From Clostridiaceae bacterium JG1575 (GTDB taxonomy: Bacteria; Bacillota; Clostridia; Clostridiales; Clostridiaceae), in the NCBI GenBank assembly GCA_002838815.1, contig LQGW01000052.1, positions 124,001-188,000 on the forward strand: a stretch of DNA of 64,000 bases. The letters are read 5' to 3'. A program made the position numbers and the translations under genes. Shown here one piece after another: positions 1-64,000 of the stretch. Numbering within the stretch: position 1 is the first letter of the stretch; the number at the start of each line of letters is the position of its first letter. The notes below the pieces were generated by a model, which did not search any database, was not told where the DNA came from, and worked only from the letters and a program-made list of their open reading frames with translations.

Positions 1-73
1 GATTCTCCCTGGATGAGCCTAAGAGAATCCTTCGCTTTCTTTATTTCAGTCAGGTTGATGACTAGGGGCTGGA

Positions 74-253
74 TTAACGCGCTCCGGCATCCTCATCGTT
101 TCGCGCCCCGAATTTCGTATAAAGAAAATAGGCGATGCCAATGAGCAAGGCGGCGCCCATCATTTGAGCCAGTGCACGGATCAAGTAGCCCACAATGGAA
201 AACCCGATGAGAATGAGGACGACCACTAGGATGGGATGTAATTTTTGATTCAT
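74..253 (-). CDS. small two-segment membrane protein, unknown function
   Basis: A 59-residue open frame that I do not recognise as a named family. It starts with MNQKLHPILVVVLILIGF and has two hydrophobic stretches (about residues 7-27 and 29-44) separated by an Arg, then a polar tail ending NDEDAGAR. It looks like a tiny inner-membrane protein with two short membrane segments. Its ATG overlaps the TGA of the upstream M42 peptidase gene in an ATGA arrangement, which points to translational coupling in the rqcH-M42 minus-strand operon. No separate promoter is needed. Downstream, at 1-29, there is only a weak 7-bp inverted repeat without a T-run. Moderately sure it is real, because of the coupling and the coherent membrane-type composition. 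Confidence 0.55.
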   Translation of the reverse strand: MNQKLHPILVVVLILIGFSIVGYLIRALAQMMGAALLIGIAYFLYTKFGARNDEDAGAR

Positions 254-1314
254 AAGCGTAAGCCCTCCTTGGGAAAGGATGTGAGGATGGCGCAGGCCAA
301 TTCAATGGCGGCTTCCAGATCCGCCAATGCGGCATGATTGTAATGCGTGTGGATGAAACGGGAGGGAATGCCAAGAACCAAGCAAGGAACGGCTTTCCCG
401 GTGATGGAAATCCGGCCGGCGTTGGTGGATCCGGCCCGGCGGATGGCATGTTGCGTGGGAATGCCTTGGGCTTTTGCCGTATCGCCGGCGAAGCGCAGGA
501 AGGCGGGAGAACTGATGTAGCTGGCATCCAAGTGGCGGATCTGCACGCCCTTTTTCAAGGCCCCCTGAGCTTCTGCGCTGGAAAAATAGAGGTCATCGGC
601 GGGAGAACCCTCAAAGACGATGGCGAAGTCTGGTCGCAGGACCTGGCTTGTTACCGCCGCACCCCGCATGCCTACTTCCTCTTGGCTCGCCAAAGCGCCC
701 ACAAGATCCACAGGCAATTCCTCATGACGCAGGCGATGCAGGACTTCTGCGACGGCCGCACAGCCCAGTCGGTTGTCAAAGGCTTTGCCAAAGAGAATGT
801 CGGTGTCTTTTTCGTAATGGGACGCCACGAGGGGCGCGACAGGGTCTCCAGGGGCGATGCCATAGACGTGCAACGTTTCTTCCCTCGAGGAGGAACCCAC
901 ATCGATGACTAAATCCTCCAACACGACCTGATCGGCGGCGCGTTCCTTGGCGCTCATAAAGTGCGGCGGCTTGGAGGCCACAATGCCCTGAACCATTCGT
1001 CCGGTAGCTGTTCGAATCCGAACCGTATGAGCGGGAACGTTGGAGGGAACCCAGCCGCCCAAGGGAACAAAGCTCAGCGTTCCGTTGTCGTGGATGGACT
1101 GAACCATGAAGCCCACTTCATCCAAGTGCGCATCGAGCTGAATGAGGGGACGGTTCCCCTGATTGCCCGGATGCGGGATATAAAGGTTGTGCATGGCGTC
1201 TTCCGTGATTTCAAAACCGGGAAGGTATTCTTTAATGCAGTGGACCGGCTCTTCTTCAAAGCCGGAAGGGCCAAAGGCGGCGCAAAGCGATTCGATAAAG
1301 GGGACATCAGTCAT
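250..1314 (-). CDS. M42 family metallo-aminopeptidase
   Basis: Predicted cytosolic, cobalt- or zinc-dependent aminopeptidase of the FrvX/YsdC (M42) family that trims peptides from the N-terminus. It has 354 residues, the usual length. Metal and catalytic positions can be read off: H63-x-D65 in DAHLDEVGF, D180 in AFDNRLG, the Glu pair at 212-213 in QEEVGMRGA, E235 in FEGSPADD, and the C-terminal His of IPSRFIHTHYN (about 322-324). The ATG has GGAGG upstream at good spacing. It lies 33 bp downstream of rqcH and overlaps the next small membrane-protein gene by 4 bp, so the three are probably one minus-strand operon. The substrate cannot be told from sequence. Confidence 0.9.
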   Translation of the reverse strand: MTDVPFIESLCAAFGPSGFEEEPVHCIKEYLPGFEITEDAMHNLYIPHPGNQGNRPLIQLDAHLDEVGFMVQSIHDNGTLSFVPLGGWVPSNVPAHTVRIRTATGRMVQGIVASKPPHFMSAKERAADQVVLEDLVIDVGSSSREETLHVYGIAPGDPVAPLVASHYEKDTDILFGKAFDNRLGCAAVAEVLHRLRHEELPVDLVGALASQEEVGMRGAAVTSQVLRPDFAIVFEGSPADDLYFSSAEAQGALKKGVQIRHLDASYISSPAFLRFAGDTAKAQGIPTQHAIRRAGSTNAGRISITGKAVPCLVLGIPSRFIHTHYNHAALADLEAAIELACAILTSFPKEGLRL

Positions 1315-1347
1315 GGTAAGAATCCTCCACTTAATGATCTTCTGGGG

Positions 1348-3060
1348 CTAAAGGCGGTCCAGGCGGGGCCGATCGGGGTCCACCAACAGCGTTTTGTTGG
1401 CGGAATAGATGACCATGCCGGGTTTTGCACCATGGGGTTTTTTTACATGGCGCACTAAAGTGTAATCCACGGGAACCTTGCTGCCGCATTGGGCTTTGGA
1501 ATACCAAGCGGCGAGGTTCGCAGCTTCGAGCAGCGTTTCCATGGAAAACCCTTCTCCTTTGATGATGACGTGGGAGCCCGGGTAGTTCTTGGTGTGCAAC
1601 CAGGTATCCCGTCCGTCGGCCAGGCGCAAGGTCAGGGCGTCGTTTTGGTTGTTGTTTTTGCCCACGTAAAGATCAAAGCCTTCGGTGGAGCGAAAATGCA
1701 TGGGTTTGGAGGGGGATTCTTTTTTGCGCTTCCCCGACGGAGCGCGAAGGTAGCCGGCAACCACCAATTCCTTACGAATTTCCGCTAAATCCGAGGGGTC
1801 CTCTGAGCGGAGCACGGAATCGGCGACGGATTGCAGGTAGGAGAGTTCCTCTTGGGCCAAAAGCAGTTGTTCTTTGGCAAATTCTTCACTGCGCTTAAGC
1901 TTATTATACTGCTTAAACGCCAGCTGCATATTTTCGGCTGGGGTCCGATGAGGATCCAGCGTAAGGGCCACCTCTTCCTGTGCCTCACTAAAGTAATTGG
2001 TGACGACCACCTCACGGGCTCCTTGCTTGATGGAATAAAGGTGGGCTTTCAAAAGCTCTCCTTTGAGGCGATAGGATTCCTTGTCCTTGGCCTCTTCGAG
2101 GACGTTTTGCAAAATGACCTGCTTTTTCTCTACACGCTCCAAATTCACCGAAAGGATGCGAAGGATGTCTTGGGCCCGCTCGCGCACTCTTTGCATGCGG
2201 TCACGCTCCCCAATAAAAAAGACCAAGGCCTGAGAGGGAGAATCGAAGATGCGCACGGCGTCCTGGGCTTGGAGCTCTTCCAAAGCGGGGGGACAAAAGC
2301 ACAGAAGGTCTATGGGCTCCTCACCTTGCCGGACGACGTAGAATTTTTGCGCCTGGGCTAATTCGTCTAGGAGGGTAAAGAGCGCCTGCTGGGGCGTCTT
2401 GCCCATGGCTCGTTTTTGTTCATACAAGGGATAAAGGGATTCGGCGCTTTTGCGGCTGATGCCCATGAAAAACCGTGAAAAATCTTCAGCTTTGAGATCC
2501 TCCCAGGGCTTGGGACAGATCCAATCCTTGGGCAAGGCCAAGGGGTCGGATTTCTTTTGGGGCGGAGGCGCCACATAGGTGGCACCGGGCAAAAGCAGGC
2601 GATAGGTGTTTTGATCGTGCCCCACATGCTTGATGCATTCCATGATGCGCATGTCCCGCTCCCGCACCAAAAGGATGTTGGAGTGGCGGCCCATCATCTC
2701 AATGATTAAGTGGTAGGTCGATTCAAAGCCCAGTTCGTCGCTGGATAAAAACGTGAAAAAAACAATGCGGTCGCCGTGCATTTGCTGTACGCGCAGAAGT
2801 TTTCCACCTTGAAGGTATTTTCGCAGCACCATGGTGAATAATGGCGCTTCTTTGGGATTTTCTTTTATTTGATCGCTCAGGTGAACCCGTGCGGTTTCCG
2901 AAGAAGAGGTGAGGAGCACCCGGTGGGTTTCGCGAAAGCGGCGAAAGGTCAAAATCAGTTCATTTTTCTCCGGTTGCTGCACCTTATCCAAGCGGCTTTG
3001 CTGCAAGGTTTCCTGTAATTCTTTTGTTAGGGCCTGTAAATATAGACCATCAAATGCCAT
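1348..3060 (-). CDS. rqcH: RqcH / NFACT family ribosome rescue protein
   Basis: RqcH-type protein (formerly FbpA, fibronectin-binding-like) that in Firmicutes binds obstructed 50S subunits and directs addition of C-terminal alanine tails for ribosome quality control. About 570 residues from the chosen start: N-terminal NFACT-N region beginning MAFDGLYLQALTKEL, central coiled coil, and C-terminal NFACT-R domain with GRDTWLHTKNYPGSHVII. The start is set at the ATG preceded by GGAGGTGATGAT. A start nine codons further upstream is possible but lacks a comparable ribosome site and would break the usual MAFDG N-terminus. First gene of a minus-strand operon with the M42 peptidase, divergent from the comG-like operon. 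Confidence 0.9.
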   Translation of the reverse strand: MAFDGLYLQALTKELQETLQQSRLDKVQQPEKNELILTFRRFRETHRVLLTSSSETARVHLSDQIKENPKEAPLFTMVLRKYLQGGKLLRVQQMHGDRIVFFTFLSSDELGFESTYHLIIEMMGRHSNILLVRERDMRIMECIKHVGHDQNTYRLLLPGATYVAPPPQKKSDPLALPKDWICPKPWEDLKAEDFSRFFMGISRKSAESLYPLYEQKRAMGKTPQQALFTLLDELAQAQKFYVVRQGEEPIDLLCFCPPALEELQAQDAVRIFDSPSQALVFFIGERDRMQRVRERAQDILRILSVNLERVEKKQVILQNVLEEAKDKESYRLKGELLKAHLYSIKQGAREVVVTNYFSEAQEEVALTLDPHRTPAENMQLAFKQYNKLKRSEEFAKEQLLLAQEELSYLQSVADSVLRSEDPSDLAEIRKELVVAGYLRAPSGKRKKESPSKPMHFRSTEGFDLYVGKNNNQNDALTLRLADGRDTWLHTKNYPGSHVIIKGEGFSMETLLEAANLAAWYSKAQCGSKVPVDYTLVRHVKKPHGAKPGMVIYSANKTLLVDPDRPRLDRL

Positions 3061-3197
3061 ATCATCACCTCCAGAATATCTTAACACAGCCGAACGTACT
3101 TATGGGAAGATGGGCTTTGGTCCGAAGAAGACGAGGTGAAGCCCCAAGGAATAAAAAAAACGCGCTCCTTCATAATCAGTAACGGAGGGCTTTTCGT

Positions 3198-4061
3198 ATG
3201 GAACATGATTTTTTATCCACCTATCTCATGGATGAAGCGGTCAGCGACGTCCATTTTATTCCCCAGGAGGACACGGTGCTCCTTCGAGTGCGCCGACCTT
3301 CAGGGCTCAGCGATCCGGTGCACATAGACCCCAAGGATTATGGGGTTCTTTTGCAAAAGGTTAAGCTCGCTGGCGGTCTCAACATCTCGGAAAAACGGCT
3401 GCCGCAAGACGGAATCCTTCACCGAGGCGATCAAAGGGTGCGCATCTCGACCCTGCGAAGCATTCATGGAGAAGCATTGACGCTGCGTCTTTTGGGCAAA
3501 GGAGGACGAACCTTGGAAAAGCTTGGCCTGAGTGAGGCGCAGCTTGCCGGGTTGCGAGAACTCTTCTTCGAGGGCTTCTCCTTGTTGGTCATCACCGGGG
3601 AGACCGGCTCGGGCAAAAGCACCACCTTGAAAGCGTTGGTCCGTTCCTTGACCTTGCGAGGCGCAAAAGTCGTCAGCATTGAGGACCCTGTGGAGATCAA
3701 CGTTCCAGGTTCTTTAGAGGTTTCCTTGCATGAGGCCATCGGCCTTGATTATGAACGAGCGATCTTTGCTTCTTTGCGCCAGGATCCCGATTACTTGGCC
3801 ATTGGGGAAATTCGCGATCAAAAAACCTGCGATCACTGCATTCGAGCCGCTCTCTCAGGACACCCTGTGGTGACGACGTTGCATTCAGGGGGTTATGATT
3901 TCGCCCTGCGGCGCCTGGAGGCGCTGACGAGCCTCTCGGATTTTGTGCCCACGGTCCTTACGGCGGTGCTCACCCAAAAGCTCACCCCAGGGATCAATGG
4001 AGAGCGGCGGCTGAACGCTGCCTTTTACTGGGCCCGCGCCGGAGAGGTAGTGAAACTATGA
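3198..4061 (+). CDS. comGA: ComGA/PilT-like secretion ATPase
   Basis: Traffic ATPase of the type II secretion/type IV pilus family, predicted to power assembly of a competence-type pseudopilus at the cytoplasmic face. It has 287 residues, short like ComGA (which lacks the long N-domain of PilB). Walker A is GETGSGKST (residues 134-142), the Asp box is near IEDPVE (161-166), the Walker B region is LAIGEIRD (200-207), and a His box TLHSGG follows. No C-terminal tetracysteine motif is seen. Ribosome site GGAGGG precedes the ATG. The stop overlaps the ATG of the platform-protein gene (ATGA), so it heads a tightly coupled operon. Divergent from rqcH. Confidence 0.85.
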   Translation: MEHDFLSTYLMDEAVSDVHFIPQEDTVLLRVRRPSGLSDPVHIDPKDYGVLLQKVKLAGGLNISEKRLPQDGILHRGDQRVRISTLRSIHGEALTLRLLGKGGRTLEKLGLSEAQLAGLRELFFEGFSLLVITGETGSGKSTTLKALVRSLTLRGAKVVSIEDPVEINVPGSLEVSLHEAIGLDYERAIFASLRQDPDYLAIGEIRDQKTCDHCIRAALSGHPVVTTLHSGGYDFALRRLEALTSLSDFVPTVLTAVLTQKLTPGINGERRLNAAFYWARAGEVVKL

Positions 4062-5026
4062 AAAAAAGGCATCGGGAAGCGTTTTTCTATGAGGTGGGCA
4101 CACTCTTGCAAGCGGGCTTTGCCTTGCCCGATGCCCTGGATCGGGTGCAAGGACCGGCCCAGTCGGCCGCAGCAGCACTAAAGGAGGCATTGATGAAGGG
4201 GATTCCCCTTGGGGAAGCGATCCAAAAAGACCCGGTTTTTGAGCGCAGCGACTGTGAAATTCTTCGCCTGGCGGAAGAAACGGGCAAATTGTCCGAAGCA
4301 TTTATGGAGTTGCATGAAATGCACCGGAACCAACGCCTCTTGCGGCAAAAGCTTTTAAGCTTTGCACTGTATCCTTTGCTGATGCTGGGGCTGTTGTCGG
4401 GGTATCTGGTTTTTTCTTTATTTTTTATGGTACCCCTGATGGTGGATCTTCTGCGGAGCCTTTCGGTGGAAGAGGGGCTCTTGTTTTCCTTGGACGCCCT
4501 GCGCCTCTTCCTCCTTCGCCGAGCGCCCTTAGTGGCGGGGGCATTGTGTTTGGTGGGATTTGCCTTAGGGGACTGGCTCTTGCGTCGACAGGGGTTGCTG
4601 CGTCTGGTATTGGGCAAGCGGTTTAGGCTCTACCATGAGGTTATGGCCGTGGAGCGCATGGAAAAGCTCTTACGAGGCGGTCGGAGCATTCTGGATGTCG
4701 TGGCGCTTGCCGCTCCTTACGGTCAAGCCGATCAGGCAGTGGTCGAAGAGGCCTTGCGCCAGGGGGACTCCTTGGCGAGAGCCTTGGCGCAAGGGGGGTT
4801 CTCCGAAGATTTGGTGTCGGTGGTGGCCTTGCATGAGGAAACGGGGGATTTTTTGGCGGGATTGACCCATTATTTAACCAGGGCCAGGCATGGGATTCAG
4901 CAAACGATGGAGCGGCGCATCAAGCTTTTGGAGCCTTTATCCTTGATTTTTATCGGCGGTACGGTGGGGGTGAGCGTCCTCTCGGTCATGGGCCCTCTAT
5001 TTGACGCCTTTGGGAGGATTCGATGA
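4058..5026 (+). CDS. comGB: ComGB/GspF-like pilus platform protein
   Basis: Inner-membrane platform protein (GspF/PilC superfamily) that couples the ATPase to pseudopilin assembly. It has 322 residues with two GspF-like halves: an N-terminal soluble repeat (EVGTLLQAGFALPDAL and LRLAEETGKL), two membrane stretches around residues 105-135 and 150-170, a second repeat (MEKLLRGGRSILDVV and VALHEETGDFLAGL), and a last membrane segment near the C-terminus (LSLIFIGGTVGVSVLSVMG). The halves carry the family EETG signature twice. It overlaps genes on both sides by 4 bp, which indicates translational coupling in a comG-type operon. Confidence 0.85.
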   Translation: MKKRHREAFFYEVGTLLQAGFALPDALDRVQGPAQSAAAALKEALMKGIPLGEAIQKDPVFERSDCEILRLAEETGKLSEAFMELHEMHRNQRLLRQKLLSFALYPLLMLGLLSGYLVFSLFFMVPLMVDLLRSLSVEEGLLFSLDALRLFLLRRAPLVAGALCLVGFALGDWLLRRQGLLRLVLGKRFRLYHEVMAVERMEKLLRGGRSILDVVALAAPYGQADQAVVEEALRQGDSLARALAQGGFSEDLVSVVALHEETGDFLAGLTHYLTRARHGIQQTMERRIKLLEPLSLIFIGGTVGVSVLSVMGPLFDAFGRIR

Positions 5027-5511
5027 AGCGGGTTTGGCAGCGTAGGCTGCAAACAAAGCGAAAAGGGTCGTTGCTTTTGGAGCTTTGCCTGGCGTTTCTC
5101 TTGATCTCCCTTCTTTTAACTTGGAGCCTGCCACGGGTTTCAATACGAGCCTATCAAGAAAAAACCGCGGATCGGCTTTTTGTGCAAGAATTGAAAAGCA
5201 GCATCCTAAAGCAGCGGATGGAAGCCGCCCGCACCAGAGGCAAAGGGTTTGTTTTTGATCTGCCCGGAGACGGACGAGTGGTTTTCAAGACCCAGGGAAA
5301 GATCGTGAAAGTCATAGAGGACCCTTTGCGTCGCTGCTATGTGCTCAAACGCACCTATGCGCAAATTACCACCTTAAGAACCTTCAAGAACACCACAGAA
5401 CGCGGGCAAACGGGATTTACCCTCACCATTGAAAAACGGGGGGAGCCCATGGCTCGTTTGATCTTTCAAGTGGGGACCTCCAGCATAAGAGAGGAGTGGG
5501 TGAAAAAATGA
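5023..5511 (+). CDS. type IV pseudopilin-like protein
   Basis: Pilin-like protein of 162 residues. After a basic leader there is a type III (prepilin) signal: KRKG followed by SLLLE, giving Gly at -1 and Glu at +5, then a hydrophobic helix (LCLAFLLISLLLTW). It should be cut by a prepilin peptidase (not in this window) and inserted in a ComG-type pseudopilus. The C-terminal domain is short and not family-specific. It sits where comGC/comGD lie in the canonical operon but lacks the usual GFTLLE start and is longer than a typical ComGC. Start overlaps the preceding stop (ATGA). Confidence 0.7.
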   Translation: MKRVWQRRLQTKRKGSLLLELCLAFLLISLLLTWSLPRVSIRAYQEKTADRLFVQELKSSILKQRMEAARTRGKGFVFDLPGDGRVVFKTQGKIVKVIEDPLRRCYVLKRTYAQITTLRTFKNTTERGQTGFTLTIEKRGEPMARLIFQVGTSSIREEWVKK

Positions 5512-5876
5512 AGATGAAAAACAAGCAACGGCGTCAAAGGATGTCCCGCAAGGCGACAAAGCGTCCAGGGGTTCTATCCTCAGGCATTTTCGCTGTGCTT
5601 TTGGTGGTTATGGGAACGGTGGGTACGTTGCAGGCTTCTCTGGGGGCGGCGCTGAGGATTCAAAAGGAACAGTTTGCCGCCCTGGAAGCTCGACTTTGCT
5701 TTGAGGCGGCACTCATCGGCGCAAGGCCAGAGGGAAAAGGAGGCAAGGCGCCCCCCCTCCCCTATAGGCTTCAATGGAGCGAAACGAGAGGGCCCCGAAG
5801 GCTAAAGTTCCGGCTGCGCCTTTTTAGGGGAGAGGAATTACTGGAGGAGCAATGCATCGACGAAGCGGATTTATAG
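5508..5876 (+). CDS. short pilus-operon protein with one membrane segment
   Basis: A 122-residue protein between two pseudopilin genes. It has a basic N-terminus, one hydrophobic segment around residues 23-45 (GVLSSGIFAVLLVVMGTVG) and a small soluble part with two Cys. There is no clear Gly/Glu prepilin cleavage motif, so it may be a ComGE-like minor component or a divergent pseudopilin. I place the start at the ATG that overlaps the previous TGA. An in-frame ATG four codons upstream exists but would overlap more. Its gene end overlaps the start of the next gene by 25 bp. Function is inferred only from position. Confidence 0.6.
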   Translation: MKMKNKQRRQRMSRKATKRPGVLSSGIFAVLLVVMGTVGTLQASLGAALRIQKEQFAALEARLCFEAALIGARPEGKGGKAPPLPYRLQWSETRGPRRLKFRLRLFRGEELLEEQCIDEADL

Positions 5877-6466
5877 TGCAGGAGCTGCTTTGGTATCTGA
5901 TCCTTGGGACGTTTTTATTGGGCTTGGGGTTGAAGCTTTTTCTTCTCTCTTTGCAATCCTTTGAGCTATTTTCTCAGCGCCAAGACGATCTTTTTGACTT
6001 TTTAAATGTCAGTGAGCGCATCAAATACGACTTGATGACGCAAATTGATGCCCTCGAAGTGGCGCCGCAGAGCCTCCGATTTTCTTTTTGGCGTTGTCAA
6101 AAAAGCAAACTTGGAGGCCAAAAGCTCACGTACTGCCTTTGTCATCGGGGAACGCGGCTGGTTTACGAGGTGAACACCTGTGGCAATCAAACGCACATCT
6201 ATCTGTCCAGCAAAGTGGAAGGAATCCGCTGTGAACGCCAGCAGGGGGTGCTGATTCTTTACTTTGACTACCGAACAAGAACTTTTTGGAGGGCTTATCG
6301 AATTGATCACATCCTATCGTCGCGGATTTTGCACCGCGGCTTGCCTTCTTTTGATGCTCTCTTTAACCCTTTTGGGAGCCTGCATTTCGCTGGTGGGCAG
6401 CATCCGAGCTGCGGATTTAAGCGTCGGCGCCTACGATGCGGAATTTTTGCGCTCCCGCTCCTATGA
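5852..6466 (+). CDS. pseudopilin-like protein (ComGF-like), C-terminal part doubtful
   Basis: Begins with a good prepilin signal: MHRRSG, then FIVQE (Gly at -1, Glu at +5), then a hydrophobic helix (LLWYLILGTFLLGLGLKLFLL). Three Cys and a beta-rich domain follow to about residue 150 (GVLILYFDYRTRTFW), resembling the layout of ComGF-type minor pilins. GGAGGAG sits just before the ATG. The last 50 residues or so are Arg-rich and lie over the next gene in another frame, so the real protein may end earlier, or a base may be missing or extra near 6300. As written, the frame gives 204 residues. Confidence 0.6.
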   Translation: MHRRSGFIVQELLWYLILGTFLLGLGLKLFLLSLQSFELFSQRQDDLFDFLNVSERIKYDLMTQIDALEVAPQSLRFSFWRCQKSKLGGQKLTYCLCHRGTRLVYEVNTCGNQTHIYLSSKVEGIRCERQQGVLILYFDYRTRTFWRAYRIDHILSSRILHRGLPSFDALFNPFGSLHFAGGQHPSCGFKRRRLRCGIFALPLL

Positions 6467-6746
6467 AGGAATGCTCAGGGAACAGATGGCCCGTCGAGTG
6501 GGCGCGGGGCGGGAATTTGAGCATCCTGAGGCGTTCTTTGCGTATTGTCGGCGCGTCCCCGAACGATATTACGTCTGCGATCAGGTAACCTTGGTGTATC
6601 GAGGAGAAATCCAAGAAAGCGATGGGCGATGCGAGCTCCGCTTTGAGATGATGGAACCTATTGAAGGCTGCTGGTATGCTCGACCCGTGCGGGTGACGGT
6701 AGGGGAGGATGGGGCGCTGCATTTTCAGGTGGTGGGTCTGCATTAG
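6303..6746 (+). CDS. ComGG-like minor pilus protein
   Basis: About 147 residues from a TTG start at 6303 that has GGAGGG at suitable spacing. An in-frame ATG at 6264 would add 13 residues and lengthen the overlap with the preceding frame. The N-terminus is basic (SYRRG) followed by a hydrophobic helix ([22 protein letters not shown]), so it is membrane-anchored. No Glu at +5 is present, as is common in PilX/ComGG-like tip proteins. The remaining domain has paired Cys. Last gene of the pilus operon, followed by the efp promoter. It overlaps the preceding frame by more than 150 bp, which is unusual. Confidence 0.6.
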
Positions 6747-6801
6747 TCTAAAGGGCGATTGGCTCGTGCAAAAGATGACAAATACTTCACAAATAGCTCT
6801 C

Positions 6802-6830
6802 TTTTCAAACGAAGCGGGCTGTGTTAGAAT
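6802..6830 (+). promoter_or_regulatory. candidate sigma-A promoter for efp
   Basis: TTTTCA (6802-6807), a 17-bp spacer, then TAGAAT (6825-6830), about 80 bp before the efp start. The -10 box matches four to five of six consensus bases and the spacing is ideal. It gives efp its own promoter after the pilus operon. Confidence 0.5.
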
Positions 6831-6909
6831 TAAATTTGGTAATTTGTGCCAGTCACAGGAACACTTGAACGCACCGAGGCGTTCAGTAATTTTGGAGGGA
6901 ATTCAATCA

Positions 6910-7467
6910 ATGATTTCAGCAGGCGATTTAAGAAAAGGGACCACCTTTGAAATGGACGGGAACGTGTATACGGTCATCGATTTTCAGCACGTAAAACCTG
7001 GAAAAGGGGCTGCCTTTGTCAGAACCAAAATCAGAAACGTCATTCAAGGCGGCGTAACGGACACCACCTTTAACCCCACGGATAAGCTGCAGGAAGCGGT
7101 TATTGAACGCAAAGACATGCAGTACCTTTACAACGACGGGGAGCTCTACTACTTCATGGATCAGGATACCTTTGAACAGATTCCGTTGAACTTTGAAAAG
7201 GTGGAGGAAGCCATCAAGTTTTTGAAAGAAAACATGTTCGCATCCATCAAGTTTTATAAAGGCAATGCCTTCTCGGTGGAAGCGCCCAACTTTGTGGAAC
7301 TGGAAGTCACCCAGTCCGAGCCGGGTGTAAAGGGGAATACGGCCACCAACGCTTTGAAGCCCGCCACGGTAGAAACCGGAGCTTTGGTTATGGTTCCCTT
7401 TTTCATCAACGAAGGCGACATCATCCGCATCGATACCCGCACCGGCGATTATATGGAACGCGTTTAA
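6910..7467 (+). CDS. efp: translation elongation factor P
   Basis: Elongation factor P, which relieves ribosomes stalled at polyproline stretches. It has 185 residues, the canonical length, starting [15 protein letters not shown]. The KOW-like N-domain carries the tip lysine in KPGKG (K32), the position that is modified or functions unmodified in Firmicutes. Two OB domains follow, ending in the conserved [11 protein letters not shown]. The ATG at 6910 has GGAGGG upstream. Longer in-frame starts upstream are not supported by the family. It follows the comG-like genes but has its own promoter and a terminator immediately downstream. Confidence 0.97.
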
Positions 7468-7474
7468 TTTAAGG

Positions 7475-7498
7475 GGAACCCGTCATGGGTTCCTTTTT
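7475..7498 (+). terminator. rho-independent terminator after efp
   Basis: GGAACCC (7475-7481), 5-nt loop, GGGTTCC (7487-7493), then TTTTT. Confidence 0.85.
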
Positions 7499-7502
7499 GC
7501 TT

Positions 7503-7705
7503 TTGAATCCAAGGGGTCGGCATTTATAAAACATTTACAATTGAACACGACATCGCTCCATTCGCGCCTTTCTTAGGTCGTAATGCCTCATTTGGAGCAT
7601 TTCAGGACAAGCCTTCTGGGAAGTCTTCACTTTCCAAATCATAAAATATTGAAATGAAGTTCCTAAGATTATATCGGGAGGGGAGGGCGCAAGCTCTCCC
7701 CTTTT
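7503..7705 (+). ncRNA. candidate independent small RNA with own promoter and terminator
   Basis: No protein-coding frame is seen here, yet there are a plausible promoter, TTGAAT (7503-7508), 16-bp spacer, TATAAA (7525-7530), and a strong terminator: GGGGAGGGC (7680-7688), GNRA loop GCAA, GCTCTCCCC (7693-7701), TTTT. Transcription would start near 7537 and give an RNA of about 170 nt. Inside it, ACGAC pairs with GTCGT and AATGC with GCATT. The ends do not pair with each other, which argues against 6S RNA. It matches no RNA family I recognise. Confidence 0.35.
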
Positions 7706-8330
7706 AGGCCTGGATCGCCCTTTATTTTGAGGGCTAAGATGCGGAGAATAAGCGATTGAAAATAATGAATATTATACATTTTTGTGTAAAGTCACGGCTC
7801 CATGCCTAAGAAAGGTCCATTTTGATTTCTGCAAATAAGTGACAAGACGTCATGAATTTACCGACATAACTGCCGGTATAGGAAGTAAATTCATAATAGA
7901 ATATCCTTTACAACCACTTGATCCTATGCTACTTTGAAGAGGAAGATTCCGCCGAAGCAAAAAGAGAAGGGGCGGAAGATTTATTCTTAAAGTGCATAAA
8001 AAGCACTTCTCATCCTCAACCGAATCGGAAGGCCTCTGCCAAATCATTAGGCTGGACCGCTTCGGCCTCTTATTATTATGGATCGCAGCCGGTCCAGTTA
8101 TTTCTTCTATGGGTATCTCACCACGCACACACAACGCAACATAGGATTCTTATGCAAGAATCCCCAGGGGTCACTTTGGAAGCTTCCGGTTACGGAGGCT
8201 CTTTTACGTGCCTTTTTTCGGTCTTTTGGACCGATGAATTGGGACTATGGTTTAGGATCCGAAAAAGGAGGCTCATCGTGGATCCAGATCGACCCCGAAA
8301 AATATACTATATAAGGAGAGTAGAAGACTT
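7706..8330 (+). promoter_or_regulatory. hairpin-rich leader region before the surface protease
   Basis: No convincing gene. A 138-codon open frame (7918-8334) has coding-unlike composition. The stretch contains several inverted repeats: 7852-7861 with 7885-7894; AAGTGC/GCACTT (7990-8008); CTGGACCG/CGGTCCAG (8052-8097); a terminator-like hairpin followed by CTTTT (8181-8205); and TCGGTC/GACCGA (8218-8234). AAGGAG (about 8313) lies a little far from the protease ATG. The layout suggests a long structured 5' leader, possibly with attenuation. I do not recognise a known riboswitch. Confidence 0.4.
7852..7894. repeat. 10-bp perfect inverted repeat
   Basis: ATGAATTTAC at 7852-7861 and its exact complement GTAAATTCAT at 7885-7894, with an inner TACCG/CGGTA pairing. 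It could be an operator or an RNA hairpin. Not a terminator, since no T-run follows. Confidence 0.5.
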
Positions 8331-11300
8331 ATGAACGATGCGAAGCGTTTGACCCGTAGTATATTGGCTCTATTCCTTGCCGTCATCTTCACTTTCATCA
8401 CCGCGGTTCCCGCTCTTGCCCGCACAACGGCTCCCAAATTAGAAACGCTTAAGGCTGGAAAATCCATCCCCATGCCGGCCCAAGCGAAGATCTCAAAACT
8501 TTTGGCTCAAGAGATGCAAAAGGAAAAAATGGTCGAGGCCATTGTTTACGTCACCTCGCCCTTGGATTCCGAAGCCTTCGCTAAAACCGCACGTTCTCGC
8601 ATCCAGGCAGATACGGTAGCTCAAAAGAACCTCCAGGTTCGCCAAGAGCTTTATCTTGCGCTGAAAGATCACGCACAGACGGCCCAAAGAAATCTCATCA
8701 GCTATCTGAAACACGCCAAGGGCGTTGAAGCCTACGAGAGTTTCTTCATCACCAACGCTCTGTTTGTACGGGCGACCCCAGACGTGATGAAAACCCTCTC
8801 CACGATGCCTGAAGTCCGGTCCATGGAAAAAAACAAGATCACGTTCCTAGATAAGCCCATGGAGGCTTACAAGCCCGTGACCCCCATGGCTGAAGATCCC
8901 CAATATCTTTGGCATTTGGAGATGGTGAAAGCGCCGTCCGTTTGGAAGGCCGGTTTCGACGGAACCGGAGTGGTCGTAGCGAACATCGATTCCGGAGTAG
9001 ATTGGACCCATCCCGCGCTGAGGACCCATTGGCGCGGATTAAAAGAAGACGGAACGACGGAGGCGACCTTTAGCTGGTTTGATACGGTTGCTAAAGCTCC
9101 GCTTCCCATTGACTCCGATTCGCACGGAACTCACGTCATGGGCTCCATGGTTGGGAAGGATCCCGCCACTGGATACACCACAGGCGTTGCCCCCGGAGCC
9201 AAATGGATTGCTGCCCGTGTCTTCGACCCGGAAGGTAGAACCACGGATGCGCGCTTGATCTCCGCGGCCCAGTGGATGATCGCTCCCGGCGGCAACGCGG
9301 CTATGGCACCAGATGTCGTCAATAACTCTTGGGGCGGCGGAAACGATGCCGATCCTTGGTATCAAGAATCCGTAAACAACTGGATCGCGGCGAACATTTT
9401 CCCTGCGTTTGCAGCAGGAAATCAACGGCAAGGTGAGCCGATTCCCCAGCCGGGATCCATTTCCAACCCCGCCAACTACAAAGAATCCTTTGCCGTTGGC
9501 GCCGTGGATAAGAATTCCCTTCGGCCCAGTTGGTCCAAACGCGGCCCCTCTGCCTTTGGATTCCCCGATTGGAAGCCAAACATCAGTGCTCCGGGAGTAG
9601 GTATTACTTCCTCAGTGCCCGGCGGGAAATACGCCCTAAACTCGGGAACCTCCATGGCCACGCCACACTTGTCCGGAGTGGTGGCTCTCTTAAGATCCAC
9701 CAATAAGAATATGTCGGTCGCAGATCTCGTAGACTTGCTCCAGACCAGTGCGGTTCCGCTTACCGATTCGTTGCCCACGGCACAAAAGTCGCCCAACTAC
9801 GACTATGGGTATGGCTTGGTGGATGCATTTGCCGCCGTAGGCATGGCCACGACGGGCACAGGTATCTTCACTGGAAAAATCATGAAGGAAGGCTCGGATA
9901 AGGCGGCCCCCGTGGTCAAACACGACCAACTGATCCAGCAAGCCTATGCCGGATTGGATGTGACCGTAGATGCCACCGTCACCGACGATGTTTCCGTCGT
10001 ATCCTCGACGTTGCTTGTTCGTTCCAAAGCGTCCGACCCGTGGACGAATCTTCCCATGATTCAAAAAGAGGGCGACCATACGGGCGGTCTCTTTGAAGCC
10101 AAGATTCCCGGAGCGATGGTCCTTGAAGGAAAGTTATCCTACCGGATTTCCGCCACGGATTTTGTCGGCAACGTGACCAATTCTCCGATCCATGAGGTGA
10201 ACATCGTTTTCGGTGCGCGCCCCGATCAATATAAAGAAGGGTTTGAAGGCGAGGCCTTGGGATGGACCTTCTTGACCATCTGGTCTCGCGGTCCCAAAAA
10301 GATCGATGCCGAGCCAACCCCCGTGGAAGGGAAGCAGTATGCTGGAACCTCCATCGGCGGGAAGTATCCCAACAGCACCGAAGCCTTTATGGTTTCAGCG
10401 CCCATCGACCTGAGAAAAGCCACCGAAGCTTCAGCTCGGTTCTTCCACTGGTATGAGTTCGGCGCTTCTGCCGGCGATAACGGAACCTTGTTGGTCTCCA
10501 ACGATAACTTTGAAACCATGACTGAAGTTACCTCATTCCAAGGCAATAGCAAGGAATGGAAGGGCGTAACGGTCAACCTCAAACCCTGGGCCGGCAGCAA
10601 GACTCCGGTTTACCTCATCTACAAGTTCAAGTCCGACCTCTTTAGCAACAACCTTGGATGGTATGTGGATGACTTCTCCTTGGTCGGAGAAGACAAAATT
10701 GCGCCCAAGATTCCGGCCAACTTAAAGGGCGAAGCCAAGATCAGCGGCATGCGCTTGACTTGGGACGCCAATCACGAGGCGGATTTTGACAAGTACAACG
10801 TCTACCGCTCCACGACCAAGGGCGAACGGGGAACCCTCGTGGGCAGCCCCATGACGCCATCCTTCAACGATCCATACGCCAGTTTGGATATGGAGACCAC
10901 CTACTACTATAGCGTCACGGCACTGGATGCGAGCGGCAATGAATCCAAACCTTCGGAGCAGGTGACTATTAAGCCGCTTGCGGGAATAGCGACCATCGTG
11001 TTTCATAACTTTGAGGACACCAACGGCGAATTTACCAAAGGCCAGGAGCCTGGGGGCAATGATTGGGCTTGGGGCGTTGTGGAAACCGCCGGCCCGAAGA
11101 AAGCCTACAGTGGAACCAAGGCCTGGGCCACGAACCTTAAAGGCAATTACAGCAACAACATTAAAAACTATCTCGAAACGCCGGCCTTCACCCTTCCCGC
11201 CGAGTATCAGATCAGCCTGATTTTTGCTCACTGGTACGAATTTGAAATCTCCAGCACGGGTAAAAAGTATGATTTTGCCACCATCAGCTTAAGCCATGAA

Positions 11301-14300
11301 GAGGGGAAATGGATCGACATCACCCCCGGCGAAGATAAGAAGATTGGAGGGGCGTCCACAGATTGGACCCTTTTGGAGCTGGATTTGACGGCCTATGCCG
11401 GCAAAGCTGTAAAGATTCGATTCAACTATCAGACCGACATTACCGGACCTCGCGCCGGATGGTATATCGATGATTTTAATATCGTCGCAGCACCAAAGGG
11501 CACGGGCGGCTCGATTCAAGAGCCCATGGTAGTCTCTTCAGCGATTCAAAAATCCCCAACGGGGAAGCGTGAGTCCGCCGCCTCTTTGAAAAAACTTCTG
11601 AGCGACAAGAGAGTGACTAAGAAGCAGAGCCTCACGAACAACAACCATCTCTCCGACATTCCCGTGATCTTAGCTCAGGCGGAAGTCGTGGAAACGGGCG
11701 TTATGGTCAAGTCCGATCCCAAAACAGGGGACTATCGCCTGCGCCACATGGCCTCGAAAGAAGACAAACCATGGACGTTGAAAGCTTCCTCCTATGGATT
11801 CAAACCCCAAACCTTCCAGTCCAAGTTGGCTAAGGGGGAAACCATTTTGAAGAACTTCGTCCTACAACCTGAAGATTCAGGCTCCATTAAAGGACGGGTC
11901 ATGGATCGATACGATGGAACGCCGGCCCCCGGCATTACGATCCACCTTTTGGAGGATCCCAACGTAGCCCCCGTCGTCACCAACGACAAGGGAGAATTTA
12001 CCTTCCCGAGCGTTTACGTCGGCCAATATACTTTGCATGCAGCAGGTCCTGGATTCCGTAAGGGAACCGCACAAGTGACTGTGAAAAAGGATGAAGTCGC
12101 CACTGTGGACATCAAGCTCGAACGACTCATCGGCGCTCCCGGCGAAATCATCTACGACGATGGGGCCGCTGAGGATGCCACCGTCCTAAAGAGCGCAGGA
12201 AACGGTGTCGCCACGTTATTCACCCCCAAAGATTTCGGCACCGTTACTGGAGTCAAAGTCTTCTTCTACGACAAAAGCTTCCCAACGCCGGGCGGCAACG
12301 AAATTGGCTTTGCCATTTTCGAAAAGGACGGCTCGAACTGGAAGCAAGTGGGGTCCACCATCTTCCGTAAGGACATCGTCCGCGGAGAGTGGAACACCAT
12401 CGATTTAAGTTCCTTGAACTTCTCAACGGGTGAAGATTTCTTCATCACCACCATTCAAAACAAGATTGGAGAGGAATCCCCTGCAGTTGCCGTGGATTAT
12501 CAAGGACCCGTAGAGCGTGGATACTACTATGCCAACGGTGGATTTGTGGATTTCAAATCCCAAGACAGCAAGGGCGTTCCTATGATGCGGGCGCAAATGA
12601 TGTTCGCCGCAGAAAAACCCGAACTTACGAACCTTGCGGACACCACCTACACCAATGAAGATTCCATAATGGTGGAAGGAAGGGTGAAAACTGCAGGGGA
12701 GGTTCGAGTCTACTGCAACGATAAGGTGGTCGCCACCATTAAGGAAGCCGAGTTGCAAGACAAGACCTTCAACGCCAAGGTTCTTCTGCCTGAAGAAACC
12801 AACAAGATCAAGGCCAGCCTCGTGGTCAACGGCAAAGAAACCGAACCCACCAAGGATTACGTCGTGATCAAGGACAAAACAGCGCCGGAACTGACTGTGA
12901 CTGAACCGGTCAACAAAGCTCGGCTCAATGTAGAAATGGTCCATGTAAAAGGAACCGTCAAGGATGCCTATCTCGACCATTTGAGCATCAACGGAACGTC
13001 GTATGAAGTCAGCGAGAAAGGGGCTTTCGACATCCGGATCTTCCTCAATGAAGGAGAGAACAAGCTGACCATCGAAGCCGTGGATAAAGCCGGCAACAAA
13101 AAAACGGAACTGCGTACCGTCACTGTGAAGCTCGGAGCCTCTGAGGGCATTAAGAACATGCAACCGGACAAGGATGTTACCTTAGCTCCTGGAGCAACCC
13201 TAAAGCTTTCCTTTGAGGCTGAAAAGGGCGCAAAGGCCGGATACAACATCATCGTTCCGCTCTCAACTGCAGCTGCTGAGGATGTTTGGATTCCCATGAC
13301 GGAAAAGGAACCGGGCCATTACGAAGCCGTATGGACCGCACCCAAGACGCCCATCAAGGGGGCCCAGGTGCTCTTCCATCTGAACGATGGCTATGGCAAT
13401 ACGTCCATCGCCAAAGCGCCCGGTAAGATCACCGTAGAAGAACCAGAGCCTGAGATCACCGGCGTCAGCCGCGTCGCAGGAAAAGATGCCTATGAAACGT
13501 CGGCCCTAATGAGCCAAAAAACGTTCAAGAAGGCCCAAACCGTGGTCTTAGCAACGAAGAAGACCTTTGCCGATGCTTTGGTCGGCGGCCTCTACGCCGT
13601 TCAAAAGGATGCCCCCATTCTGCTGAGCGACACGAAGGAAGTGCCCAAGGTTGTCCTAGAGGAGATCAAGCGCCTTGGCGCACAAAAAGTCGTTCTTTTG
13701 GGCGGAGAATTAGCCCTTGATCCGGCCGTCGCTGAACAGCTTAAAACGATGAACCTCAAGGTAGAGCGTTTGGCCGGATCCGATCGCTACCGCACCGCAG
13801 TGGCCATCAACGAAGCCGTCCGCGAGGGCGCCACCAAGCACATCTACCTCGTCAGTGGCCGCAAATTTACCGACGCTTTGGGAATCGTTCCTGTAGCTGC
13901 TAACGCCAAGGACGGCATCCTACTTACCGAGCGCCAACAAATTCCCAACGCCACACTAGGCGCCATGAGAAAATGGGGCATTGACAGCGTGACGCTTTTG
14001 GGCGGAACCAACGCCATCTCTGAAGACGTGGAAAAAGAACTGAAGGATTGGGGCTTCAAGGTTGGCCGTTTGGTGGGCGAAACCCGCTACGACACCAACA
14101 TCCAACTGACCAAGAAATTCTATAAAACCGTCACCGACGCCATCGGCGCCAGCGGCGAAGCCTTCCCGGATGCGCTGGTCTCCACCGTCTATGCCGCGAA
14201 GATGAATCAGCCCATCCTCTTGCTCAATCCCAAGGGATTGGACGAAGTCACCCTTCAATATGTGAAGGAAGCCAAGATGAAGCGCATGATTCTCATGGGC

Positions 14301-14357
14301 GGAGAACAAACCATCCCTGAGGCCATTGAGAAGGTCCTAAAGGACTGGATCCAATAG
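8331..14357 (+). CDS. secreted cell-wall-anchored subtilisin-like serine protease (S8) with CWB2 repeats
   Basis: A 2008-residue surface protease. N-terminal Sec signal peptide (hydrophobic core about 10-28, cleavage after VPALA), an inhibitor-I9-like propeptide region, then an S8 domain with all catalytic residues: D220 (IDSGVDWTHP), H265 (DSHGTHVMG) and S441 (SGTSMATPHLSG). Accessory modules follow: MAM-like region (about 633-787), fibronectin type III-like (790-885), a second MAM-like region (888-1055), a carboxypeptidase-regulatory-like beta sandwich (1183-1265), a YDDG-type module (1274-1423), Ig-like repeats (1440-1600), and three C-terminal CWB2 repeats (about 1710-2008; LLGG motifs recur). 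CWB2 repeats hold proteins non-covalently to a wall polymer, as in Clostridioides surface proteins. Likely degrades host or environmental protein. Monocistronic, ended by a strong terminator. Confidence 0.93.
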   Translation: MNDAKRLTRSILALFLAVIFTFITAVPALARTTAPKLETLKAGKSIPMPAQAKISKLLAQEMQKEKMVEAIVYVTSPLDSEAFAKTARSRIQADTVAQKNLQVRQELYLALKDHAQTAQRNLISYLKHAKGVEAYESFFITNALFVRATPDVMKTLSTMPEVRSMEKNKITFLDKPMEAYKPVTPMAEDPQYLWHLEMVKAPSVWKAGFDGTGVVVANIDSGVDWTHPALRTHWRGLKEDGTTEATFSWFDTVAKAPLPIDSDSHGTHVMGSMVGKDPATGYTTGVAPGAKWIAARVFDPEGRTTDARLISAAQWMIAPGGNAAMAPDVVNNSWGGGNDADPWYQESVNNWIAANIFPAFAAGNQRQGEPIPQPGSISNPANYKESFAVGAVDKNSLRPSWSKRGPSAFGFPDWKPNISAPGVGITSSVPGGKYALNSGTSMATPHLSGVVALLRSTNKNMSVADLVDLLQTSAVPLTDSLPTAQKSPNYDYGYGLVDAFAAVGMATTGTGIFTGKIMKEGSDKAAPVVKHDQLIQQAYAGLDVTVDATVTDDVSVVSSTLLVRSKASDPWTNLPMIQKEGDHTGGLFEAKIPGAMVLEGKLSYRISATDFVGNVTNSPIHEVNIVFGARPDQYKEGFEGEALGWTFLTIWSRGPKKIDAEPTPVEGKQYAGTSIGGKYPNSTEAFMVSAPIDLRKATEASARFFHWYEFGASAGDNGTLLVSNDNFETMTEVTSFQGNSKEWKGVTVNLKPWAGSKTPVYLIYKFKSDLFSNNLGWYVDDFSLVGEDKIAPKIPANLKGEAKISGMRLTWDANHEADFDKYNVYRSTTKGERGTLVGSPMTPSFNDPYASLDMETTYYYSVTALDASGNESKPSEQVTIKPLAGIATIVFHNFEDTNGEFTKGQEPGGNDWAWGVVETAGPKKAYSGTKAWATNLKGNYSNNIKNYLETPAFTLPAEYQISLIFAHWYEFEISSTGKKYDFATISLSHEEGKWIDITPGEDKKIGGASTDWTLLELDLTAYAGKAVKIRFNYQTDITGPRAGWYIDDFNIVAAPKGTGGSIQEPMVVSSAIQKSPTGKRESAASLKKLLSDKRVTKKQSLTNNNHLSDIPVILAQAEVVETGVMVKSDPKTGDYRLRHMASKEDKPWTLKASSYGFKPQTFQSKLAKGETILKNFVLQPEDSGSIKGRVMDRYDGTPAPGITIHLLEDPNVAPVVTNDKGEFTFPSVYVGQYTLHAAGPGFRKGTAQVTVKKDEVATVDIKLERLIGAPGEIIYDDGAAEDATVLKSAGNGVATLFTPKDFGTVTGVKVFFYDKSFPTPGGNEIGFAIFEKDGSNWKQVGSTIFRKDIVRGEWNTIDLSSLNFSTGEDFFITTIQNKIGEESPAVAVDYQGPVERGYYYANGGFVDFKSQDSKGVPMMRAQMMFAAEKPELTNLADTTYTNEDSIMVEGRVKTAGEVRVYCNDKVVATIKEAELQDKTFNAKVLLPEETNKIKASLVVNGKETEPTKDYVVIKDKTAPELTVTEPVNKARLNVEMVHVKGTVKDAYLDHLSINGTSYEVSEKGAFDIRIFLNEGENKLTIEAVDKAGNKKTELRTVTVKLGASEGIKNMQPDKDVTLAPGATLKLSFEAEKGAKAGYNIIVPLSTAAAEDVWIPMTEKEPGHYEAVWTAPKTPIKGAQVLFHLNDGYGNTSIAKAPGKITVEEPEPEITGVSRVAGKDAYETSALMSQKTFKKAQTVVLATKKTFADALVGGLYAVQKDAPILLSDTKEVPKVVLEEIKRLGAQKVVLLGGELALDPAVAEQLKTMNLKVERLAGSDRYRTAVAINEAVREGATKHIYLVSGRKFTDALGIVPVAANAKDGILLTERQQIPNATLGAMRKWGIDSVTLLGGTNAISEDVEKELKDWGFKVGRLVGETRYDTNIQLTKKFYKTVTDAIGASGEAFPDALVSTVYAAKMNQPILLLNPKGLDEVTLQYVKEAKMKRMILMGGEQTIPEAIEKVLKDWIQ

Positions 14358-14393
14358 TCTTTCCCCCACCGGGCATTGCCCATCGCATCGTCG

Positions 14394-14429
14394 GGCCCTC
14401 CGAAAAAGCTTTTTTCGGAGGGCCTTTTT
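14394..14429 (+). terminator. strong rho-independent terminator after the protease
   Basis: 14-bp stem (14394-14407 with 14411-14424), 3-nt loop, then TTTTT. Confidence 0.92.
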
Positions 14430-14498
14430 CCGGAAGCAGGGCCCTGGGTTCATTGATGCATTCTTTTTGAAGAACCCCGAGGTCTGTGGGGATTCGAA

Positions 14499-14528
14499 TT
14501 GTATTCCCACAGTTTTCTTTGCTATAAT
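14499..14528 (+). promoter_or_regulatory. candidate sigma-A promoter for asp23-nusB
   Basis: TTGTAT (14499-14504), 18-bp spacer, perfect TATAAT (14523-14528), 46 bp before the asp23 start. Confidence 0.6.
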
Positions 14529-14574
14529 CAGGGGAAGAGACAAACGCGAATATTTCATTGCGGAGGGTTCATTT

Positions 14575-14994
14575 ATGGAAAGAAAATCAGAGGCCGAACG
14601 GGCCGTTGAAACAGCACGCTACGACGTGGCAGGAGTCGGCGTCGTCAAAATATCAGAAGAAGTTGTGGGGGTTATTGCAGGTATTGCTGCCAGCGAAATT
14701 GAAGGAGTTTCCGGCCTCAACCCCACAACCACCGGGGGCATTACCCAGGTCTTTACCGGAAAGCGCAACGTGACCAAGGGAGTTAAGGTATCCATTACGG
14801 GAGAGTCTGCCGTTTTGGATATGATGATGTCGGTGGAATACGGCTACAACATCCCCCTCGTGGTCAAGCAGGTCCAGGAAAACGTGCGGGAAACGGTGGA
14901 GAGCATTACGGGATTGAAGGTCCATGAGATCAACGTTATGGTGAATAACATCTCCATCCTCAAGCAAGAAACGGCAGGAAAAGATGGAAAATAA
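14575..14994 (+). CDS. Asp23/Gls24 family envelope stress protein
   Basis: A 139-residue Asp23/Gls24 (YqhY-type) protein, a small cytosolic family whose members associate with the membrane or with envelope homeostasis. Family marks: GVVKISEEVVGVIAGIAA, EGVSGL, and the tail VHEINVMVNNISI. Start chosen at the ATG at 14575 with GGAGGG upstream. A longer frame beginning at 14467 would run across the promoter. It overlaps nusB by 11 bp. In many Firmicutes the yqhY-type gene sits directly before nusB as here, next to fatty-acid genes, which are absent from this window. Confidence 0.9.
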   Translation: MERKSEAERAVETARYDVAGVGVVKISEEVVGVIAGIAASEIEGVSGLNPTTTGGITQVFTGKRNVTKGVKVSITGESAVLDMMMSVEYGYNIPLVVKQVQENVRETVESITGLKVHEINVMVNNISILKQETAGKDGK

Positions 14995-15604
14995 GGTCAA
15001 CCGGCGGCACTCCCGAATGATGGCCATGGAGATTCTCTACTCCGATACCTTTCATTCGGTACAAGAAGCCCTGAGCGATGAGCGCATCGGCGAATTTCTT
15101 ACGATCAGCGATCCCAAGGATGCTTTGGATGATGCCTATATAAAACAAGTGGTGGAAAGTACTCGGGCGCACAAGAAAGAGCTGGAGGCGTTCTTATCGC
15201 GCTTTTTAAAGCAATGGACCTGGGAGCGCCTCTCGCGCATCAACCAGTCCATCCTGCTCTTAGCGGGGGCGGAGCTTTTGATTTTAAAGGACGTTCCCGA
15301 AAAGGTAGCCCTCAATGAAGCCATCGTTTTGGCCAAGCATTATTCCGATGAGGACTCCAACCGCTTTATCAATGCCGTTTTGGATCAAGCGTTGAAGAAC
15401 AAAGAATCCTTTCAACTTGAGGAAGACAGGCCTAAGGGAGAGCAGGAGAATTCTCTTGAGGAGTGCCCCCCAACGCCCCAAGAGGCCGTTGGCGCAAGCG
15501 AGAACAATGAGGGAGAGGACCAAGCGGCCAGAGAATCTAAAGCACCAGAAGTTTTCGAATCTTCAACCATCGAGCAGGCAGAGGATCCCAAGACCGACCA
15601 GTAA
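14984..15604 (+). CDS. nusB: transcription antitermination factor NusB with acidic tail
   Basis: NusB binds boxA RNA with S10 in rRNA antitermination complexes. Residues 1 to about 145 form the all-helical NusB fold: NRRHSRMMAMEILYS at the start and EDSNRFINAVLDQAL at the end of the domain. The family is normally 130-150 residues. This protein has 206, with about 60 extra residues rich in Glu, Asp, Gln and Pro (EEDRPKGEQENSLEE onward) that look disordered. The tail is unusual. Its codon use looks similar to the rest and no frameshift is evident. Co-transcribed with the Asp23 gene through an 11-bp overlap. Confidence 0.92.
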   Translation: MENKVNRRHSRMMAMEILYSDTFHSVQEALSDERIGEFLTISDPKDALDDAYIKQVVESTRAHKKELEAFLSRFLKQWTWERLSRINQSILLLAGAELLILKDVPEKVALNEAIVLAKHYSDEDSNRFINAVLDQALKNKESFQLEEDRPKGEQENSLEECPPTPQEAVGASENNEGEDQAARESKAPEVFESSTIEQAEDPKTDQ

Positions 15605-15683
15605 GCGTTGGCGCGACCTCCCCCGGTATTTTTCAGGGCAGAGGAGTGGGCAGGGCGGTGCAAGCCAAAGCGTTCTGCCCCCC

Positions 15684-15778
15684 TGATTCCTTATCCCAGC
15701 GTCGGATCCCTTTCAAAGTCCAAAGAACGGGTCTGCAGTTTTCGGGTCCCCCGAGGGGGACGCTGCGATAAGGAATCA
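15684..15778. repeat. long imperfect hairpin, 20-bp stem
   Basis: TGATTCCTTATC (15684-15695) pairs with GATAAGGAATCA (15767-15778). After one C/C mismatch, CAGCGTC (15697-15703) pairs with GACGCTG (15759-15765). The 55-nt inner part folds further (GGATCC with GGGTCC). No T-run follows directly. Confidence 0.7.
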
Positions 15779-15783
15779 AAAGA

Positions 15784-15833
15784 GTTGGCCCAAGAAAGGC
15801 TTCCGCTAAAGGGGCCATCAACGCCTTTTTTTT
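15784..15833 (+). terminator. terminator-like structure after nusB
   Basis: AAAGGC (15795-15800) pairs with GCCTTT (15823-15828), and the overlapping GGCCC/GGGGCC (15787-15816) is an alternative. Eight Ts follow at 15826-15833. The two mutually exclusive pairings would also suit an attenuator. Confidence 0.5.
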
Positions 15834-15955
15834 CGAGTCCTTTTTCTTTGCCCTTGCTGCGGCAAAGGCACCCAATCGAATGAAAAAGGCAAAGCGCCTT
15901 TGATCGCTACTCGTTCCGCATGGAACCACCATCCGCACACCATGGAGGGAAAAGC

Positions 15956-16795
15956 ATGGGAAACATTATTAACGTCAAGGAATTGGCCGCAAAGTACAAA
16001 GAGTCCATCAAGGCATTCGCTACGGAACGGGAGGTTCAAAAAAAGAGCATTCCGACCCTCGCGACGGTTCTCGTAGGATCCGATGAGGGATCCCAATATT
16101 ATTTGGACAGTCAGACAAGAGTGGCCAAATCTCTGAATCTTGGCAAGGTGAACATTACGCTGCCTCAAGAGGCCACGCAGGAAGAAGTTTTGACGGTGGT
16201 GGATGAGCTCAATGCGGATCCCAATGTGCACGGCATCATGGTGTTGTTCCCCCTGCCGGCGCATCTGGACGCCAAAGAAGTGTCCTCGCGCATCGCTGTA
16301 CAAAAAGACATCGACGGGGTCAATCCCATCAACGCGGGACGGCTCTTCATGGGGGACAAGGCCTTTGTTCCCTGCACCGCCAAAAGCGCACACACCATCA
16401 TTAAAGAAGTCCTGGGCGACATCAAAGGCAAGAGCGTCGTGATTGTTGGACGCTCCAACATCGTCGGGAAGCCTTTGGCCATGCTTCTTTTGGCGGATCA
16501 CGCCACGGTGACCATTGCGCACTCCAGAACCAAGAACCTACAAGAAGTGACTCGGGCGGCAGATATTGTCGTGGCGGCGGTGGGTCGTCCCGAGATGTTC
16601 ACAAAAGAGTATTTCTCCCCGGGACAAACCGTCATCGATGTGGGGACCTCTGAGAAGGACGGAAAGATCACTGGCGATGTGAAAACCGATGAAGTGGCCG
16701 AGGTGGTGGCCCACATCACGTCCGTTCCCTGCGGCGTAGGGGCCATTACCACCACGCTTTTGATGCAGAGCGTCTGCGAGGCGTCCAAAGCGTGA
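15956..16795 (+). CDS. folD: bifunctional methylenetetrahydrofolate dehydrogenase / methenyl-THF cyclohydrolase
   Basis: FolD interconverts 5,10-methylene-THF, 5,10-methenyl-THF and 10-formyl-THF for one-carbon metabolism. It has 279 residues, close to the usual 280-290. The N-domain has SQYYLDSQTRVAKSLN (catalytic Lys region) and GIMVLFPLPAHLD. The C-terminal NAD(P) fold has VVIVGRSNIVGKPLA, and the tail PCGVGAITTTLLM is a family signature. Start at the ATG with GGAGGG. In-frame codons upstream lack a ribosome site. It overlaps xseA by 4 bp (GTGA) and leads the xseA-xseB-ispA-dxs run. Confidence 0.96.
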   Translation: MGNIINVKELAAKYKESIKAFATEREVQKKSIPTLATVLVGSDEGSQYYLDSQTRVAKSLNLGKVNITLPQEATQEEVLTVVDELNADPNVHGIMVLFPLPAHLDAKEVSSRIAVQKDIDGVNPINAGRLFMGDKAFVPCTAKSAHTIIKEVLGDIKGKSVVIVGRSNIVGKPLAMLLLADHATVTIAHSRTKNLQEVTRAADIVVAAVGRPEMFTKEYFSPGQTVIDVGTSEKDGKITGDVKTDEVAEVVAHITSVPCGVGAITTTLLMQSVCEASKA

Positions 16796-17982
16796 TTCCC
16801 GAGGTTCTTTCCGTCACAGCCCTTAATACCTACATAAAAAAGATTCTTGAGTCGGACTTTTTGTTGCGCAGTGTGAAGGTGGCGGGCGAAATTTCAAACT
16901 TTAAAAACCACTCCTCCGGGCATCTTTACTTTACGTTGAAGGATGCGGGGGCGCGCATCAACTGCGTCATGTTTCGGGGCATGCGGCAAAAGCTCAAAAA
17001 GCTTCCCAAAGACGGAGACCAGGTTACCTTGAGTGGCCGGGTTTCCGCCTATGTACCTGGCGGAGCCTATCAAATCTACGTAGAGGACATCGAAGAAGAG
17101 GGACAAGGCGATCTTTACGCCAAGTTTTTGGACCTTAAGGAACGGCTCAGTCGAGAGGGACTCTTCGATCCCGCGAACCGGCGGCCCATTCCCAAACACC
17201 CTCGCACCATCGCGGTCATCACATCACCCACCGGAGCGGCCATCCGTGACATCATCAAGGTGCTGCGCACCCGAAACCCAGCGCAAGAGCTTTTGATTTA
17301 CCCGGTTCAGGTGCAAGGGGACGTTTCTGAAGCTCAAGTGATTGACGCCCTGGAGCGAGTGAATGAGCGTCAGGAGGTGCAGGTGGTGATTCTGGCGCGG
17401 GGCGGGGGATCCATTGAGGACCTTTGGGGCTTCAATTCTGAGGCCATGGCCCGAGCCATTCGCGCGAGTCGCATTCCAGTCGTGACGGGCATCGGCCACG
17501 ACATCGATTTCACTATTGCCGATTTTGCGGCGGATCTCCGGGCGGCCACCCCCAGTCAAGCGGCGGAGCTGACCATCGCCCAGACCAGCGATGGCTTGGC
17601 ACGCATTGAAGAGGCACGGCGCCAGTTGGACCGAGGAATAAAGACCCGTTTGCGGCAGGAAAAAACTCACGCAGCCATGCTCGCGCGCATGGTTACGCAA
17701 AATGATCCCCGGTTGGTCATTGTGAATCACTACGCGAGCCTCTCTGAAGCTAAAGAACGTCTGGATCAACTTACGGGACACCGCTTGGAATTGAATCGGC
17801 AGCGTCTTTTGCGCGCGAGGGATCTTTTGCGAGCTTACAATCCCTATCATTTGCTGGACCAAGGCTACGCCATCATCAAAAACGAGCACGGGGAACTCAT
17901 CCGCGGGGTTTCGGCCCTGCATAAAGCCAAGGTGCTCACCATCCGCTTAAAGGACGGCGAGACCACATTGATTCCCAAATAA
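16792..17982 (+). CDS. xseA: exodeoxyribonuclease VII large subunit
   Basis: Large, catalytic subunit of exonuclease VII, which degrades single-stranded DNA to oligonucleotides. It has 396 residues. N-terminal OB-fold (SVTALNTYIKKILESD, then GEISNFKNHSSGHLYFTLKD), central nuclease domain with ITSPTGAAIRDI and ARGGGSIEDLWGFN, then VTGIGHDIDFTIADFAAD, and a C-terminal helical region for the small subunit. Start is GTG overlapping the folD stop. The order folD-xseA-xseB is standard in Firmicutes. Confidence 0.96.
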   Translation: MIPEVLSVTALNTYIKKILESDFLLRSVKVAGEISNFKNHSSGHLYFTLKDAGARINCVMFRGMRQKLKKLPKDGDQVTLSGRVSAYVPGGAYQIYVEDIEEEGQGDLYAKFLDLKERLSREGLFDPANRRPIPKHPRTIAVITSPTGAAIRDIIKVLRTRNPAQELLIYPVQVQGDVSEAQVIDALERVNERQEVQVVILARGGGSIEDLWGFNSEAMARAIRASRIPVVTGIGHDIDFTIADFAADLRAATPSQAAELTIAQTSDGLARIEEARRQLDRGIKTRLRQEKTHAAMLARMVTQNDPRLVIVNHYASLSEAKERLDQLTGHRLELNRQRLLRARDLLRAYNPYHLLDQGYAIIKNEHGELIRGVSALHKAKVLTIRLKDGETTLIPK

Positions 17983-18004
17983 CCACCGTTCCATGGAGGA
18001 AGAT

Positions 18005-18244
18005 ATGGAAAAAGAAACCCTTAAGGGAGAGCCCAAGGATCAGGATCCCACCTATGAAGAACTCATGGGTCAACTCACTCAGGTGCTTCAGCGTATGGAG
18101 GATCCTTCCACACCCTTGGAAGAACAGATGAAGAGCTATGAAGAGGGCGTCGCGTTATGCCAGAAACTGGAAAACCAGCTCAAGTCCTTTGAGGAGCGCA
18201 TCCGCATAGTGAACCAGGATGGGGAGGAGACTCCCTTTGAGTAA
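18005..18244 (+). CDS. xseB: exodeoxyribonuclease VII small subunit
   Basis: Small subunit of exonuclease VII, a short helical protein that coats the XseA stalk. It has 79 residues from the ATG at 18005 (GGAGGAAG just upstream), with the family core YEELMGQLTQVLQRMED and LEEQMKSYEEGVALCQKLE. An ATG 12 bp earlier is possible but would include the ribosome site in the gene. It overlaps the TTG start of the prenyltransferase by 8 bp. Confidence 0.93.
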   Translation: MEKETLKGEPKDQDPTYEELMGQLTQVLQRMEDPSTPLEEQMKSYEEGVALCQKLENQLKSFEERIRIVNQDGEETPFE

Positions 18245-19124
18245 TCCGATCCGGACCGCGGGGCGTCTCTTTGAGGCCAAGGAGGTCATCGAGGAGGCCC
18301 TTTTAGCCTCGGTCCGTACCCTTTCGGGTCCAGCGCACCTCAAAGAAGCCATGAGCTATTCGCTGCTGGCCGGCGGTAAGCGGCTGCGGCCACTCTTGAT
18401 GCTGGCTGCCGCCGATCTTCACGGGATGGTTTGGGAGCGGGTGCTTCCCTTTGCCGTATCCTTGGAGATGATTCATACCTATTCCCTGATCCATGATGAT
18501 CTGCCCGCCATGGACAACGATGATCTGCGGCGGGGCAAGCCCACCAACCATGTGGTGTTCGGCGAAGCCATGGCCATCTTGGCGGGGGATGCCCTATTGA
18601 CCGAAGCCTTCGTTTCTTTGGGGGCATCCTTACAAAAAGAACCTCAAGGGGCCAAGGCCTTGGCTTATTTGGGCAAGGCAGCCGGAACCTCGGGCATGAT
18701 TGGCGGTCAAGTGATGGATCTTTCCGCCACGAGCCGAAAGATCTCTCTGGAAGAACTTAAGATTCTGCACGCGAGAAAAACGGGCGCTTTGATCCAGGCT
18801 GCGGTTCTTCTTCCCGCAATCCTTCACGATGCGCCGGCCGAAGAAATTGCTTTCTTGGAAGCGTTCTCTTCAGATCTTGGGCTGCTTTTTCAAATCCAGG
18901 ACGACTGCCTCGATGAGACCTCAGATGAGATCACCTTGGGCAAAACCTGCGGCAAGGATGCACGGGATAAAAAGTCCACCTTTGTTTCCCTTTTGGGCCT
19001 CTCCGAAGCCCTGGCCTATCGCGCGACCCTCAGTGAGCGCCTTTGCGGTAGTCTCTCTTCGTTTGGCGAGGAGGCGGCCCTCTTGCGGGAAGTAACGGAG
19101 GCCATTATCGGTCGAACACATTAA
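18237..19124 (+). CDS. ispA: polyprenyl (farnesyl/geranyl) diphosphate synthase
   Basis: Trans-prenyltransferase that condenses IPP with allylic diphosphates, most likely to farnesyl diphosphate for bactoprenol and quinone precursors. About 295 residues. Motifs: AGGKRLRP (IPP binding), first Asp-rich site HDDLPAMDND, then DDLRRGKPTNH, GQVMDL, and the second Asp-rich site FQIQDDCLD. I favour the TTG at 18237, which has GGAGGAG seven bases upstream. An ATG at 18219 is the alternative and lacks a clear ribosome site. Adjacent to dxs, as in many Clostridia and Bacilli. Confidence 0.93.
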   Translation: MSNPIRTAGRLFEAKEVIEEALLASVRTLSGPAHLKEAMSYSLLAGGKRLRPLLMLAAADLHGMVWERVLPFAVSLEMIHTYSLIHDDLPAMDNDDLRRGKPTNHVVFGEAMAILAGDALLTEAFVSLGASLQKEPQGAKALAYLGKAAGTSGMIGGQVMDLSATSRKISLEELKILHARKTGALIQAAVLLPAILHDAPAEEIAFLEAFSSDLGLLFQIQDDCLDETSDEITLGKTCGKDARDKKSTFVSLLGLSEALAYRATLSERLCGSLSSFGEEAALLREVTEAIIGRTH

Positions 19125-19134
19125 AGGATGCACT

Positions 19135-21021
19135 ATGTATGAACTCTTGAAAGAATACCAAGGTCCTTCCTCCATCCCGGAGATGAGTTTGGATGAATTA
19201 AATCAGCTGGCGGACGAAATCCGAACCTTTCTGATTCAATCCGTCTCGAAAACGGGAGGGCACTTGGCGCCCAACTTGGGCGTGGTTGAATTAACGCTGG
19301 CCTTGCATAACGTCTTCGATTTTTCTCGAGACAAGCTGATCTTTGACGTGGGGCATCAATCCTATGTGCATAAGATTCTCACCGGGCGCATCGGGGGCTT
19401 TCGCACTTTGCGCAAATATAAAGGCATGGCGGGATTTCCAAAAACCGAAGAATCTCCTTACGACCACTTCAATACGGGGCACGCCTCGACCTCGGTTTCT
19501 GCTGCATTGGGCATGGCTCGGGCCAGAGACCTCAAAAAAGAGGATCATTGCGTGGTGGCCCTCATCGGGGATGGCGCGTTTACCGGCGGCATGGTTTGGG
19601 AAGCACTCAACGATGTGGGGTACCGCAAGACTCCTTTAGTGCTGGTGCTCAACGACAATGAGATGAGCATTTCACGCAACGTGGGCGGTATGAGCCTCTA
19701 CCTCTCGCAACTGCGCAGCGACCAGCACTACGAAAAGTTCAAAAAAGGCGTTCAGCGCAACGTCGAAAAGTTGCCCCTGGGCAAGCCCCTCTCGGACACC
19801 ATGCGTAAGATGAAGGACACCGTCAAGGCCATGGTGGTGGAAGAAGAGGGGATGATTTTTGAAAATATGGGCATTAAATACCTAGGCCCTGTGGATGGGC
19901 ATAACATCAAGGAGCTAAGCACCATTTTAAAAGCCGCCCGAGAATTCGACGGACCGGTCCTGGTCCATGCCGTGACGCAGAAAGGGCGGGGTTATGATTT
20001 TGCAGTGGCTCATCCTGATAAATTCCATGGGATTGCCCCCTTTGACTGCGAAAACGGAGAGGTGTGCTTTCGGTCGGGGAAAAATTACTCGAAGGTTTTT
20101 GGGGAGACGCTTTGTGATTTAGCGGCCAAGGATTCGTCCATTGTAGCCATCACGGCGGCCATGCCCGATGGCACGGGCCTTTCGAGCTTTGCCAAAAGGC
20201 ATCCGGACCGTTTTTTTGATGTGGGCATTGCTGAGGAGCATGCCGTGACCTTGGCGGCCGGCATGGCGATTTCCGGTCTTCGACCTTTTGTAGCCATCTA
20301 TTCCACGTTCTTGCAACGCAGCCTCGATCAGCTCATCCATGACGTAGCGTTGCAGAATCTGCCCGTGACCTTTTGTTTGGACCGCGCGGGCATTGTGGGG
20401 GACGATGGGGAAACCCATCAAGGCGCTTTCGACATCAGTTACCTGTCCATGATTCCGGGCTTCACCATCATGGCACCCAAAAACATGGAAGAACTCTCGT
20501 CCATGCTGCGCTATGCGAAAAACATCCAGGGCCCCTTGGCCATTCGCTACCCAAGGGGCGGTGACGATGAGGGACTGCGTCTGCCCGCTTTAAATGACTT
20601 CACCCTGGGAACATGGGAGGCTTTGGATCCTTTGGACCCCGAAGCCCCCATCATCCTCCTCGGAACGGGAAAGATGACCTCGCGTATGGCTCAAGCGGCC
20701 TTGGAGCTTCGAGAGCGTGGAATCCGTGCCCGGGCCATTCATGCCCCTTTTATCAAGCCTCTGGATGAACGCATGCTCAAGGATCTTTTGAAGGCGCAGC
20801 ATATTTTCACCATGGAGGACGGCATTTTAAGCGGCGGCTTCGGTCAGGCCGTGGAAGCCTTCTTAGGCCGCAACGGCTACCAAGGACGCATCACGACCTG
20901 GGGGTATGACGACATTTTTGCAGCCCAAGGCGACGTTCATTTGATTTATCAAGAACATGGATTGACCCGAGATGCCGCTGTGGAAGCCATCTGCGCGCTT
21001 TATCCAGGAGGCATCCGCTGA
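19135..21021 (+). CDS. dxs: 1-deoxy-D-xylulose-5-phosphate synthase
   Basis: Thiamine-diphosphate enzyme joining pyruvate and glyceraldehyde 3-phosphate, the first step of the MEP isoprenoid pathway. It has 628 residues, full length. Seen: SKTGGHLAPNLGVVELT, FDVGHQSYVHKILTGR, the TPP motif GDGAFTGGMVWEALN with NDNEMSIS, VGIAEEHAVTLAAGMA, and the C-terminal transketolase domain. The ATG has a weak upstream AAAGGA. Its stop overlaps the start of tlyA (TGATG). With ispA and ispH in this window it supports use of the MEP route. Confidence 0.97.
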   Translation: MYELLKEYQGPSSIPEMSLDELNQLADEIRTFLIQSVSKTGGHLAPNLGVVELTLALHNVFDFSRDKLIFDVGHQSYVHKILTGRIGGFRTLRKYKGMAGFPKTEESPYDHFNTGHASTSVSAALGMARARDLKKEDHCVVALIGDGAFTGGMVWEALNDVGYRKTPLVLVLNDNEMSISRNVGGMSLYLSQLRSDQHYEKFKKGVQRNVEKLPLGKPLSDTMRKMKDTVKAMVVEEEGMIFENMGIKYLGPVDGHNIKELSTILKAAREFDGPVLVHAVTQKGRGYDFAVAHPDKFHGIAPFDCENGEVCFRSGKNYSKVFGETLCDLAAKDSSIVAITAAMPDGTGLSSFAKRHPDRFFDVGIAEEHAVTLAAGMAISGLRPFVAIYSTFLQRSLDQLIHDVALQNLPVTFCLDRAGIVGDDGETHQGAFDISYLSMIPGFTIMAPKNMEELSSMLRYAKNIQGPLAIRYPRGGDDEGLRLPALNDFTLGTWEALDPLDPEAPIILLGTGKMTSRMAQAALELRERGIRARAIHAPFIKPLDERMLKDLLKAQHIFTMEDGILSGGFGQAVEAFLGRNGYQGRITTWGYDDIFAAQGDVHLIYQEHGLTRDAAVEAICALYPGGIR

Positions 21022-21857
21022 TGCGATTGGATCAATACCTCTGCGCCCAGGGACTTTGCCCCTCCCGAAGCTTTGCCCAAGAAGAAATCCAAAAAGGATT
21101 GGTGCGGATCAATGGACGGATCTGTTGCAAAAGCGCAACCAGGATTTCTGAGTCGGACCAGGTACGCTACGAAGGGAGCGGGCGCAGCCACGTCTCTCGA
21201 GGAGCCCAAAAGCTTCAAGGGGCGTTTGCAGCGTTTCCCTTTAAGGTAACGGGCTGCCGCTGCTTTGATGTGGGCGCTTCCACCGGTGGATTCACTCAGG
21301 TGCTTTTGGAGAAGGGGGCGCACTCGGTGACCTGCATTGATGTGGGCCACGACCAGTTGAATCCTCTTTTGAGGGAGGATCCTCGAGTGGAGGATCGCTC
21401 CGGCTTAAATTTTCGCCATCTGCCGCAGGATCTTGAGGCCCGAGCCGGACAGTTCCAGCGATTCACCATGGATGTCTCCTTCATCTCGGTGACCCTACTT
21501 TTGGAAAATGCCGAAAGACTCTTAGCCCTCGGAGGGGAAGGCATCGTCCTCATAAAGCCGCAGTTTGAAGCAGGAAGGGGAGCCCTCAGCGCCAAAGGAG
21601 TGGTCGTAGACCCCCAAAAGCACGAAGAAGTTTTGCAGCGGATGTTGCCCCTTGCCGCCACCCTTGGGTTAAGCCCCCAGGGGCTCACCTTCTCCCCCAT
21701 TAAGGGGCCCGAAGGAACCATCGAATATTTGCTGTACGTCAAAAAGATGAGGCTAAAGGATCCCAAGGCAGTGCTGGAGTCCTTTACGGTACGGGCGGTG
21801 GTGGAGGAAGCCTTTGCCGCCTTGCAACCGCCAAAAATAGAAAAGGAGGAAGCCTGA
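21021..21857 (+). CDS. tlyA: TlyA family 2'-O-methyltransferase/hemolysin-like protein
   Basis: TlyA-type rRNA 2'-O-methyltransferase (YqxC in Bacillus): N-terminal S4 RNA-binding domain (MRLDQYLCAQGLCPSRSFAQ with KGLVRING) and an FtsJ-like Rossmann methyltransferase with the SAM motif DVGASTGGFTQVLLEKGA and the catalytic-type DVSFISVTL. It has 278 residues, normal length. Members methylate 16S/23S rRNA in actinobacteria. The target in this lineage is not known from sequence. It overlaps dxs and nadK by single-base TGATG junctions, so translation is coupled across all three. Confidence 0.9.
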   Translation: MRLDQYLCAQGLCPSRSFAQEEIQKGLVRINGRICCKSATRISESDQVRYEGSGRSHVSRGAQKLQGAFAAFPFKVTGCRCFDVGASTGGFTQVLLEKGAHSVTCIDVGHDQLNPLLREDPRVEDRSGLNFRHLPQDLEARAGQFQRFTMDVSFISVTLLLENAERLLALGGEGIVLIKPQFEAGRGALSAKGVVVDPQKHEEVLQRMLPLAATLGLSPQGLTFSPIKGPEGTIEYLLYVKKMRLKDPKAVLESFTVRAVVEEAFAALQPPKIEKEEA

Positions 21858-22714
21858 TGGAACCACGCCCGAAAATAATGAGCCGCATCGGCCTTGGCAT
21901 CAATCGCTCCAAGGATCCCCAAGGGGGCATTCAGCGAGCGGTCGAAGCGCTTTTGGCCGAAACCTTCCCAGAGGCCGCGGTGCTAGTCTTTGATCACGAT
22001 GAATTGGTTTCCTTTGATGCCATGGGGTTGGATCTTTTTATCGTCCTTGGCGGCGACGGAACCTTTTTGGCGGCGGCTCGCCAATTGCACGGCCTGCGTG
22101 TGCCCATGCTGGGCATCAATTTGGGCACCTTGGGATTTTTGACCGCCGTGGAATATCAAGAAGCCCGGGAAGCGTTCCAACTGCTGCGTTGCGGTGCTTA
22201 TACCATCGAACACCGCCATATGCTGCGCACTCGCTTTGTCGCCGACGGACAAGAAGAGGAATTTGTCGCCCTCAATGACGTTGTGGTGACCAAGGGCTCT
22301 TTAGGGCGCATGATGACCTATGAGGTGACCATCGATGGTCACTACGCCGCCGCCTTTCGGGGGGACGGCCTGATTTTCTCCACCCCCACCGGGTCCACCG
22401 CCTACAACCTCTCGGCCGGCGGGCCCATCGTCTACCCCACCATCAACGCCATCGCCATGACGGCCATTTGCCCGCATTCACTGGGCGTTAGAAATATGGT
22501 GCTGGCCGGCGATTCCAATATTCTCGTTTCCGTCAAAGGAGACGTCTCCAACTTCAATTTATCGGTGGATGGGCAACAAAATTTCAACATCGATGCGCTA
22601 CGTTCCATTGAAATCACCGATTCGGGGCATCGTGCCCACATCATCCGACTGGATGGGTACGATTATTTTGATGTACTGCGAAAAAAGATCGTCTACAAGG
22701 CACAGGACTTGTAA
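21857..22714 (+). CDS. nadK: NAD kinase
   Basis: ATP- or polyphosphate-dependent NAD kinase producing NADP. It has 285 residues. The diagnostic GGDGT (residues 65-69) is followed by NLGTLGFLTAVE and later the binding region DGLIFSTPTGSTAYNLSAGGP. Family members are cytosolic tetramers. It is coupled to tlyA through TGATG and followed 11 bp later by argR, the standard order in Firmicutes. Confidence 0.96.
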   Translation: MEPRPKIMSRIGLGINRSKDPQGGIQRAVEALLAETFPEAAVLVFDHDELVSFDAMGLDLFIVLGGDGTFLAAARQLHGLRVPMLGINLGTLGFLTAVEYQEAREAFQLLRCGAYTIEHRHMLRTRFVADGQEEEFVALNDVVVTKGSLGRMMTYEVTIDGHYAAAFRGDGLIFSTPTGSTAYNLSAGGPIVYPTINAIAMTAICPHSLGVRNMVLAGDSNILVSVKGDVSNFNLSVDGQQNFNIDALRSIEITDSGHRAHIIRLDGYDYFDVLRKKIVYKAQDL

Positions 22715-22725
22715 AGGAGGAAGCG

Positions 22726-23184
22726 ATGAAGGCAAAACGACTCAATAAAATTTTGGACATCATCACAACGAAAAATATTGAGACCCAGGAAGAACTGGCG
22801 GAGGAGCTTCGCAAGGAGGGGTTTAAGATCACTCAGGCCACCATCAGCCGAGACATCAAAAACCTTCATCTATCCAAGGTGCTGGCCAAAAACGGCAAAT
22901 ACAAGTATGTGTTGTCCGTCAATGAACCCAAGGTCATCGACAATCAAATCATGACTATTTTGCAAAACACCATCACCCACGTGGAATACATCGAGCACAT
23001 GGTGGTGGTCAAGACCATCACCGCATCGGCCGGCGCCGTGGCGGAAGCCATCGATCAGCTGGGCCTTGAGGAGATCGCCGGCACGGTGGCGGGGGACAAC
23101 TGCATCTTTGTGATGTTCCGAAACATTAAAAAAGCCGAAGCCTTTGTGCGGCGGATGGATTCCATGGTGCGCAGCCAGGAATAG
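22726..23184 (+). CDS. argR: arginine repressor ArgR/AhrC
   Basis: Arginine-responsive transcription regulator. It has 152 residues: N-terminal winged helix (ETQEELAEELRKEGFKITQ, then ATISRDIKNLHLSKV) and a C-terminal hexamerisation/arginine-binding domain with AGAVAEAIDQ and the GTVAGDNCIFV segment containing the arginine-contacting GDN. GGAGG precedes the ATG. No arginine biosynthesis genes lie in the window. The position between nadK and recN is conserved in the phylum, so it may act at distant targets. Confidence 0.95.
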   Translation: MKAKRLNKILDIITTKNIETQEELAEELRKEGFKITQATISRDIKNLHLSKVLAKNGKYKYVLSVNEPKVIDNQIMTILQNTITHVEYIEHMVVVKTITASAGAVAEAIDQLGLEEIAGTVAGDNCIFVMFRNIKKAEAFVRRMDSMVRSQE

Positions 23185-23193
23185 GAGGGAACG

Positions 23194-24900
23194 ATGCTCA
23201 AAGAGCTCAGTGTTACAGACTTCGCCTTGATGGAAGAACTCAATCTTCACTTTGAGTCTGGATTTACCGTGCTCACTGGCGAAACAGGCGCCGGAAAATC
23301 CATCCTCATCGATGCCATCAGCTATGTGCTGGGGACGAAATTCAATCGGGAATTCATTCGAACGGGCGCCAAAAAAACTTCGGTGCGAGCCTGCTTTGAC
23401 CCCACCGGACCGGTGGAGGAGATTTTGCGTCGCGAGGGCATTCCCTTGGGCGATGAGGTGGTGCTGGCTCGGGAAAACCATGAATCAGGAAAAAGCGTGG
23501 CCTCCTTGAATGGGCAGCCGGTTTTGGTGTCCCTCATCCGAGAGGTGGGCCGCCATCTTTTGGACCTTCATGGGCAACACAACAATCAGCGGCTCTTAGA
23601 TCCTTCAGCCCATGGGGAGCTTTTGGATGCCTACGGGCATATTCTGGAGCATCCCGCTTTTTTAGCCTACGCCCGCGCCTATGAAACCCTCATGGCGCAA
23701 AAGGCTCGACTGGATCGGTTGACGCGAGGCAGCCAAAGGGAGCACCTGCTGGATTTTCTGACCTTTCAAACCCAAGAGATCCAAAAGCAAGGCCTCAGCT
23801 GCGCAGAGGAAGAAACCCTACGCGCCAAAGAAAAGCGCTTGGCGCACGCCCAACGCATCGGAGAGGCCGTAGCTCAGGCCCTCTTGGCTCTTTCCGAAGA
23901 ATCCCTGCAAGGCATTGAAGGCGCCGGACGAAGCCTACGTGGCATTGCTGACGTACTGCCCGAAGCCTCTCCCATAGCTTCCGCAGCGGAAAGCGCGTTC
24001 TATACGCTAGAGGAAGCACGGCATGACTTGGCGCGAGTGCAGGAGGATCTCTACTACGATCCCCAAGAACTCGATGAGGTTAATGCGCGGCTGTATGTTT
24101 ACGAAACCCTGCAGAAAAAATATGGGGCAACCACGGAAAAAGTCCTCGCCGAATGTCAGCGCATGGAGGAAGAGCTTTATGAACTCACCCATGCTCAGGC
24201 GCTCATTGAGGCGCTCACAGCAGAAATTCAAACGCTGGAGAAAACAGCTCGGGCGCTGGGGGAAGCATTGGCTGAAGTTCGGCGCGACGTGGCGAAGACG
24301 TTGGGATTAGCCATTGAAGGGGAATTGGCCTATGTAGGGCTGAAAAATTCTCGATTCCTTCCCGAGGTTCAAACGGAGGAAGCTTTCACACCCTTGGGCA
24401 CCGATCGCGTGCATTTTCTGATTTCCACCAATACGGGAGAACCTCTGAAGCCATTGGAAAAGGTTGTCTCCGGGGGAGAATTGTCCCGAATCATGCTGGC
24501 CATCAAGTCGGTATTCTTGGACAAAGAAGGCACCCCCACGGTGATTTTCGATGAGATCGACACTGGGATTTCCGGCCCCATCGCTTCAGCGGTAGGGGAA
24601 AAGATGGTGGATATTTCCGAAGGGGCCCAAGCGCTTTGTGTGACCCACCTGCCACAAATCGCCGCATGGAGTGATCATCACCTCATTGCCCATAAAGCGG
24701 AACGCAAGGGTCGGACCTTTTCGTTTGTGCAAAAGGCTACGCTGGAAGAGAAAACAGCGGAAATCGCCAAAATGCTGGGCGGTGCAGACCTCACGGAAAA
24801 CATTGTCGCCAATGCGAAGGATATGATGGCTCAGGCGCAAGGGAGGAAAAAGACCAAGCGTGCCCCCAAAAGCCCCGAAAACAGGTTGGGACGGCCTTAG
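23194..24900 (+). CDS. recN: DNA repair protein RecN
   Basis: SMC-like ATPase that acts early in double-strand break repair and recruits ends. It has 568 residues. Walker A is GETGAGKSILIDAI near residue 30, the central coiled coil spans roughly 160-370, the signature is VSGGELSRIMLAIK, and Walker B is PTVIFDEIDTGISG with the downstream CVTHLPQIAAW. It ends the xseA-to-recN block. In spore formers the next genes are usually spoIVB and spo0A. Neither is here. Confidence 0.96.
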   Translation: MLKELSVTDFALMEELNLHFESGFTVLTGETGAGKSILIDAISYVLGTKFNREFIRTGAKKTSVRACFDPTGPVEEILRREGIPLGDEVVLARENHESGKSVASLNGQPVLVSLIREVGRHLLDLHGQHNNQRLLDPSAHGELLDAYGHILEHPAFLAYARAYETLMAQKARLDRLTRGSQREHLLDFLTFQTQEIQKQGLSCAEEETLRAKEKRLAHAQRIGEAVAQALLALSEESLQGIEGAGRSLRGIADVLPEASPIASAAESAFYTLEEARHDLARVQEDLYYDPQELDEVNARLYVYETLQKKYGATTEKVLAECQRMEEELYELTHAQALIEALTAEIQTLEKTARALGEALAEVRRDVAKTLGLAIEGELAYVGLKNSRFLPEVQTEEAFTPLGTDRVHFLISTNTGEPLKPLEKVVSGGELSRIMLAIKSVFLDKEGTPTVIFDEIDTGISGPIASAVGEKMVDISEGAQALCVTHLPQIAAWSDHHLIAHKAERKGRTFSFVQKATLEEKTAEIAKMLGGADLTENIVANAKDMMAQAQGRKKTKRAPKSPENRLGRP

Positions 24901-25372
24901 AGGAAGCAATGAAGTCCAGGGCCTAAGGCTCTTCACGCGGTAAAAAACTAGCCCAGGCTAAATCCCATCGAAAAAACAGCAAAATCCCACCGCAGTCAAC
25001 GGACCGGGGCTTTTCGGGAAGCCTCCCCGAAGAGCCCCGGTCCGTTGACTGCTCTGTGGTCGCGCCATGGTGAAGAATGAAGAGCAAACTCCAAGCAAAA
25101 ATCTTGGGCTAAAAACGAACGACAAAAAGGGCCAGGGGCGGACGGTTGGATTTGATTGCACGGCGTTTTCGACAAAATCCGAGGAATTTTAAGGGGGATT
25201 CAGGCTAAGAGTTTAGAGGATTTAGCCCGCTTCCTCTCTTCATTTTTGCCATGAAATATGAGATAATAAGCCCAACATTTTATTGACATAATAAAAAATA
25301 CCATGAAGCCGGAGGCGGTCCAAAGGACCCCAGGAGCCGCTGGATTCAGTCAGGACTGTGGAGGGCATCCAA
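24901..25372 (+). other. gene-free interval between recN and nudF
   Basis: No credible coding frame. It carries the 27-bp hairpin at 24992-25052, an AT-rich stretch around 25240-25305 with possible promoter boxes (GATAAT near 25263, TTGACA near 25283), and a short GGTCC/GGACC hairpin just before nudF. The string ATGAGATAATAAGC near 25258 recurs before deoB at about 26876, so it may mark a shared -10 region. Confidence 0.5.
24992..25052. repeat. very long near-perfect hairpin without T-run
   Basis: A 61-nt inverted repeat: the 20-nt arm beginning GCAGTCAACGGACC pairs perfectly with the arm ending GGTCCGTTGACTGC, then a T/G pair and TTCGGG with CCCGAA around a 7-nt loop. Neither strand has a T-run after it, so it is not a normal terminator. 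Confidence 0.8.
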
Positions 25373-25909
25373 ATGATTAATAAAGAAACCACCCTTTCAA
25401 AGGACGTCCTCTATGAGGGACGCATTCTAAGCTTGGAGAAGCTCACCGTTCGAACGGACAAAGGTCGCGAGGCGAAGCGCGAAGTCGTGCGCCATGCGCC
25501 GGGCGTGGTCATTCTCGGACGAACCGAGGAAGGCGCAATGATCTTTGTGGAGCAGTTCCGCTCGCCCCTGGGAAAAGCCATTGTGGAGCTGCCGGCGGGC
25601 AAGGTGGAAGCGGGCGAGGATCCCTTGGTTTGTGCTCGGCGAGAATTCCAGGAGGAAACGGGCTATCGAGCCCAGAGCGTAACGTATCTTGGCAAAGCCT
25701 ATGCAAGCCCGGGCTATACCGATGAAGTGCTTTATCTTTATGAAGCTAAGGGATTCACCCACGAGCCCATCCCCGCGGATTTGGAAGAGTCCTTTAATCT
25801 TTATGAATGGACATCGGCGCAGGTGTTTGAAAAAATCAAGGATGGAACGATTTGCGACGCCAAGAGTCTCGCAGCGCTCTTTCTTGCCGGGGTATGCCAG
25901 CATGGATGA
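25373..25909 (+). CDS. nudF: ADP-ribose pyrophosphatase (NUDIX hydrolase)
   Basis: NUDIX hydrolase of the ADP-ribose pyrophosphatase type, clearing ADP-ribose and related nucleoside diphosphates. It has 178 residues. The Nudix box is GKVEAGEDPLVCARREFQEE followed by TGY, with the family's upstream ELPAGK and downstream YASPGYTDE. Start at the ATG with GGAGGG seven bases upstream. A GTG 15 bp earlier is less likely. It overlaps the next gene by 8 bp. The nudF-xerD-deoB order matches Firmicute chromosomes, with the fur/spoIIM genes found there in some genera missing. Confidence 0.93.
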   Translation: MINKETTLSKDVLYEGRILSLEKLTVRTDKGREAKREVVRHAPGVVILGRTEEGAMIFVEQFRSPLGKAIVELPAGKVEAGEDPLVCARREFQEETGYRAQSVTYLGKAYASPGYTDEVLYLYEAKGFTHEPIPADLEESFNLYEWTSAQVFEKIKDGTICDAKSLAALFLAGVCQHG

Positions 25910-26780
25910 GCGGATTGCTTCTTTTTTACAAAATCTTGCGACCCAAGGCAAGTCGCAGAACACCATTGACGCCTATCGAAGGGATCTGAAAAAATTCGAA
26001 GCCTTTTTGAAAAAAGAGTCGTTGACCCTGGAAGGGTTTGAGGAGCTGCAGATCGTCTCCTACACCCAATACCTCATGGAAACGGGAATTTCCAAGGCGT
26101 CCATCATTCGAAACATGGTGACGCTGAGAAATTTCTATAAGTTTTTGCGGCGCCAGGGGTACGTTCACGAGGCCCCCATCCTCTATCATGAGCTGCCCCA
26201 TCTGGAGCGTCAGATGCCGGAGGTGCTGACGGTGGAGCAGATCAACCGAATTTTGGAGGCGCCCAGTGAAAAAACACACAAAGGGCGCAGGGATCGGGCC
26301 ATCTTGGAGCTTTTGTACGCCTCGGGGCTGAAGGTTTCCGAGCTGATCCAGTTGAAGCTGGATGATGTGCACTTGACGGACGCCTTTTTGGTTTGTGTCG
26401 GAGCCAAGGGCAAAGAACGCATCATTCCCATCGGCCGAAAGGCCGTGGATTCCTTACGGAATTATCTTGAGATCCGTTCGCGGATCTCAAAAGAAGAGTC
26501 GGATTTCTTATTCACGTCCCAGCAAGGCGCATCCATTACCAGGCAAGGGGTCTGGAAGCTTTTGAAAACCTATAAAGATCAAGCCGGTATCGAAAAAGAG
26601 GTGACCCTTAATACGTTGCGGCATTCCTTTGCCGTGCATCTTTTGGACAACGGAGCCGATGCAAAGTCGGTTCAGGAAATGCTGGGGCACAGCGACCTTC
26701 AAGCCACCTTACGTTACGAAGAACTTAAAAAAAAGAAAAAGCTTTTGGAAATCTATCAAAACGCTCATCCCAGGGCGTAA
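25902..26780 (+). CDS. XerD-like tyrosine recombinase homologue with altered catalytic residues
   Basis: A 292-residue protein with the two-domain Xer layout: N-terminal SAM-like core-binding domain (TIDAYRRDLKKFEAFLKK) and C-terminal catalytic-fold domain. It sits at the xerD locus between nudF and deoB. Aligned by eye with E. coli XerD, the catalytic Arg of GLRVSEL is Lys (K144 in GLKVSEL), the beta-hairpin Lys position is Ala (A168 in GAKGKER, with Lys one residue later), and the His of the HxLRH box is Asn (N237 in TLNTLRH). R240, H263 (LGHS) and the nucleophile Y272 remain. Streptococci have XerD-like proteins known not to recombine. This one may be structural or DNA-binding only. Start at ATG 25902, overlapping nudF. 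Confidence 0.85.
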   Translation: MDERIASFLQNLATQGKSQNTIDAYRRDLKKFEAFLKKESLTLEGFEELQIVSYTQYLMETGISKASIIRNMVTLRNFYKFLRRQGYVHEAPILYHELPHLERQMPEVLTVEQINRILEAPSEKTHKGRRDRAILELLYASGLKVSELIQLKLDDVHLTDAFLVCVGAKGKERIIPIGRKAVDSLRNYLEIRSRISKEESDFLFTSQQGASITRQGVWKLLKTYKDQAGIEKEVTLNTLRHSFAVHLLDNGADAKSVQEMLGHSDLQATLRYEELKKKKKLLEIYQNAHPRA

Positions 26781-27011
26781 GGCCAAAGCGTAGGCCGCCC
26801 TTTCAGAGAAATTTGGAAGGGTTGGTCAATTTTTTTTGAATTTCTTATTCGCCGCTCCCCAAAGACCGCTTGGGATGAGATAATAAGCGTAGGGCAATGG
26901 ACGCAGAGTCCTTCTTGCCTTGTGGAACGTCCAGGACGCGTCATGCGCCCTTTTAAAAACCAGGAGGACTCGTCCTCCCCTCGTGAAACCAACAGACTGA
27001 AGGAGATCACT
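26781..27011 (+). promoter_or_regulatory. deoB upstream region with -10-like box and short hairpin
   Basis: A GATAAT box near 26880 lies in the string ATGAGATAATAAGC that also occurs before nudF. GGAGGAC (26963-26969) and GTCCTCC (26972-26978) form a tight inverted repeat that could be an operator or hairpin 34 bp before the deoB start. No -35 box is convincing. Confidence 0.35.
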
Positions 27012-28172
27012 ATGAAACGAGCAGTTCTTTTAATTCTTGATTCCGTGGGCATCGGCGAAATGCCGGATGCCAAGGAATATGGAGATACGGGATCAAACAC
27101 TCTGGGCAATACAGCCGCCGAGCTTGGCGGGCTCCATTTACCGCATTTGCAGGCCCTGGGTCTTGGGAATATTCACCCCATTATGGGCGTGGCGGCTGAG
27201 GAAAGGCCCCAAGGCGCCTACGGAAAGGCGGCAGAATCCTCCGTGGGCAAGGATACGGTCACGGGACACTGGGAAATCGCCGGATGCGTTTTGGAAACCC
27301 CGCTGAATACCTACCCCAATGGATTCCCCCAAGAGATTATGGATGAATTTCATCGCCGCATCGGTCGAGAGACTTTGGGCAACGAAGTTGCCTCTGGAAC
27401 GGAAATCATCAAGGAATTGGGTGAAGAGCATATGGCCACGGGCAAGCCCATCGTCTACACCTCTGCGGATTCGGTTTTTCAAATCGCCGCCCACGAACAA
27501 ATTATTCCCTTGCCGGAGCTTTATCGCATGTGTGAGATCGCGCGGGAGATGCTAAAGGGCGAGTGGACGGTGGGGCGCGTGATTGCCCGGCCTTTTATCG
27601 GATCCTCGAAGCAGACCTTCCAGCGCACCAGCAACCGCCACGACTATTCCTTGGATCCTTGCTGCAAAACCATTTTGGACTATGTGAAAGAAGCGGGTAT
27701 GGACGTTTGTGGTGTGGGCAAGATTAACGATATTTTCAACGGCAAAGGCATCACAGAGACGGTGCGGATTCAAAACAATATGGACGGCGTGGACAAAACA
27801 CTGGATTTTTTGCGCCAAGATAAAAACGGGTTGCTCTTTATCAATCTTGTGGACTTTGATATGCTCTATGGGCATCGCAACGATCCCGCAGGGTATGGAA
27901 AAGCCTTGGAAGAGGTGGATGCACGGATGCCGGAGATCTTGGGCGCTTTAAAGCAGGAGGATCTTCTCATCATTTCGGCGGATCACGGATGCGACCCCAC
28001 CACACCCTCTACCGATCACTCCAGGGAATATATTCCCATTTTGATGACGGGCGCTGGTGTGACGCCTAGAAACCTTGGCATCCGCAAGAGCTTTACGGAC
28101 ATCGGAAAAACGATTTTGGAGTATCTTTCGATCCCCAACGAGCTCTTTGGCGAGAGCTTTTTGAGGGACTAA
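27012..28172 (+). CDS. deoB: phosphopentomutase
   Basis: Phosphopentomutase of the alkaline-phosphatase superfamily, interconverting (deoxy)ribose 1- and 5-phosphate in nucleoside salvage. It has 386 residues. Metal-site regions are visible: [13 protein letters not shown] at the N-terminus, the catalytic Thr segment [26 protein letters not shown], and [19 protein letters not shown] near the C-terminus. Start at the ATG with AAGGAG upstream. The longer in-frame extension upstream has no family similarity. It forms a pair with pdp 54 bp downstream. Confidence 0.96.
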
Positions 28173-28226
28173 TTTCGAAGCCGCAATACGTCCCCTTGGA
28201 CGGGGAAGAAAAGGAAGGATCATTAA

Positions 28227-29537
28227 ATGCAAATTACGGACATCATTCGCAAAAAAAAGAACGGCGGGGTGCTCTCTGCTGAAGAAATCACTTTTTTTGT
28301 GGACGGCTATACCAAGGGAGAGATTCCCGATTATCAAGCGTCGGCGCTGTTGATGGCCATATGGTTCGCCGGCATGAATAAAGAGGAGACCAGTCTTTTG
28401 ACCATGAGCTACGTTCATTCCGGGGAGACCATCGATTTATCCGATATTCCTGGCATCAAGGTGGATAAGCATTCCACCGGCGGAGTGGGCGATAAGGTCA
28501 GTCTCATCGTGCTCCCCGTTGTTGCCTCCTTGGGCATTCCCGTGGCGAAGCTCTCTGGCAGGGGTTTAGGTCATACGGGCGGCACCGTGGATAAGCTGGA
28601 ATCCATTCCGGGCTTTTGCACCGAGATGGATCTGGACCGCTTTAAAAACCAAGTCAGGACCCATGGGGTGGCGATTGCCGGGCAGACCGGCCATTTGACG
28701 CCAGCGGACAAGAAAATATATGCCCTGCGCGATGTAACGGAGACGGTGGATTCCATCCCCTTGATCGCCGCATCCATCATGAGCAAAAAGCTTGCGGCTG
28801 GATCCGACGCCATTGTTTTGGATGTGAAGACCGGCGAAGGGGCGTTCATGAAGAGTCTCGAAGAGTCCAGAGCCTTGGCCCAAACCATGGTCGATATCGG
28901 CAGGCATTTGGGCAAACGCACCGTGGCTGTTTTGACGGAAATGAACGAACCGTTGGGCCGTGAAATCGGCAACGCCAATGAAGTGAAAGAAGCCATCAGC
29001 ATCCTGCGCGGTGAAAAGATTCCGGGGCTCTACGAGGTGGTGGTGGAAATCTCCGCCTATATGGCCTGGCTTGGGGGCGCTGCCCCCACGCAAGAAACGG
29101 CGCGGCCCTTGGTGGAAAAGGTGTTGCAGGAAGGCTCCGCCCTAAAGACGTTGAAAAGACTCATTGCCGATCAGGGCGGCGACGCCAATGTTGTGGAAGA
29201 TCCCGACCGGTTGCCCCAGGCGGCCAATCATCGGGAGGTTTGTTCGGATCGCGCGGGCTTTGTCCAGCAGATCATCGCAACGGACATTGGCTATGCGGCC
29301 ATGCATTTGGGGGCGGGTCGCCAAACCAAAGAAGACCGCCTGGATTATGCAGCAGGGATCCACTTAAACCATCGGGTAGGCGATCGGGTGGAAAAGGGCG
29401 ACGTGCTGTGTACTCTTTGGTACAATGACGCAGATCCCCAAGAATCCGAACAGCTCGCCAAGGCGGCTTTTGTATTGGGGGATGAACCCGCAAAAGAAAA
29501 GGGGAGCATTCTTGAGGTCGTGGGCGCCTTAAGTTAG
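28227..29537 (+). CDS. pdp: pyrimidine-nucleoside phosphorylase
   Basis: Phosphorolysis of uridine/thymidine to free base and (deoxy)ribose 1-phosphate, feeding the adjacent phosphopentomutase. It has 436 residues, typical for Firmicute Pdp (DeoA is similar). Motifs: KHSTGGVGDKVSL (phosphate binding), KLSGRGLGHTGGTVDKLE, IMSKKLAAGSDAIVLDVKTG, and the C-terminal alpha/beta domain with AAGIHLNHRVGDRVEKGD. AAGGAAGG precedes the ATG. The uridine versus thymidine preference cannot be judged. Confidence 0.95.
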   Translation: MQITDIIRKKKNGGVLSAEEITFFVDGYTKGEIPDYQASALLMAIWFAGMNKEETSLLTMSYVHSGETIDLSDIPGIKVDKHSTGGVGDKVSLIVLPVVASLGIPVAKLSGRGLGHTGGTVDKLESIPGFCTEMDLDRFKNQVRTHGVAIAGQTGHLTPADKKIYALRDVTETVDSIPLIAASIMSKKLAAGSDAIVLDVKTGEGAFMKSLEESRALAQTMVDIGRHLGKRTVAVLTEMNEPLGREIGNANEVKEAISILRGEKIPGLYEVVVEISAYMAWLGGAAPTQETARPLVEKVLQEGSALKTLKRLIADQGGDANVVEDPDRLPQAANHREVCSDRAGFVQQIIATDIGYAAMHLGAGRQTKEDRLDYAAGIHLNHRVGDRVEKGDVLCTLWYNDADPQESEQLAKAAFVLGDEPAKEKGSILEVVGALS

Positions 29538-29670
29538 CGGGCTTTGGACGCTTAAGAAAACGCTCGAGGAGCTAGGGCCCCAAGGGTCTAAAAAGTGGAA
29601 AGAAGCTACGTAAAACTAGGAGCAATGCAGAACCCAAAACCGAGAAATCGTGAACGAGGAAGCTCGTTGA

Positions 29671-29723
29671 CAAAACCCCAAGCGCGGATCTCTTTGGATC
29701 AGGGATTCGCGCTTGGGGTTTTG
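29671..29723. terminator. bidirectional terminator between pdp and citG
   Basis: 16-bp stem: CAAAACCCCAAGCGCG (29671-29686) with CGCGCTTGGGGTTTTG (29708-29723). The A/T ends supply a T-rich tail in either direction for the two convergent genes. Confidence 0.8.
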
Positions 29724-29727
29724 GGAA

Positions 29728-30615
29728 TTAGGAGGTGCCTTCCTGGAGCAGTTCCTCGAGAAAGAGGGTGACGGCCAAAAGATCCGCCGCGCCACCTGGG
29801 GAAAGATTCCGCTCGATGGCCCAATCGTCCAATGCGAATAAGTCCTTTAGGACCTGGTTTGGGAATTTTGGGTCTGCACTTGCTAGGAGTCTTTGCACGC
29901 GCTGGTGGAAGAGTCGTTGCCGAGCGGGGCCGCCTCGCTTTAAAAGGGCCGTGTCTTCCAGGCACAGAATCAGGCGACAAAGGGTGAGGGCTTGGGGCAG
30001 ATCCCGACCTTCGTATTGCCTTCGATACGTTTGAAGCGCCGGCAGGGCTTCTTGAAAAAGGCACGGATACCCTCGTTGGGCTTCACCCCGGGCTCCGGTG
30101 ACCCCGTAGGCTTCATGCATTTTCTGGCCGTGACTGTCCGTCCCAACGCTGGGACCATCGGGCTTAGCAGAGGCTGCGTGGAGCTCGCCGGTAAGTTCTT
30201 GGCCGTTGACCTTCAAAAGGTCTTGAAGGGAAGAAAGGTCGTTTGCATGGAGGGCTTGTTGGCCCTTTTTTTGAACGAGGCGTAGGGCCGCACAGCTGAC
30301 AAGGCCGAGGTTGAAGATCATGCCTTTGTGCGTATTGATCCCACCTGTAGCTGCCCGCATGGCCACCTCCGCCGTTATCCCTAAGGGGCGTAAGGTTGGC
30401 AGGAAAAAATCCTCAGAAAGCGCCGCGGTGGTTTTTAAAAAGGCTTCGAAGTAGGGTAAAAGAGCCTTTGCGGAACGATCGAACAGCAAAGGATTCATAT
30501 CGGGATGACTGCCATTGTTGCGGCGATCCACAAGGCCCGGCTTCGGAGTGGTCAGTACTTCGTGTTCTAGGGCATGGGCGATGGCGCTCAGGCACCGGGA
30601 AAGGAATAAATCCAT
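29728..30615 (-). CDS. citG: triphosphoribosyl-dephospho-CoA synthase family protein (CitG-like)
   Basis: CitG/MdcB family enzyme that makes 2'-(5''-triphosphoribosyl)-3'-dephospho-CoA, the precursor of the citrate- or malonate-lyase prosthetic group. It has 295 residues from the ATG at 30615 (AAGGAG upstream). A start six codons earlier is possible. Family marks: EVLTTPKPGLVDRRNNGSH, TGGINTHKGMIF and the C-terminal LSPGGAADLLAVTLFLEEL. No citC, citX or lyase subunits are next to it, so it is an orphan here and its acyl-carrier partner must lie elsewhere or it serves another role. Convergent with pdp, divergent from scpA. Confidence 0.85.
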   Translation of the reverse strand: MDLFLSRCLSAIAHALEHEVLTTPKPGLVDRRNNGSHPDMNPLLFDRSAKALLPYFEAFLKTTAALSEDFFLPTLRPLGITAEVAMRAATGGINTHKGMIFNLGLVSCAALRLVQKKGQQALHANDLSSLQDLLKVNGQELTGELHAASAKPDGPSVGTDSHGQKMHEAYGVTGARGEAQRGYPCLFQEALPALQTYRRQYEGRDLPQALTLCRLILCLEDTALLKRGGPARQRLFHQRVQRLLASADPKFPNQVLKDLFALDDWAIERNLSPGGAADLLAVTLFLEELLQEGTS

Positions 30616-30726
30616 GGAGGGCTCCTTCTTCATCTCATTGATCCTCAGTATATCATGGTTTTTTCTTGCGCCTGTCTTCAGGAAGCGTTTTCCAATGGTA
30701 TACTTTTTTAGAAAGGAGGGTTGCCT

Positions 30727-31464
30727 ATGGAAACCATCAATCTCCGATTGGAGAATTTTGAAGGTCCCTTTGATTTGCTGCTCAAGCTCATCAAGGTCAA
30801 CAAAATGGAAATCACGGATGTTTCCCTTTTGGAGATCACGGTGCAGTACATGGCGGTGTTACGGGCCATGGAAGAGCTGGATTTGGACATTGCTTCGGAG
30901 TTTTTTGTCTTGGCGGCGACTCTCATTGAATTGAAAAGCCGGGAACTGTTGCCTCGGCCCAAGGAAGAAGGCAAGGACTTGCCCACGAAGGAAACGCTGT
31001 TGCACCAGCTGAAGGTGTATGAATATTTCAAAAGCCGAGCCGAGGCTTTAGGGGAGCGCTATCACCCAGAGGAGGTGGTGGCCACAAGGTTGCCCATGAC
31101 TTTAGAAGAAGAAGTGACGGTGGAACTTGTCATTCCGCCCAACTGGGGTCCTGAGCGATTTTTCCTGGCATATATGGAGCTTTTGGATCGTCAAAAGGAG
31201 AAGGTCAACACGTCCACCGCCATTGAGCGGACCATCCCCTTGGACCTTTACAAGGTGGAGGACAAGATGGAAGAGTTACATCAGCGTCTTCGGGGCGAGG
31301 GAAGGGTGCGGTTCTCCGAACTCATCTTTGAAAGCTCCGGCAAGCAAGAAGCCATCGTCTATTTTTTGGCGGTGCTGGAGCTTGTGCGCAATTTTGAGAT
31401 TACGGTGCATCAAGACCAAGGGGGAGGGGAATTAATCCTTGAAGAAAGAGAACGAGAAGCATAA
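30727..31464 (+). CDS. scpA: segregation and condensation protein A
   Basis: Kleisin subunit of the SMC-ScpAB condensin that compacts and segregates the chromosome. It has 245 residues. The N-terminal helical domain begins METINLRLENFEGPFDLLL, the diagnostic ScpA start, and includes ATLIELKSRELLPRP. The C-terminal winged helix has RVRFSELIFESSGKQE. Start at the ATG after AAAGGAGGG. A TATACT box near 30699 is a possible -10. The 3' end overlaps scpB. Confidence 0.95.
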   Translation: METINLRLENFEGPFDLLLKLIKVNKMEITDVSLLEITVQYMAVLRAMEELDLDIASEFFVLAATLIELKSRELLPRPKEEGKDLPTKETLLHQLKVYEYFKSRAEALGERYHPEEVVATRLPMTLEEEVTVELVIPPNWGPERFFLAYMELLDRQKEKVNTSTAIERTIPLDLYKVEDKMEELHQRLRGEGRVRFSELIFESSGKQEAIVYFLAVLELVRNFEITVHQDQGGGELILEEREREA

Positions 31465-32134
31465 CGCTTGGGTGGAGAGCGAGGAGCGAGGGGCGGCCAA
31501 TCACGTGCTTTTAGGCACTTTAGATGCCAAAAGCCCGTCCAAAGGCGAACTCAAAGGGCGCCTGGAAGCCATCCTTTTTGCATCCGGGGATGCTCTTTCG
31601 GTGCCTGAGATCTGTCTTTTGCTGGAAGTCGTGCCCGATGCGGCTGAGATTTTACTAGAAGAGATGGCGGCGGACTATCAAAAGGCAGATCGTGGCATCC
31701 GAATTCTACGCTTAGAGGATCGCGTGCAGCTGGCTACCAAGACCTGTTATTCCGCTTTTGTGCGTAAGCTCGCCCAGGTCAATGAGCGTCAGACCCTCTC
31801 CAATGGAGCCCTAGAATGTTTGTCCATTGTGGCGTATAAGCAACCCGTGACCCGAGTAGAGGTGGATGAAATTCGCGGCGTCAGCTCGGAGTACGTCCTG
31901 TCTAAGTTGGCCGAGCGAAGCTTCATCACGGTGGTGGGGCGAAAGAATGTACCCGGAAAACCTAAGCTCTATGCGACGACGGAGGAGTTTTTGAGACAAT
32001 TCGGGTTTCCCTCTTTGCAAGCCTTCACTGCGGATCCTGCCTATGATGAACTCTTAAAGGGGTTGGGCTCAACAGGGTCCTCCTCCTTCGAGGAGCTCAA
32101 GGAGGAGCTGGAGCGTCGCGAAGACGAAGACTAA
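31439..32134 (+). CDS. scpB: segregation and condensation protein B
   Basis: Winged-helix partner of ScpA in the condensin complex. 231 residues if started at the TTG at 31439, which has GGGAGGGG upstream. The family core begins at about residue 38 (LKGRLEAILFASGDALSV), so the first 35 residues are a variable extension and a later start is possible. Conserved parts: LSNGALECLSIVAYKQPVTR, EIRGVSSEYVLSKL, and the end KPKLYATTEEFLRQFG. An acidic C-terminal tail follows. It overlaps scpA by 26 bp and ends at a terminator. Confidence 0.93.
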   Translation: MKKENEKHNAWVESEERGAANHVLLGTLDAKSPSKGELKGRLEAILFASGDALSVPEICLLLEVVPDAAEILLEEMAADYQKADRGIRILRLEDRVQLATKTCYSAFVRKLAQVNERQTLSNGALECLSIVAYKQPVTRVEVDEIRGVSSEYVLSKLAERSFITVVGRKNVPGKPKLYATTEEFLRQFGFPSLQAFTADPAYDELLKGLGSTGSSSFEELKEELERREDED

Positions 32135-32156
32135 AGGCAAAAACCGATGCTACGAG

Positions 32157-32189
32157 ACGAGAAAGAGTGTTTCAATTCTTTCTCTTTTT
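32157..32189 (+). terminator. rho-independent terminator after scpAB
   Basis: GAGAAAGA (32157-32164), 10-nt loop, TCTTTCTC (32175-32182), then seven Ts. Confidence 0.85.
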
Positions 32190-32276
32190 TTGTACAAATG
32201 ATTCTCTTTTGCAGGGGATCTTGCAAAATGAACGAAAATCGTCCTCGCTTTTCATGCAATCAAGGGGTTCCTGGTG

Positions 32277-32282
32277 TATAAT
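32277..32282 (+). promoter_or_regulatory. candidate -10 box before the RpiR regulator gene
   Basis: Perfect TATAAT at 32277-32282, 119 bp before the start codon. No good -35 box is seen. The leader of about 110 nt contains CCAGGGG and CCCCGCTG segments able to pair. Confidence 0.4.
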
Positions 32283-32401
32283 TTAAGAAGAATCCAGGGG
32301 AAATGCTCCGGAATTGATGTCCATCGAGCGTCCCCGCTGTACCCCTAGAAAATCCCAAGAGGGGTTGCCTTTTCGTCCCGGATGAAAGAAGGAAGAATCC
32401 T

Positions 32402-33274
32402 ATGGAACACACGAACCTCGATCTGATGCGGGTCATTCAATCCAAATTTACCCGTCTGTCCAAGGGACAGAAAATGATCGCCGACTACATTTTGAAACAC
32501 TATGACAAAGCGGCCTTCATGACCGCAGCCAAGCTGGGCCAAAGCGTGGGGGTTTCTGAATCCACCGTGGTGCGCTTTGCCATTGAATTGGGGTATGAAG
32601 GGTATCCGGATCTGCAAAAGTCTTTGCAGGAACTGGTGAAAACCCGCCTCACCGCCGTTCAGCGCTTGGAACTCACCAATGATTTGGTGGATGAGAAGAA
32701 TGCCTTAAAGGGCGTGCTCAAGGCAGACATGGAGAACATTCGTGCCACCATGGAGAAAGTGAACCAGTCCACCTTCTATGCGGTGGTGGATGCCATTTTA
32801 TCCGCCCGGCGCATTTACATTATCGGGCTTCGAAGCTCCAAAGCCCTTTCGGAGTTTTTGGGGTTTTATCTAAATCTTATCTTAAATAATGTCACGGTCT
32901 TATCCTCAGGGATGAGTGACATCCACGAACAGATGCTTTATCTTGGCCCTGAAGATGTGATCATCGGGATCAGTGTGCCTCGCTATTCCATCAAGACCGT
33001 AGAGGTGCTCTCCTTTGCTCGAGAGCGCGGCGCCAAGGTGATGTGCCTCACCGATTCGCTGTTGTCCCCCTTGGCCGCAATCTCTGATCTGACGCTGATT
33101 GCCCAAAGCAACATGGCCTCCTTTGTGGATTCCCTCGTCGCCCCCATGAGCATCATCAACGCCATCATCATCACCGTGGGGCTGCGCCGCAGAGAAGCCG
33201 TAACGGAAACCTTCTCCCGCCTGGAAGAGATTTGGGAGCATAATAAGGTCTTTTTGACGCGAGACTCCTCGTAA
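32402..33274 (+). CDS. MurR/RpiR family transcriptional regulator
   Basis: Sugar-phosphate-responsive regulator. It has 290 residues: N-terminal RpiR helix-turn-helix (KGQKMIADYILKHYD, AAKLGQSVGVSESTVVRFA, LGYEGYPDLQK) and a C-terminal SIS domain (IYIIGLRSSKALSEFLGFYL, DVIIGISVPRYSIKTVE, VMCLTDS) that binds phosphosugars. GAAGGAAG precedes the ATG. No sugar operon is adjacent, so the target is unknown. It lies 40 bp before the CPBP protease gene and the two may be co-transcribed. Confidence 0.9.
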   Translation: MEHTNLDLMRVIQSKFTRLSKGQKMIADYILKHYDKAAFMTAAKLGQSVGVSESTVVRFAIELGYEGYPDLQKSLQELVKTRLTAVQRLELTNDLVDEKNALKGVLKADMENIRATMEKVNQSTFYAVVDAILSARRIYIIGLRSSKALSEFLGFYLNLILNNVTVLSSGMSDIHEQMLYLGPEDVIIGISVPRYSIKTVEVLSFARERGAKVMCLTDSLLSPLAAISDLTLIAQSNMASFVDSLVAPMSIINAIIITVGLRRREAVTETFSRLEEIWEHNKVFLTRDSS

Positions 33275-33314
33275 ACCCGATCTTTACGGGCATCTCATCT
33301 TTTGGGAGGCGTTC

Positions 33315-34259
33315 ATGAAAAGTAGATTGAAAAAATTATCCATACCCACTTTGGTCGGACTCTCCACGCTTGCCTTCGTCTGCTTGGTGCTTCCGCCCAT
33401 GATTATGCTTTTTATCGGGTTTGTGACCAATATGGACAAATCGGATATTGATGTTTTGTTAAGCAGTGCCCGTCTCATTGGCGTTGCTATGATGGCCGGG
33501 TACTTGACGCTTTTTGTTGTGCTTTGGTTCTTTTTTTTGGATAAAGGTGACCGGAAAGCGCTCTTTACGTCGGGAGAGCCGATTCTTCGTCCATTTCCCT
33601 TGATCTTTTTACCCTTGACGGGGGGATTCATGTTCAGCTACATCCTCTCACCTTGGCGTACCGTCGTACCCGAGCGCTATGATTTTTTAAGCAGTGGCGG
33701 CATTTCTTTAGAAGCGTGGCAGATATCAGAATTGACGTTCTCGGCGCTGCTGATCATGATCGCCATCAACATATTGGCTCCGCTGATTGAGGAGCTGTTT
33801 TTCCGAGGCATGCTATTGCAGGGGTTCGCCAAGGAAATGACCTTTTGGAAAAGCGCCGTCATCAGCTCCCTCATCTACGGCATCATGCATTTTGAGGGAA
33901 CCAGTAACCTATTTGCTTTGGCGGGCATGGGCTTTTTATTGGCCTTGGTCTTTCACCTCAGCCGATCGCTTTGGGTCACCATTGCTGCGCACGCCATCAA
34001 CAGCTTTTTCACCATTATTTTGAACCTTACGGTGTTGGCGCGTTGGCTTTCGCTGCGGGATGCCCTGAAGGTGCAACTTATGGGCGGCATTCTGTTGATT
34101 CCGTTGTTGGGCTGGTTGGTCTACGAACTTTTGCATCACCACATCTCTCTCAATGAGGTGCCGTTGCCTATTTATGAACACGCCCCGAAGGGGGAGGCTC
34201 GCGTCTATCGAGCGTCAGAGGACCCCGAGTTGCAGCAGGAGCAAGAGCCCAAAGAGTAA
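33315..34259 (+). CDS. CPBP family intramembrane metalloprotease
   Basis: Polytopic membrane protein of 314 residues with the CPBP (CaaX protease/bacteriocin-processing, Abi) motifs: EE at 159-160 and R164 in EELFFRG, H192 in YGIMHFEG, and H226/N229 in AAHAINS, all needed for type II CaaX-like proteases. About eight hydrophobic segments and a polar acidic tail (residues about 290-314). Roles in the family include bacteriocin self-immunity and protein processing. Nothing adjacent identifies a substrate. GGGAGG precedes the ATG. Confidence 0.88.
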   Translation: MKSRLKKLSIPTLVGLSTLAFVCLVLPPMIMLFIGFVTNMDKSDIDVLLSSARLIGVAMMAGYLTLFVVLWFFFLDKGDRKALFTSGEPILRPFPLIFLPLTGGFMFSYILSPWRTVVPERYDFLSSGGISLEAWQISELTFSALLIMIAINILAPLIEELFFRGMLLQGFAKEMTFWKSAVISSLIYGIMHFEGTSNLFALAGMGFLLALVFHLSRSLWVTIAAHAINSFFTIILNLTVLARWLSLRDALKVQLMGGILLIPLLGWLVYELLHHHISLNEVPLPIYEHAPKGEARVYRASEDPELQQEQEPKE

Positions 34260-34315
34260 CGCCGCTCCATCGCTCTTCGTCCTGAATTTTTAAAATAAAG
34301 GGACCGGCAGATTGT

Positions 34316-34360
34316 CCCCGAAGCCCATCGCCTTTTGGCGCTGTCCTTCGGGGGTTTTTT
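34316..34360 (+). terminator. rho-independent terminator after the CPBP protease
   Basis: CCCCGAAG (34316-34323) pairs with CTTCGGGG (34346-34353), with an inner CGCC/GGCG pairing, then TTTTTT. Confidence 0.85.
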
Positions 34361-34706
34361 CTTGGCGGTTGCTTTCAGTTTGTCCGCGAAGGAAGGACTA
34401 ATTGAAGTTTTCAACACCGATTCTTAAGAGATATCCATATCGCTCAAGTCGCTGTGGGAGCGGAGTGGCGCAGATTTTTCCGAAATTCGAGTGTGTTTGA
34501 AAAATGACAGTGTGGGAATTGGCAACCAAGCTCCAACGCCAATGGACTTTTTCGAAAAAAGGGCTGGATTCCTTGCAAGAAGTCAGGAAATGAAAATGGT
34601 TTACTGAGAGTGTATGAAAGTTTGCTCGAAGGCTCCTCATGGGCTCAATCCATAGTAGAATGTTGGTGTAGGTAAAACGTACACATGTTATAGGAGGAAT
34701 CAGCTC
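34361..34706 (+). promoter_or_regulatory. gdhA upstream region, no gene seen
   Basis: AT-richer than its surroundings and without credible coding frames. It holds ATTGGC/GCCAAT (about 34518-34543), the palindrome TTTTTCGAAAAA (34548-34559) and a TAGAAT box (34656-34661) that could be the gdhA -10, with no convincing -35. AGGAGGA lies just before the gdhA start. The long leader suggests regulated expression. Confidence 0.35.
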
Positions 34707-36074
34707 ATGGCTAAGAACATCATGGCACCCAAAGAATACATTGAGAGTGTCTTGGAAAACGTAAAAAAACGGGACGCTCACGAACCGGAATTTATTCAGG
34801 CGGTGGAAGAAGTATTCCACTCCTTGACGCCTATTCTGGAGCAACACCCGGAGTACATTGAACACAACTTATTGGCTCGGTTCGTGGAACCCGAACGCCA
34901 AATCATGTTCAAGGTGCCATGGAGAGATGACAACGGTGATTTGCACGTCAACCGGGGATACCGGGTTCAGTTTAACGGCGCCATCGGCCCCTACAAGGGC
35001 GGCTTGAGATTCCAGCCCAACGTATATCTTGGCATCATTAAATTCTTGGGATTCGAGCAAATCTTGAAAAACTCCCTGACGGGTCTTCCCATCGGCGGAG
35101 GCAAGGGCGGATCCGACTTTGATCCCACCGGAAAATCCGATGCTGAAATTCGTCGCTTCTGCGAAAGCTTCATGATGGAGCTTTATCGCCACATCGGCCC
35201 AGATGTGGACGTTCCTGCGGGCGATATGGGCGTAGGTGGAAGAGAAATCGGCTACCTTTACGGAACCTACAAGAGAATTCGCGGCGCCTTTGAAAACGGC
35301 GTGCTGACCGGAAAAGGCATCCCCTACGGCGGATCTTTGATTCGTCCGGAAGCTACCGGTTTTGGAATCGCTTATTTCTGCAACGAAATTCTGAAGCACG
35401 AGAACGACACCATGGAAGGAAAGACCGTGGCCGTTTCCGGATTTGGCAACGTATCCTGGGGCGTTTGCCAAAAGGTTACGGAGCTTGGCGGAAAAGTCGT
35501 CACCCTTTCGGGACCGGATGGATACATCTACGATCCCGAAGGCGTCAGCACCCCTGAGAAGATCAATTACATGGTAGAGATGAGAAACTCGGGCCGCAAT
35601 AAAGTCAAAGACTATGCCGACAAATTCGGTGTGGAATTCTTTGCCGGCGAGAAGCCCTGGGGAAGAAAAGTGGACATCATCATGCCCTGCGCAATGCAAA
35701 ACGACATCCACCTCGAGCACGCAAAGCTCATTGTGGACAATAAAGTCAAGTATGTATGTGAAGGCGCCAACATGCCTTGCACCAACGAAGCGGTGAAATT
35801 CTTCCAAGAAAGCGGCATCATCGTTGGACCCTCCAAGGCAGCCAATGCAGGCGGCGTTTCCGTTTCGGCATTGGAGATGGCTCAAAACTCCATGCGCTTT
35901 GCCTGGACGGAAGAAGAAGTAGATCAAAAGCTCAAACAGATCATGTTCAACATTCACAACAACGCCATGGAAGCTGCTGAAAAGTATGGATTCGGCTATA
36001 ACCTCGTTGCTGGAGCCAATTTGGCAGGATTTGACAAGGTCGCCAAGGCGATGATGGCTGAAGGAGACTTCTAA
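34707..36074 (+). CDS. gdhA: glutamate dehydrogenase
   Basis: Hexameric glutamate dehydrogenase interconverting glutamate and 2-oxoglutarate plus ammonia. It has 455 residues. Active-site Lys region KGGLRFQPNV, then LPIGGGKGGSDFDPTGKSD, PAGDMGVGGREIGYLYG, and the nucleotide-binding VAVSGFGNVSWGVCQK. NAD versus NADP use cannot be fixed by eye, although the length and PAGDMGVGGREIG fit the class of about 450 residues that includes clostridial NAD enzymes. In an amino-acid fermenter it would open glutamate catabolism. Strong ribosome site AGGAGGA. Monocistronic with its own terminator. Confidence 0.96.
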   Translation: MAKNIMAPKEYIESVLENVKKRDAHEPEFIQAVEEVFHSLTPILEQHPEYIEHNLLARFVEPERQIMFKVPWRDDNGDLHVNRGYRVQFNGAIGPYKGGLRFQPNVYLGIIKFLGFEQILKNSLTGLPIGGGKGGSDFDPTGKSDAEIRRFCESFMMELYRHIGPDVDVPAGDMGVGGREIGYLYGTYKRIRGAFENGVLTGKGIPYGGSLIRPEATGFGIAYFCNEILKHENDTMEGKTVAVSGFGNVSWGVCQKVTELGGKVVTLSGPDGYIYDPEGVSTPEKINYMVEMRNSGRNKVKDYADKFGVEFFAGEKPWGRKVDIIMPCAMQNDIHLEHAKLIVDNKVKYVCEGANMPCTNEAVKFFQESGIIVGPSKAANAGGVSVSALEMAQNSMRFAWTEEEVDQKLKQIMFNIHNNAMEAAEKYGFGYNLVAGANLAGFDKVAKAMMAEGDF

Positions 36075-36097
36075 ACCCTTCAATACCGGATCGATGG

Positions 36098-36126
36098 GGA
36101 GTCGGCAGAAATCTGCCGACTCCTTT
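36098..36126 (+). terminator. terminator after gdhA
   Basis: 12-bp perfect stem GGAGTCGGCAGA/TCTGCCGACTCC (36098-36123), 2-nt loop, short TTT tail. Confidence 0.75.
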
Positions 36127-36162
36127 AGTGGGTCTGATTCCGATTCGTCTTGATAATCTCAA

Positions 36163-36209
36163 CAGCAAAAACCAGCAGCGCCAAGAATGGCGACTGCTGG
36201 TTTTTGCTG
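36163..36209. terminator. bidirectional terminator between gdhA and the ABC exporter genes
   Basis: 16-bp perfect stem CAGCAAAAACCAGCAG (36163-36178) with CTGCTGGTTTTTGCTG (36194-36209), plus GCC/GGC inside. Serves convergent transcripts. Confidence 0.75.
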
Positions 36210-36245
36210 GGAGGACTCTTTTTTTTGGGGGGGATCGGACCGTCT

Positions 36246-36611
36246 TTAGCGCACGCGAAGTGTGCTCGGGGCCATTCGCCAGACCATGAAGATCAAAACG
36301 GCTGAGACGAGGCTCATGATCAAGGTGCCCAGCAGTAAAGACGAAATTTGAAGCGTAGGCAAATACCTTGCTGCGAAGGGGATTAAGTAGATGGGGGCGC
36401 GTAGAAGCCGATAAAAAGGATTAACAACCTTCATGTTTTCATCAAAGGGCTGGGTCAGGTAGTAAAGACTCAGTTCCACAATCGTGAAGAAGGCCATGAG
36501 AACCCAAGCGAAGAGCAGTATGGGAATTAAGGACTTCAAATCGCCCCGGAATACTTGAAGCCAAAAGAGAGTCAAGAAGCCCAAAGCCACCGTCGTGGTG
36601 AAAAGGTTCAT
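36246..36611 (-). CDS. C-terminal part of interrupted ABC exporter membrane protein
   Basis: A 121-residue hydrophobic frame with three or four membrane segments. It lies in the same reading frame as the 415-codon gene just upstream (36624-37871), separated only by one TGA and four further codons, so both were probably one membrane protein of about 541 residues. The ATG used here is 12 bp after that TGA and has only a weak ribosome site (CTGGGA), so reinitiation is possible but unproven. Taken alone it lacks known motifs. Either the gene is broken by a nonsense change (CGA to TGA would do it) or the two pieces are made separately. Confidence 0.55.
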   Translation of the reverse strand: MNLFTTTVALGFLTLFWLQVFRGDLKSLIPILLFAWVLMAFFTIVELSLYYLTQPFDENMKVVNPFYRLLRAPIYLIPFAARYLPTLQISSLLLGTLIMSLVSAVLIFMVWRMAPSTLRVR

Positions 36612-36623
36612 TCCCAGTAGCTT

Positions 36624-37871
36624 TCAAAGGCGAAGGAAAAAGCTCTGCAAGGTAAACCAAGGGGATCGGAAGGCTCCGTAGCGGGTTAAGGTACGATCGC
36701 AATTGTAAAAGAGTGATTTAACCACCTCCACCGTATTTTGCAACAGGTAGGTCAAGAGGAGCCAAACCCCGAGGTTTCCGATGCTTTCATGGAAGGGCGG
36801 GAGGACCTCCTTCCAAAACGCATGGTCCGGAGAAATAAAAAGGGGCAAAAGATTCAAACCCACACCCAATAGGCTCAAAAGGATCAACCGAAAGCGAAGG
36901 GGCTTAATCAACAGCGAGCGAAAGCGGATGAAAAAGATCCGATACAATAGGGCGGCTCCGCGAAAATTTGTGGAATCATTCTCCAAGACCTTTTTGGCGG
37001 CGTACTTGATATCTCCCTCACTCCATTGAACCCCGATGGTGTTGAGGTCCACCTCATGGAGGGCACTTTTGTTTCGCCGTTCTTGAGCGATGCATAGGCG
37101 AAAGAGATCTGAAAACGAGGAACCAGATCGCACTTTGGCATACGAGATGCTCCAAGGAAGAAGCATCAAGAGCATCCAAGGAGAGGTGATGAGGCTCCAA
37201 ACCTCGTGACCGATTCCGACCCGCTCCAAAAGTAGGGCTAAGGGAAACCCCAAGAGCACCAAGGCAAAGGTTAAGATCCATTGGAAAAGGGTGCTTTCCT
37301 GCGGTGATCTGCGCTGGCTATGAAAAAAAAGGCGCAGTTGCCACAACATTTGTAGGCCAAGAAGGCCTTGAACGAAAAGCACCGAAAAGCAATAGGGCAA
37401 TACCGGTTTTTCAAAATACAGGGCTAGGAGGGTCACCGCCGCTGTTCTCCCCCAAAGTCCTGTCAAGGTCTGCTGCCAGTACTCGTTGAAAAATAGGACC
37501 CGGGCCGGAATCTTCATCATGCTGTGGTATAAAATGGGCTCCGAGACGTACCGATCTACGGGGGCTAAGCACGCATAGAAAAACTGTCCAAGGATCACCC
37601 CTTTAAGAGCTAAAGCAAAGGGGTCGGGAGAGACTGGATGGAAGTATGCGAGGGGCGCGAAGGATAAAAGAAGAAAAAGCAGCAAAAAGCCTAGAGGCAT
37701 TGACACCAGGCGGCCCAGGATGAGCCCCAAAACTCGAAGCTTTTTGATGCGCGAAAAAACATAGGTGGTTTTGGCCCGTTTGCGGATTGAGGGCAAAGAG
37801 CGCAGGGTATGGACCAAGTGGTTCCAGCTTTGAGCGCTTTTAAGTTCTAGAATTGAAAGCAGTACCTTCAT
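36624..37871 (-). CDS. ABC exporter membrane protein, ends at an in-frame TGA
   Basis: Membrane component partnered with the ATPase encoded 8 bp upstream. It has 415 residues with about nine hydrophobic stretches and a central soluble segment (ERRNKSALHEVDLNTIG). The N-terminus (SWNHLVHTLRSLPSIRKRAKT) and overall pattern resemble putative ABC exporters of Clostridia of about 540 residues. That family assignment is tentative. Translation stops at TGA (36624-36626) after SFFLRL, but the frame continues open with further membrane segments to 36246. The upstream fragment lacks the last three or four membrane helices. The ribosome site AGGAACG lies before the ATG. Confidence 0.65.
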   Translation of the reverse strand: MKVLLSILELKSAQSWNHLVHTLRSLPSIRKRAKTTYVFSRIKKLRVLGLILGRLVSMPLGFLLLFLLLSFAPLAYFHPVSPDPFALALKGVILGQFFYACLAPVDRYVSEPILYHSMMKIPARVLFFNEYWQQTLTGLWGRTAAVTLLALYFEKPVLPYCFSVLFVQGLLGLQMLWQLRLFFHSQRRSPQESTLFQWILTFALVLLGFPLALLLERVGIGHEVWSLITSPWMLLMLLPWSISYAKVRSGSSFSDLFRLCIAQERRNKSALHEVDLNTIGVQWSEGDIKYAAKKVLENDSTNFRGAALLYRIFFIRFRSLLIKPLRFRLILLSLLGVGLNLLPLFISPDHAFWKEVLPPFHESIGNLGVWLLLTYLLQNTVEVVKSLFYNCDRTLTRYGAFRSPWFTLQSFFLRL

Positions 37872-37879
37872 GAGCGTTC

Positions 37880-38653
37880 CTACTTTCTTGCGGCACAGGG
37901 GGAAGGACTTGAACCCTTCGCTTCCCCCTGGGTCAGTAGAGAAACCACCATTTCTTCAAATTCCTGCGTGCGAATGAGGGATGAATCCACCGGTTCCAGC
38001 CGTCCGCCATGTAAGAGAACAATTTCATCACAAAGCTCTTGAGCCAAGGCCAGAATGTGCGTGGAGAAGAGGATGATATGTTCGGAGCGGATGGAGCGCA
38101 AGAGTTCTTTGATTTCGCGGGCGGCTACAATGTCCAGCGCTGTCAAGGGTTCATCCAGAAGAATTACCGGGGATCCAGAGATGAGAAACATCATCATCTG
38201 CAGTTTGTTCTTCATCCCGTGGCTGTAGTGCTTGATGAGGCGCAGGGCATCCTCCTCGGGAAACTTTAAGCGATCCAAATACCAAGACACCGGACGCTGA
38301 CCCAAAGGATCCCATGGATGGGCGGTGTGGGAGCGGGCTTTGTTTTCTTGAACGATGTCCTGAAACAAGCGTAAAAATTCCATGCCAGTGAGAAAATCAG
38401 GCAGGGTGGGGGTGGCATAAAGATACGTGTAGTCTTCGTTTTCCAGAAGGGCGCAGCGCCCATCGCGACAAAGTTCGACCAAACCGTCATCGCTGGATTC
38501 TTCTCGGGCGATGAGGTTGAAAAGAGTGGTTTTTCCTGCGCCGTTGCGGCCGAGGAGCCCGTAGATTTTTCCTTGCTTAAAGGTATGGGACGCACCACAT
38601 AATACCTCTTTTTCTCCAAAGGACTTATAAAGTCCATCAACAATAAGTTCCAT
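37880..38653 (-). CDS. ABC transporter ATP-binding protein
   Basis: ABC-2-type ATPase of 257 residues: Walker A GRNGAGKTTL (35-44), signature YSHGMKNKLQ (a degenerate LSGGQ, common in this class), Walker B VILLDEPLTALD, and the switch His in FSTHILALAQELCD. The start is set at the ATG at 38653, after AGGGGGA. The longer frame upstream runs over the promoter region of the divergent flavoprotein gene. It partners with the membrane genes immediately downstream. If the permease is truly broken, the transporter may be inactive. The substrate is unknown. Confidence 0.88.
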   Translation of the reverse strand: MELIVDGLYKSFGEKEVLCGASHTFKQGKIYGLLGRNGAGKTTLFNLIAREESSDDGLVELCRDGRCALLENEDYTYLYATPTLPDFLTGMEFLRLFQDIVQENKARSHTAHPWDPLGQRPVSWYLDRLKFPEEDALRLIKHYSHGMKNKLQMMMFLISGSPVILLDEPLTALDIVAAREIKELLRSIRSEHIILFSTHILALAQELCDEIVLLHGGRLEPVDSSLIRTQEFEEMVVSLLTQGEAKGSSPSPCAARK

Positions 38654-38858
38654 CAGGGTCCCCCTCTTGCAGAGCTTCATTAGGCCCACCCAGCGAGATG
38701 GCGCCTCTTTGATCCTACCATAGGACCCAAGCAACTTCCAAGAGAATCCTTCTCCAAAGAGGCGTTTACAAGCTCTCGTGGCGGGTTCTCTTGAAAAATG
38801 CTCAAGGGAGGGACAACTTATGGTATTCTTGACACGAAGCCATTGAGGAGGAACGAAT

Positions 38859-40070
38859 ATGGACATTATCGTTGTCGGCGGAGGCCCCGCCGGAATTTTC
38901 AGCGCTTTGAGCGCCAGGGAGGGGGGGCATACGGTCTGCATTTTGGAGGCCAAGGAGCGGCCCATGCGAAAATTACGCATCACGGGCAAGGGCCGTTGTA
39001 ATCTGACCAACGCCCGGCCCATTGAAGAATTTTTCGATTGCGTTGTGCGCCATCGCCACTTTTTGTATTCGGCCTTTTACGATTTGGACAATGAAGCGTT
39101 GATGCAGTGGTTTCGCTCCCGGGGACTGGCCCTTAAAACCGAACGGGGCGGTCGGGTCTTTCCCTCTTCAGATCAAAGCGCAGACGTGCTCTCCATCTTG
39201 CAACGGGCCTTGGACGCTCAAGGAGTGAGGATCCAGACCCAGAGCAAAGTGACCAAAATCACCTGCCGAGGGAATCGGATTACGGAACTGACCACCCCTC
39301 AAGGCAGGGTATCGGCGGACCATTACATCTTCGCCACGGGCGGGGCAAGTTACCCGTTGACGGGCTCGGATGGGCATATGTTACCCCTACTGGAATCCAT
39401 CGGCATGCCCATCACTCCTTTTGCCCCGAGTCTCATTCCGCTGGTTTGCAAAGGAGAGGACGCGGCGAAGCTCGCGGGGGTGAGTTTAAAAAATGTGGGG
39501 TTTCGTCTGGCGCAGGGACATCGAACGCTCTTTGAAGAGCAGGGGGAACTTCTCTTCACCCACGACGGCCTCTCGGGACCTTTGGTGCTTTCGGCCAGCG
39601 CGTTTTATGAGGCGAAGGCAACGGTTTCGGCGCACATTGACCTAAAACCGGCGCTGGATGAAAAGACGCTGGACGCCCGCATTTTAAGAGACTTTGCCAA
39701 GTACGCCAACCGGGACCTGGCCAACGGACTGGGAGATCTTTTGATCGCCCGACTCATCCCCTTGGTGCTCGAGCGCTCCGGCATTCCTTCTGACTTGAAG
39801 ATCCACTCCGTGACGCGACCCATGCGCCAAGCCCTTGTGCGGACGGTGAAGGAGTTGACATTCCCCGTGCAGGGGACCAGACCTTTGGCCGAAGCCATTG
39901 TTTCACGGGGCGGCGTCGATGTCTCCAGCATTGATGCCTCCACGATGCGATCCAAGGTTCTTGAGAACGCGTCGGTGTGCGGGGAGCTTTTGGATGTGGA
40001 TGCCCTTACGGGGGGATACAATTTACAAATTGCCTTTTCCACAGGACACTTAGCGGGAGGAAGTTTATGA
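38859..40070 (+). CDS. HI0933/YhiN family FAD-dependent oxidoreductase
   Basis: A 403-residue flavoprotein of the HI0933 (YhiN/BaiN-like) family. N-terminal dinucleotide-binding motif VVGGGPAGIFSALSA, then the family signature KLRITGKGRCNLTNA, RGGRVFPSSDQSADV, IFATGGASYPLTGSDG, and the C-terminal VSRGGVDVSSID with the tail GGYNLQIAFSTGHLAG. The physiological reaction is not established for most members. GAGGAGGAA precedes the ATG. The stop overlaps the ATG of aroH (ATGA), so the two are coupled, as are ispH and rpsA further on. Confidence 0.9.
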   Translation: MDIIVVGGGPAGIFSALSAREGGHTVCILEAKERPMRKLRITGKGRCNLTNARPIEEFFDCVVRHRHFLYSAFYDLDNEALMQWFRSRGLALKTERGGRVFPSSDQSADVLSILQRALDAQGVRIQTQSKVTKITCRGNRITELTTPQGRVSADHYIFATGGASYPLTGSDGHMLPLLESIGMPITPFAPSLIPLVCKGEDAAKLAGVSLKNVGFRLAQGHRTLFEEQGELLFTHDGLSGPLVLSASAFYEAKATVSAHIDLKPALDEKTLDARILRDFAKYANRDLANGLGDLLIARLIPLVLERSGIPSDLKIHSVTRPMRQALVRTVKELTFPVQGTRPLAEAIVSRGGVDVSSIDASTMRSKVLENASVCGELLDVDALTGGYNLQIAFSTGHLAGGSL

Positions 40071-40501
40071 TTATGGTTCGCGGGGCGACGACCCTAAAGG
40101 AAAATACGAAAGAAGCTATTGAGGACGCCATGTTAGAGCTTTGGGATGTGCTGATGCATGCCAATGCGTCGGTATTCGCTCCAGAGGACATCACCATGGT
40201 GCTCTTTAGCGCCACTAAAGATGTAGATGCGGCTTATCCTGGATCCTTTGTGCGACTCCAGCGAGGCCTAACGGAGGCCGCCATCTTGCATTTCAATGAA
40301 ATGGCGGTGCAAGGATCCTTACCGCTTTGCCTGCGTGTGCTGATCCAGGCAGAAGGCGACCGCGCCCAAAAGGCCACACCCGTTTATCTTCGCGGGGCAA
40401 AAAAACTGCGCCCCGACCTCAACCCTGCGGCGTTGGAAGATGACTGGTCGGACTTTTTGAATGCGCAAAGAGCGGCACAGGCCGAGGGCGTTGGATTCTG
40501 A
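40067..40501 (+). CDS. aroH: chorismate mutase, AroH type
   Basis: Monofunctional AroH-class chorismate mutase (chorismate to prephenate, for Phe/Tyr). It has 144 residues. All catalytic positions known from the Bacillus enzyme are present at nearly the same numbers: R5 (VRGATT), R63, E78, R90 (LCLRV) and Y107 (VYLRGAKKLRPDL). The start is the ATG at 40067 overlapping the preceding TGA. No other aromatic pathway gene is in the window. About 20 residues beyond the usual C-terminus. Confidence 0.93.
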   Translation: MIMVRGATTLKENTKEAIEDAMLELWDVLMHANASVFAPEDITMVLFSATKDVDAAYPGSFVRLQRGLTEAAILHFNEMAVQGSLPLCLRVLIQAEGDRAQKATPVYLRGAKKLRPDLNPAALEDDWSDFLNAQRAAQAEGVGF

Positions 40502-40564
40502 CGTTGGAGCCATTGTTCGGGAAAATGACGGGAAAGTTTTGTAGCAAAACAAATACAAATCCTG

Positions 40565-40570
40565 TATAAT
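40565..40570 (+). promoter_or_regulatory. candidate -10 box before ispH-rpsA
   Basis: Perfect TATAAT at 40565-40570 downstream of an A-rich stretch, 68 bp before the ispH start. A -35 (TAGCAA with 17-bp spacing) is weak. Confidence 0.45.
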
Positions 40571-40638
40571 TAAGAATCACAGGGTAATTCAATAGAAATA
40601 CTCTAACCTATCGCTGAAACCGATTGAGGAGATGTGCC

Positions 40639-41472
40639 ATGCGGGAAATTATTCTGGCAGATCATGCCGGTTTTTGTTTTGGCGTTTCGCGGGCGGTGGC
40701 CAAAGCCTTTGATGTTTCGGGCTCTGAAAAACGTGTTCTGACGTTTGGTGAGCTGATTCATAATCGGGATGTGGTCCGTTCCCTGGAAAATCAAAACATT
40801 CATGCAATTTCCGATGAGGACTTCGGCGAGGTGACGAAACAGGACACCATTTTGATTCGCAGCCACGGAGTGTCAAAGGAAAAGCTTGGAGAACTCAAGG
40901 AGCTCTCCGATCACGTGATTAATTTGACGTGCCCTTATGTGACCAACATTCAAAAAAAAGTTCATGACTACCATGAGTTGGGATACCGCATCATCATCCT
41001 CGGTGACGCGGGACATCCTGAGGTCATTGGAATCAATGGATGGTGTGAGAACACGGCCATCATCTCAAAGGCAGGGATCGTTGACTTCCCCGTGCCCGCG
41101 AAGATCTGCGTCGTCAGTCAGACCACAGAAAAGCAAGCAAACTGGGAACGTCTCATCGCTCGCTTGGCAGCTTCTGCTAAAGAAATGGTGGCGTTCAATA
41201 CCATTTGCTCCGCCACAGAAGAGCGGCAAAAGGCCACCAAAGAATTGGCCGCCCGAGTGGATGCTATGGTAGTGATTGGGGGGAAGCATTCCTCCAATAC
41301 CACAAAGCTTTTTGAAATTTGCTCGGCCCTATGTGCGTCTACCTATTTCGTCGAAAATGCTGCAGAGCTGAAATGCTTTGTCGAGGAACTCAAAAGTTTT
41401 GAGAAAATTGGAATAACAGCCGGTGCGTCAACCCCGGACTGGATCATCAAGGAGGCAATGCAATTATTATGA
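40639..41472 (+). CDS. ispH: 4-hydroxy-3-methylbut-2-enyl diphosphate reductase
   Basis: IspH (LytB) reduces HMBPP to IPP and DMAPP, the last step of the MEP pathway, with a [4Fe-4S] cluster. It has 277 residues. The three cluster cysteines are present: C13 (AGFCFGV), C98 (NLTCPYV) and C190 (NTICSAT), with H41 and H126 at substrate positions. The start is the ATG with GAGGAG. A TTG 15 bp earlier is less likely. Its stop overlaps the ATG of rpsA. In some Clostridia the two are fused into one protein, so the coupling here fits. Confidence 0.96.
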   Translation: MREIILADHAGFCFGVSRAVAKAFDVSGSEKRVLTFGELIHNRDVVRSLENQNIHAISDEDFGEVTKQDTILIRSHGVSKEKLGELKELSDHVINLTCPYVTNIQKKVHDYHELGYRIIILGDAGHPEVIGINGWCENTAIISKAGIVDFPVPAKICVVSQTTEKQANWERLIARLAASAKEMVAFNTICSATEERQKATKELAARVDAMVVIGGKHSSNTTKLFEICSALCASTYFVENAAELKCFVEELKSFEKIGITAGASTPDWIIKEAMQLL

Positions 41473-42833
41473 TGGACGAGAAAAGAATCGGTGAGGACAC
41501 CCTGCAACAGGAGGACGTCGCGGCGCAAACCACTGTGGAAGAAGGGATGACTTCAAACGAACCCCAGGGACAAGAGGAGAAGGCACCCCAAGAGGAAGCC
41601 GCTGCAGCCCCTGAAGTCAAGGAACAAGATACACCAATGGATGAAGTCAAGGATCCCAACCACAATGCGGAAGTCCAGTTGACTTCGTTTGACCACGTCC
41701 CCGAAGTGGACGCAGCTCTTCCCGAAACGGTCCAGGAAGACGCTCATGAAGAAGAGGAGAAATCCGACGACGATATGAGCATGGCCGAATTGATGGAAAA
41801 ATACGACAACCCCGTACGCATGGGCCAGATCATCAAGGGGAAGGTCATTCAGCTTGATGATAAGGAAGCCATCATTGCCCTCATCGGCGCCGGCAACGAC
41901 GGCAAGCTGAACATCGATGAAGTTTCCTTCGATGATTCGGATAAGTTGACGGAAATGATGAAGATCGGCGACGAAGTGGAAGCAAAAGTCATTCGTCGGC
42001 CCATTGAAAATGATTCATTCTACATCCTTTCCATGAAGGAAGTTCAGCGGGAAGCCTCGAAGGATGAACTCTTGGCCGTCCTTAACAAGGATGAGACCAT
42101 CACCGCGCGGGTGAAAGAAGCCGTTAAGGGCGGACTCGTAGCCTTCTTTAAGGGACATCGGATCTTTATTCCGGCCTCCCAGGTGGACATCAATTCCGTT
42201 CGGGATTTGACCCAGTATGAAGGCAAAGAGATCGAAATCAATATTATCGAAGCAGAAGAGCGCAGAGGCTCAACTCGCATCGTCGCTTCGCGCAAGAAGC
42301 ATCTTTTAAAGAAAAAGCAGGAAATTGAAGCTAAGGCTTGGGAAGAATTGGAAGAAGGAGCGGTGGAAACCGGACGCGTTGAGCGCTTGACGGATTTCGG
42401 GGCCTTCATCAATGTCCGCGGCGTCGATGGATTGCTCCACATTTCTGAAATCACCCACGGAAAGATTCCAAAGCCCTCCAACGTGTTGAAGGTTGGGGAA
42501 GAGGTGGCGGTGAAAATCATCCGCCTGGATAAAGAGAACCAACGGCTCTCCTTGTCCATGAAGGCGCTCCAGGAAGATCCTTGGAAGAACATTGCCGACA
42601 AGTACCCCAACGGAGCCATTGTGCTCGGGAAAGTGGTGCGGTTCACCGAATTCGGGGCCTTCATCGAATTGGAACCCGGCGTGGACGGATTGGCCCACAT
42701 CTCCCAGCTCTCCCACGCTCGCGTGGAGAAGCCAGGTGAAGTGTTGACCCTTGGCGAGACCATCAAGGTCAAAATTTTGGATACCAACGAGCGGGATAAG
42801 AAGGTTTCCCTCAGCGTAAAGGCTGTGGAATAA
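41469..42833 (+). CDS. rpsA: ribosomal protein S1-like protein with four S1 domains
   Basis: RNA-binding protein of 454 residues. The first 105 or so are acidic and low-complexity (Glu, Gln, Asp, Pro, Ala), then four S1/OB folds: about 118-185 (GQIIKGKVIQLDDKEAII), 200-265 (ETITARVKEAVKGGLVAFF), 290-360 (GRVERLTDFGAFINV) and 375-450 (GKVVRFTEFGAFIEL). Domains three and four are the best conserved. Such proteins in Firmicutes are linked to translation initiation and RNA turnover. They are shorter than the six-domain E. coli S1. Coupled to ispH by ATGA and ended by a strong terminator. Confidence 0.93.
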   Translation: MMDEKRIGEDTLQQEDVAAQTTVEEGMTSNEPQGQEEKAPQEEAAAAPEVKEQDTPMDEVKDPNHNAEVQLTSFDHVPEVDAALPETVQEDAHEEEEKSDDDMSMAELMEKYDNPVRMGQIIKGKVIQLDDKEAIIALIGAGNDGKLNIDEVSFDDSDKLTEMMKIGDEVEAKVIRRPIENDSFYILSMKEVQREASKDELLAVLNKDETITARVKEAVKGGLVAFFKGHRIFIPASQVDINSVRDLTQYEGKEIEINIIEAEERRGSTRIVASRKKHLLKKKQEIEAKAWEELEEGAVETGRVERLTDFGAFINVRGVDGLLHISEITHGKIPKPSNVLKVGEEVAVKIIRLDKENQRLSLSMKALQEDPWKNIADKYPNGAIVLGKVVRFTEFGAFIELEPGVDGLAHISQLSHARVEKPGEVLTLGETIKVKILDTNERDKKVSLSVKAVE

Positions 42834-42852
42834 GCGTTGTTCTTCGCCCAAA

Positions 42853-42897
42853 GAATGTGGCGCTCTTTGATTGCAAAGAGCGCCACGTTCCTTTTTT
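42853..42897 (+). terminator. strong terminator after rpsA
   Basis: 17-bp stem with one T/G pair: from 42853 with core GTGGCGCTCTTTG, 4-nt loop, CAAAGAGCGCCAC (42874-42886) and on to 42890, then TTTTTT. Confidence 0.9.
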
Positions 42898-43620
42898 GTT
42901 GGAACAAAAATACGGCCATCGGTCCATCACTGATGGGGCTCAAGCGGGTCGGGTGAAAAGAAAAGATTATGAAACCTCACAAAACCAATTTGGAATTGCG
43001 TTTTCAAGTCCATTGGATCCAATAAAAACGGAGCTTAAGAATTAAAGGCCAAAAAAAAGGAAAGTAAGCCCCCTGAGAAGAGGCGGTAATTCTTTGAGAA
43101 AGCCTTCTGGGGCTAAGAGGATATTAAAAACCAAACATAAATAAGCATTAAATATATTGCTGAAGGACGCAACGTCTCGACCGTATCATCGGAGATGAAT
43201 ATTTGCTAAATGGCTTGATCGTGGGGTTTTCCATTAAAAAGGAAGAAGAAGACGGTTCTAACTTCACTGGGGATGGTCCGAAAATGGGGGGTCTGAACCC
43301 TTGGAGGACCCACTGAGAAAAAAATATTTTTACAGTGCAAAATCACTTATTTCTGAAATACATTGTCCTTGACCTGTGGTCGCATATCTTAAAAACGCTA
43401 ATATAAACCATAAATACATAGTAAAAAGATTATAGATGTGCCGATGAACCATGAAACCAATACTATTTACTAAGATGGGTTTCAAAGCATGAGGTTCTTT
43501 GGTTATCCTAAAAATAAGGGAATACTATTATACCATAGGAAAAAATTCGTTTTTTTATGGAATCGCTTGCGAAAGTTTGGTAAGATTCATAGTATTACTT
43601 CACCCTGCGAGGAGGCTGAC
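42898..43620 (+). promoter_or_regulatory. AT-rich gene-free region before the DAACS symporter
   Basis: About 720 bp, clearly more AT-rich than the genes on either side. No convincing coding frame: an in-frame extension of the symporter from 43489 lacks family similarity and has a poor ribosome site. An imperfect hairpin lies at 43067-43114 (AGCCCC with GGGGCT plus AGAAG/CTTCT). Several -10-like strings (TATTAT near 43527) occur. It may be a regulatory leader or decayed DNA. Confidence 0.4.
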
Positions 43621-44826
43621 ATGAAAAAAATTGGACTTTTGCCCAAACTCATCATTGCTATTGTTCTGGGAATTCTTCTGGGTTCCTTTTTGCCGGATTG
43701 GGCCGTACGAGTTTTGACGACCTACAACTACATCTTTGCACAATTTATCAACTTTGCCGTACCGCTGATCATCGTGGCGTTTGTCGCGCCAGGAATCGCG
43801 GATCTTGGGGATGGGGCAGGCAAAACCTTGGCCATTACTGCAGGCATTGCCTACGTCTCGACGTTGATTGCCGGGAGCTTGGCTTATGGTGCCAATGCCT
43901 TGTTGCTTCCTAAGATTTTGGATCCCGCATCCTTGACCAATTTTAGTGCTTCCACCGCCGAGGGGTTGAAAACCTATTTTGAAGTCAATATTCCTCCGAT
44001 CTTTGGCGTAATGACGGCTTTGATATTAGCCTTTTTACTGGGGATCGGCATGGCCGCGGTGAACTCCAAATCCATGAAATCCGTGGCTGATGAGTTCCAG
44101 GCCATCATCGCCTCCGTGATCAAAAACTTCATCATTCCTTTGCTGCCGTTGCACATTTTGGGCATTTTCGCCAATATGACCTTTAACGGTCAGGTGGCGG
44201 CTGTCCTCTCCGTCTTCATCCGAGTGTTTGCCTTGGTGCTGGTCTTGCATCTTTTGATGTTGGTACTCCAGTTCACCATTGCGGGGGTCCTGAACGGCGT
44301 CAACCCCTTACGGCTGATGAAGAACATGATTCCCGCCTACCTCACCGCCATTGGCACGCAATCTTCGGCGGCCACCATCCCCATCACGTTGGCTCAAACC
44401 AGAAAGAACGGCGTCCAGGAGAATATTGCGGAGTTCACGGTGCCTCTTTGCGCCACGATTCACCTTTCGGGCAGCACCATTACACTGGTGAGTTGCTCCA
44501 TCGCTATGATGATGATCCACGGGATGAATTTTCAATTTGCCGTGTTCTTCCCCTTCATCATGGCCCTTGGAGTCACCATGATCGCGGCTCCAGGCGTCCC
44601 CGGAGGTGCGGTTATGGCCGCCTTGGGTCTTTTGGCCAGCATGCTGGGCTTTACTGAACCGATGATTGCGCTGATGATCGCTCTTTATATGGCTCAGGAC
44701 AGCTTCGGTACCGCCTGTAACGTCACGGGGGACGGCGCCATCGCCCTGATCATGAATAAAATCTCGGGCCATCGGTTGGAATGGATGCCTAAGACCAAGA
44801 TGAAGGAAGATCTCATCACCGATTAA
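43621..44826 (+). CDS. dicarboxylate/amino acid:cation symporter (DAACS family)
   Basis: Membrane symporter of 401 residues related to GltP/SstT, taking up glutamate, aspartate, serine/threonine or dicarboxylates with Na+ or H+. About eight membrane segments with two re-entrant loops. Family signature regions: QSSAATIPITLAQ (hairpin 1), FTVPLCATIHLSGSTI, APGVPGGAVMAALG (hairpin 2) and the binding helix ALYMAQDSFGTACNVTGDG. The TIHLSGS variant differs from the usual TINMDGT, so the substrate may differ from glutamate. Start at the ATG after GAGGAGG. It would suit the amino-acid catabolism suggested by gdhA. Confidence 0.9.
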   Translation: MKKIGLLPKLIIAIVLGILLGSFLPDWAVRVLTTYNYIFAQFINFAVPLIIVAFVAPGIADLGDGAGKTLAITAGIAYVSTLIAGSLAYGANALLLPKILDPASLTNFSASTAEGLKTYFEVNIPPIFGVMTALILAFLLGIGMAAVNSKSMKSVADEFQAIIASVIKNFIIPLLPLHILGIFANMTFNGQVAAVLSVFIRVFALVLVLHLLMLVLQFTIAGVLNGVNPLRLMKNMIPAYLTAIGTQSSAATIPITLAQTRKNGVQENIAEFTVPLCATIHLSGSTITLVSCSIAMMMIHGMNFQFAVFFPFIMALGVTMIAAPGVPGGAVMAALGLLASMLGFTEPMIALMIALYMAQDSFGTACNVTGDGAIALIMNKISGHRLEWMPKTKMKEDLITD

Positions 44827-44831
44827 GACCT

Positions 44832-44881
44832 AAAACTCCCAGAGGAGCCCCCGCAAAGAGGGTTTTTTCTGGGAGTTTTTT
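44832..44881 (+). terminator. terminator after the symporter gene
   Basis: AAAACTCCCAGA (44832-44843) with TCTGGGAGTTTT (44868-44879), inner GCCC/GGGT-type pairing, T-run to 44881. Confidence 0.88.
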
Positions 44882-44989
44882 GGGAGACCGATTATAAAAT
44901 CAAGGAGAACATGTCATGTGAAAAGTCCATATGCTACCTCTTTGGTAGAATGTAAGTGCTTAATGCTTCGTTCACAAGGAGGAACTCCC

Positions 44990-45600
<611 letters not shown>

Positions 45601-45711
45601 TGGACGATTCAAGGGTCAATGTTCAACTGGTTATTGCAATTTGTGGATATTTTTGGGATGTGTTGATTTTCATGGCGTAAGGGTCCCTCGTTTAGTACAA
45701 TAAAAAAAGGG

Positions 45712-45746
45712 GGACCGCCCAAGGCTTAGCCTTTTGGAGGGCGTCC
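45712..45746 (+). promoter_or_regulatory. hairpin overlapping the acetyltransferase ribosome site
   Basis: GGACCGCCC (45712-45720) can pair with GGGCGTCC (45739-45746) around AAGGC/GCCTT (45721-45733). The 3' arm takes in part of the GGAGGG ribosome site (45736-45741) of the gene starting at 45750, so it could damp translation. Confidence 0.4.
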
Positions 45747-45749
45747 GCC

Positions 45750-46712
45750 ATGGAATCGGGCGGGAGGATCGAGGGGATGAATACGTTGAAGAAGGTGCAA
45801 TTAGGTGAAGGGCACATCAAAGAGTACGCGCGATTTTTCCAGACGCTGCCTTATTTTAACAGCTTCAACGAGACCCTGGATGCTCAGTCGCCCTTGAGCC
45901 GCTGGTTTGGCGGCGCCCTCTTGCAAGAAGAAGCGGTCCTCGTAGTATTGGACGATGCACCGCTGTTTTTTCTTCGCTGTGTGCCTCGGGGCAACCAGCG
46001 AGTCATTCTTTCCCTGACGGCGGACCGGACGCTTTGGTCCAAAGTGCCTGAGGCCCCTAGGTTCATCCAAGAGGAAGTGCTGCAGCAGGGCGAGCCCAAG
46101 CGGTCCTACACGTACCACTGTCTCCTCAACGAGTGGAATATAGAAGTGATGCGCGCACTGAATTTTGGAGTTTCCCAATGGCAGCGAGTAATGCACCGGG
46201 AGTTGGCGGCAACGAAAGCGCCAGAGCTTGGGGAAGGCCTGCGGGTCCGCCCGGTGAAAACTCGGCAGGATTTTGCCTTGCGGGTACGGGTGCAAAACGA
46301 GGTATTCCAAAACAAAAACCGCATCCCCTTGACCCTTTCGGAGGTTTTGGCTCAGGCTCGCTTTTCCTCCTACAACCCAGATCTTGCGCTTCTTTTGGAG
46401 CAAGGGGATCATCCCGTGGGCTATGGTCAAATCGTGCATCAAGGCCAACAGGAGGTTTTGGTGAATTTCGGCATCGTTCCCGAGGCCCGAGGCCAAGGGT
46501 TCGGCCGCATCCTTCTTAGAGAGCTTTTGCATCGAGCGCATCGCATGGAAGTGACTTGCGTATACCTTGAAGTCCGCGGGGACAACGAAGCGGCCATTGC
46601 TCTCTATCAGGAAGAGGGGTTTTCCTCCCTCTATGAATCTGCGGTCTTCCTATGGCCTAAAAGCACCGAGGATGCTTCAAATGAAGCTCTGTTTTGGGCC
46701 AAGAACTCCTAG
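45750..46712 (+). CDS. GNAT family N-acetyltransferase
   Basis: A 320-residue protein with a C-terminal GNAT domain. The acetyl-CoA loop region reads VNFGIVPEARGQGFGRILL (about residues 235-253), followed by VYLEVRGDNEAAIALYQEEGF, the usual end of the fold. The N-terminal half may be a second, degenerate GNAT-like domain, giving the tandem architecture seen in some Firmicute acetyltransferases. The substrate is unknown. The ATG at 45750 has GGAGGG. An ATG at 45777 (with GAGGGG) is an alternative. It stands alone between the IS30 remnant and a bidirectional terminator. Confidence 0.85.
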   Translation: MESGGRIEGMNTLKKVQLGEGHIKEYARFFQTLPYFNSFNETLDAQSPLSRWFGGALLQEEAVLVVLDDAPLFFLRCVPRGNQRVILSLTADRTLWSKVPEAPRFIQEEVLQQGEPKRSYTYHCLLNEWNIEVMRALNFGVSQWQRVMHRELAATKAPELGEGLRVRPVKTRQDFALRVRVQNEVFQNKNRIPLTLSEVLAQARFSSYNPDLALLLEQGDHPVGYGQIVHQGQQEVLVNFGIVPEARGQGFGRILLRELLHRAHRMEVTCVYLEVRGDNEAAIALYQEEGFSSLYESAVFLWPKSTEDASNEALFWAKNS

Positions 46713-46722
46713 GATGCGCCAT

Positions 46723-46775
46723 AAAAAAGCCTTAAGGCCCCTTTGGTTAAGAAAAGGGGCCTTAAGGCTTTTTTT
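46723..46775. terminator. bidirectional terminator between GNAT and aminotransferase genes
   Basis: About 22-bp stem: AAAAAAGCCTTAAGGCCCC (from 46723) with GGGGCCTTAAGGCTTTTTT (to 46774). A and T tracts flank both sides, so it works for both convergent genes. Confidence 0.88.
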
Positions 46776-46795
46776 GACTGGCGAACGGCCAAGGG

Positions 46796-47989
46796 TTAGT
46801 GCAATCTTTGGTATTCCTCCACGCCGTGGCGGAGGACCTGGGCGGCTTTTTGCAGCGCGGCTTTTTGGATGCAATAGGAGAGACGGATTTCGTCTTGACC
46901 CAACCCCTTGGTTGCATAGAAGCCTGCACAGGGGGCCACAAGAACCGTTTGGTTTTCATAACGGAAGTCCGTAAGCATCCATTGAGCAAATTCTTCTGCG
47001 TTGGCAATGGGGAGTTTTACAACGATGTAGAAGGCGCCGGTGGGCTTCTCACAGATCACGCCGGGGATTTCCTTCAAAGCCGCGTAAAGAATATCTCTTC
47101 GTTCGGCGTATTCTTTATTGACCTTTTCGAGGTAAGAGGGGTCTGTGGAGAACAGTTCTGCCGAGGCGATTTGATCCACAGTGGGCACGCATAGGCGAGC
47201 TTGGGCGAGCTTCATGACCTGTTGCATCAATTCTTTATTCTTGGAGGCGATGAGACCGATGCGGGCGCCGCAGGCGGAGTAGCGCTTGGATACTGAGTCA
47301 ATCAAAATCAGGTGCTCTAACGCCTCAGGGATTTGGAAGGGGGAGAAGAATTTCAGTCCGTCGTATGTGAATTCGCGGTAGACTTCATCGACGATGAAGG
47401 TTAAATCGTGCTCCAAGCAGATGGCGGTGAGCATGCGGATCTCTTCTTCCGTATAAACGACTCCCGTGGGATTGCCGGGGTTGGAAATGAGAATGCCCTT
47501 GGTCCGCTCTGTAATGAGGGCCTCCACGGCTTCTTTGCTTGGCAGATGGAAGCCATCCTCTGCTTTGGTGGTCAGGGGCTTAAGATGCGCCTGAGCCAAG
47601 GCGGCAAAGGAATTATAGTTGGTGTAGAAGGGCTCGGGAACGATGATTTCGTCGCCGGGATCGCAGATGGCCGTCATGGCAAAGGTCAGGGCCTCGGATC
47701 CTGCATTGGTCACGATGAGATCCTCTTTCTCAAAGTCCATGCCCCAACCTTTGTAGTAAGATCTGTACGCCTCCAAAAGCACATCCAAACCGCGAGAGTC
47801 GGAATAAGCCAGTACCTTTTCGTGGAAAGAGGATAGTGCGTTTTTAAAAGTCTCCGGCGTTTCAATGTCCGGTTGACCAATGTTTAAGGGATATACCGTA
47901 ACGCCTTGGGCTCGAGCAGCGGCGGCATAGGGCGCAAGTTTTCGGATGGGAGAAAACTGCATCGCTTGGATTCGTTGAGATAATTTCAT
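46796..47989 (-). CDS. pyridoxal-phosphate-dependent aminotransferase (class I/II)
   Basis: Fold-type I aminotransferase of 397 residues, closest in feel to the aspartate/aromatic group found in Clostridia. Motifs: LNIGQPDIETP near the N-terminus, SNPGNPTGVVY, IVDEVYREFTYDG (Asp and Tyr contacting PLP), SVSKRYSACGARIG (Schiff-base Lys) and the C-terminal RLSYC with the substrate carboxylate Arg. The start is the ATG at 47989 after GAGGTG. A GTG two codons earlier overlaps that ribosome site. The amino donor is not determined by sequence. Divergent from miaB. Confidence 0.9.
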   Translation of the reverse strand: MKLSQRIQAMQFSPIRKLAPYAAAARAQGVTVYPLNIGQPDIETPETFKNALSSFHEKVLAYSDSRGLDVLLEAYRSYYKGWGMDFEKEDLIVTNAGSEALTFAMTAICDPGDEIIVPEPFYTNYNSFAALAQAHLKPLTTKAEDGFHLPSKEAVEALITERTKGILISNPGNPTGVVYTEEEIRMLTAICLEHDLTFIVDEVYREFTYDGLKFFSPFQIPEALEHLILIDSVSKRYSACGARIGLIASKNKELMQQVMKLAQARLCVPTVDQIASAELFSTDPSYLEKVNKEYAERRDILYAALKEIPGVICEKPTGAFYIVVKLPIANAEEFAQWMLTDFRYENQTVLVAPCAGFYATKGLGQDEIRLSYCIQKAALQKAAQVLRHGVEEYQRLH

Positions 47990-48016
47990 AAACACACCTC
48001 ATTGCTTCGTTCTATT

Positions 48017-48031
48017 TGTAAAGGGTTTACA
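48017..48031. promoter_or_regulatory. palindrome in the aminotransferase-miaB divergent region
   Basis: TGTAAA-GGG-TTTACA, a perfect 6-3-6 inverted repeat 28 bp upstream of the aminotransferase start. It is operator-like, with no identified regulator. TATAAT on the plus strand and TATTAT on the minus strand lie just beyond it (about 48047-48053). Confidence 0.35.
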
Positions 48032-48186
48032 TACATGGGTTCATTGTATAATAGAACGCCTGGAATTGGTAGCCCTAGGGGAGAAAAGCCACGAAAGATC
48101 AGGCTCTTGGCTGCGTTTTTGAGGATTCGAGCCAAGGGCGACTTTTTTTGGTATAATCTTTGGATGGAAGAGGTGAAAAAACATTC

Positions 48187-49611
48187 ATGAAAAAAGAAGG
48201 GACGAATCTGCTGATTCCCGGAACCCCAGCTCTTCGGGCGCTCCGCTCCTCGAAGGAGGCATTTTCGGCAGATCCAAAAGCATATTATATCGAAACCTGG
48301 GGCTGCCAGATGAACGAAGAGGATTCTGAGAAGCTTGCTGGGATGCTGGAGCAAATGGGCTACCGCCCCGTGGGTCATCCGCAAAAGGCTCAGTGCATCA
48401 TTTTTAATACCTGCTGCGTTCGTGAAAATGCAGAACTAAAGGTTTATGGAAATCTTGGACGTTTGAAAAAGCTCAAAGAGGAGCACCCGCAGACCATCAT
48501 CGCCGTCTGCGGCTGCATGATGCAGCAAAAAGGGGTGGGGGAGGCCATCTTGAAACGATATCCCTATGTGGATATCGTCTTTGGCACCCATCACGCAGAG
48601 CGATTCCCGGAGTATCTTCATCGGGCCCTGCAAAGCGGCGAGCAGATCTTTGAAGTCCATGAGGACGATGGGACGCTTTCTGAAGGGGTGCCCATTTTGC
48701 GGGAATCCGGCCTGAAAGCCTACGTCACCATCATGTATGGTTGTGACAACTACTGCTCCTACTGCGTCGTTCCCTACGTCAGAGGACGGGAAAAATCTCG
48801 GACCAGCGAAGCTATTTTGGCGGAAATTCGGGCCCTTGTGGAAGAGGGCTATGTGGAATTCACGTTGCTGGGCCAAAACGTCAATTCCTACGGCAAGGGA
48901 CTGGAGCCTTATGTCTCTTTTGCCGAGCTTTTGCGAAAGGTCAATGAAGTGCCCGGGGTATCGCGCATTCGTTTTATGACGAACCACCCTAAGGACATCG
49001 ACGAAGAGGTCATAAAAGCCATGGTGGACTGTGAGCACATCACCGAACAGATCCATCTACCGGTTCAAAGCGGCTCGAGCCGTATTCTCGCCCGCATGAA
49101 CCGTTCCTACACGCGGGAACAATACCTCTCCCTCATTGGCAGGGTGCGATCGCTGATTCCCAATGTGGCCATCTCCACCGACATCATTGTGGGTTTTCCT
49201 GGGGAAAGCGAGGCAGACTTTCAAGAGACGCTGAGCCTTTGTGAGGAAGTGGGCTTTGATGCGGCGTATACCTTCCTTTACTCCAAGCGCAATCACACCC
49301 CGGCGGACCGCATGGCCGATCAAGTACCCGAGGACGTCAAGCATGAGCGCTTCAACCGCCTGGTGGAGGTGGTGAATCGCAGCGCGGCCGAGCGAAACGC
49401 CGCGTATCTGCATCGGGTGGAAGACATCTTGGTGGAAGGTCCGAGCAAAAATCGACCCGATACTCTGACGGGACGTACCCGTAGCGGCAAGACCGTCAAT
49501 TTCCCTGGCGATCAAAGCCTCACGGGCACGTTACAGCCGGTGCGCATCACAAAAACCAATTCCTTTAGCCTCTTTGGGGAGCGGATAGAGGTCCCGGCCA
49601 AAGAAGCCTAA
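48187..49611 (+). CDS. miaB: tRNA-2-methylthio-N6-dimethylallyladenosine synthase
   Basis: Radical-SAM methylthiotransferase that adds the 2-methylthio group to i6A37 of tRNAs, acting after MiaA (encoded at 59.7 kb here). It has 474 residues. The N-terminal cluster cysteines are in ETWGCQMNEEDSEKL, NTCCVRENA and VCGCMMQQ. The radical-SAM CxxxCxxC is C186, C190, C193 in YGCDNYCSYC. The TRAM domain lies at the C-terminus (VEGPSKNRPDTLTGRTRSGK). Start at the ATG at 48187 with GAGGTGA ten bases upstream. The N-terminal 30 residues before the domain are variable. Confidence 0.95.
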   Translation: MKKEGTNLLIPGTPALRALRSSKEAFSADPKAYYIETWGCQMNEEDSEKLAGMLEQMGYRPVGHPQKAQCIIFNTCCVRENAELKVYGNLGRLKKLKEEHPQTIIAVCGCMMQQKGVGEAILKRYPYVDIVFGTHHAERFPEYLHRALQSGEQIFEVHEDDGTLSEGVPILRESGLKAYVTIMYGCDNYCSYCVVPYVRGREKSRTSEAILAEIRALVEEGYVEFTLLGQNVNSYGKGLEPYVSFAELLRKVNEVPGVSRIRFMTNHPKDIDEEVIKAMVDCEHITEQIHLPVQSGSSRILARMNRSYTREQYLSLIGRVRSLIPNVAISTDIIVGFPGESEADFQETLSLCEEVGFDAAYTFLYSKRNHTPADRMADQVPEDVKHERFNRLVEVVNRSAAERNAAYLHRVEDILVEGPSKNRPDTLTGRTRSGKTVNFPGDQSLTGTLQPVRITKTNSFSLFGERIEVPAKEA

Positions 49612-49626
49612 GCAATCAATACCAAT

Positions 49627-49679
49627 GGCCAAGGAGCGTTGGCGGCGAGAAGCCCCAAAAAACGCTGCTTGGCCTTTTT
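49627..49679 (+). terminator. terminator after miaB
   Basis: GGCCAAGGAGCGTT (49627-49640) with AACGCTGCTTGGCC (49661-49674), one G/G mismatch, then TTTTT. Confidence 0.85.
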
Positions 49680-49720
49680 GGGAACCCCATCCGCTTCTCA
49701 TGCCCCAATGGTTGACCCAA

Positions 49721-49736
49721 CTTACAAATCTGTAAG
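49721..49736 (+). promoter_or_regulatory. BceR-type operator before the BceAB-like genes
   Basis: CTTACA-AATC-TGTAAG is a perfect inverted repeat and fits the TnACA-N4-TGTAA pattern reported for BceR-like response regulators. A second half-site TGTAAG lies at 49752-49757, and a TATACT box at 49790-49795 could be the -10. No regulator genes are adjacent. Confidence 0.6.
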
Positions 49737-49833
49737 ATCTTTGGGGTCGACTGTAAGGTTAAACTAAAGCACTCAAGAAACATCCTCGATATACTAAACA
49801 TGGTACATGAATTACAGGATTGGAGGATTTGTT

Positions 49834-50592
49834 ATGACCTTATTGGACGTTTGTTCCTTGAAAAAAATATATTCGCACCGCTTCTCGTCCCAAAAAACCG
49901 TCGCCTTGGAGAATATTACCTTTCAAGTGAGCTCTGGAGAATTCATCGCTATTATGGGGGAATCAGGATCAGGAAAGACCACGCTTTTGAACCTCATTTC
50001 CACCTTGGACACCCCCAGTGCTGGGGAGATCCGACTCAACGGGCAGAATTTGTCCGCCATCAAGGACAAGGAGAAAAGCGCCTTTCGTCGGGAGCGCATG
50101 GGGTTTGTCTTTCAAGACTTCAACCTTTTGGATACCTTCAACGTTAAGGACAACGTCCTTTTGCCGCTGGTGCTCTCCCGAACGAGCATTCAGGAGATGG
50201 AAGAACGATTGAAGCCTATATTGCAGGAACTTGGGCTGTCTTCCTTGGTGCTCAAATACCCCTATGAACTGTCCGGGGGTCAAAAACAGCGCGTGGCAGT
50301 GGCTCGGGCGTTGATCACGCACCCCGACATTATTTTGGCCGACGAACCCACCGGGGCCTTGGATTCTAAGAGTTCCTCAGAGCTTTTGGACCTTTTGGAG
50401 CGCCTCAATCAACGTGGTGAAACCATTCTGATGGTAACGCACAGCGCGCTCGCGGCATCCCATGCGGCGCGGGTCATCTTCATCCGGGATGGGGTGATCC
50501 TTCAGGATCTCGCGCGAGGGGCCATGGATCGAGGGACTTTCCGCGATTACATCAATTCTGCGTTGGCTCGGTCCACGCAAAGGGGGGCTTAA
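49834..50592 (+). CDS. BceA-like ABC transporter ATP-binding protein
   Basis: ATPase of the peptide-antibiotic resistance (Peptide-7 exporter, BceAB) class. It has 252 residues: Walker A MGESGSGKTTLLN (41-53), Q-loop FVFQDFNLLDTFNV, signature YELSGGQKQRVAVARAL, Walker B DIILADEPTGALD, and switch VTHS. The phrases NLISTLDTPSAGEI and FNLLDTFNVKDNVLLPL are typical of BceA. Start at the ATG at 49834 after TTGGAGGA. It partners with the large FtsX-like permease 4 bp downstream. Probably induced by cell-wall-active peptides through a BceRS pair located elsewhere. Confidence 0.92.
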   Translation: MTLLDVCSLKKIYSHRFSSQKTVALENITFQVSSGEFIAIMGESGSGKTTLLNLISTLDTPSAGEIRLNGQNLSAIKDKEKSAFRRERMGFVFQDFNLLDTFNVKDNVLLPLVLSRTSIQEMEERLKPILQELGLSSLVLKYPYELSGGQKQRVAVARALITHPDIILADEPTGALDSKSSSELLDLLERLNQRGETILMVTHSALAASHAARVIFIRDGVILQDLARGAMDRGTFRDYINSALARSTQRGA

Positions 50593-50595
50593 ACG

Positions 50596-52650
50596 GTGAA
50601 GGCGCGCAATCGTTTCTTTTTTACAAGCCTCGCCAAGCGAAACCTCCAGGCGAACCGGGAGATCTACCTGCCCTATTTTATTGCAACAACCCTTATGGTT
50701 ATGATGTCCGCCATGATCATGGATCTGGCCGTAAACCCCAACGTGGAAAAAATAGCCAGCCCTTTAAGCTCCATGATGGGCCTAGGCGCCATCATCCTCT
50801 TTATCTTCTCCACCATCTTCATCATTTACTCGTCAACCTTCATCGTCAAAGGACGCAAAAAAGAGCTGGCGCTTTATGCGATGCTGGGGCTTGAAAAAAA
50901 GCACTTGGCTGCCATATTGGCCGTGGAGAATCTCATTACTTCTCTCGGGGCCCTGGTGGCCGGGTTCTTATTGGAGCTGATCTTCGGAAATCTTTCCTTT
51001 ATGCTGTTGCAGTGGGCCTTTAGCGAGACGGTGACGATGAGTTTTCATGTCTCGCCCATTGCCTGGAGCATCACCTTTGTCGTCTTCTCCATCATTTTCC
51101 TTTTGGTGTATCTTTTGCACCTGCGTGGGGTCACCTTGGCCTCACCCGTTCAGATCATGAACAGCAGCGGCGCTGGCGAAAAGAAGAGCCGTTACCTTCC
51201 CTTGATGAGTCTTTTGGGGACTTTGGCGCTTTGTGCAGGCTATGTTATCGCCAACATCATAAAGACGCCGCAGCAGGCCTTGGGCGCATGGTTTCCGGCC
51301 GTCATTTTAGTGATGATCGGCACGCACTTGTTGTTTCAGGGGGGGACCATTACGGTACTTAACCTTATGAAAAAGAACAAAAGGCGATATTATCAACCAC
51401 AAGCCTTTATAGCACGCTCGGGGATGATTGCCCGCATGAGAAACAATGCGGCGGCTTTAGCCAACATCTCCATCTTAGCCACCATGGTGTTGGTTTCTTT
51501 GGCGACAACCCTATCCATCGCCCGAGCCACTCAGCAAATCTCCAAGAATATATTTCCACAAGAGTATAAGACCACAGTGGATCTGTCGTGGACCAACTCA
51601 AAGTCCAAAGATCCCCATAAAGCCGTGGAAGAAGAAATCAAAAAACTTACCGAAAGGCTCTATGACGAAGCAAAAAAGCATCACGTGACGGTTGAAGGAT
51701 ACAGCGCCCAGGTGCTTTTGGAGGGCAAGGCGTTTGCAGAGGATGCCCAAACCCTTTTATTCCGCGCAAAAGACGGGGGCTCTGAGAAGAAACGAACGTG
51801 GACGTCCATTTTGAAAAAAAATGAGGTTTTGGGCTTTTTGGATGCCACTAAAGACATTTCCAGCCCAAAGGTTCTATTCATCAGCGATCGGCTGTCTGCC
51901 CAAGCGACTTCTTTGAAGATCATGGGGATCAGTTTTCCGGCCCGTGCCCTCTCACCGAAGGAAGGGGAAGCACTTTTGCCGTTTAAGGGGATCCCAGATC
52001 ATACCGGAACCGTTTTGGTCGTGGGAGATGTCCTCTTTGATGAGTTGGTGCAACGCTACGGCTTAAGGAAGGAGCAGCCTGAAGGACCGGCTAAAAGCGA
52101 ATTAGAGGTTTCAGGACGAATCGATTGGCGAATTGAAGGGGAGGGCGAAGCGGCGTTTTTCACTGCGTTTCGGGAAATCGTGAGAATCGATCCGCAAGGA
52201 TACGTGCTCACGCTCACCAACATCCATGAGTTTCAAAAGAACATCCAGGGCTTCTCTAGTGGATTTCTCTTCATCGGCATCTTTTTGAGCGCGGCCTTCC
52301 TGATCATGATGACGTTGGTGACCTATTTCAAGCAGCTCAATGAGGGCCTTCAAGATCGTCGTCGATTCGGCATTATGAAAAAAGTGGGGCTCTCGGATGA
52401 AATGATCCGCTCCACGACTAAAAAGCAAATTGTCTGGATGTTCTTTCTGCCACTCCTTACCGCCATCGTCCATTCCCTTTTTGGACGAAAGATCTTTGGG
52501 TTGATCCTTTCAGGCTTTGGATATATTTCTGCGACGGCCTACCTACAGGCTCTTTTGATGGTGGTGGCGGGACTTTCCATCCTCTATTTCATGGTCTATC
52601 GCCTGACCTCGCGTACTTATTATCGCTTGGTGAAAAATGGGACGTCTTAA
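50596..52650 (+). CDS. BceB-like FtsX-type permease
   Basis: Permease of a bacitracin/lantibiotic resistance module. It has 684 residues with the BceB layout: one membrane segment near the start, further segments around 55-75, 105-135, 155-175, 200-220, 230-250 and 285-310, a large extracellular domain of about 220 residues (about 320-545) that senses the peptide, and three final membrane segments. The N-terminus FFFTSLAKRNLQANREIYLPY and FIVKGRKKELALYAMLGL are family marks. Start is GTG with AGGGGGG upstream. Such transporters free lipid II-cycle intermediates from the antibiotic and signal to a BceS kinase, which is absent from this neighbourhood. Confidence 0.92.
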   Translation: MKARNRFFFTSLAKRNLQANREIYLPYFIATTLMVMMSAMIMDLAVNPNVEKIASPLSSMMGLGAIILFIFSTIFIIYSSTFIVKGRKKELALYAMLGLEKKHLAAILAVENLITSLGALVAGFLLELIFGNLSFMLLQWAFSETVTMSFHVSPIAWSITFVVFSIIFLLVYLLHLRGVTLASPVQIMNSSGAGEKKSRYLPLMSLLGTLALCAGYVIANIIKTPQQALGAWFPAVILVMIGTHLLFQGGTITVLNLMKKNKRRYYQPQAFIARSGMIARMRNNAAALANISILATMVLVSLATTLSIARATQQISKNIFPQEYKTTVDLSWTNSKSKDPHKAVEEEIKKLTERLYDEAKKHHVTVEGYSAQVLLEGKAFAEDAQTLLFRAKDGGSEKKRTWTSILKKNEVLGFLDATKDISSPKVLFISDRLSAQATSLKIMGISFPARALSPKEGEALLPFKGIPDHTGTVLVVGDVLFDELVQRYGLRKEQPEGPAKSELEVSGRIDWRIEGEGEAAFFTAFREIVRIDPQGYVLTLTNIHEFQKNIQGFSSGFLFIGIFLSAAFLIMMTLVTYFKQLNEGLQDRRRFGIMKKVGLSDEMIRSTTKKQIVWMFFLPLLTAIVHSLFGRKIFGLILSGFGYISATAYLQALLMVVAGLSILYFMVYRLTSRTYYRLVKNGTS

Positions 52651-52791
52651 GCATAGATTCCTTGAAGAGACCGCTCTTTATGAAGCTTAAAAACTTTGGT
52701 ACAATTCAATAAATAAGGGAGGGGGCCTTTGGGGTCCCTTCATCCACTGCGGAAAAATCGCCGTTGCTGCAAGACCCAAAGAGAGGATCCA

Positions 52792-53562
52792 ATGGACGAA
52801 AAACTGAAGAAAGATCAAGCGATTCGCAAAGAAGTTCGCGACTTTTACGACCAAATTGCGACCGGTGAGAAACAAGTCGAGACCTCCCCAGAAAAGCTTC
52901 AAGAATCGCTGGGCTATGACCCCAAATGGCTCCAGCAAATCCCCGAACAGGCGCAATTGGGCCTCTCCTGCGGCAATCCGCTGGATCATGTGTTGCTTTT
53001 GCCGGGACAGACCTTGCTGGATTTGGGCTCGGGTGCGGGCTTGGATGTTTTCATGGCTCGACTCAAGCACCCCGATGCGGGAGCCATTTATGGCGTGGAC
53101 CGTTTGGACCGCATGGTGCAGCGGGCCCTCAAAGTTCGAGATCAAAAAGGCTTCCGGGACGTCTTTTTCGAAGTCGGGGAGCTGACGGAACTGCCCTTTG
53201 CGGACCAATCCTTCGATTACGTCATCAGCAACTGCGTGATCAACCTTGAGCCCGACACGCAAAAGGTCTATGAGGAAATTTTTCGCGTCTTAAGAAGGGG
53301 AGGTCGTTTTGTCGTTTCAGACATCGTCTTGAAAAAACCACTGCCTCAAGCGCTTCGTGAGCGAAAAGATCTTCACGGAACTTGAGTGGGCGGCGCGCTT
53401 CCCGTGGGGAAGCTTCAAGAATGCATTGAGCGTGCAGGGTTCATCCGGCCGTCCCTCCAGCTTGAGGAAGTTACGGATGAATATGCTAGAAAATGGGGTT
53501 ATGGCTTAGGCATCAAAGAAATCATCGGACGGGCTCTTTTGAAGGGCCAAGTTCCCGAATAA
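52792..53562 (+). CDS. arsM: ArsM-type arsenite methyltransferase, predicted selenoprotein (Sec198)
   Basis: SAM-dependent methyltransferase that would methylate As(III). The SAM site is LLDLGSGAGLDVFMARL (75-91). ArsM cysteines seen: C60 (LSCGNP) and C148 (ISNCVINLEPD). After HGT at residue 197 the frame meets TGA (53383-53385) and then continues VGGALPVGKLQECIERAGF for 57 further sense codons to TAA at 53560. In the family this site is the third arsenic-binding Cys (consensus C-[IVL]-[AG]-G-A-L), so TGA replaces exactly that Cys. A SECIS-like hairpin follows at proper spacing. With readthrough the protein has 256 residues. Without it, translation stops at 53385 and an essential thiol is lost. 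A nonsense mutation is the alternative. GAGAGGA precedes the ATG, and TACAAT at 52700-52705 may be the -10. Confidence 0.8.
53383..53413 (+). promoter_or_regulatory. UGA codon with SECIS-like hairpin
   Basis: TGA at 53383-53385. After 11 nt comes the stem GCTTCCC (53397-53403), loop GTG (53404-53406), GGGAAGC (53407-53413). The loop begins with G, 18 nt after the TGA, within the window described for bacterial SECIS elements (G in the first two loop bases, about 16-37 nt after UGA). Confidence 0.55.
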
Positions 53563-53606
53563 AAAAACGCCCAGGAGGGGTTCTTGAAGCCTCCTGGGCG
53601 TTTTTT
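53563..53606 (+). terminator. terminator after arsM
   Basis: ACGCCCAGGAGG with CCTCCTGGGCGT inside A and T tracts, 11-nt loop, TTTTTT at 53601-53606. It begins immediately after the distal TAA stop, which fits the longer, read-through gene. Confidence 0.9.
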
Positions 53607-53750
53607 AGCGCCCTATGCCCCATCCGGCTATTTTAGGGAGGGTGTTCGAGGATCAGGGGGGATCGTTTGGAAGATCTTTTGGTGGAAAAAGCCCCTACGA
53701 GAACAAAGTGAATAGGGAAGATGGGAAGATACTTCGTAAGCGGTAAATAA

Positions 53751-53801
53751 GAGCCCCTAGATTCATCTTCCGGATGGGGGTAGAATCTAGGGGCTCCTTT
53801 T
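53751..53801. terminator. 14-bp perfect hairpin, probable terminator
   Basis: GAGCCCCTAGATTC (53751-53764) with GAATCTAGGGGCTC (53783-53796), followed by CTTTT on the plus strand and TTATTT on the minus strand. It may once have ended the IS66 transposase transcript. Confidence 0.65.
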
Positions 53802-53810
53802 ATAGGCTGT

Positions 53811-54010
53811 CGTATGTGATTTTCACGTGATCTGGCAATTGATGAGACCAAGGAAGCAGTTCCTTTCATTTTTCATCGGTTTGCCGGTGTTGACTCAATT
53901 CTTCCAAGAGGTATTTTATGTACTCGTAAGGGTGCAGTTGGTTCGCTTTTGCCGCCTCAACCAGGCTGTAGACAACTGCGCTGGACTTTGCCCCGGCTAC
54001 ACTTGTGCAA
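53811..54010 (-). pseudogene. C-terminal remnant of an IS66-family transposase
   Basis: On the minus strand the sequence reads SVAGAKSSAVVYSLVEAA, then KANQLHPYEYIKYLLEEL, a TGA, and KELLPWSHQLPDHVKI. This is the typical end of IS66 TnpC transposases (GAxASAxxYSLxETAKANxL, PYxYLxxLLxxLP, LLPW). Only about 65 codons remain, with an internal stop and no start or upstream domains. Dead fragment. Confidence 0.8.
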
Positions 54011-54117
54011 AATAAGAAGTTTTTCCTTAGTTATTGGGTTACCGAAGTCCATGTGACTTCGCTGCAAACCTACAGGCTCAATCTTTACGAAATGCAGCTT
54101 AGCATTTTGTCCGATAA

Positions 54118-54363
54118 AGTGTTGACGCCCCGCCCAACGATGAGCGCAGGGAGCATACGGTCACGATGATTAAAGAGTACCATGTGGATGGAGTCATTGA
54201 TGTGATTTTGCACGCCTGTCATACCTTCAATGTGGAATCAATCCTCATGGCCGATAGCATTCGAAAGAGCGGAACTCCCTACATGAAATTGGAGACGGAT
54301 TATTCTGGGGCGGATGCCGGTCAGATCGAAACCCGCATTGGCGCCTTCCTTGAAATGCTTTAA
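54118..54363 (+). pseudogene. C-terminal remnant of a 2-hydroxyacyl-CoA dehydratase subunit (HgdB/FldC-like)
   Basis: About 80 codons matching the last part of the BcrC/BadD/HgdB family: [40 protein letters not shown], and [19 protein letters not shown] with the terminal LEML. Similarity extends upstream of the ATG at 54166 to about 54124 (DERREHTVT) until an in-frame TAA. The full subunit has about 380 residues, so more than three quarters is gone. It suggests the ancestor had a 2-hydroxyglutarate- or phenyllactate-type amino-acid fermentation gene here or received one by transfer. Confidence 0.8.
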
Positions 54364-55187
54364 GGAAGAAACCCCTCTGACTTTTTCAGCGGATCTTGGA
54401 GGGCTCCTTGGCAAGTGTCGGCTGACATCCATCGCTTAGATTCCAAGGCGGGACTCTCCGAGGATCGTCGTCTCAAGGGTCTTTAGGGGAAAAAATAGAA
54501 GAAAATACACTCCAGGGTCACACAGTAGAACACCAGCAAACACTCCCCACGAAAGGAAGTAGTGTTCAGGCAATCTTCAGAAATCTCCAGCCAATCCATT
54601 AGCGTTTGGATCCAGTTTAAAAACGGGATTCCAAGCTGAGACTAGGGTCGTTCTCAATGCAATGAGAGCGGCCTTATTGTATGGAAAAGGAAAAACCCAG
54701 CCCCGCCGAATCTGTGGATTCAACCAGAAGATGACGGTTCCCTCGCCGCGTAACCCATGGAGGCCTCCATGGGAATTATGAGTGATGCGCCTGGATTTTC
54801 AAAAGCCTCATAAGGTTGCCCCCCATGCACGATGGCCCGAGGGACGTCGAAAAAAAGAGGTCGCCACCTTATGCTCTCGCGAAAAAAGGCGGCCGCAAAA
54901 GGTGGGATTACCTACGATTCAACGGAGAAGCAATGTGCAACCCCACGACGCCCCATGAGTTGTAGTGTCAAGGACCCGTTCGATCGGTAGGTCCCCTCCG
55001 TCGTATGTTGCCCTTGGGGCGGGGGATGAGACTGGGTTCGAGAACATTGCCCCAAATCGACACCCACTACGTTACCAGTGAAGTGCGCTTTTGCGGTACA
55101 ATATAGAGTGAGATTGACGCCCTATGAGGGACTGATTTTGCAATTGAGGCGATTTTCGGACTGGAATTAGAAGAAAAGAGGTATCCC
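54364..55187. other. gene-free decayed stretch before mutS
   Basis: No coding frame I can support on either strand and no recognisable RNA. It contains a 20-bp perfect palindrome at 54754-54773 and a TACAAT box near 55099 that may serve mutS. Together with the IS66 and dehydratase fragments it looks like a decaying insertion zone. Confidence 0.5.
54754..54773. repeat. 20-bp perfect palindrome
   Basis: CCCATGGAGG followed directly by CCTCCATGGG. No spacer and no T-run. Function unknown. Confidence 0.6.
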
Positions 55188-57779
55188 ATGGCACTAACCC
55201 CCATGATGCAGCAATATTTTACGCTAAAAGAAGCCTATCCGGATTGTATTTTATTCTTCCGGTTGGGTGATTTCTATGAGATGTTTTTTGAAGATGCAAA
55301 AATAGCCTCCCGTGAGCTGGAGCTTGTTTTAACGGGCCGCGACTGCGGCCTAGAGGAACGCGCCCCCATGTGCGGGATCCCTTATCATGCGGCGAAAAAC
55401 TACATCGGACGGATGGTGGAAAAAGGCTATCACATCGCCATCTGTGAGCAGGTGGAGGATCCTTCCTTAGCTAAGGGAATCGTTCGCCGCGAAGTCGTAC
55501 AGGTCATCACCCCAGGCACGCTTTTGGATGAAACCTTTCTAAAAGAGGACACCAATCACTACCTCATGGCGCTTTTGGCGCAAGATAAGCCCCCCTTCAC
55601 GCTCTCCTTGGCCATCACCGATATTACGACGGGGGATTTTACCACGACGAGCTTTGCTTACGATGAAGAACTCCTTCGCGGCGAAATTGCCAAGTACGAT
55701 CCCCGGGAATTTCTCGTGTTTCAACAAGATGCCCTCTGCGAATTTCTTGCTGCGCAGACCGGCATCACCCCGACCCTCAAACCAGAGCTGTTGCCCGATG
55801 AGGATCATCTGGAACTCTTGCCAGAGTTTCAACAAGTGGAAGGAACGATCCCTTCAACGGGCAAGGCCTGTGTGCTGGGTCTTTTGGCGTATTTAAAAGA
55901 CACGCAAAAATCGTCCCTAACGCACATCGATACTTTACGGGCCTATGAGGTCTTTGACACCATGGCCCTGGATGTGCACACGCGACGGAATTTGGAGCTG
56001 ACCGAAAACATTGTGGATCACGGAAAAAAAGGCAGTCTTTTATGGATCCTGGACCAGACGGTGACGCCCATGGGGGCCCGCTGCTTGCGCCGTTGGGTGG
56101 AAAAACCCTTGATACGCAAAAAAGAAATTGAGGAGCGGCTGGACGCCGTGGATGCTCTTTATGAAGAGCTCGCTTCCCTAGGGGAAATCCGAGACCTATT
56201 AAAGGGCGTCTATGATCTGGAGCGCATGGGGGGTAAGGTCGCTCAGCACACCATCAACCCTCGGGAGATGCTTTCCTTGAAAAAGTCCCTAGATCAGGTG
56301 CCCCCCCTTAAAAAAGCCTTGGCGCCGTTCAACTACGGGGCCTTGGGCGAACTCCAGGAAGCACTGGATGCCTTGCCGGATCTGTCTGCCTTAATCGGTC
56401 GGGCCATCCATGAGGAACCGCCCATACTCATCAAGGAGGGGGGATTGATTCGTCCAGGCTTTTCTAAGGCGGTGGATGAATTCCGGGACATCAAACAAAA
56501 CGGCAAGCAGTGGATTGCCGCCATGGAGCAAAAGGAACGAAAGGAAACCGGTATTTCATCTTTAAAGGTGGGGTTCAACAAAGTCTTTGGCTATTACATT
56601 GAAGTGTCCCGAGCTAATTTAGGAAAGCTGCCTGAGGGACGATACCTTCGAAAGCAAACTCTTGCCAACGCAGAGCGCTTCATCACGGAGGAGCTCAAAG
56701 AAATGGAAGAGAAGATCCTGACGGCGGAGGATCAGCTGAAGGATCTGGAATACGCGTTATACACCGAGGTGCGCAACGAAGTGGAAGGGCAAGTGCACCG
56801 CATGAAAAAGACGGCCGAAGCCATGGCCGCCTTGGACTGCCTCGCCGCTTTGGCTAAGGTCGCTCGGGATCGAGACTACTGCCGACCCCTCCTTCAAGAA
56901 GACGGCGTCGTGGACATTAAAGAAGGCCGACACCCTGTGGTGGAGGCCATGATCCCCCGAGGGGAATTCATCGCCAACGACACGTATCTGGATCAAAAGA
57001 ACCAGACCTTCTTGATTCTAACTGGGCCCAATATGGCGGGGAAGAGCACCTACATGCGTCAGGTCGCCCTCATCACACTCATGGCGCAGCTGGGCTCCTT
57101 TGTTCCGGCAAGAAAAGCCACCATCGGCATCACGGATCGCATCTTCACCCGCATCGGCGCCTCGGATGATTTGGCGGGAGGAAAATCCACCTTCATGGTG
57201 GAGATGACGGAGGTTTCCAACATCTTGAAGAACGCCACCAAGGACTCCTTGATCCTTCTCGATGAGGTGGGGCGGGGGACCAGCACTTACGATGGCATGG
57301 CCATTGCCTGGGCGGTGACCGAGCATTTGATGGGGGAGGAGGGAATCCGCGCCCGAACCCTTTTTGCCACGCACTACCATGAACTGATCCCCTTGGACAA
57401 ACGATTGCCCGGAGTGAAAAATTTCTCGGTGGCGGTGAAGCAGGTGGGACAATCCATCGTCTTTTTGCGCAAGATTGTCGCCGGCGGCGCCGATGAGAGT
57501 TACGGCGTTGAGGTGGCCCGCTTGGCGGGGCTTCCAACCCCTGTCATTGCGCGGGCTCGGGAGATTTTATTGGGCCTTGAGCAAGCGGGCAGTAAAAAAC
57601 GCATCAAAGAGCGCCAAGAGAAGGTTCATCAGCTGAATTTTATGGATCTGTTTCCCAAGGAGGAAGGGCCCATGGAAGCGGTGGCGGAGAAGATCAAAGC
57701 TTTGGATTTGAACGCCATGAGTCCCATGCAGGCGATGATGACGCTGTACGACTACCAAACGCAACTGAAAGGAGAGTAG
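55188..57779 (+). CDS. mutS: DNA mismatch repair protein MutS
   Basis: Mismatch-recognition ATPase of 863 residues, full length. Domain I begins MMQQYFTLKEAYPDCILFFR and holds the Phe-x-Glu wedge in GDFYEMFFEDA. Connector, core and clamp domains follow. The ATPase has Walker A GPNMAGKSTYMRQ, FMVEMTEVSNIL and Walker B LILLDEVGRGTSTYDG with FATHYHEL. The C-terminal end (LNAMSPMQAMMTLYDYQ) is the dimerisation region. AGAGG precedes the ATG. It heads the conserved mutS-mutL-miaA-hfq operon. Confidence 0.97.
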   Translation: MALTPMMQQYFTLKEAYPDCILFFRLGDFYEMFFEDAKIASRELELVLTGRDCGLEERAPMCGIPYHAAKNYIGRMVEKGYHIAICEQVEDPSLAKGIVRREVVQVITPGTLLDETFLKEDTNHYLMALLAQDKPPFTLSLAITDITTGDFTTTSFAYDEELLRGEIAKYDPREFLVFQQDALCEFLAAQTGITPTLKPELLPDEDHLELLPEFQQVEGTIPSTGKACVLGLLAYLKDTQKSSLTHIDTLRAYEVFDTMALDVHTRRNLELTENIVDHGKKGSLLWILDQTVTPMGARCLRRWVEKPLIRKKEIEERLDAVDALYEELASLGEIRDLLKGVYDLERMGGKVAQHTINPREMLSLKKSLDQVPPLKKALAPFNYGALGELQEALDALPDLSALIGRAIHEEPPILIKEGGLIRPGFSKAVDEFRDIKQNGKQWIAAMEQKERKETGISSLKVGFNKVFGYYIEVSRANLGKLPEGRYLRKQTLANAERFITEELKEMEEKILTAEDQLKDLEYALYTEVRNEVEGQVHRMKKTAEAMAALDCLAALAKVARDRDYCRPLLQEDGVVDIKEGRHPVVEAMIPRGEFIANDTYLDQKNQTFLILTGPNMAGKSTYMRQVALITLMAQLGSFVPARKATIGITDRIFTRIGASDDLAGGKSTFMVEMTEVSNILKNATKDSLILLDEVGRGTSTYDGMAIAWAVTEHLMGEEGIRARTLFATHYHELIPLDKRLPGVKNFSVAVKQVGQSIVFLRKIVAGGADESYGVEVARLAGLPTPVIARAREILLGLEQAGSKKRIKERQEKVHQLNFMDLFPKEEGPMEAVAEKIKALDLNAMSPMQAMMTLYDYQTQLKGE

Positions 57780-57780
57780 G

Positions 57781-59703
57781 ATGACAGAGCCTCGAATTCA
57801 TTTATTAGATCCCGAGACGGCGTCCAAAATCGCCGCTGGAGAAGTGGTGGAAAAACCGGCCTCCGTGGTTAAGGAGCTGGTGGAAAACGCCCTGGATGCC
57901 AAGGCCAAATCCGTTGAGGTGGAAATTCAAAACGGGGGGCTGGACCTCATCCGCATTTTGGACAACGGCCATGGGATTCTCCGGGAGGATATGCGAAACG
58001 CCTTCTTGCCCCACGCCACGAGCAAGATCCGCGCCGTGGAGGACATTTACGACATTCAAACCCTGGGGTTTCGTGGAGAAGCTTTGGCCAGCGTTGCGGC
58101 CGTCTCGCGCACGCTTTTAAAAAGCCATGCTCAGGAAGAGGCGGATGGATCCGAACTTTTTATGGAGGGCGGCGAAGAGAAGTTCTTTAAGTATGCCGCC
58201 ATGGGGCCGGGTACCCTCATTGAAGTAAAAGATCTGTTTTTCAACGTGCCCGCTCGGCTGAAGTTCTTAAAAACGCCCCAGCGGGAAGGGGCCTACGTTA
58301 CGGAAGTCATGACAAAGCTCGCCCTTTCCCGCCCCGACATCGCTTTCACGTATCGGAGCAACGGCAAGGAGCTTTTAAAGACCTACGGCACGGGGCGGCT
58401 TTTGGACGTAATTACTACGGTATACAATCGGCGCACCGCGCAAAACGTCACGGCCTTTGACCATGAATCCGACGGCATTCGAGTACATGGGTTTTTAGGA
58501 AATGAAGACATCGCCAGGGGCTCGCGCAGTCAGCAGACGCTGTTTCTCAATGGACGAAGCATTCAATCGCGGCGCATGGCCATCGCTGTAGAGCAGGCCT
58601 TCAAATCCTTCATCACCATCAATAAGTTCCCGTTTTTTGTGCTTAATTTGGAGTTGCCCCAAGGCCTTGTGGATGTCAATGTGCACCCGCAAAAAGCAGA
58701 GGTCAAATTCAGCGATGAAAATCTTTTGTTCCGATTGGTGTTTGATACGGTCCACGGCGCCTTGAGGGAAGCGTATCGCGACAAGTTGGACTTTGATTCA
58801 CCCCCATCCGCGCCCGAGCCCCTTTTAAAGAGCGACGGCGACGCGGGGGCAGCCCTTTGGTTTGGTGAGAGCACGGGGCGTGAGGCATTTGGCGGTCCCG
58901 TCGAAAAAGAGCGGCCAAGCCTTTATGGGGGGCCCACTCCTGAGGTGCGTATTCCCTTGGATCTTCAAGCCCCTAAAGAACGAGAAGCGGGGGGGCAAGA
59001 TCCAGTCGCTCCAGCTCGAGAGAACCCTTGGGAGGACCCCGTGCATCTCAAGGAGTTGACCGCGCCCCCTTTGTCCAACGCTGGGGAACTGCTGCAGCCG
59101 ATGGACGGAGCCCCACTTGAGAAATTCCCCATGCCCCACATCATTGGCCAATACCACAACACCTATATTTTGGCCGAATGGAACCATGCGCTCTATTTGG
59201 TGGATCAGCACGCAGCGCATGAAAAGATCAATTTTGAGCACTATATGAAGGAGCTGCACGAAGGCAACCCTGTCGCGCAAGGGCTTTTGGTCCCCTATGT
59301 CTTAGACTTGTCCTTGGATGATTTCAACGTATACCAAGACCATCAAGACGTCTTTAAGGAGGCTGGATTTACCTTGGAAGAATTTGGCGAGCGCAGCATC
59401 AGCGTGCGGGAGGTTCCTTTGTTCTTAGCCCACGCCAATGTCGCCGATTATTTCCACGAGATCTTGGACAATCTGAAAAACCTTGGACGAGGCACCAGCA
59501 AAGAGGTTCGTTATTTGCGCATCGCCACCGCAGCCTGTAAAGCCTCCATCAAAGCCCACGACGAGCTCTCCTTGCAGGAGATGGCCAGCCTTATGAACCG
59601 TCTTAGGTTTCTCGAGGAGCCCTTTACCTGCCCCCATGGGCGCCCCACCATGATCCACTTTAACCTAAAGGATGTGGAAAAGCTGTTTCGGAGGATCCTT
59701 TGA
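57781..59703 (+). CDS. mutL: DNA mismatch repair protein MutL
   Basis: GHKL ATPase and (in most Gram-positives) endonuclease of mismatch repair. It has 640 residues. N-terminal motifs: IAAGEVVEKPASVVKELVEN, DNGHGI, HATSKI and TLGFRGEALASVAAV. A variable Pro/Glu-rich linker spans about residues 335-445. The C-terminal domain has LVDQHAAHEKINFEHY and the zinc-site-like CPHGRPT near the end. I could place DQHAAHEK, which suggests nuclease activity, with less certainty for the remaining metal ligands. One base separates it from mutS, and its stop overlaps the miaA start. Confidence 0.96.
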   Translation: MTEPRIHLLDPETASKIAAGEVVEKPASVVKELVENALDAKAKSVEVEIQNGGLDLIRILDNGHGILREDMRNAFLPHATSKIRAVEDIYDIQTLGFRGEALASVAAVSRTLLKSHAQEEADGSELFMEGGEEKFFKYAAMGPGTLIEVKDLFFNVPARLKFLKTPQREGAYVTEVMTKLALSRPDIAFTYRSNGKELLKTYGTGRLLDVITTVYNRRTAQNVTAFDHESDGIRVHGFLGNEDIARGSRSQQTLFLNGRSIQSRRMAIAVEQAFKSFITINKFPFFVLNLELPQGLVDVNVHPQKAEVKFSDENLLFRLVFDTVHGALREAYRDKLDFDSPPSAPEPLLKSDGDAGAALWFGESTGREAFGGPVEKERPSLYGGPTPEVRIPLDLQAPKEREAGGQDPVAPARENPWEDPVHLKELTAPPLSNAGELLQPMDGAPLEKFPMPHIIGQYHNTYILAEWNHALYLVDQHAAHEKINFEHYMKELHEGNPVAQGLLVPYVLDLSLDDFNVYQDHQDVFKEAGFTLEEFGERSISVREVPLFLAHANVADYFHEILDNLKNLGRGTSKEVRYLRIATAACKASIKAHDELSLQEMASLMNRLRFLEEPFTCPHGRPTMIHFNLKDVEKLFRRIL

Positions 59704-60635
59704 TGGCACAGCCGTTGGTGATTTTGGCGGGACCCACTGGAGTAGGAAAGACGGCCCTTTCCTTGGCCTTGGCGAAAGCGCACCATGGGGAAGTGATCTC
59801 CTGCGACGCCACTCAAGTCTACCGAGGGCTTGACATTGGCTCTGCGAAGTTGCCCTTGGATCAGCGAGAAGGGGTGCCCCACCACCTCATCGATGTCGCG
59901 GATCCCCACGAATCTTACAGCGCCGCTCGATTTGCAAAAGAAGCGCAACGTGCCGCCCAAGACATTGCCAAAAGGGGGCACCTTCCGATTCTTTGCGGGG
60001 GCACGGGCCTCTACATTGATGCGGTTCTTTATGAGATGAACTTCGGCGGCGCGCCCAGTTCCAGAAAGGTTCGCGATCGCTTAGAGGATCTGGCAAAGGA
60101 AGAGGGACCCCTGGCGCTCCATGAGCGGTTGCGTCAGTGCGACCATATAGCCGCGTCGGCCATCCATCCCAACAACGTGCGTCGGGTGATCCGCGCGCTC
60201 GAAGTCTTTGAGCTCACCGGACAGCCCTTCTCCAGCTTTTCCAGTCCTAAAACGCTCAATCCACTTTGGACCCCTTTTTATTATTGGCTTTCCATGGACC
60301 GGGCGGCTCTTTATGAACGCATCAACCAACGCGTGGATCAAATGATGCAAGAAGGACTTTTACGGGAAGTGGAAGGACTTTTTACCCAAGGCTACCATAA
60401 GGAACTTCAAAGCATGCAGGCCATTGGATATAAGGAACTAATTCTTTATCTGGAAGGAACCTTGTCGCTGGAGGCGGCGGTGGACAAGATTAAGCAAAAC
60501 ACCAGAAATTACGCCAAACGGCAAATCACATGGTTTCACCGAGATGAAATCGCAAGAAAACTTGAGCGAGAACGGATGACAGATGAAGAAATGCTGTTTA
60601 GAATAGAAGATGATATGAACATATCACACGCATAA
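59703..60635 (+). CDS. miaA: tRNA dimethylallyltransferase
   Basis: Transfers dimethylallyl from DMAPP to A37 of tRNAs reading U-initial codons. The product is the substrate of MiaB. It has 310 residues. P-loop GPTGVGKTALSLALA, then ISCDATQVYRGLDIGSAKL, VPHHLIDVADPHESYSAARF, GGTGLYIDAVLY and the late LQSMQAIGYKELI and KQNTRNYAKRQITWF. The ATG overlaps the mutL TGA (TGATG). A TTG one codon earlier is unlikely. Followed by hfq, as in many bacteria. Confidence 0.96.
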   Translation: MAQPLVILAGPTGVGKTALSLALAKAHHGEVISCDATQVYRGLDIGSAKLPLDQREGVPHHLIDVADPHESYSAARFAKEAQRAAQDIAKRGHLPILCGGTGLYIDAVLYEMNFGGAPSSRKVRDRLEDLAKEEGPLALHERLRQCDHIAASAIHPNNVRRVIRALEVFELTGQPFSSFSSPKTLNPLWTPFYYWLSMDRAALYERINQRVDQMMQEGLLREVEGLFTQGYHKELQSMQAIGYKELILYLEGTLSLEAAVDKIKQNTRNYAKRQITWFHRDEIARKLERERMTDEEMLFRIEDDMNISHA

Positions 60636-60677
60636 ACCTTAGAAAGAGAAAGCGGGCTCAGCTCGTAGGAGGTCAGA

Positions 60678-60950
60678 ATGAACAAACCACAGAACAATCT
60701 ACAGGACATTTTTCTCAACGGGGCGAGAAAAAGCAGGATGGGCGTCATCATCCATCTGGTGAACGGCTTCCAGCTCAAGGGAGTGGTAAAAGGCTTTGAT
60801 AATTTCATTATTATTCTTGATTCCGACGGCAAGCAGATGATGGTGTATAAGCATGCCGTCACCACCATCACACCCGCAAAGCCTATTTTATTCAACAAAG
60901 AGGAAAAAGAAGAACGGCCCGAGGAGGGGGAAGAAGGCAACGCCTGGTAA
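60678..60950 (+). CDS. hfq: RNA chaperone Hfq
   Basis: Hexameric Sm-like RNA chaperone. It has 90 residues: Sm1 motif [13 protein letters not shown] and [21 protein letters not shown], and Sm2 motif [13 protein letters not shown] (classical YKHA present). A short acidic tail ([14 protein letters not shown]) follows, as in many hfq genes. GGAGGTC lies upstream. Ends at a terminator. Its presence makes trans-acting small RNAs plausible, relevant to the candidate RNA at 7.5 kb. Confidence 0.96.
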
Positions 60951-60984
60951 TCCCTCGAGGTCCCGAAAATCGGCAACCAGCGGT

Positions 60985-61029
60985 AAAAAGCGCCCAAAAC
61001 CTCCAAAATGAGGGTTCGGGCGCTTTTTT
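60985..61029 (+). terminator. terminator after hfq
   Basis: AAAAGCGCCC (60986-60995) with GGGCGCTTTT (61018-61027), inner CCTC/GAGG pairing, T-run 61024-61029. Confidence 0.88.
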
Positions 61030-61071
61030 AAGTTGTGGGCTTTTTTGAAACTACAAGGAGCGAAGACCCCT

Positions 61072-62382
61072 TTAGGCGAGCATGGGAGCGGTTTCACCCT
61101 TTTGCTTGGCGTCGGTATTGGGCCAGCGAAGGCGCATGCGACGCAGCTTTCGCCGGTCGTATTCTCCCGAATGAGCCGAAAGCGCAGCTTCATAAACGAT
61201 GGCTTCAAAGGCGGCAATAACGGGGCGATTGCCGGGCAACGCTTCATCGAAGATGATCTGCAGGGTCTCAAAGATTGCGCGCATCACCGAGAGATCCTCT
61301 TTGCCGTAATGAATGAGTTGCTCAAAGGTGCGATGCAGTTCTTCTTCCAAATCAAAGTCGCGGTAGCGCAGCGTCCAGCCGTCCTTCGTTACAGTGGGGG
61401 GGACTTGCAAATCCACCTTAGCAATATCGCCCAGCACGTCGGCTAAGTTATGAATGCAATGAATGGCGGTGTTGGGATCGTTGATTCCTGGAGAAATGGC
61501 GCGAAGGGCAATCTCCACCAGTTGCACCATGGCAAAGTGGTAATCCATGTCCGCATTTTTTTGTTTTTGGATGAAAAAAGCGCCGGCGGCTTTTTCCAGG
61601 GCGTCCTCGGGGATCGTCTCTTTTGCGTAGACCTGGGCCATAACCTCGGATTCGTTCAAATGATCGCCCATGGGAAAAAGAATATCGACGAACCCTGAAC
61701 CTTCAGGCAGGGCTTGAACGAGCGCTTTGGGGTCAAAGTGATCGAAAAAACCGGTTTTCGGTGCGCGAATCATGAATTGGGGCAAGTCCCTTGTGGCTTC
61801 GGCCCAATCCAAGGGCTTGGCTTGGTACTTTTCTTTGGCTTTGCCCACGGCGCTTTGAGCGCGCTGCGTAATGTCCGCAATGATGTTGCTGGGCTGAATG
61901 CTGGTCAGGATCACTCGCACAAACCATAGAAAGTACATCATGGCATACAGCGAATACAATACCCCCACCGCCCCGGCGATGACCTCGACTAATTCGTTTT
62001 GGTCTCTTAGAAAAAAGAGCATGGTGATGCAGTAGACGAACCCGCCGGAGAAGAGGCCGATGACCTTCATTGTTTCCTTTTTTTGCATGAAATTGGTTAA
62101 GATGCGCGGCGTATAATTGTTGAGGTAAATGCCCAGCACCGTCATGATGGTGGAAAAGCCAAAAGTGGTGATGGTCAAGAGCGCCCCGGCTAGGGTGGAG
62201 AGGATGTTTTTGGAGAGCCGAAGGGTGGCCGTGAAGATTTCGGGAATGTAGTCGAAGCCTGGAAGAATCCGATAATCAATCAACAAGGTCGCAAGGGCCA
62301 AAAGAATGGAAAAAAGGGCGTATTGGATGAGTTTGAGCCAGGGGATGTTTTCCCGAACCGTCAATAAGAGTCGCTGCCACAA
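61072..62382 (-). CDS. DUF2254 family membrane protein
   Basis: A 436-residue protein of the DUF2254 family, function not established. Four membrane segments in the first 160 residues: about 17-37, 60-85, 105-125 and 132-158. The family signature TITTFGFSTIMTVLGIYL and NNYTPRILTNFM follows the second segment. A soluble domain of about 270 residues, probably cytosolic, contains SPGINDPNTAIHCIHNLADV, the conserved box of the family. Encoded opposite to its neighbours, with no obvious partner. GGGAGG precedes the ATG. Confidence 0.85.
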   Translation of the reverse strand: MWQRLLLTVRENIPWLKLIQYALFSILLALATLLIDYRILPGFDYIPEIFTATLRLSKNILSTLAGALLTITTFGFSTIMTVLGIYLNNYTPRILTNFMQKKETMKVIGLFSGGFVYCITMLFFLRDQNELVEVIAGAVGVLYSLYAMMYFLWFVRVILTSIQPSNIIADITQRAQSAVGKAKEKYQAKPLDWAEATRDLPQFMIRAPKTGFFDHFDPKALVQALPEGSGFVDILFPMGDHLNESEVMAQVYAKETIPEDALEKAAGAFFIQKQKNADMDYHFAMVQLVEIALRAISPGINDPNTAIHCIHNLADVLGDIAKVDLQVPPTVTKDGWTLRYRDFDLEEELHRTFEQLIHYGKEDLSVMRAIFETLQIIFDEALPGNRPVIAAFEAIVYEAALSAHSGEYDRRKLRRMRLRWPNTDAKQKGETAPMLA

Positions 62383-62609
62383 AATAAAAACCTCCCTTGA
62401 GTCTTGGGATTCGGAGCGATAAAAATGCGCCTTCTTTTATTTATGCTACAAAAGAACCGCAAAGATTGTCAATGCAGGGCCGTCTTGAGAAAAGACCCCT
62501 GGCTCGGGCCAGCCCGGAGTTTTTTTGATTCTTCGTTCCCCTTCATGGTATGATGAGTACTTAATGAATGACCCCTGGGAGTGGGGGCAGTGAAACGATA
62601 GGAGCAGCC

Positions 62610-63893
62610 ATGACGGATCAAACCAGACGCTTTTTACAAGAAAAATATCAGGTCAGTGAGGCGCTTTTGCGTCTGCACGACCAAGCCCTTGCGGATATTC
62701 AAGGGGAAATTGCTTATTACGATGAGGTGCGGGAGTACAATCAATTAAAGGTCCTGCATGCCTTTCAAGAGGAGCGCATCAGCGAGTCGATGTTTGGGCT
62801 GACCACAGGCTATGGCTATGGAGATTTGGGTCGGGAGAAGCTCGATGCCCTTTATGCGCGAGTATTTGGCGCAAACGCTGCGCTGGTGCGGCCGCATTTT
62901 GTCAATGGAACCCACGCCATCAGCTGCGCGCTCTTTGGCAACTTGCGCCCGGGAGATACGCTTTTGACCGTGACGGGGCGTCCCTACGATACACTGCATC
63001 AAGTCATTGGGATCGGCGGCAAAAATCCGGCGGGATCCTTGAAGGATCTGGGGATCTTCTATCAGGAAATTGATCTTTTGGCGGGCGGCTTGGATTTTTC
63101 AGCCATTGCAACGGCGCTGGAGGATCCCAGCATCAAGATGGTGCATCTGCAGCGCTCCACGGGATATTCTTGGCGTCCATCTCTTTCCATTGCCACGCTG
63201 AGGGAGGGCATTGCCTACATCAAATCGCTGCGTAGTGATATCATTGTCTTTGTAGATAACTGTTATGGAGAATTCGTAGAAACGCTGGAGCCCACGCAGG
63301 TGGGCGCAGACCTCATGGCGGGGAGCCTCATCAAAAATCCCGGGGGAAGCATCGCCCCCACGGGAGGCTATATCGCCGGGCGTGAGGATTTGGTGGAGCA
63401 TGCTGCCTACCGTCTGACGGTTCCTGGCATCGGTGGGGAATGCGGGTCCACCTTCGGTGTAACGCGACTGATGTTTCAGGGCTTCTTCCTTTCGCCCCTC
63501 ATCACCATGGAAGCGGTGAAAAGTGCCGTTTTTGCAGCACGACTCATGGAGTGCGCTGGCTTTTGCGTTAAGCCTTCTTCGAAGGAAAAACGCACGGACA
63601 TTATTCAGGCCATCCGTTTTGGGGAAAAAGAGCCCCTCATCCGCTTTGTCAAAGGCATCCAGTATGGCGCTCCGGTGGATTCCTTCGTTTCCTGCGAACC
63701 CTGGGCCATGCCGGGCTATGAGGATCCGGTGATCATGGCTTCGGGCGCTTTCATCCAAGGATCCTCCATCGAACTCTCCTGCGATGCGCCCATTCGGGAG
63801 CCTTATATTGCCTACCTCCAGGGAGGCATCACCTTTGACCATGCCCGCATGGGCATCTTGACGGCCCTTGCCCAAGTCCTGGAAAAACAGTAA
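62610..63893 (+). CDS. methionine gamma-lyase family protein (YnbB-like)
   Basis: PLP-dependent protein of the Met_gamma_lyase (YnbB) family, 427 residues, cytosolic, exact reaction unproven. Conserved parts: GLTTGYGYGDLGREKLD, ALVRPHFVNGTHAISCALFG, VHLQRSTGYSWRPSL, VFVDNCYGEFVE (PLP Asp) and the Schiff-base Lys K242 in GSLIKNPGGSIAPTGGYIAG. In Bacillus and many Clostridia it also sits near hfq, which fits. Start at the ATG with AGGAGCAG. An ATG 42 bp upstream is in frame but has no family residues. Confidence 0.92.
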   Translation: MTDQTRRFLQEKYQVSEALLRLHDQALADIQGEIAYYDEVREYNQLKVLHAFQEERISESMFGLTTGYGYGDLGREKLDALYARVFGANAALVRPHFVNGTHAISCALFGNLRPGDTLLTVTGRPYDTLHQVIGIGGKNPAGSLKDLGIFYQEIDLLAGGLDFSAIATALEDPSIKMVHLQRSTGYSWRPSLSIATLREGIAYIKSLRSDIIVFVDNCYGEFVETLEPTQVGADLMAGSLIKNPGGSIAPTGGYIAGREDLVEHAAYRLTVPGIGGECGSTFGVTRLMFQGFFLSPLITMEAVKSAVFAARLMECAGFCVKPSSKEKRTDIIQAIRFGEKEPLIRFVKGIQYGAPVDSFVSCEPWAMPGYEDPVIMASGAFIQGSSIELSCDAPIREPYIAYLQGGITFDHARMGILTALAQVLEKQ

Positions 63894-63919
63894 ACGTCAA
63901 AAAAGGAGGCCTGTGCCTG

Positions 63920-64000
63920 ATGAAACGCTGGATGATGAAATCTAAATCCGCTTTTATATTATTTGCAGCGAGCGTCGCGAACCTACTCTTTGCAGGGCAC
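63920..64000 (+). CDS. start of a further gene (partial, membrane or secreted)
   Basis: 27 codons reach the end of the window. A strong AAGGAGG sits ten bases before the ATG. The peptide has a basic start (MKRWMMKSKS) and a hydrophobic stretch (AFILFAASVANLLFAG), like a signal peptide or membrane anchor. It follows the ynbB-like gene by 26 bp and may be co-transcribed. The product is not identifiable. Confidence 0.5.
   Translation, partial: MKRWMMKSKSAFILFAASVANLLFAGH

Follow-up and report, generated by a model that had tools for sequence, protein, structure and literature searches.

A predicted selenocysteine-containing methyltransferase of the ArsM/AS3MT family in Clostridiaceae bacterium JG1575

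The stretch of 64,000 nucleotides of the Clostridiaceae bacterium JG1575 genome that was analyzed here (the window) contains an arsM-type gene whose codon 198, a UGA, is very likely read as selenocysteine (Sec) under the direction of a SECIS element, giving an enzyme of the ArsM/AS3MT family with a predicted Cys60/Cys148/Sec198 site for As(III). A preliminary description of the same DNA had proposed Sec at this codon, and the proposal is supported by the Sec machinery of the genome, a conserved TGA/Cys alignment column, the SECIS element, and the intactness of the gene. Sec-containing ArsM is a kind of protein already on record, of which the product of this gene is a rather divergent new member; new here is a SECIS stem-loop that is shared by the TGA-form arsM genes, with none comparable in the Cys forms.

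A single in-frame TGA in an arsM-type gene

The gene occupies positions 52792 to 53562 of the forward strand, from ATG to TAA, and encodes 256 amino acids with U198; its assignment rests on translation of the frame, matches to NF008823 and to PDB sequences, and an AlphaFold model. Translation revealed exactly one internal stop, the TGA at codon 198 (53383 to 53385), after which the same frame resumes with VGGALPVGKLQECIERAGF and runs up to the TAA at 53560 to 53562, as the preliminary description had stated. The part 3' of the Sec codon (53386 to 53559) comprises 58 codons, one more than the 57 sense codons counted previously, and encodes a conserved part of the C-terminal fold (helix 205-215 and strands 218-225 and 245-253). 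Identity to the two nearest homologues was 53 to 55% before the UGA and 50% after it, and no decay other than the TGA at codon 198 was found in the gene. An intrinsic terminator, already noted immediately behind the TAA, was found by folding at 53562 to 53606 of the same strand (17-bp stem, 11-nt loop, T-run, -30.5 kcal/mol). A sigma-70 scan overlooked it because of its 11-nt loop and detected no promoter 5' of the gene.

Two further features flank the gene. In the leader, 5' of the ATG, a strong hairpin lies at 52715 to 52745 (GGGAGGGGGCC / GGGGUCCCUUC region); it has no Rfam match, as is the case for the whole window at gathering thresholds, and is possibly a regulatory RNA or the terminator of the ABC transporter genes. 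Between the arsM-type gene and mutS, a remnant of a 2-hydroxyglutaryl-CoA dehydratase D-component lies in decayed sequence at 54167 to 54361 and matches the last 64 profile positions of PF06050 (E 3.2e-22).

Conservation of the TGA among homologues

Homologues were sought in 58 relatives, about 390 genomes from the same class, and three Tissierellaceae contigs. The column of codon 198 held TGA in 20 loci, that of the window included, and Cys in 18, counts that leave out four loci without an internal stop that fell outside the motif filter (L061, L065, L067, and L069). The 19 other TGA loci were spread across Clostridia, down to about 37% identity. Alignment of relatives at this codon had been suggested as a check, and it showed that the nearest homologues have TGA rather than TGC or TGT and the more distant ones Cys, with no other decay in the gene of the window. 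The earlier argument that a chance nonsense mutation would be unlikely to strike this codon is thus borne out by the composition of the column. An error of sequencing or assembly in a TGC or TGT codon would require only one base, and the assembly consists of 64 contigs, but the same TGA occurs in independent assemblies, including that of Tissierella creatinophila DSM 6911 (L041); these genomes refute the error, the probability of which is negligible.

The gene selA was present in all five TGA-form relatives tested and missing from two of seven Cys-form genomes. A tRNA-Sec above the cut-off was not found in the fragmentary relative G001, a point against the Sec reading. In an unrooted maximum-likelihood tree, a branch supported at 98/96 set all Sec forms to one side, a topology that fits gain and loss of Sec alike. 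The gene in the window shares its close clade with G312, a genome of another family, a hint of horizontal transfer. In three relatives (L047, L048, and L049), TGA apparently serves as both the Sec codon and the final stop of the same arsM gene.

A SECIS element downstream of the UGA

Folding under the constraints of PMC13188914 identified a bacterial SECIS on the forward strand at 53397 to 53413, with a 7-bp stem (GCUUCCC at 53397-53403 and GGGAAGC at 53407-53413) and the loop GUG (53404-53406), which is separated from the UGA by 18 nt. Bacterial SECIS elements have a stem of 4 to 16 bp and, 16 to 37 nt from the UGA, a loop of 3 to 9 nt whose first or second nucleotide is G, often within GG or GU (PMC13188914). 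The hairpin in the window agrees with these published rules for stem, loop, G, and distance, a comparison that did not include the exact free-energy criterion of the published model.

A stem-loop 17 to 23 nt after the UGA was present in all 20 TGA-form genes, with a mean of -4.5 kcal/mol, and 19 of the 20 hairpins had G as the first or second loop nucleotide and conformed to the published SECIS rules. The 18 Cys-form genes had a mean of -0.1 kcal/mol at the same place and no comparable hairpin. The stems varied in sequence between clades, with examples such as UAUCUCU/AGAGAUA, UUCUUC/GAAGAA, and UAACGAA/UUCGUUA. In 400 synonymous recodings of the window sequence, the energy of its hairpin was never reached; of the 20 individual Sec loci, only 10 gave p <= 0.05 against synonymous recodings. 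When the 61 nt after the UGA were folded as a whole, no unusual stability was found (z 0.17); the signal is seen only when a hairpin is tested at the proper distance and compared across homologues.

These results also bear on the possibility of a pseudogene or a strain-specific nonsense mutation, in which the TGA would end translation and the tail would be a relic. Under table 11 the frame does stop at the TGA, and the decayed fragment of another gene is found close by, at 54.2 to 54.4 kb, but the same TGA in 19 other loci, the SECIS, the conserved tail, and the presence of the Sec machinery speak against it. The conserved TGA column and the SECIS in practice refute the pseudogene, which is left as highly improbable.

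Selenocysteine machinery and genetic code of the host

The genome that contains the window is represented by an assembly of 2.38 Mb in 64 contigs, with a completeness of 97%. Its contig C34 carries selA (612 bits), selB (356 bits), selD (365 bits), and a tRNA-Sec (67.5 bits) that ARAGORN called as SeC with the anticodon TCA. The preliminary description had made the Sec reading dependent on selA, selB, selC (tRNA-Sec), and selD, and all four are present. Three genes of this genome, encoding SelD (ICGGU), GrdA (CFVU), and GrdB (STUGTC), served as internal controls and have TGA at the canonical Sec positions. Together, the machinery and these controls make it very probable that UGA is decoded as Sec in this organism.

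Several genes of the genome contain an in-frame TGA, as would also be expected of a changed genetic code (TGA as Trp or another amino acid) or of nonspecific read-through. Either is extremely unlikely: 9 of the window's 34 long open frames end in TGA, and the code is therefore not globally changed; homologues without the TGA have Cys, never Trp, at the aligned position; and the other in-frame TGAs are at canonical Sec positions. The use of TGA as a stop in the same window was taken to refute this reading.

The genes selD (itself with Sec), selB, selA, tRNA-Sec, and grdA/grdB lie together within about 18 kb (G000:C34:123322-141419), and additional GrdB-type genes are found elsewhere in the genome. 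This Sec/glycine reductase cluster and the further GrdB-type genes suggest a Stickland-type amino acid fermenter.

Predicted arsenic ligands, family membership, and modeled structure

The preliminary description had equated C60, C148, and the TGA position with the three arsenic-binding Cys of ArsM, and two alignments agree with this assignment. In an alignment with the ArsM of Cyanidioschyzon (CmArsM), the function of whose Cys ligands is described in PMC6950371, Cys60 (52969 to 52971), Cys148 (53233 to 53235, in SNCVINL), and codon 198, all on the forward strand, correspond to the known arsenic ligands C72, C174, and C224, respectively. Furthermore, C60, C148, and C/U198 were invariant columns in an alignment of 25 sequences. 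The fourth CmArsM Cys, the extra N-terminal C44, has no counterpart in the U198 protein.

With C in place of U, the best NCBIfam match was arsenite methyltransferase NF008823 (E 4.5e-66, residues 7 to 229), at 223.1 bits, below the curated cut-off of 263 bits; the substrate is therefore not settled by the family, and the protein is filed as an ArsM-family homologue rather than a proven arsenite methyltransferase. The best PDB sequence matches were CrArsM, CmArsM, and human AS3MT (E 1e-22 to 1e-25 for the ArsM sequences). A tblastn search of plasmids returned only matches of <60% identity, the best among the matches listed being 33 to 40%.

An AlphaFold2 model of all 256 residues, based on an alignment built in this analysis, had a pLDDT of 92.2 and a pTM of 0.91 and showed an ArsM-type, SAM-dependent Rossmann methyltransferase fold. 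The best structural match by VIA-align was the ArsM structure 4fr0 (Z 24.3, 2.4 A over 212 residues), followed by other methyltransferases at Z 22, so that the fold alone is no proof of the substrate. The residues beyond 198, which a 197-residue product would lack, form one helix and the last strands of the model.

In the proposed mechanism, the SECIS just downstream of the UGA would recruit SelB with Sec-tRNA(Sec), and codon 198 would be decoded as Sec in a 256-residue SAM-dependent methyltransferase of the ArsM/AS3MT family. Trivalent arsenic would be held by Cys60, Cys148, and Sec198, with Sec at the site normally occupied by the third Cys, and methyl groups would be passed from SAM to the bound arsenic. 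The selenium may provide a better nucleophile or ease the recycling of the thiol(selenol)/disulfide stage.

Genomic context and the identity of the substrate

The identity of the substrate is the main doubt about the Sec-ArsM reading. The main substrate of a real selenoprotein could be something other than arsenic, namely, another soft element or a thiol/selenol compound (Se, Te, Sb), or the protein could have a role in a Sec-linked pathway. This is unlikely. Several observations favor it in addition to the score under the curated ArsM cut-off and the missing first of the four ArsM Cys. The genome gave no match to Acr3 or to ArsP. The neighbors of the gene (an ABC transporter, an FtsX-type permease, mutS, mutL, and miaB) are unrelated to arsenic, as are those checked for its homologues in G312 (dnaA, yidC, and jag), G001 (glycogen debranching and NhaC), and G331 (PfkB, DeoR, and DUF5714). 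On the other side, the three ligand positions are invariant, and the closest matches in both sequence and structure are arsenite methyltransferases. An ArsM could protect the cell without Acr3 if methylation itself detoxifies. In addition, some characterized ArsMs have two or three Cys (PMC6950371).

A more specific idea, which we regard as doubtful, is that the Sec forms, which share one side of the tree and occur in several clostridial families, make up a selenium-dependent subfamily of their own in which Sec together with Cys60 and Cys148 would shift the range of substrates or products, for example, to another metalloid or to selenide, and which would not consist primarily of arsenic resistance enzymes. 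At L077:7323-8051 of G331, a DUF5714 gene adjoins the Sec-form arsM; this arrangement was seen once, and the DUF5714 protein is a possible functional partner of the Sec-form ArsM.

Relation to known methyltransferases and implications

In 2007, the Sec/Cys pairs of Fomenko et al. reportedly indicated which Cys of AS3MT is catalytic. The selenoprotein tables of PMC9312934 and PMC13188914 list Sec-containing arsenite methyltransferase ahead of the "predicted" families; PMC13188914 gives its motif as UxxG and credits the protein to Fomenko et al. 2007. Fusion forms are credited to Haft and Tolstoy 2025. The published protein (NF008823/PRK11873, with WP_011987699.1 as an example) and the U198 protein are alike in belonging to the ArsM family and in having one Sec and UxxG (here U-V-G-G), the Sec positions being equated by this motif; they differ in that the U198 protein scores under the NF008823 curated cut-off (223 versus 263 bits).

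The fusions NF041536 (ArsM/DUF2284), NF041537 (ArsM/AhpD), and NF047649 (methyltransferase/UXPK-star) have a homologous methyltransferase domain and the Sec motif UxxG, but this domain is fused to a second one and the proteins contain two or three Sec, whereas the U198 protein is a single domain of 256 residues with one Sec. The fusion profiles match its methyltransferase part only, with scores far below their cut-offs.

The Cys-form enzymes CmArsM (4fr0/4fsd), CrArsM (5evj), and human AS3MT (8xt7) have the fold (Z 19 to 24) and the SAM-binding domain in common with the U198 protein. The latter keeps the Cys matching C72 and C174 of CmArsM, has Sec for C224, lacks an equivalent of C44, and, unlike the eukaryotic ArsM/AS3MT proteins, has no C-terminal extension (256 residues, compared with chains of 321 to 387). 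The ArsM of Bacillus sp. CX-1, with two conserved Cys (C145 and C195), demonstrates that two Cys can suffice for methylation of As(III) to MMAs (PMC6950371). Judged by spacing, C145 and C195 would correspond to C148 and U198; the Bacillus enzyme is Cys-only, whereas the U198 protein retains a third ligand, Cys60.

Standard annotation will truncate the product of such a gene, here to 197 residues instead of 256, with loss of an arsenic ligand and of the end of the fold, and this could cause arsM to be undercounted in anaerobic Clostridia. With its recognizable SECIS, the pairing of a Sec with a Cys subfamily offers a ready system for learning what selenium adds to the methylation of As(III).
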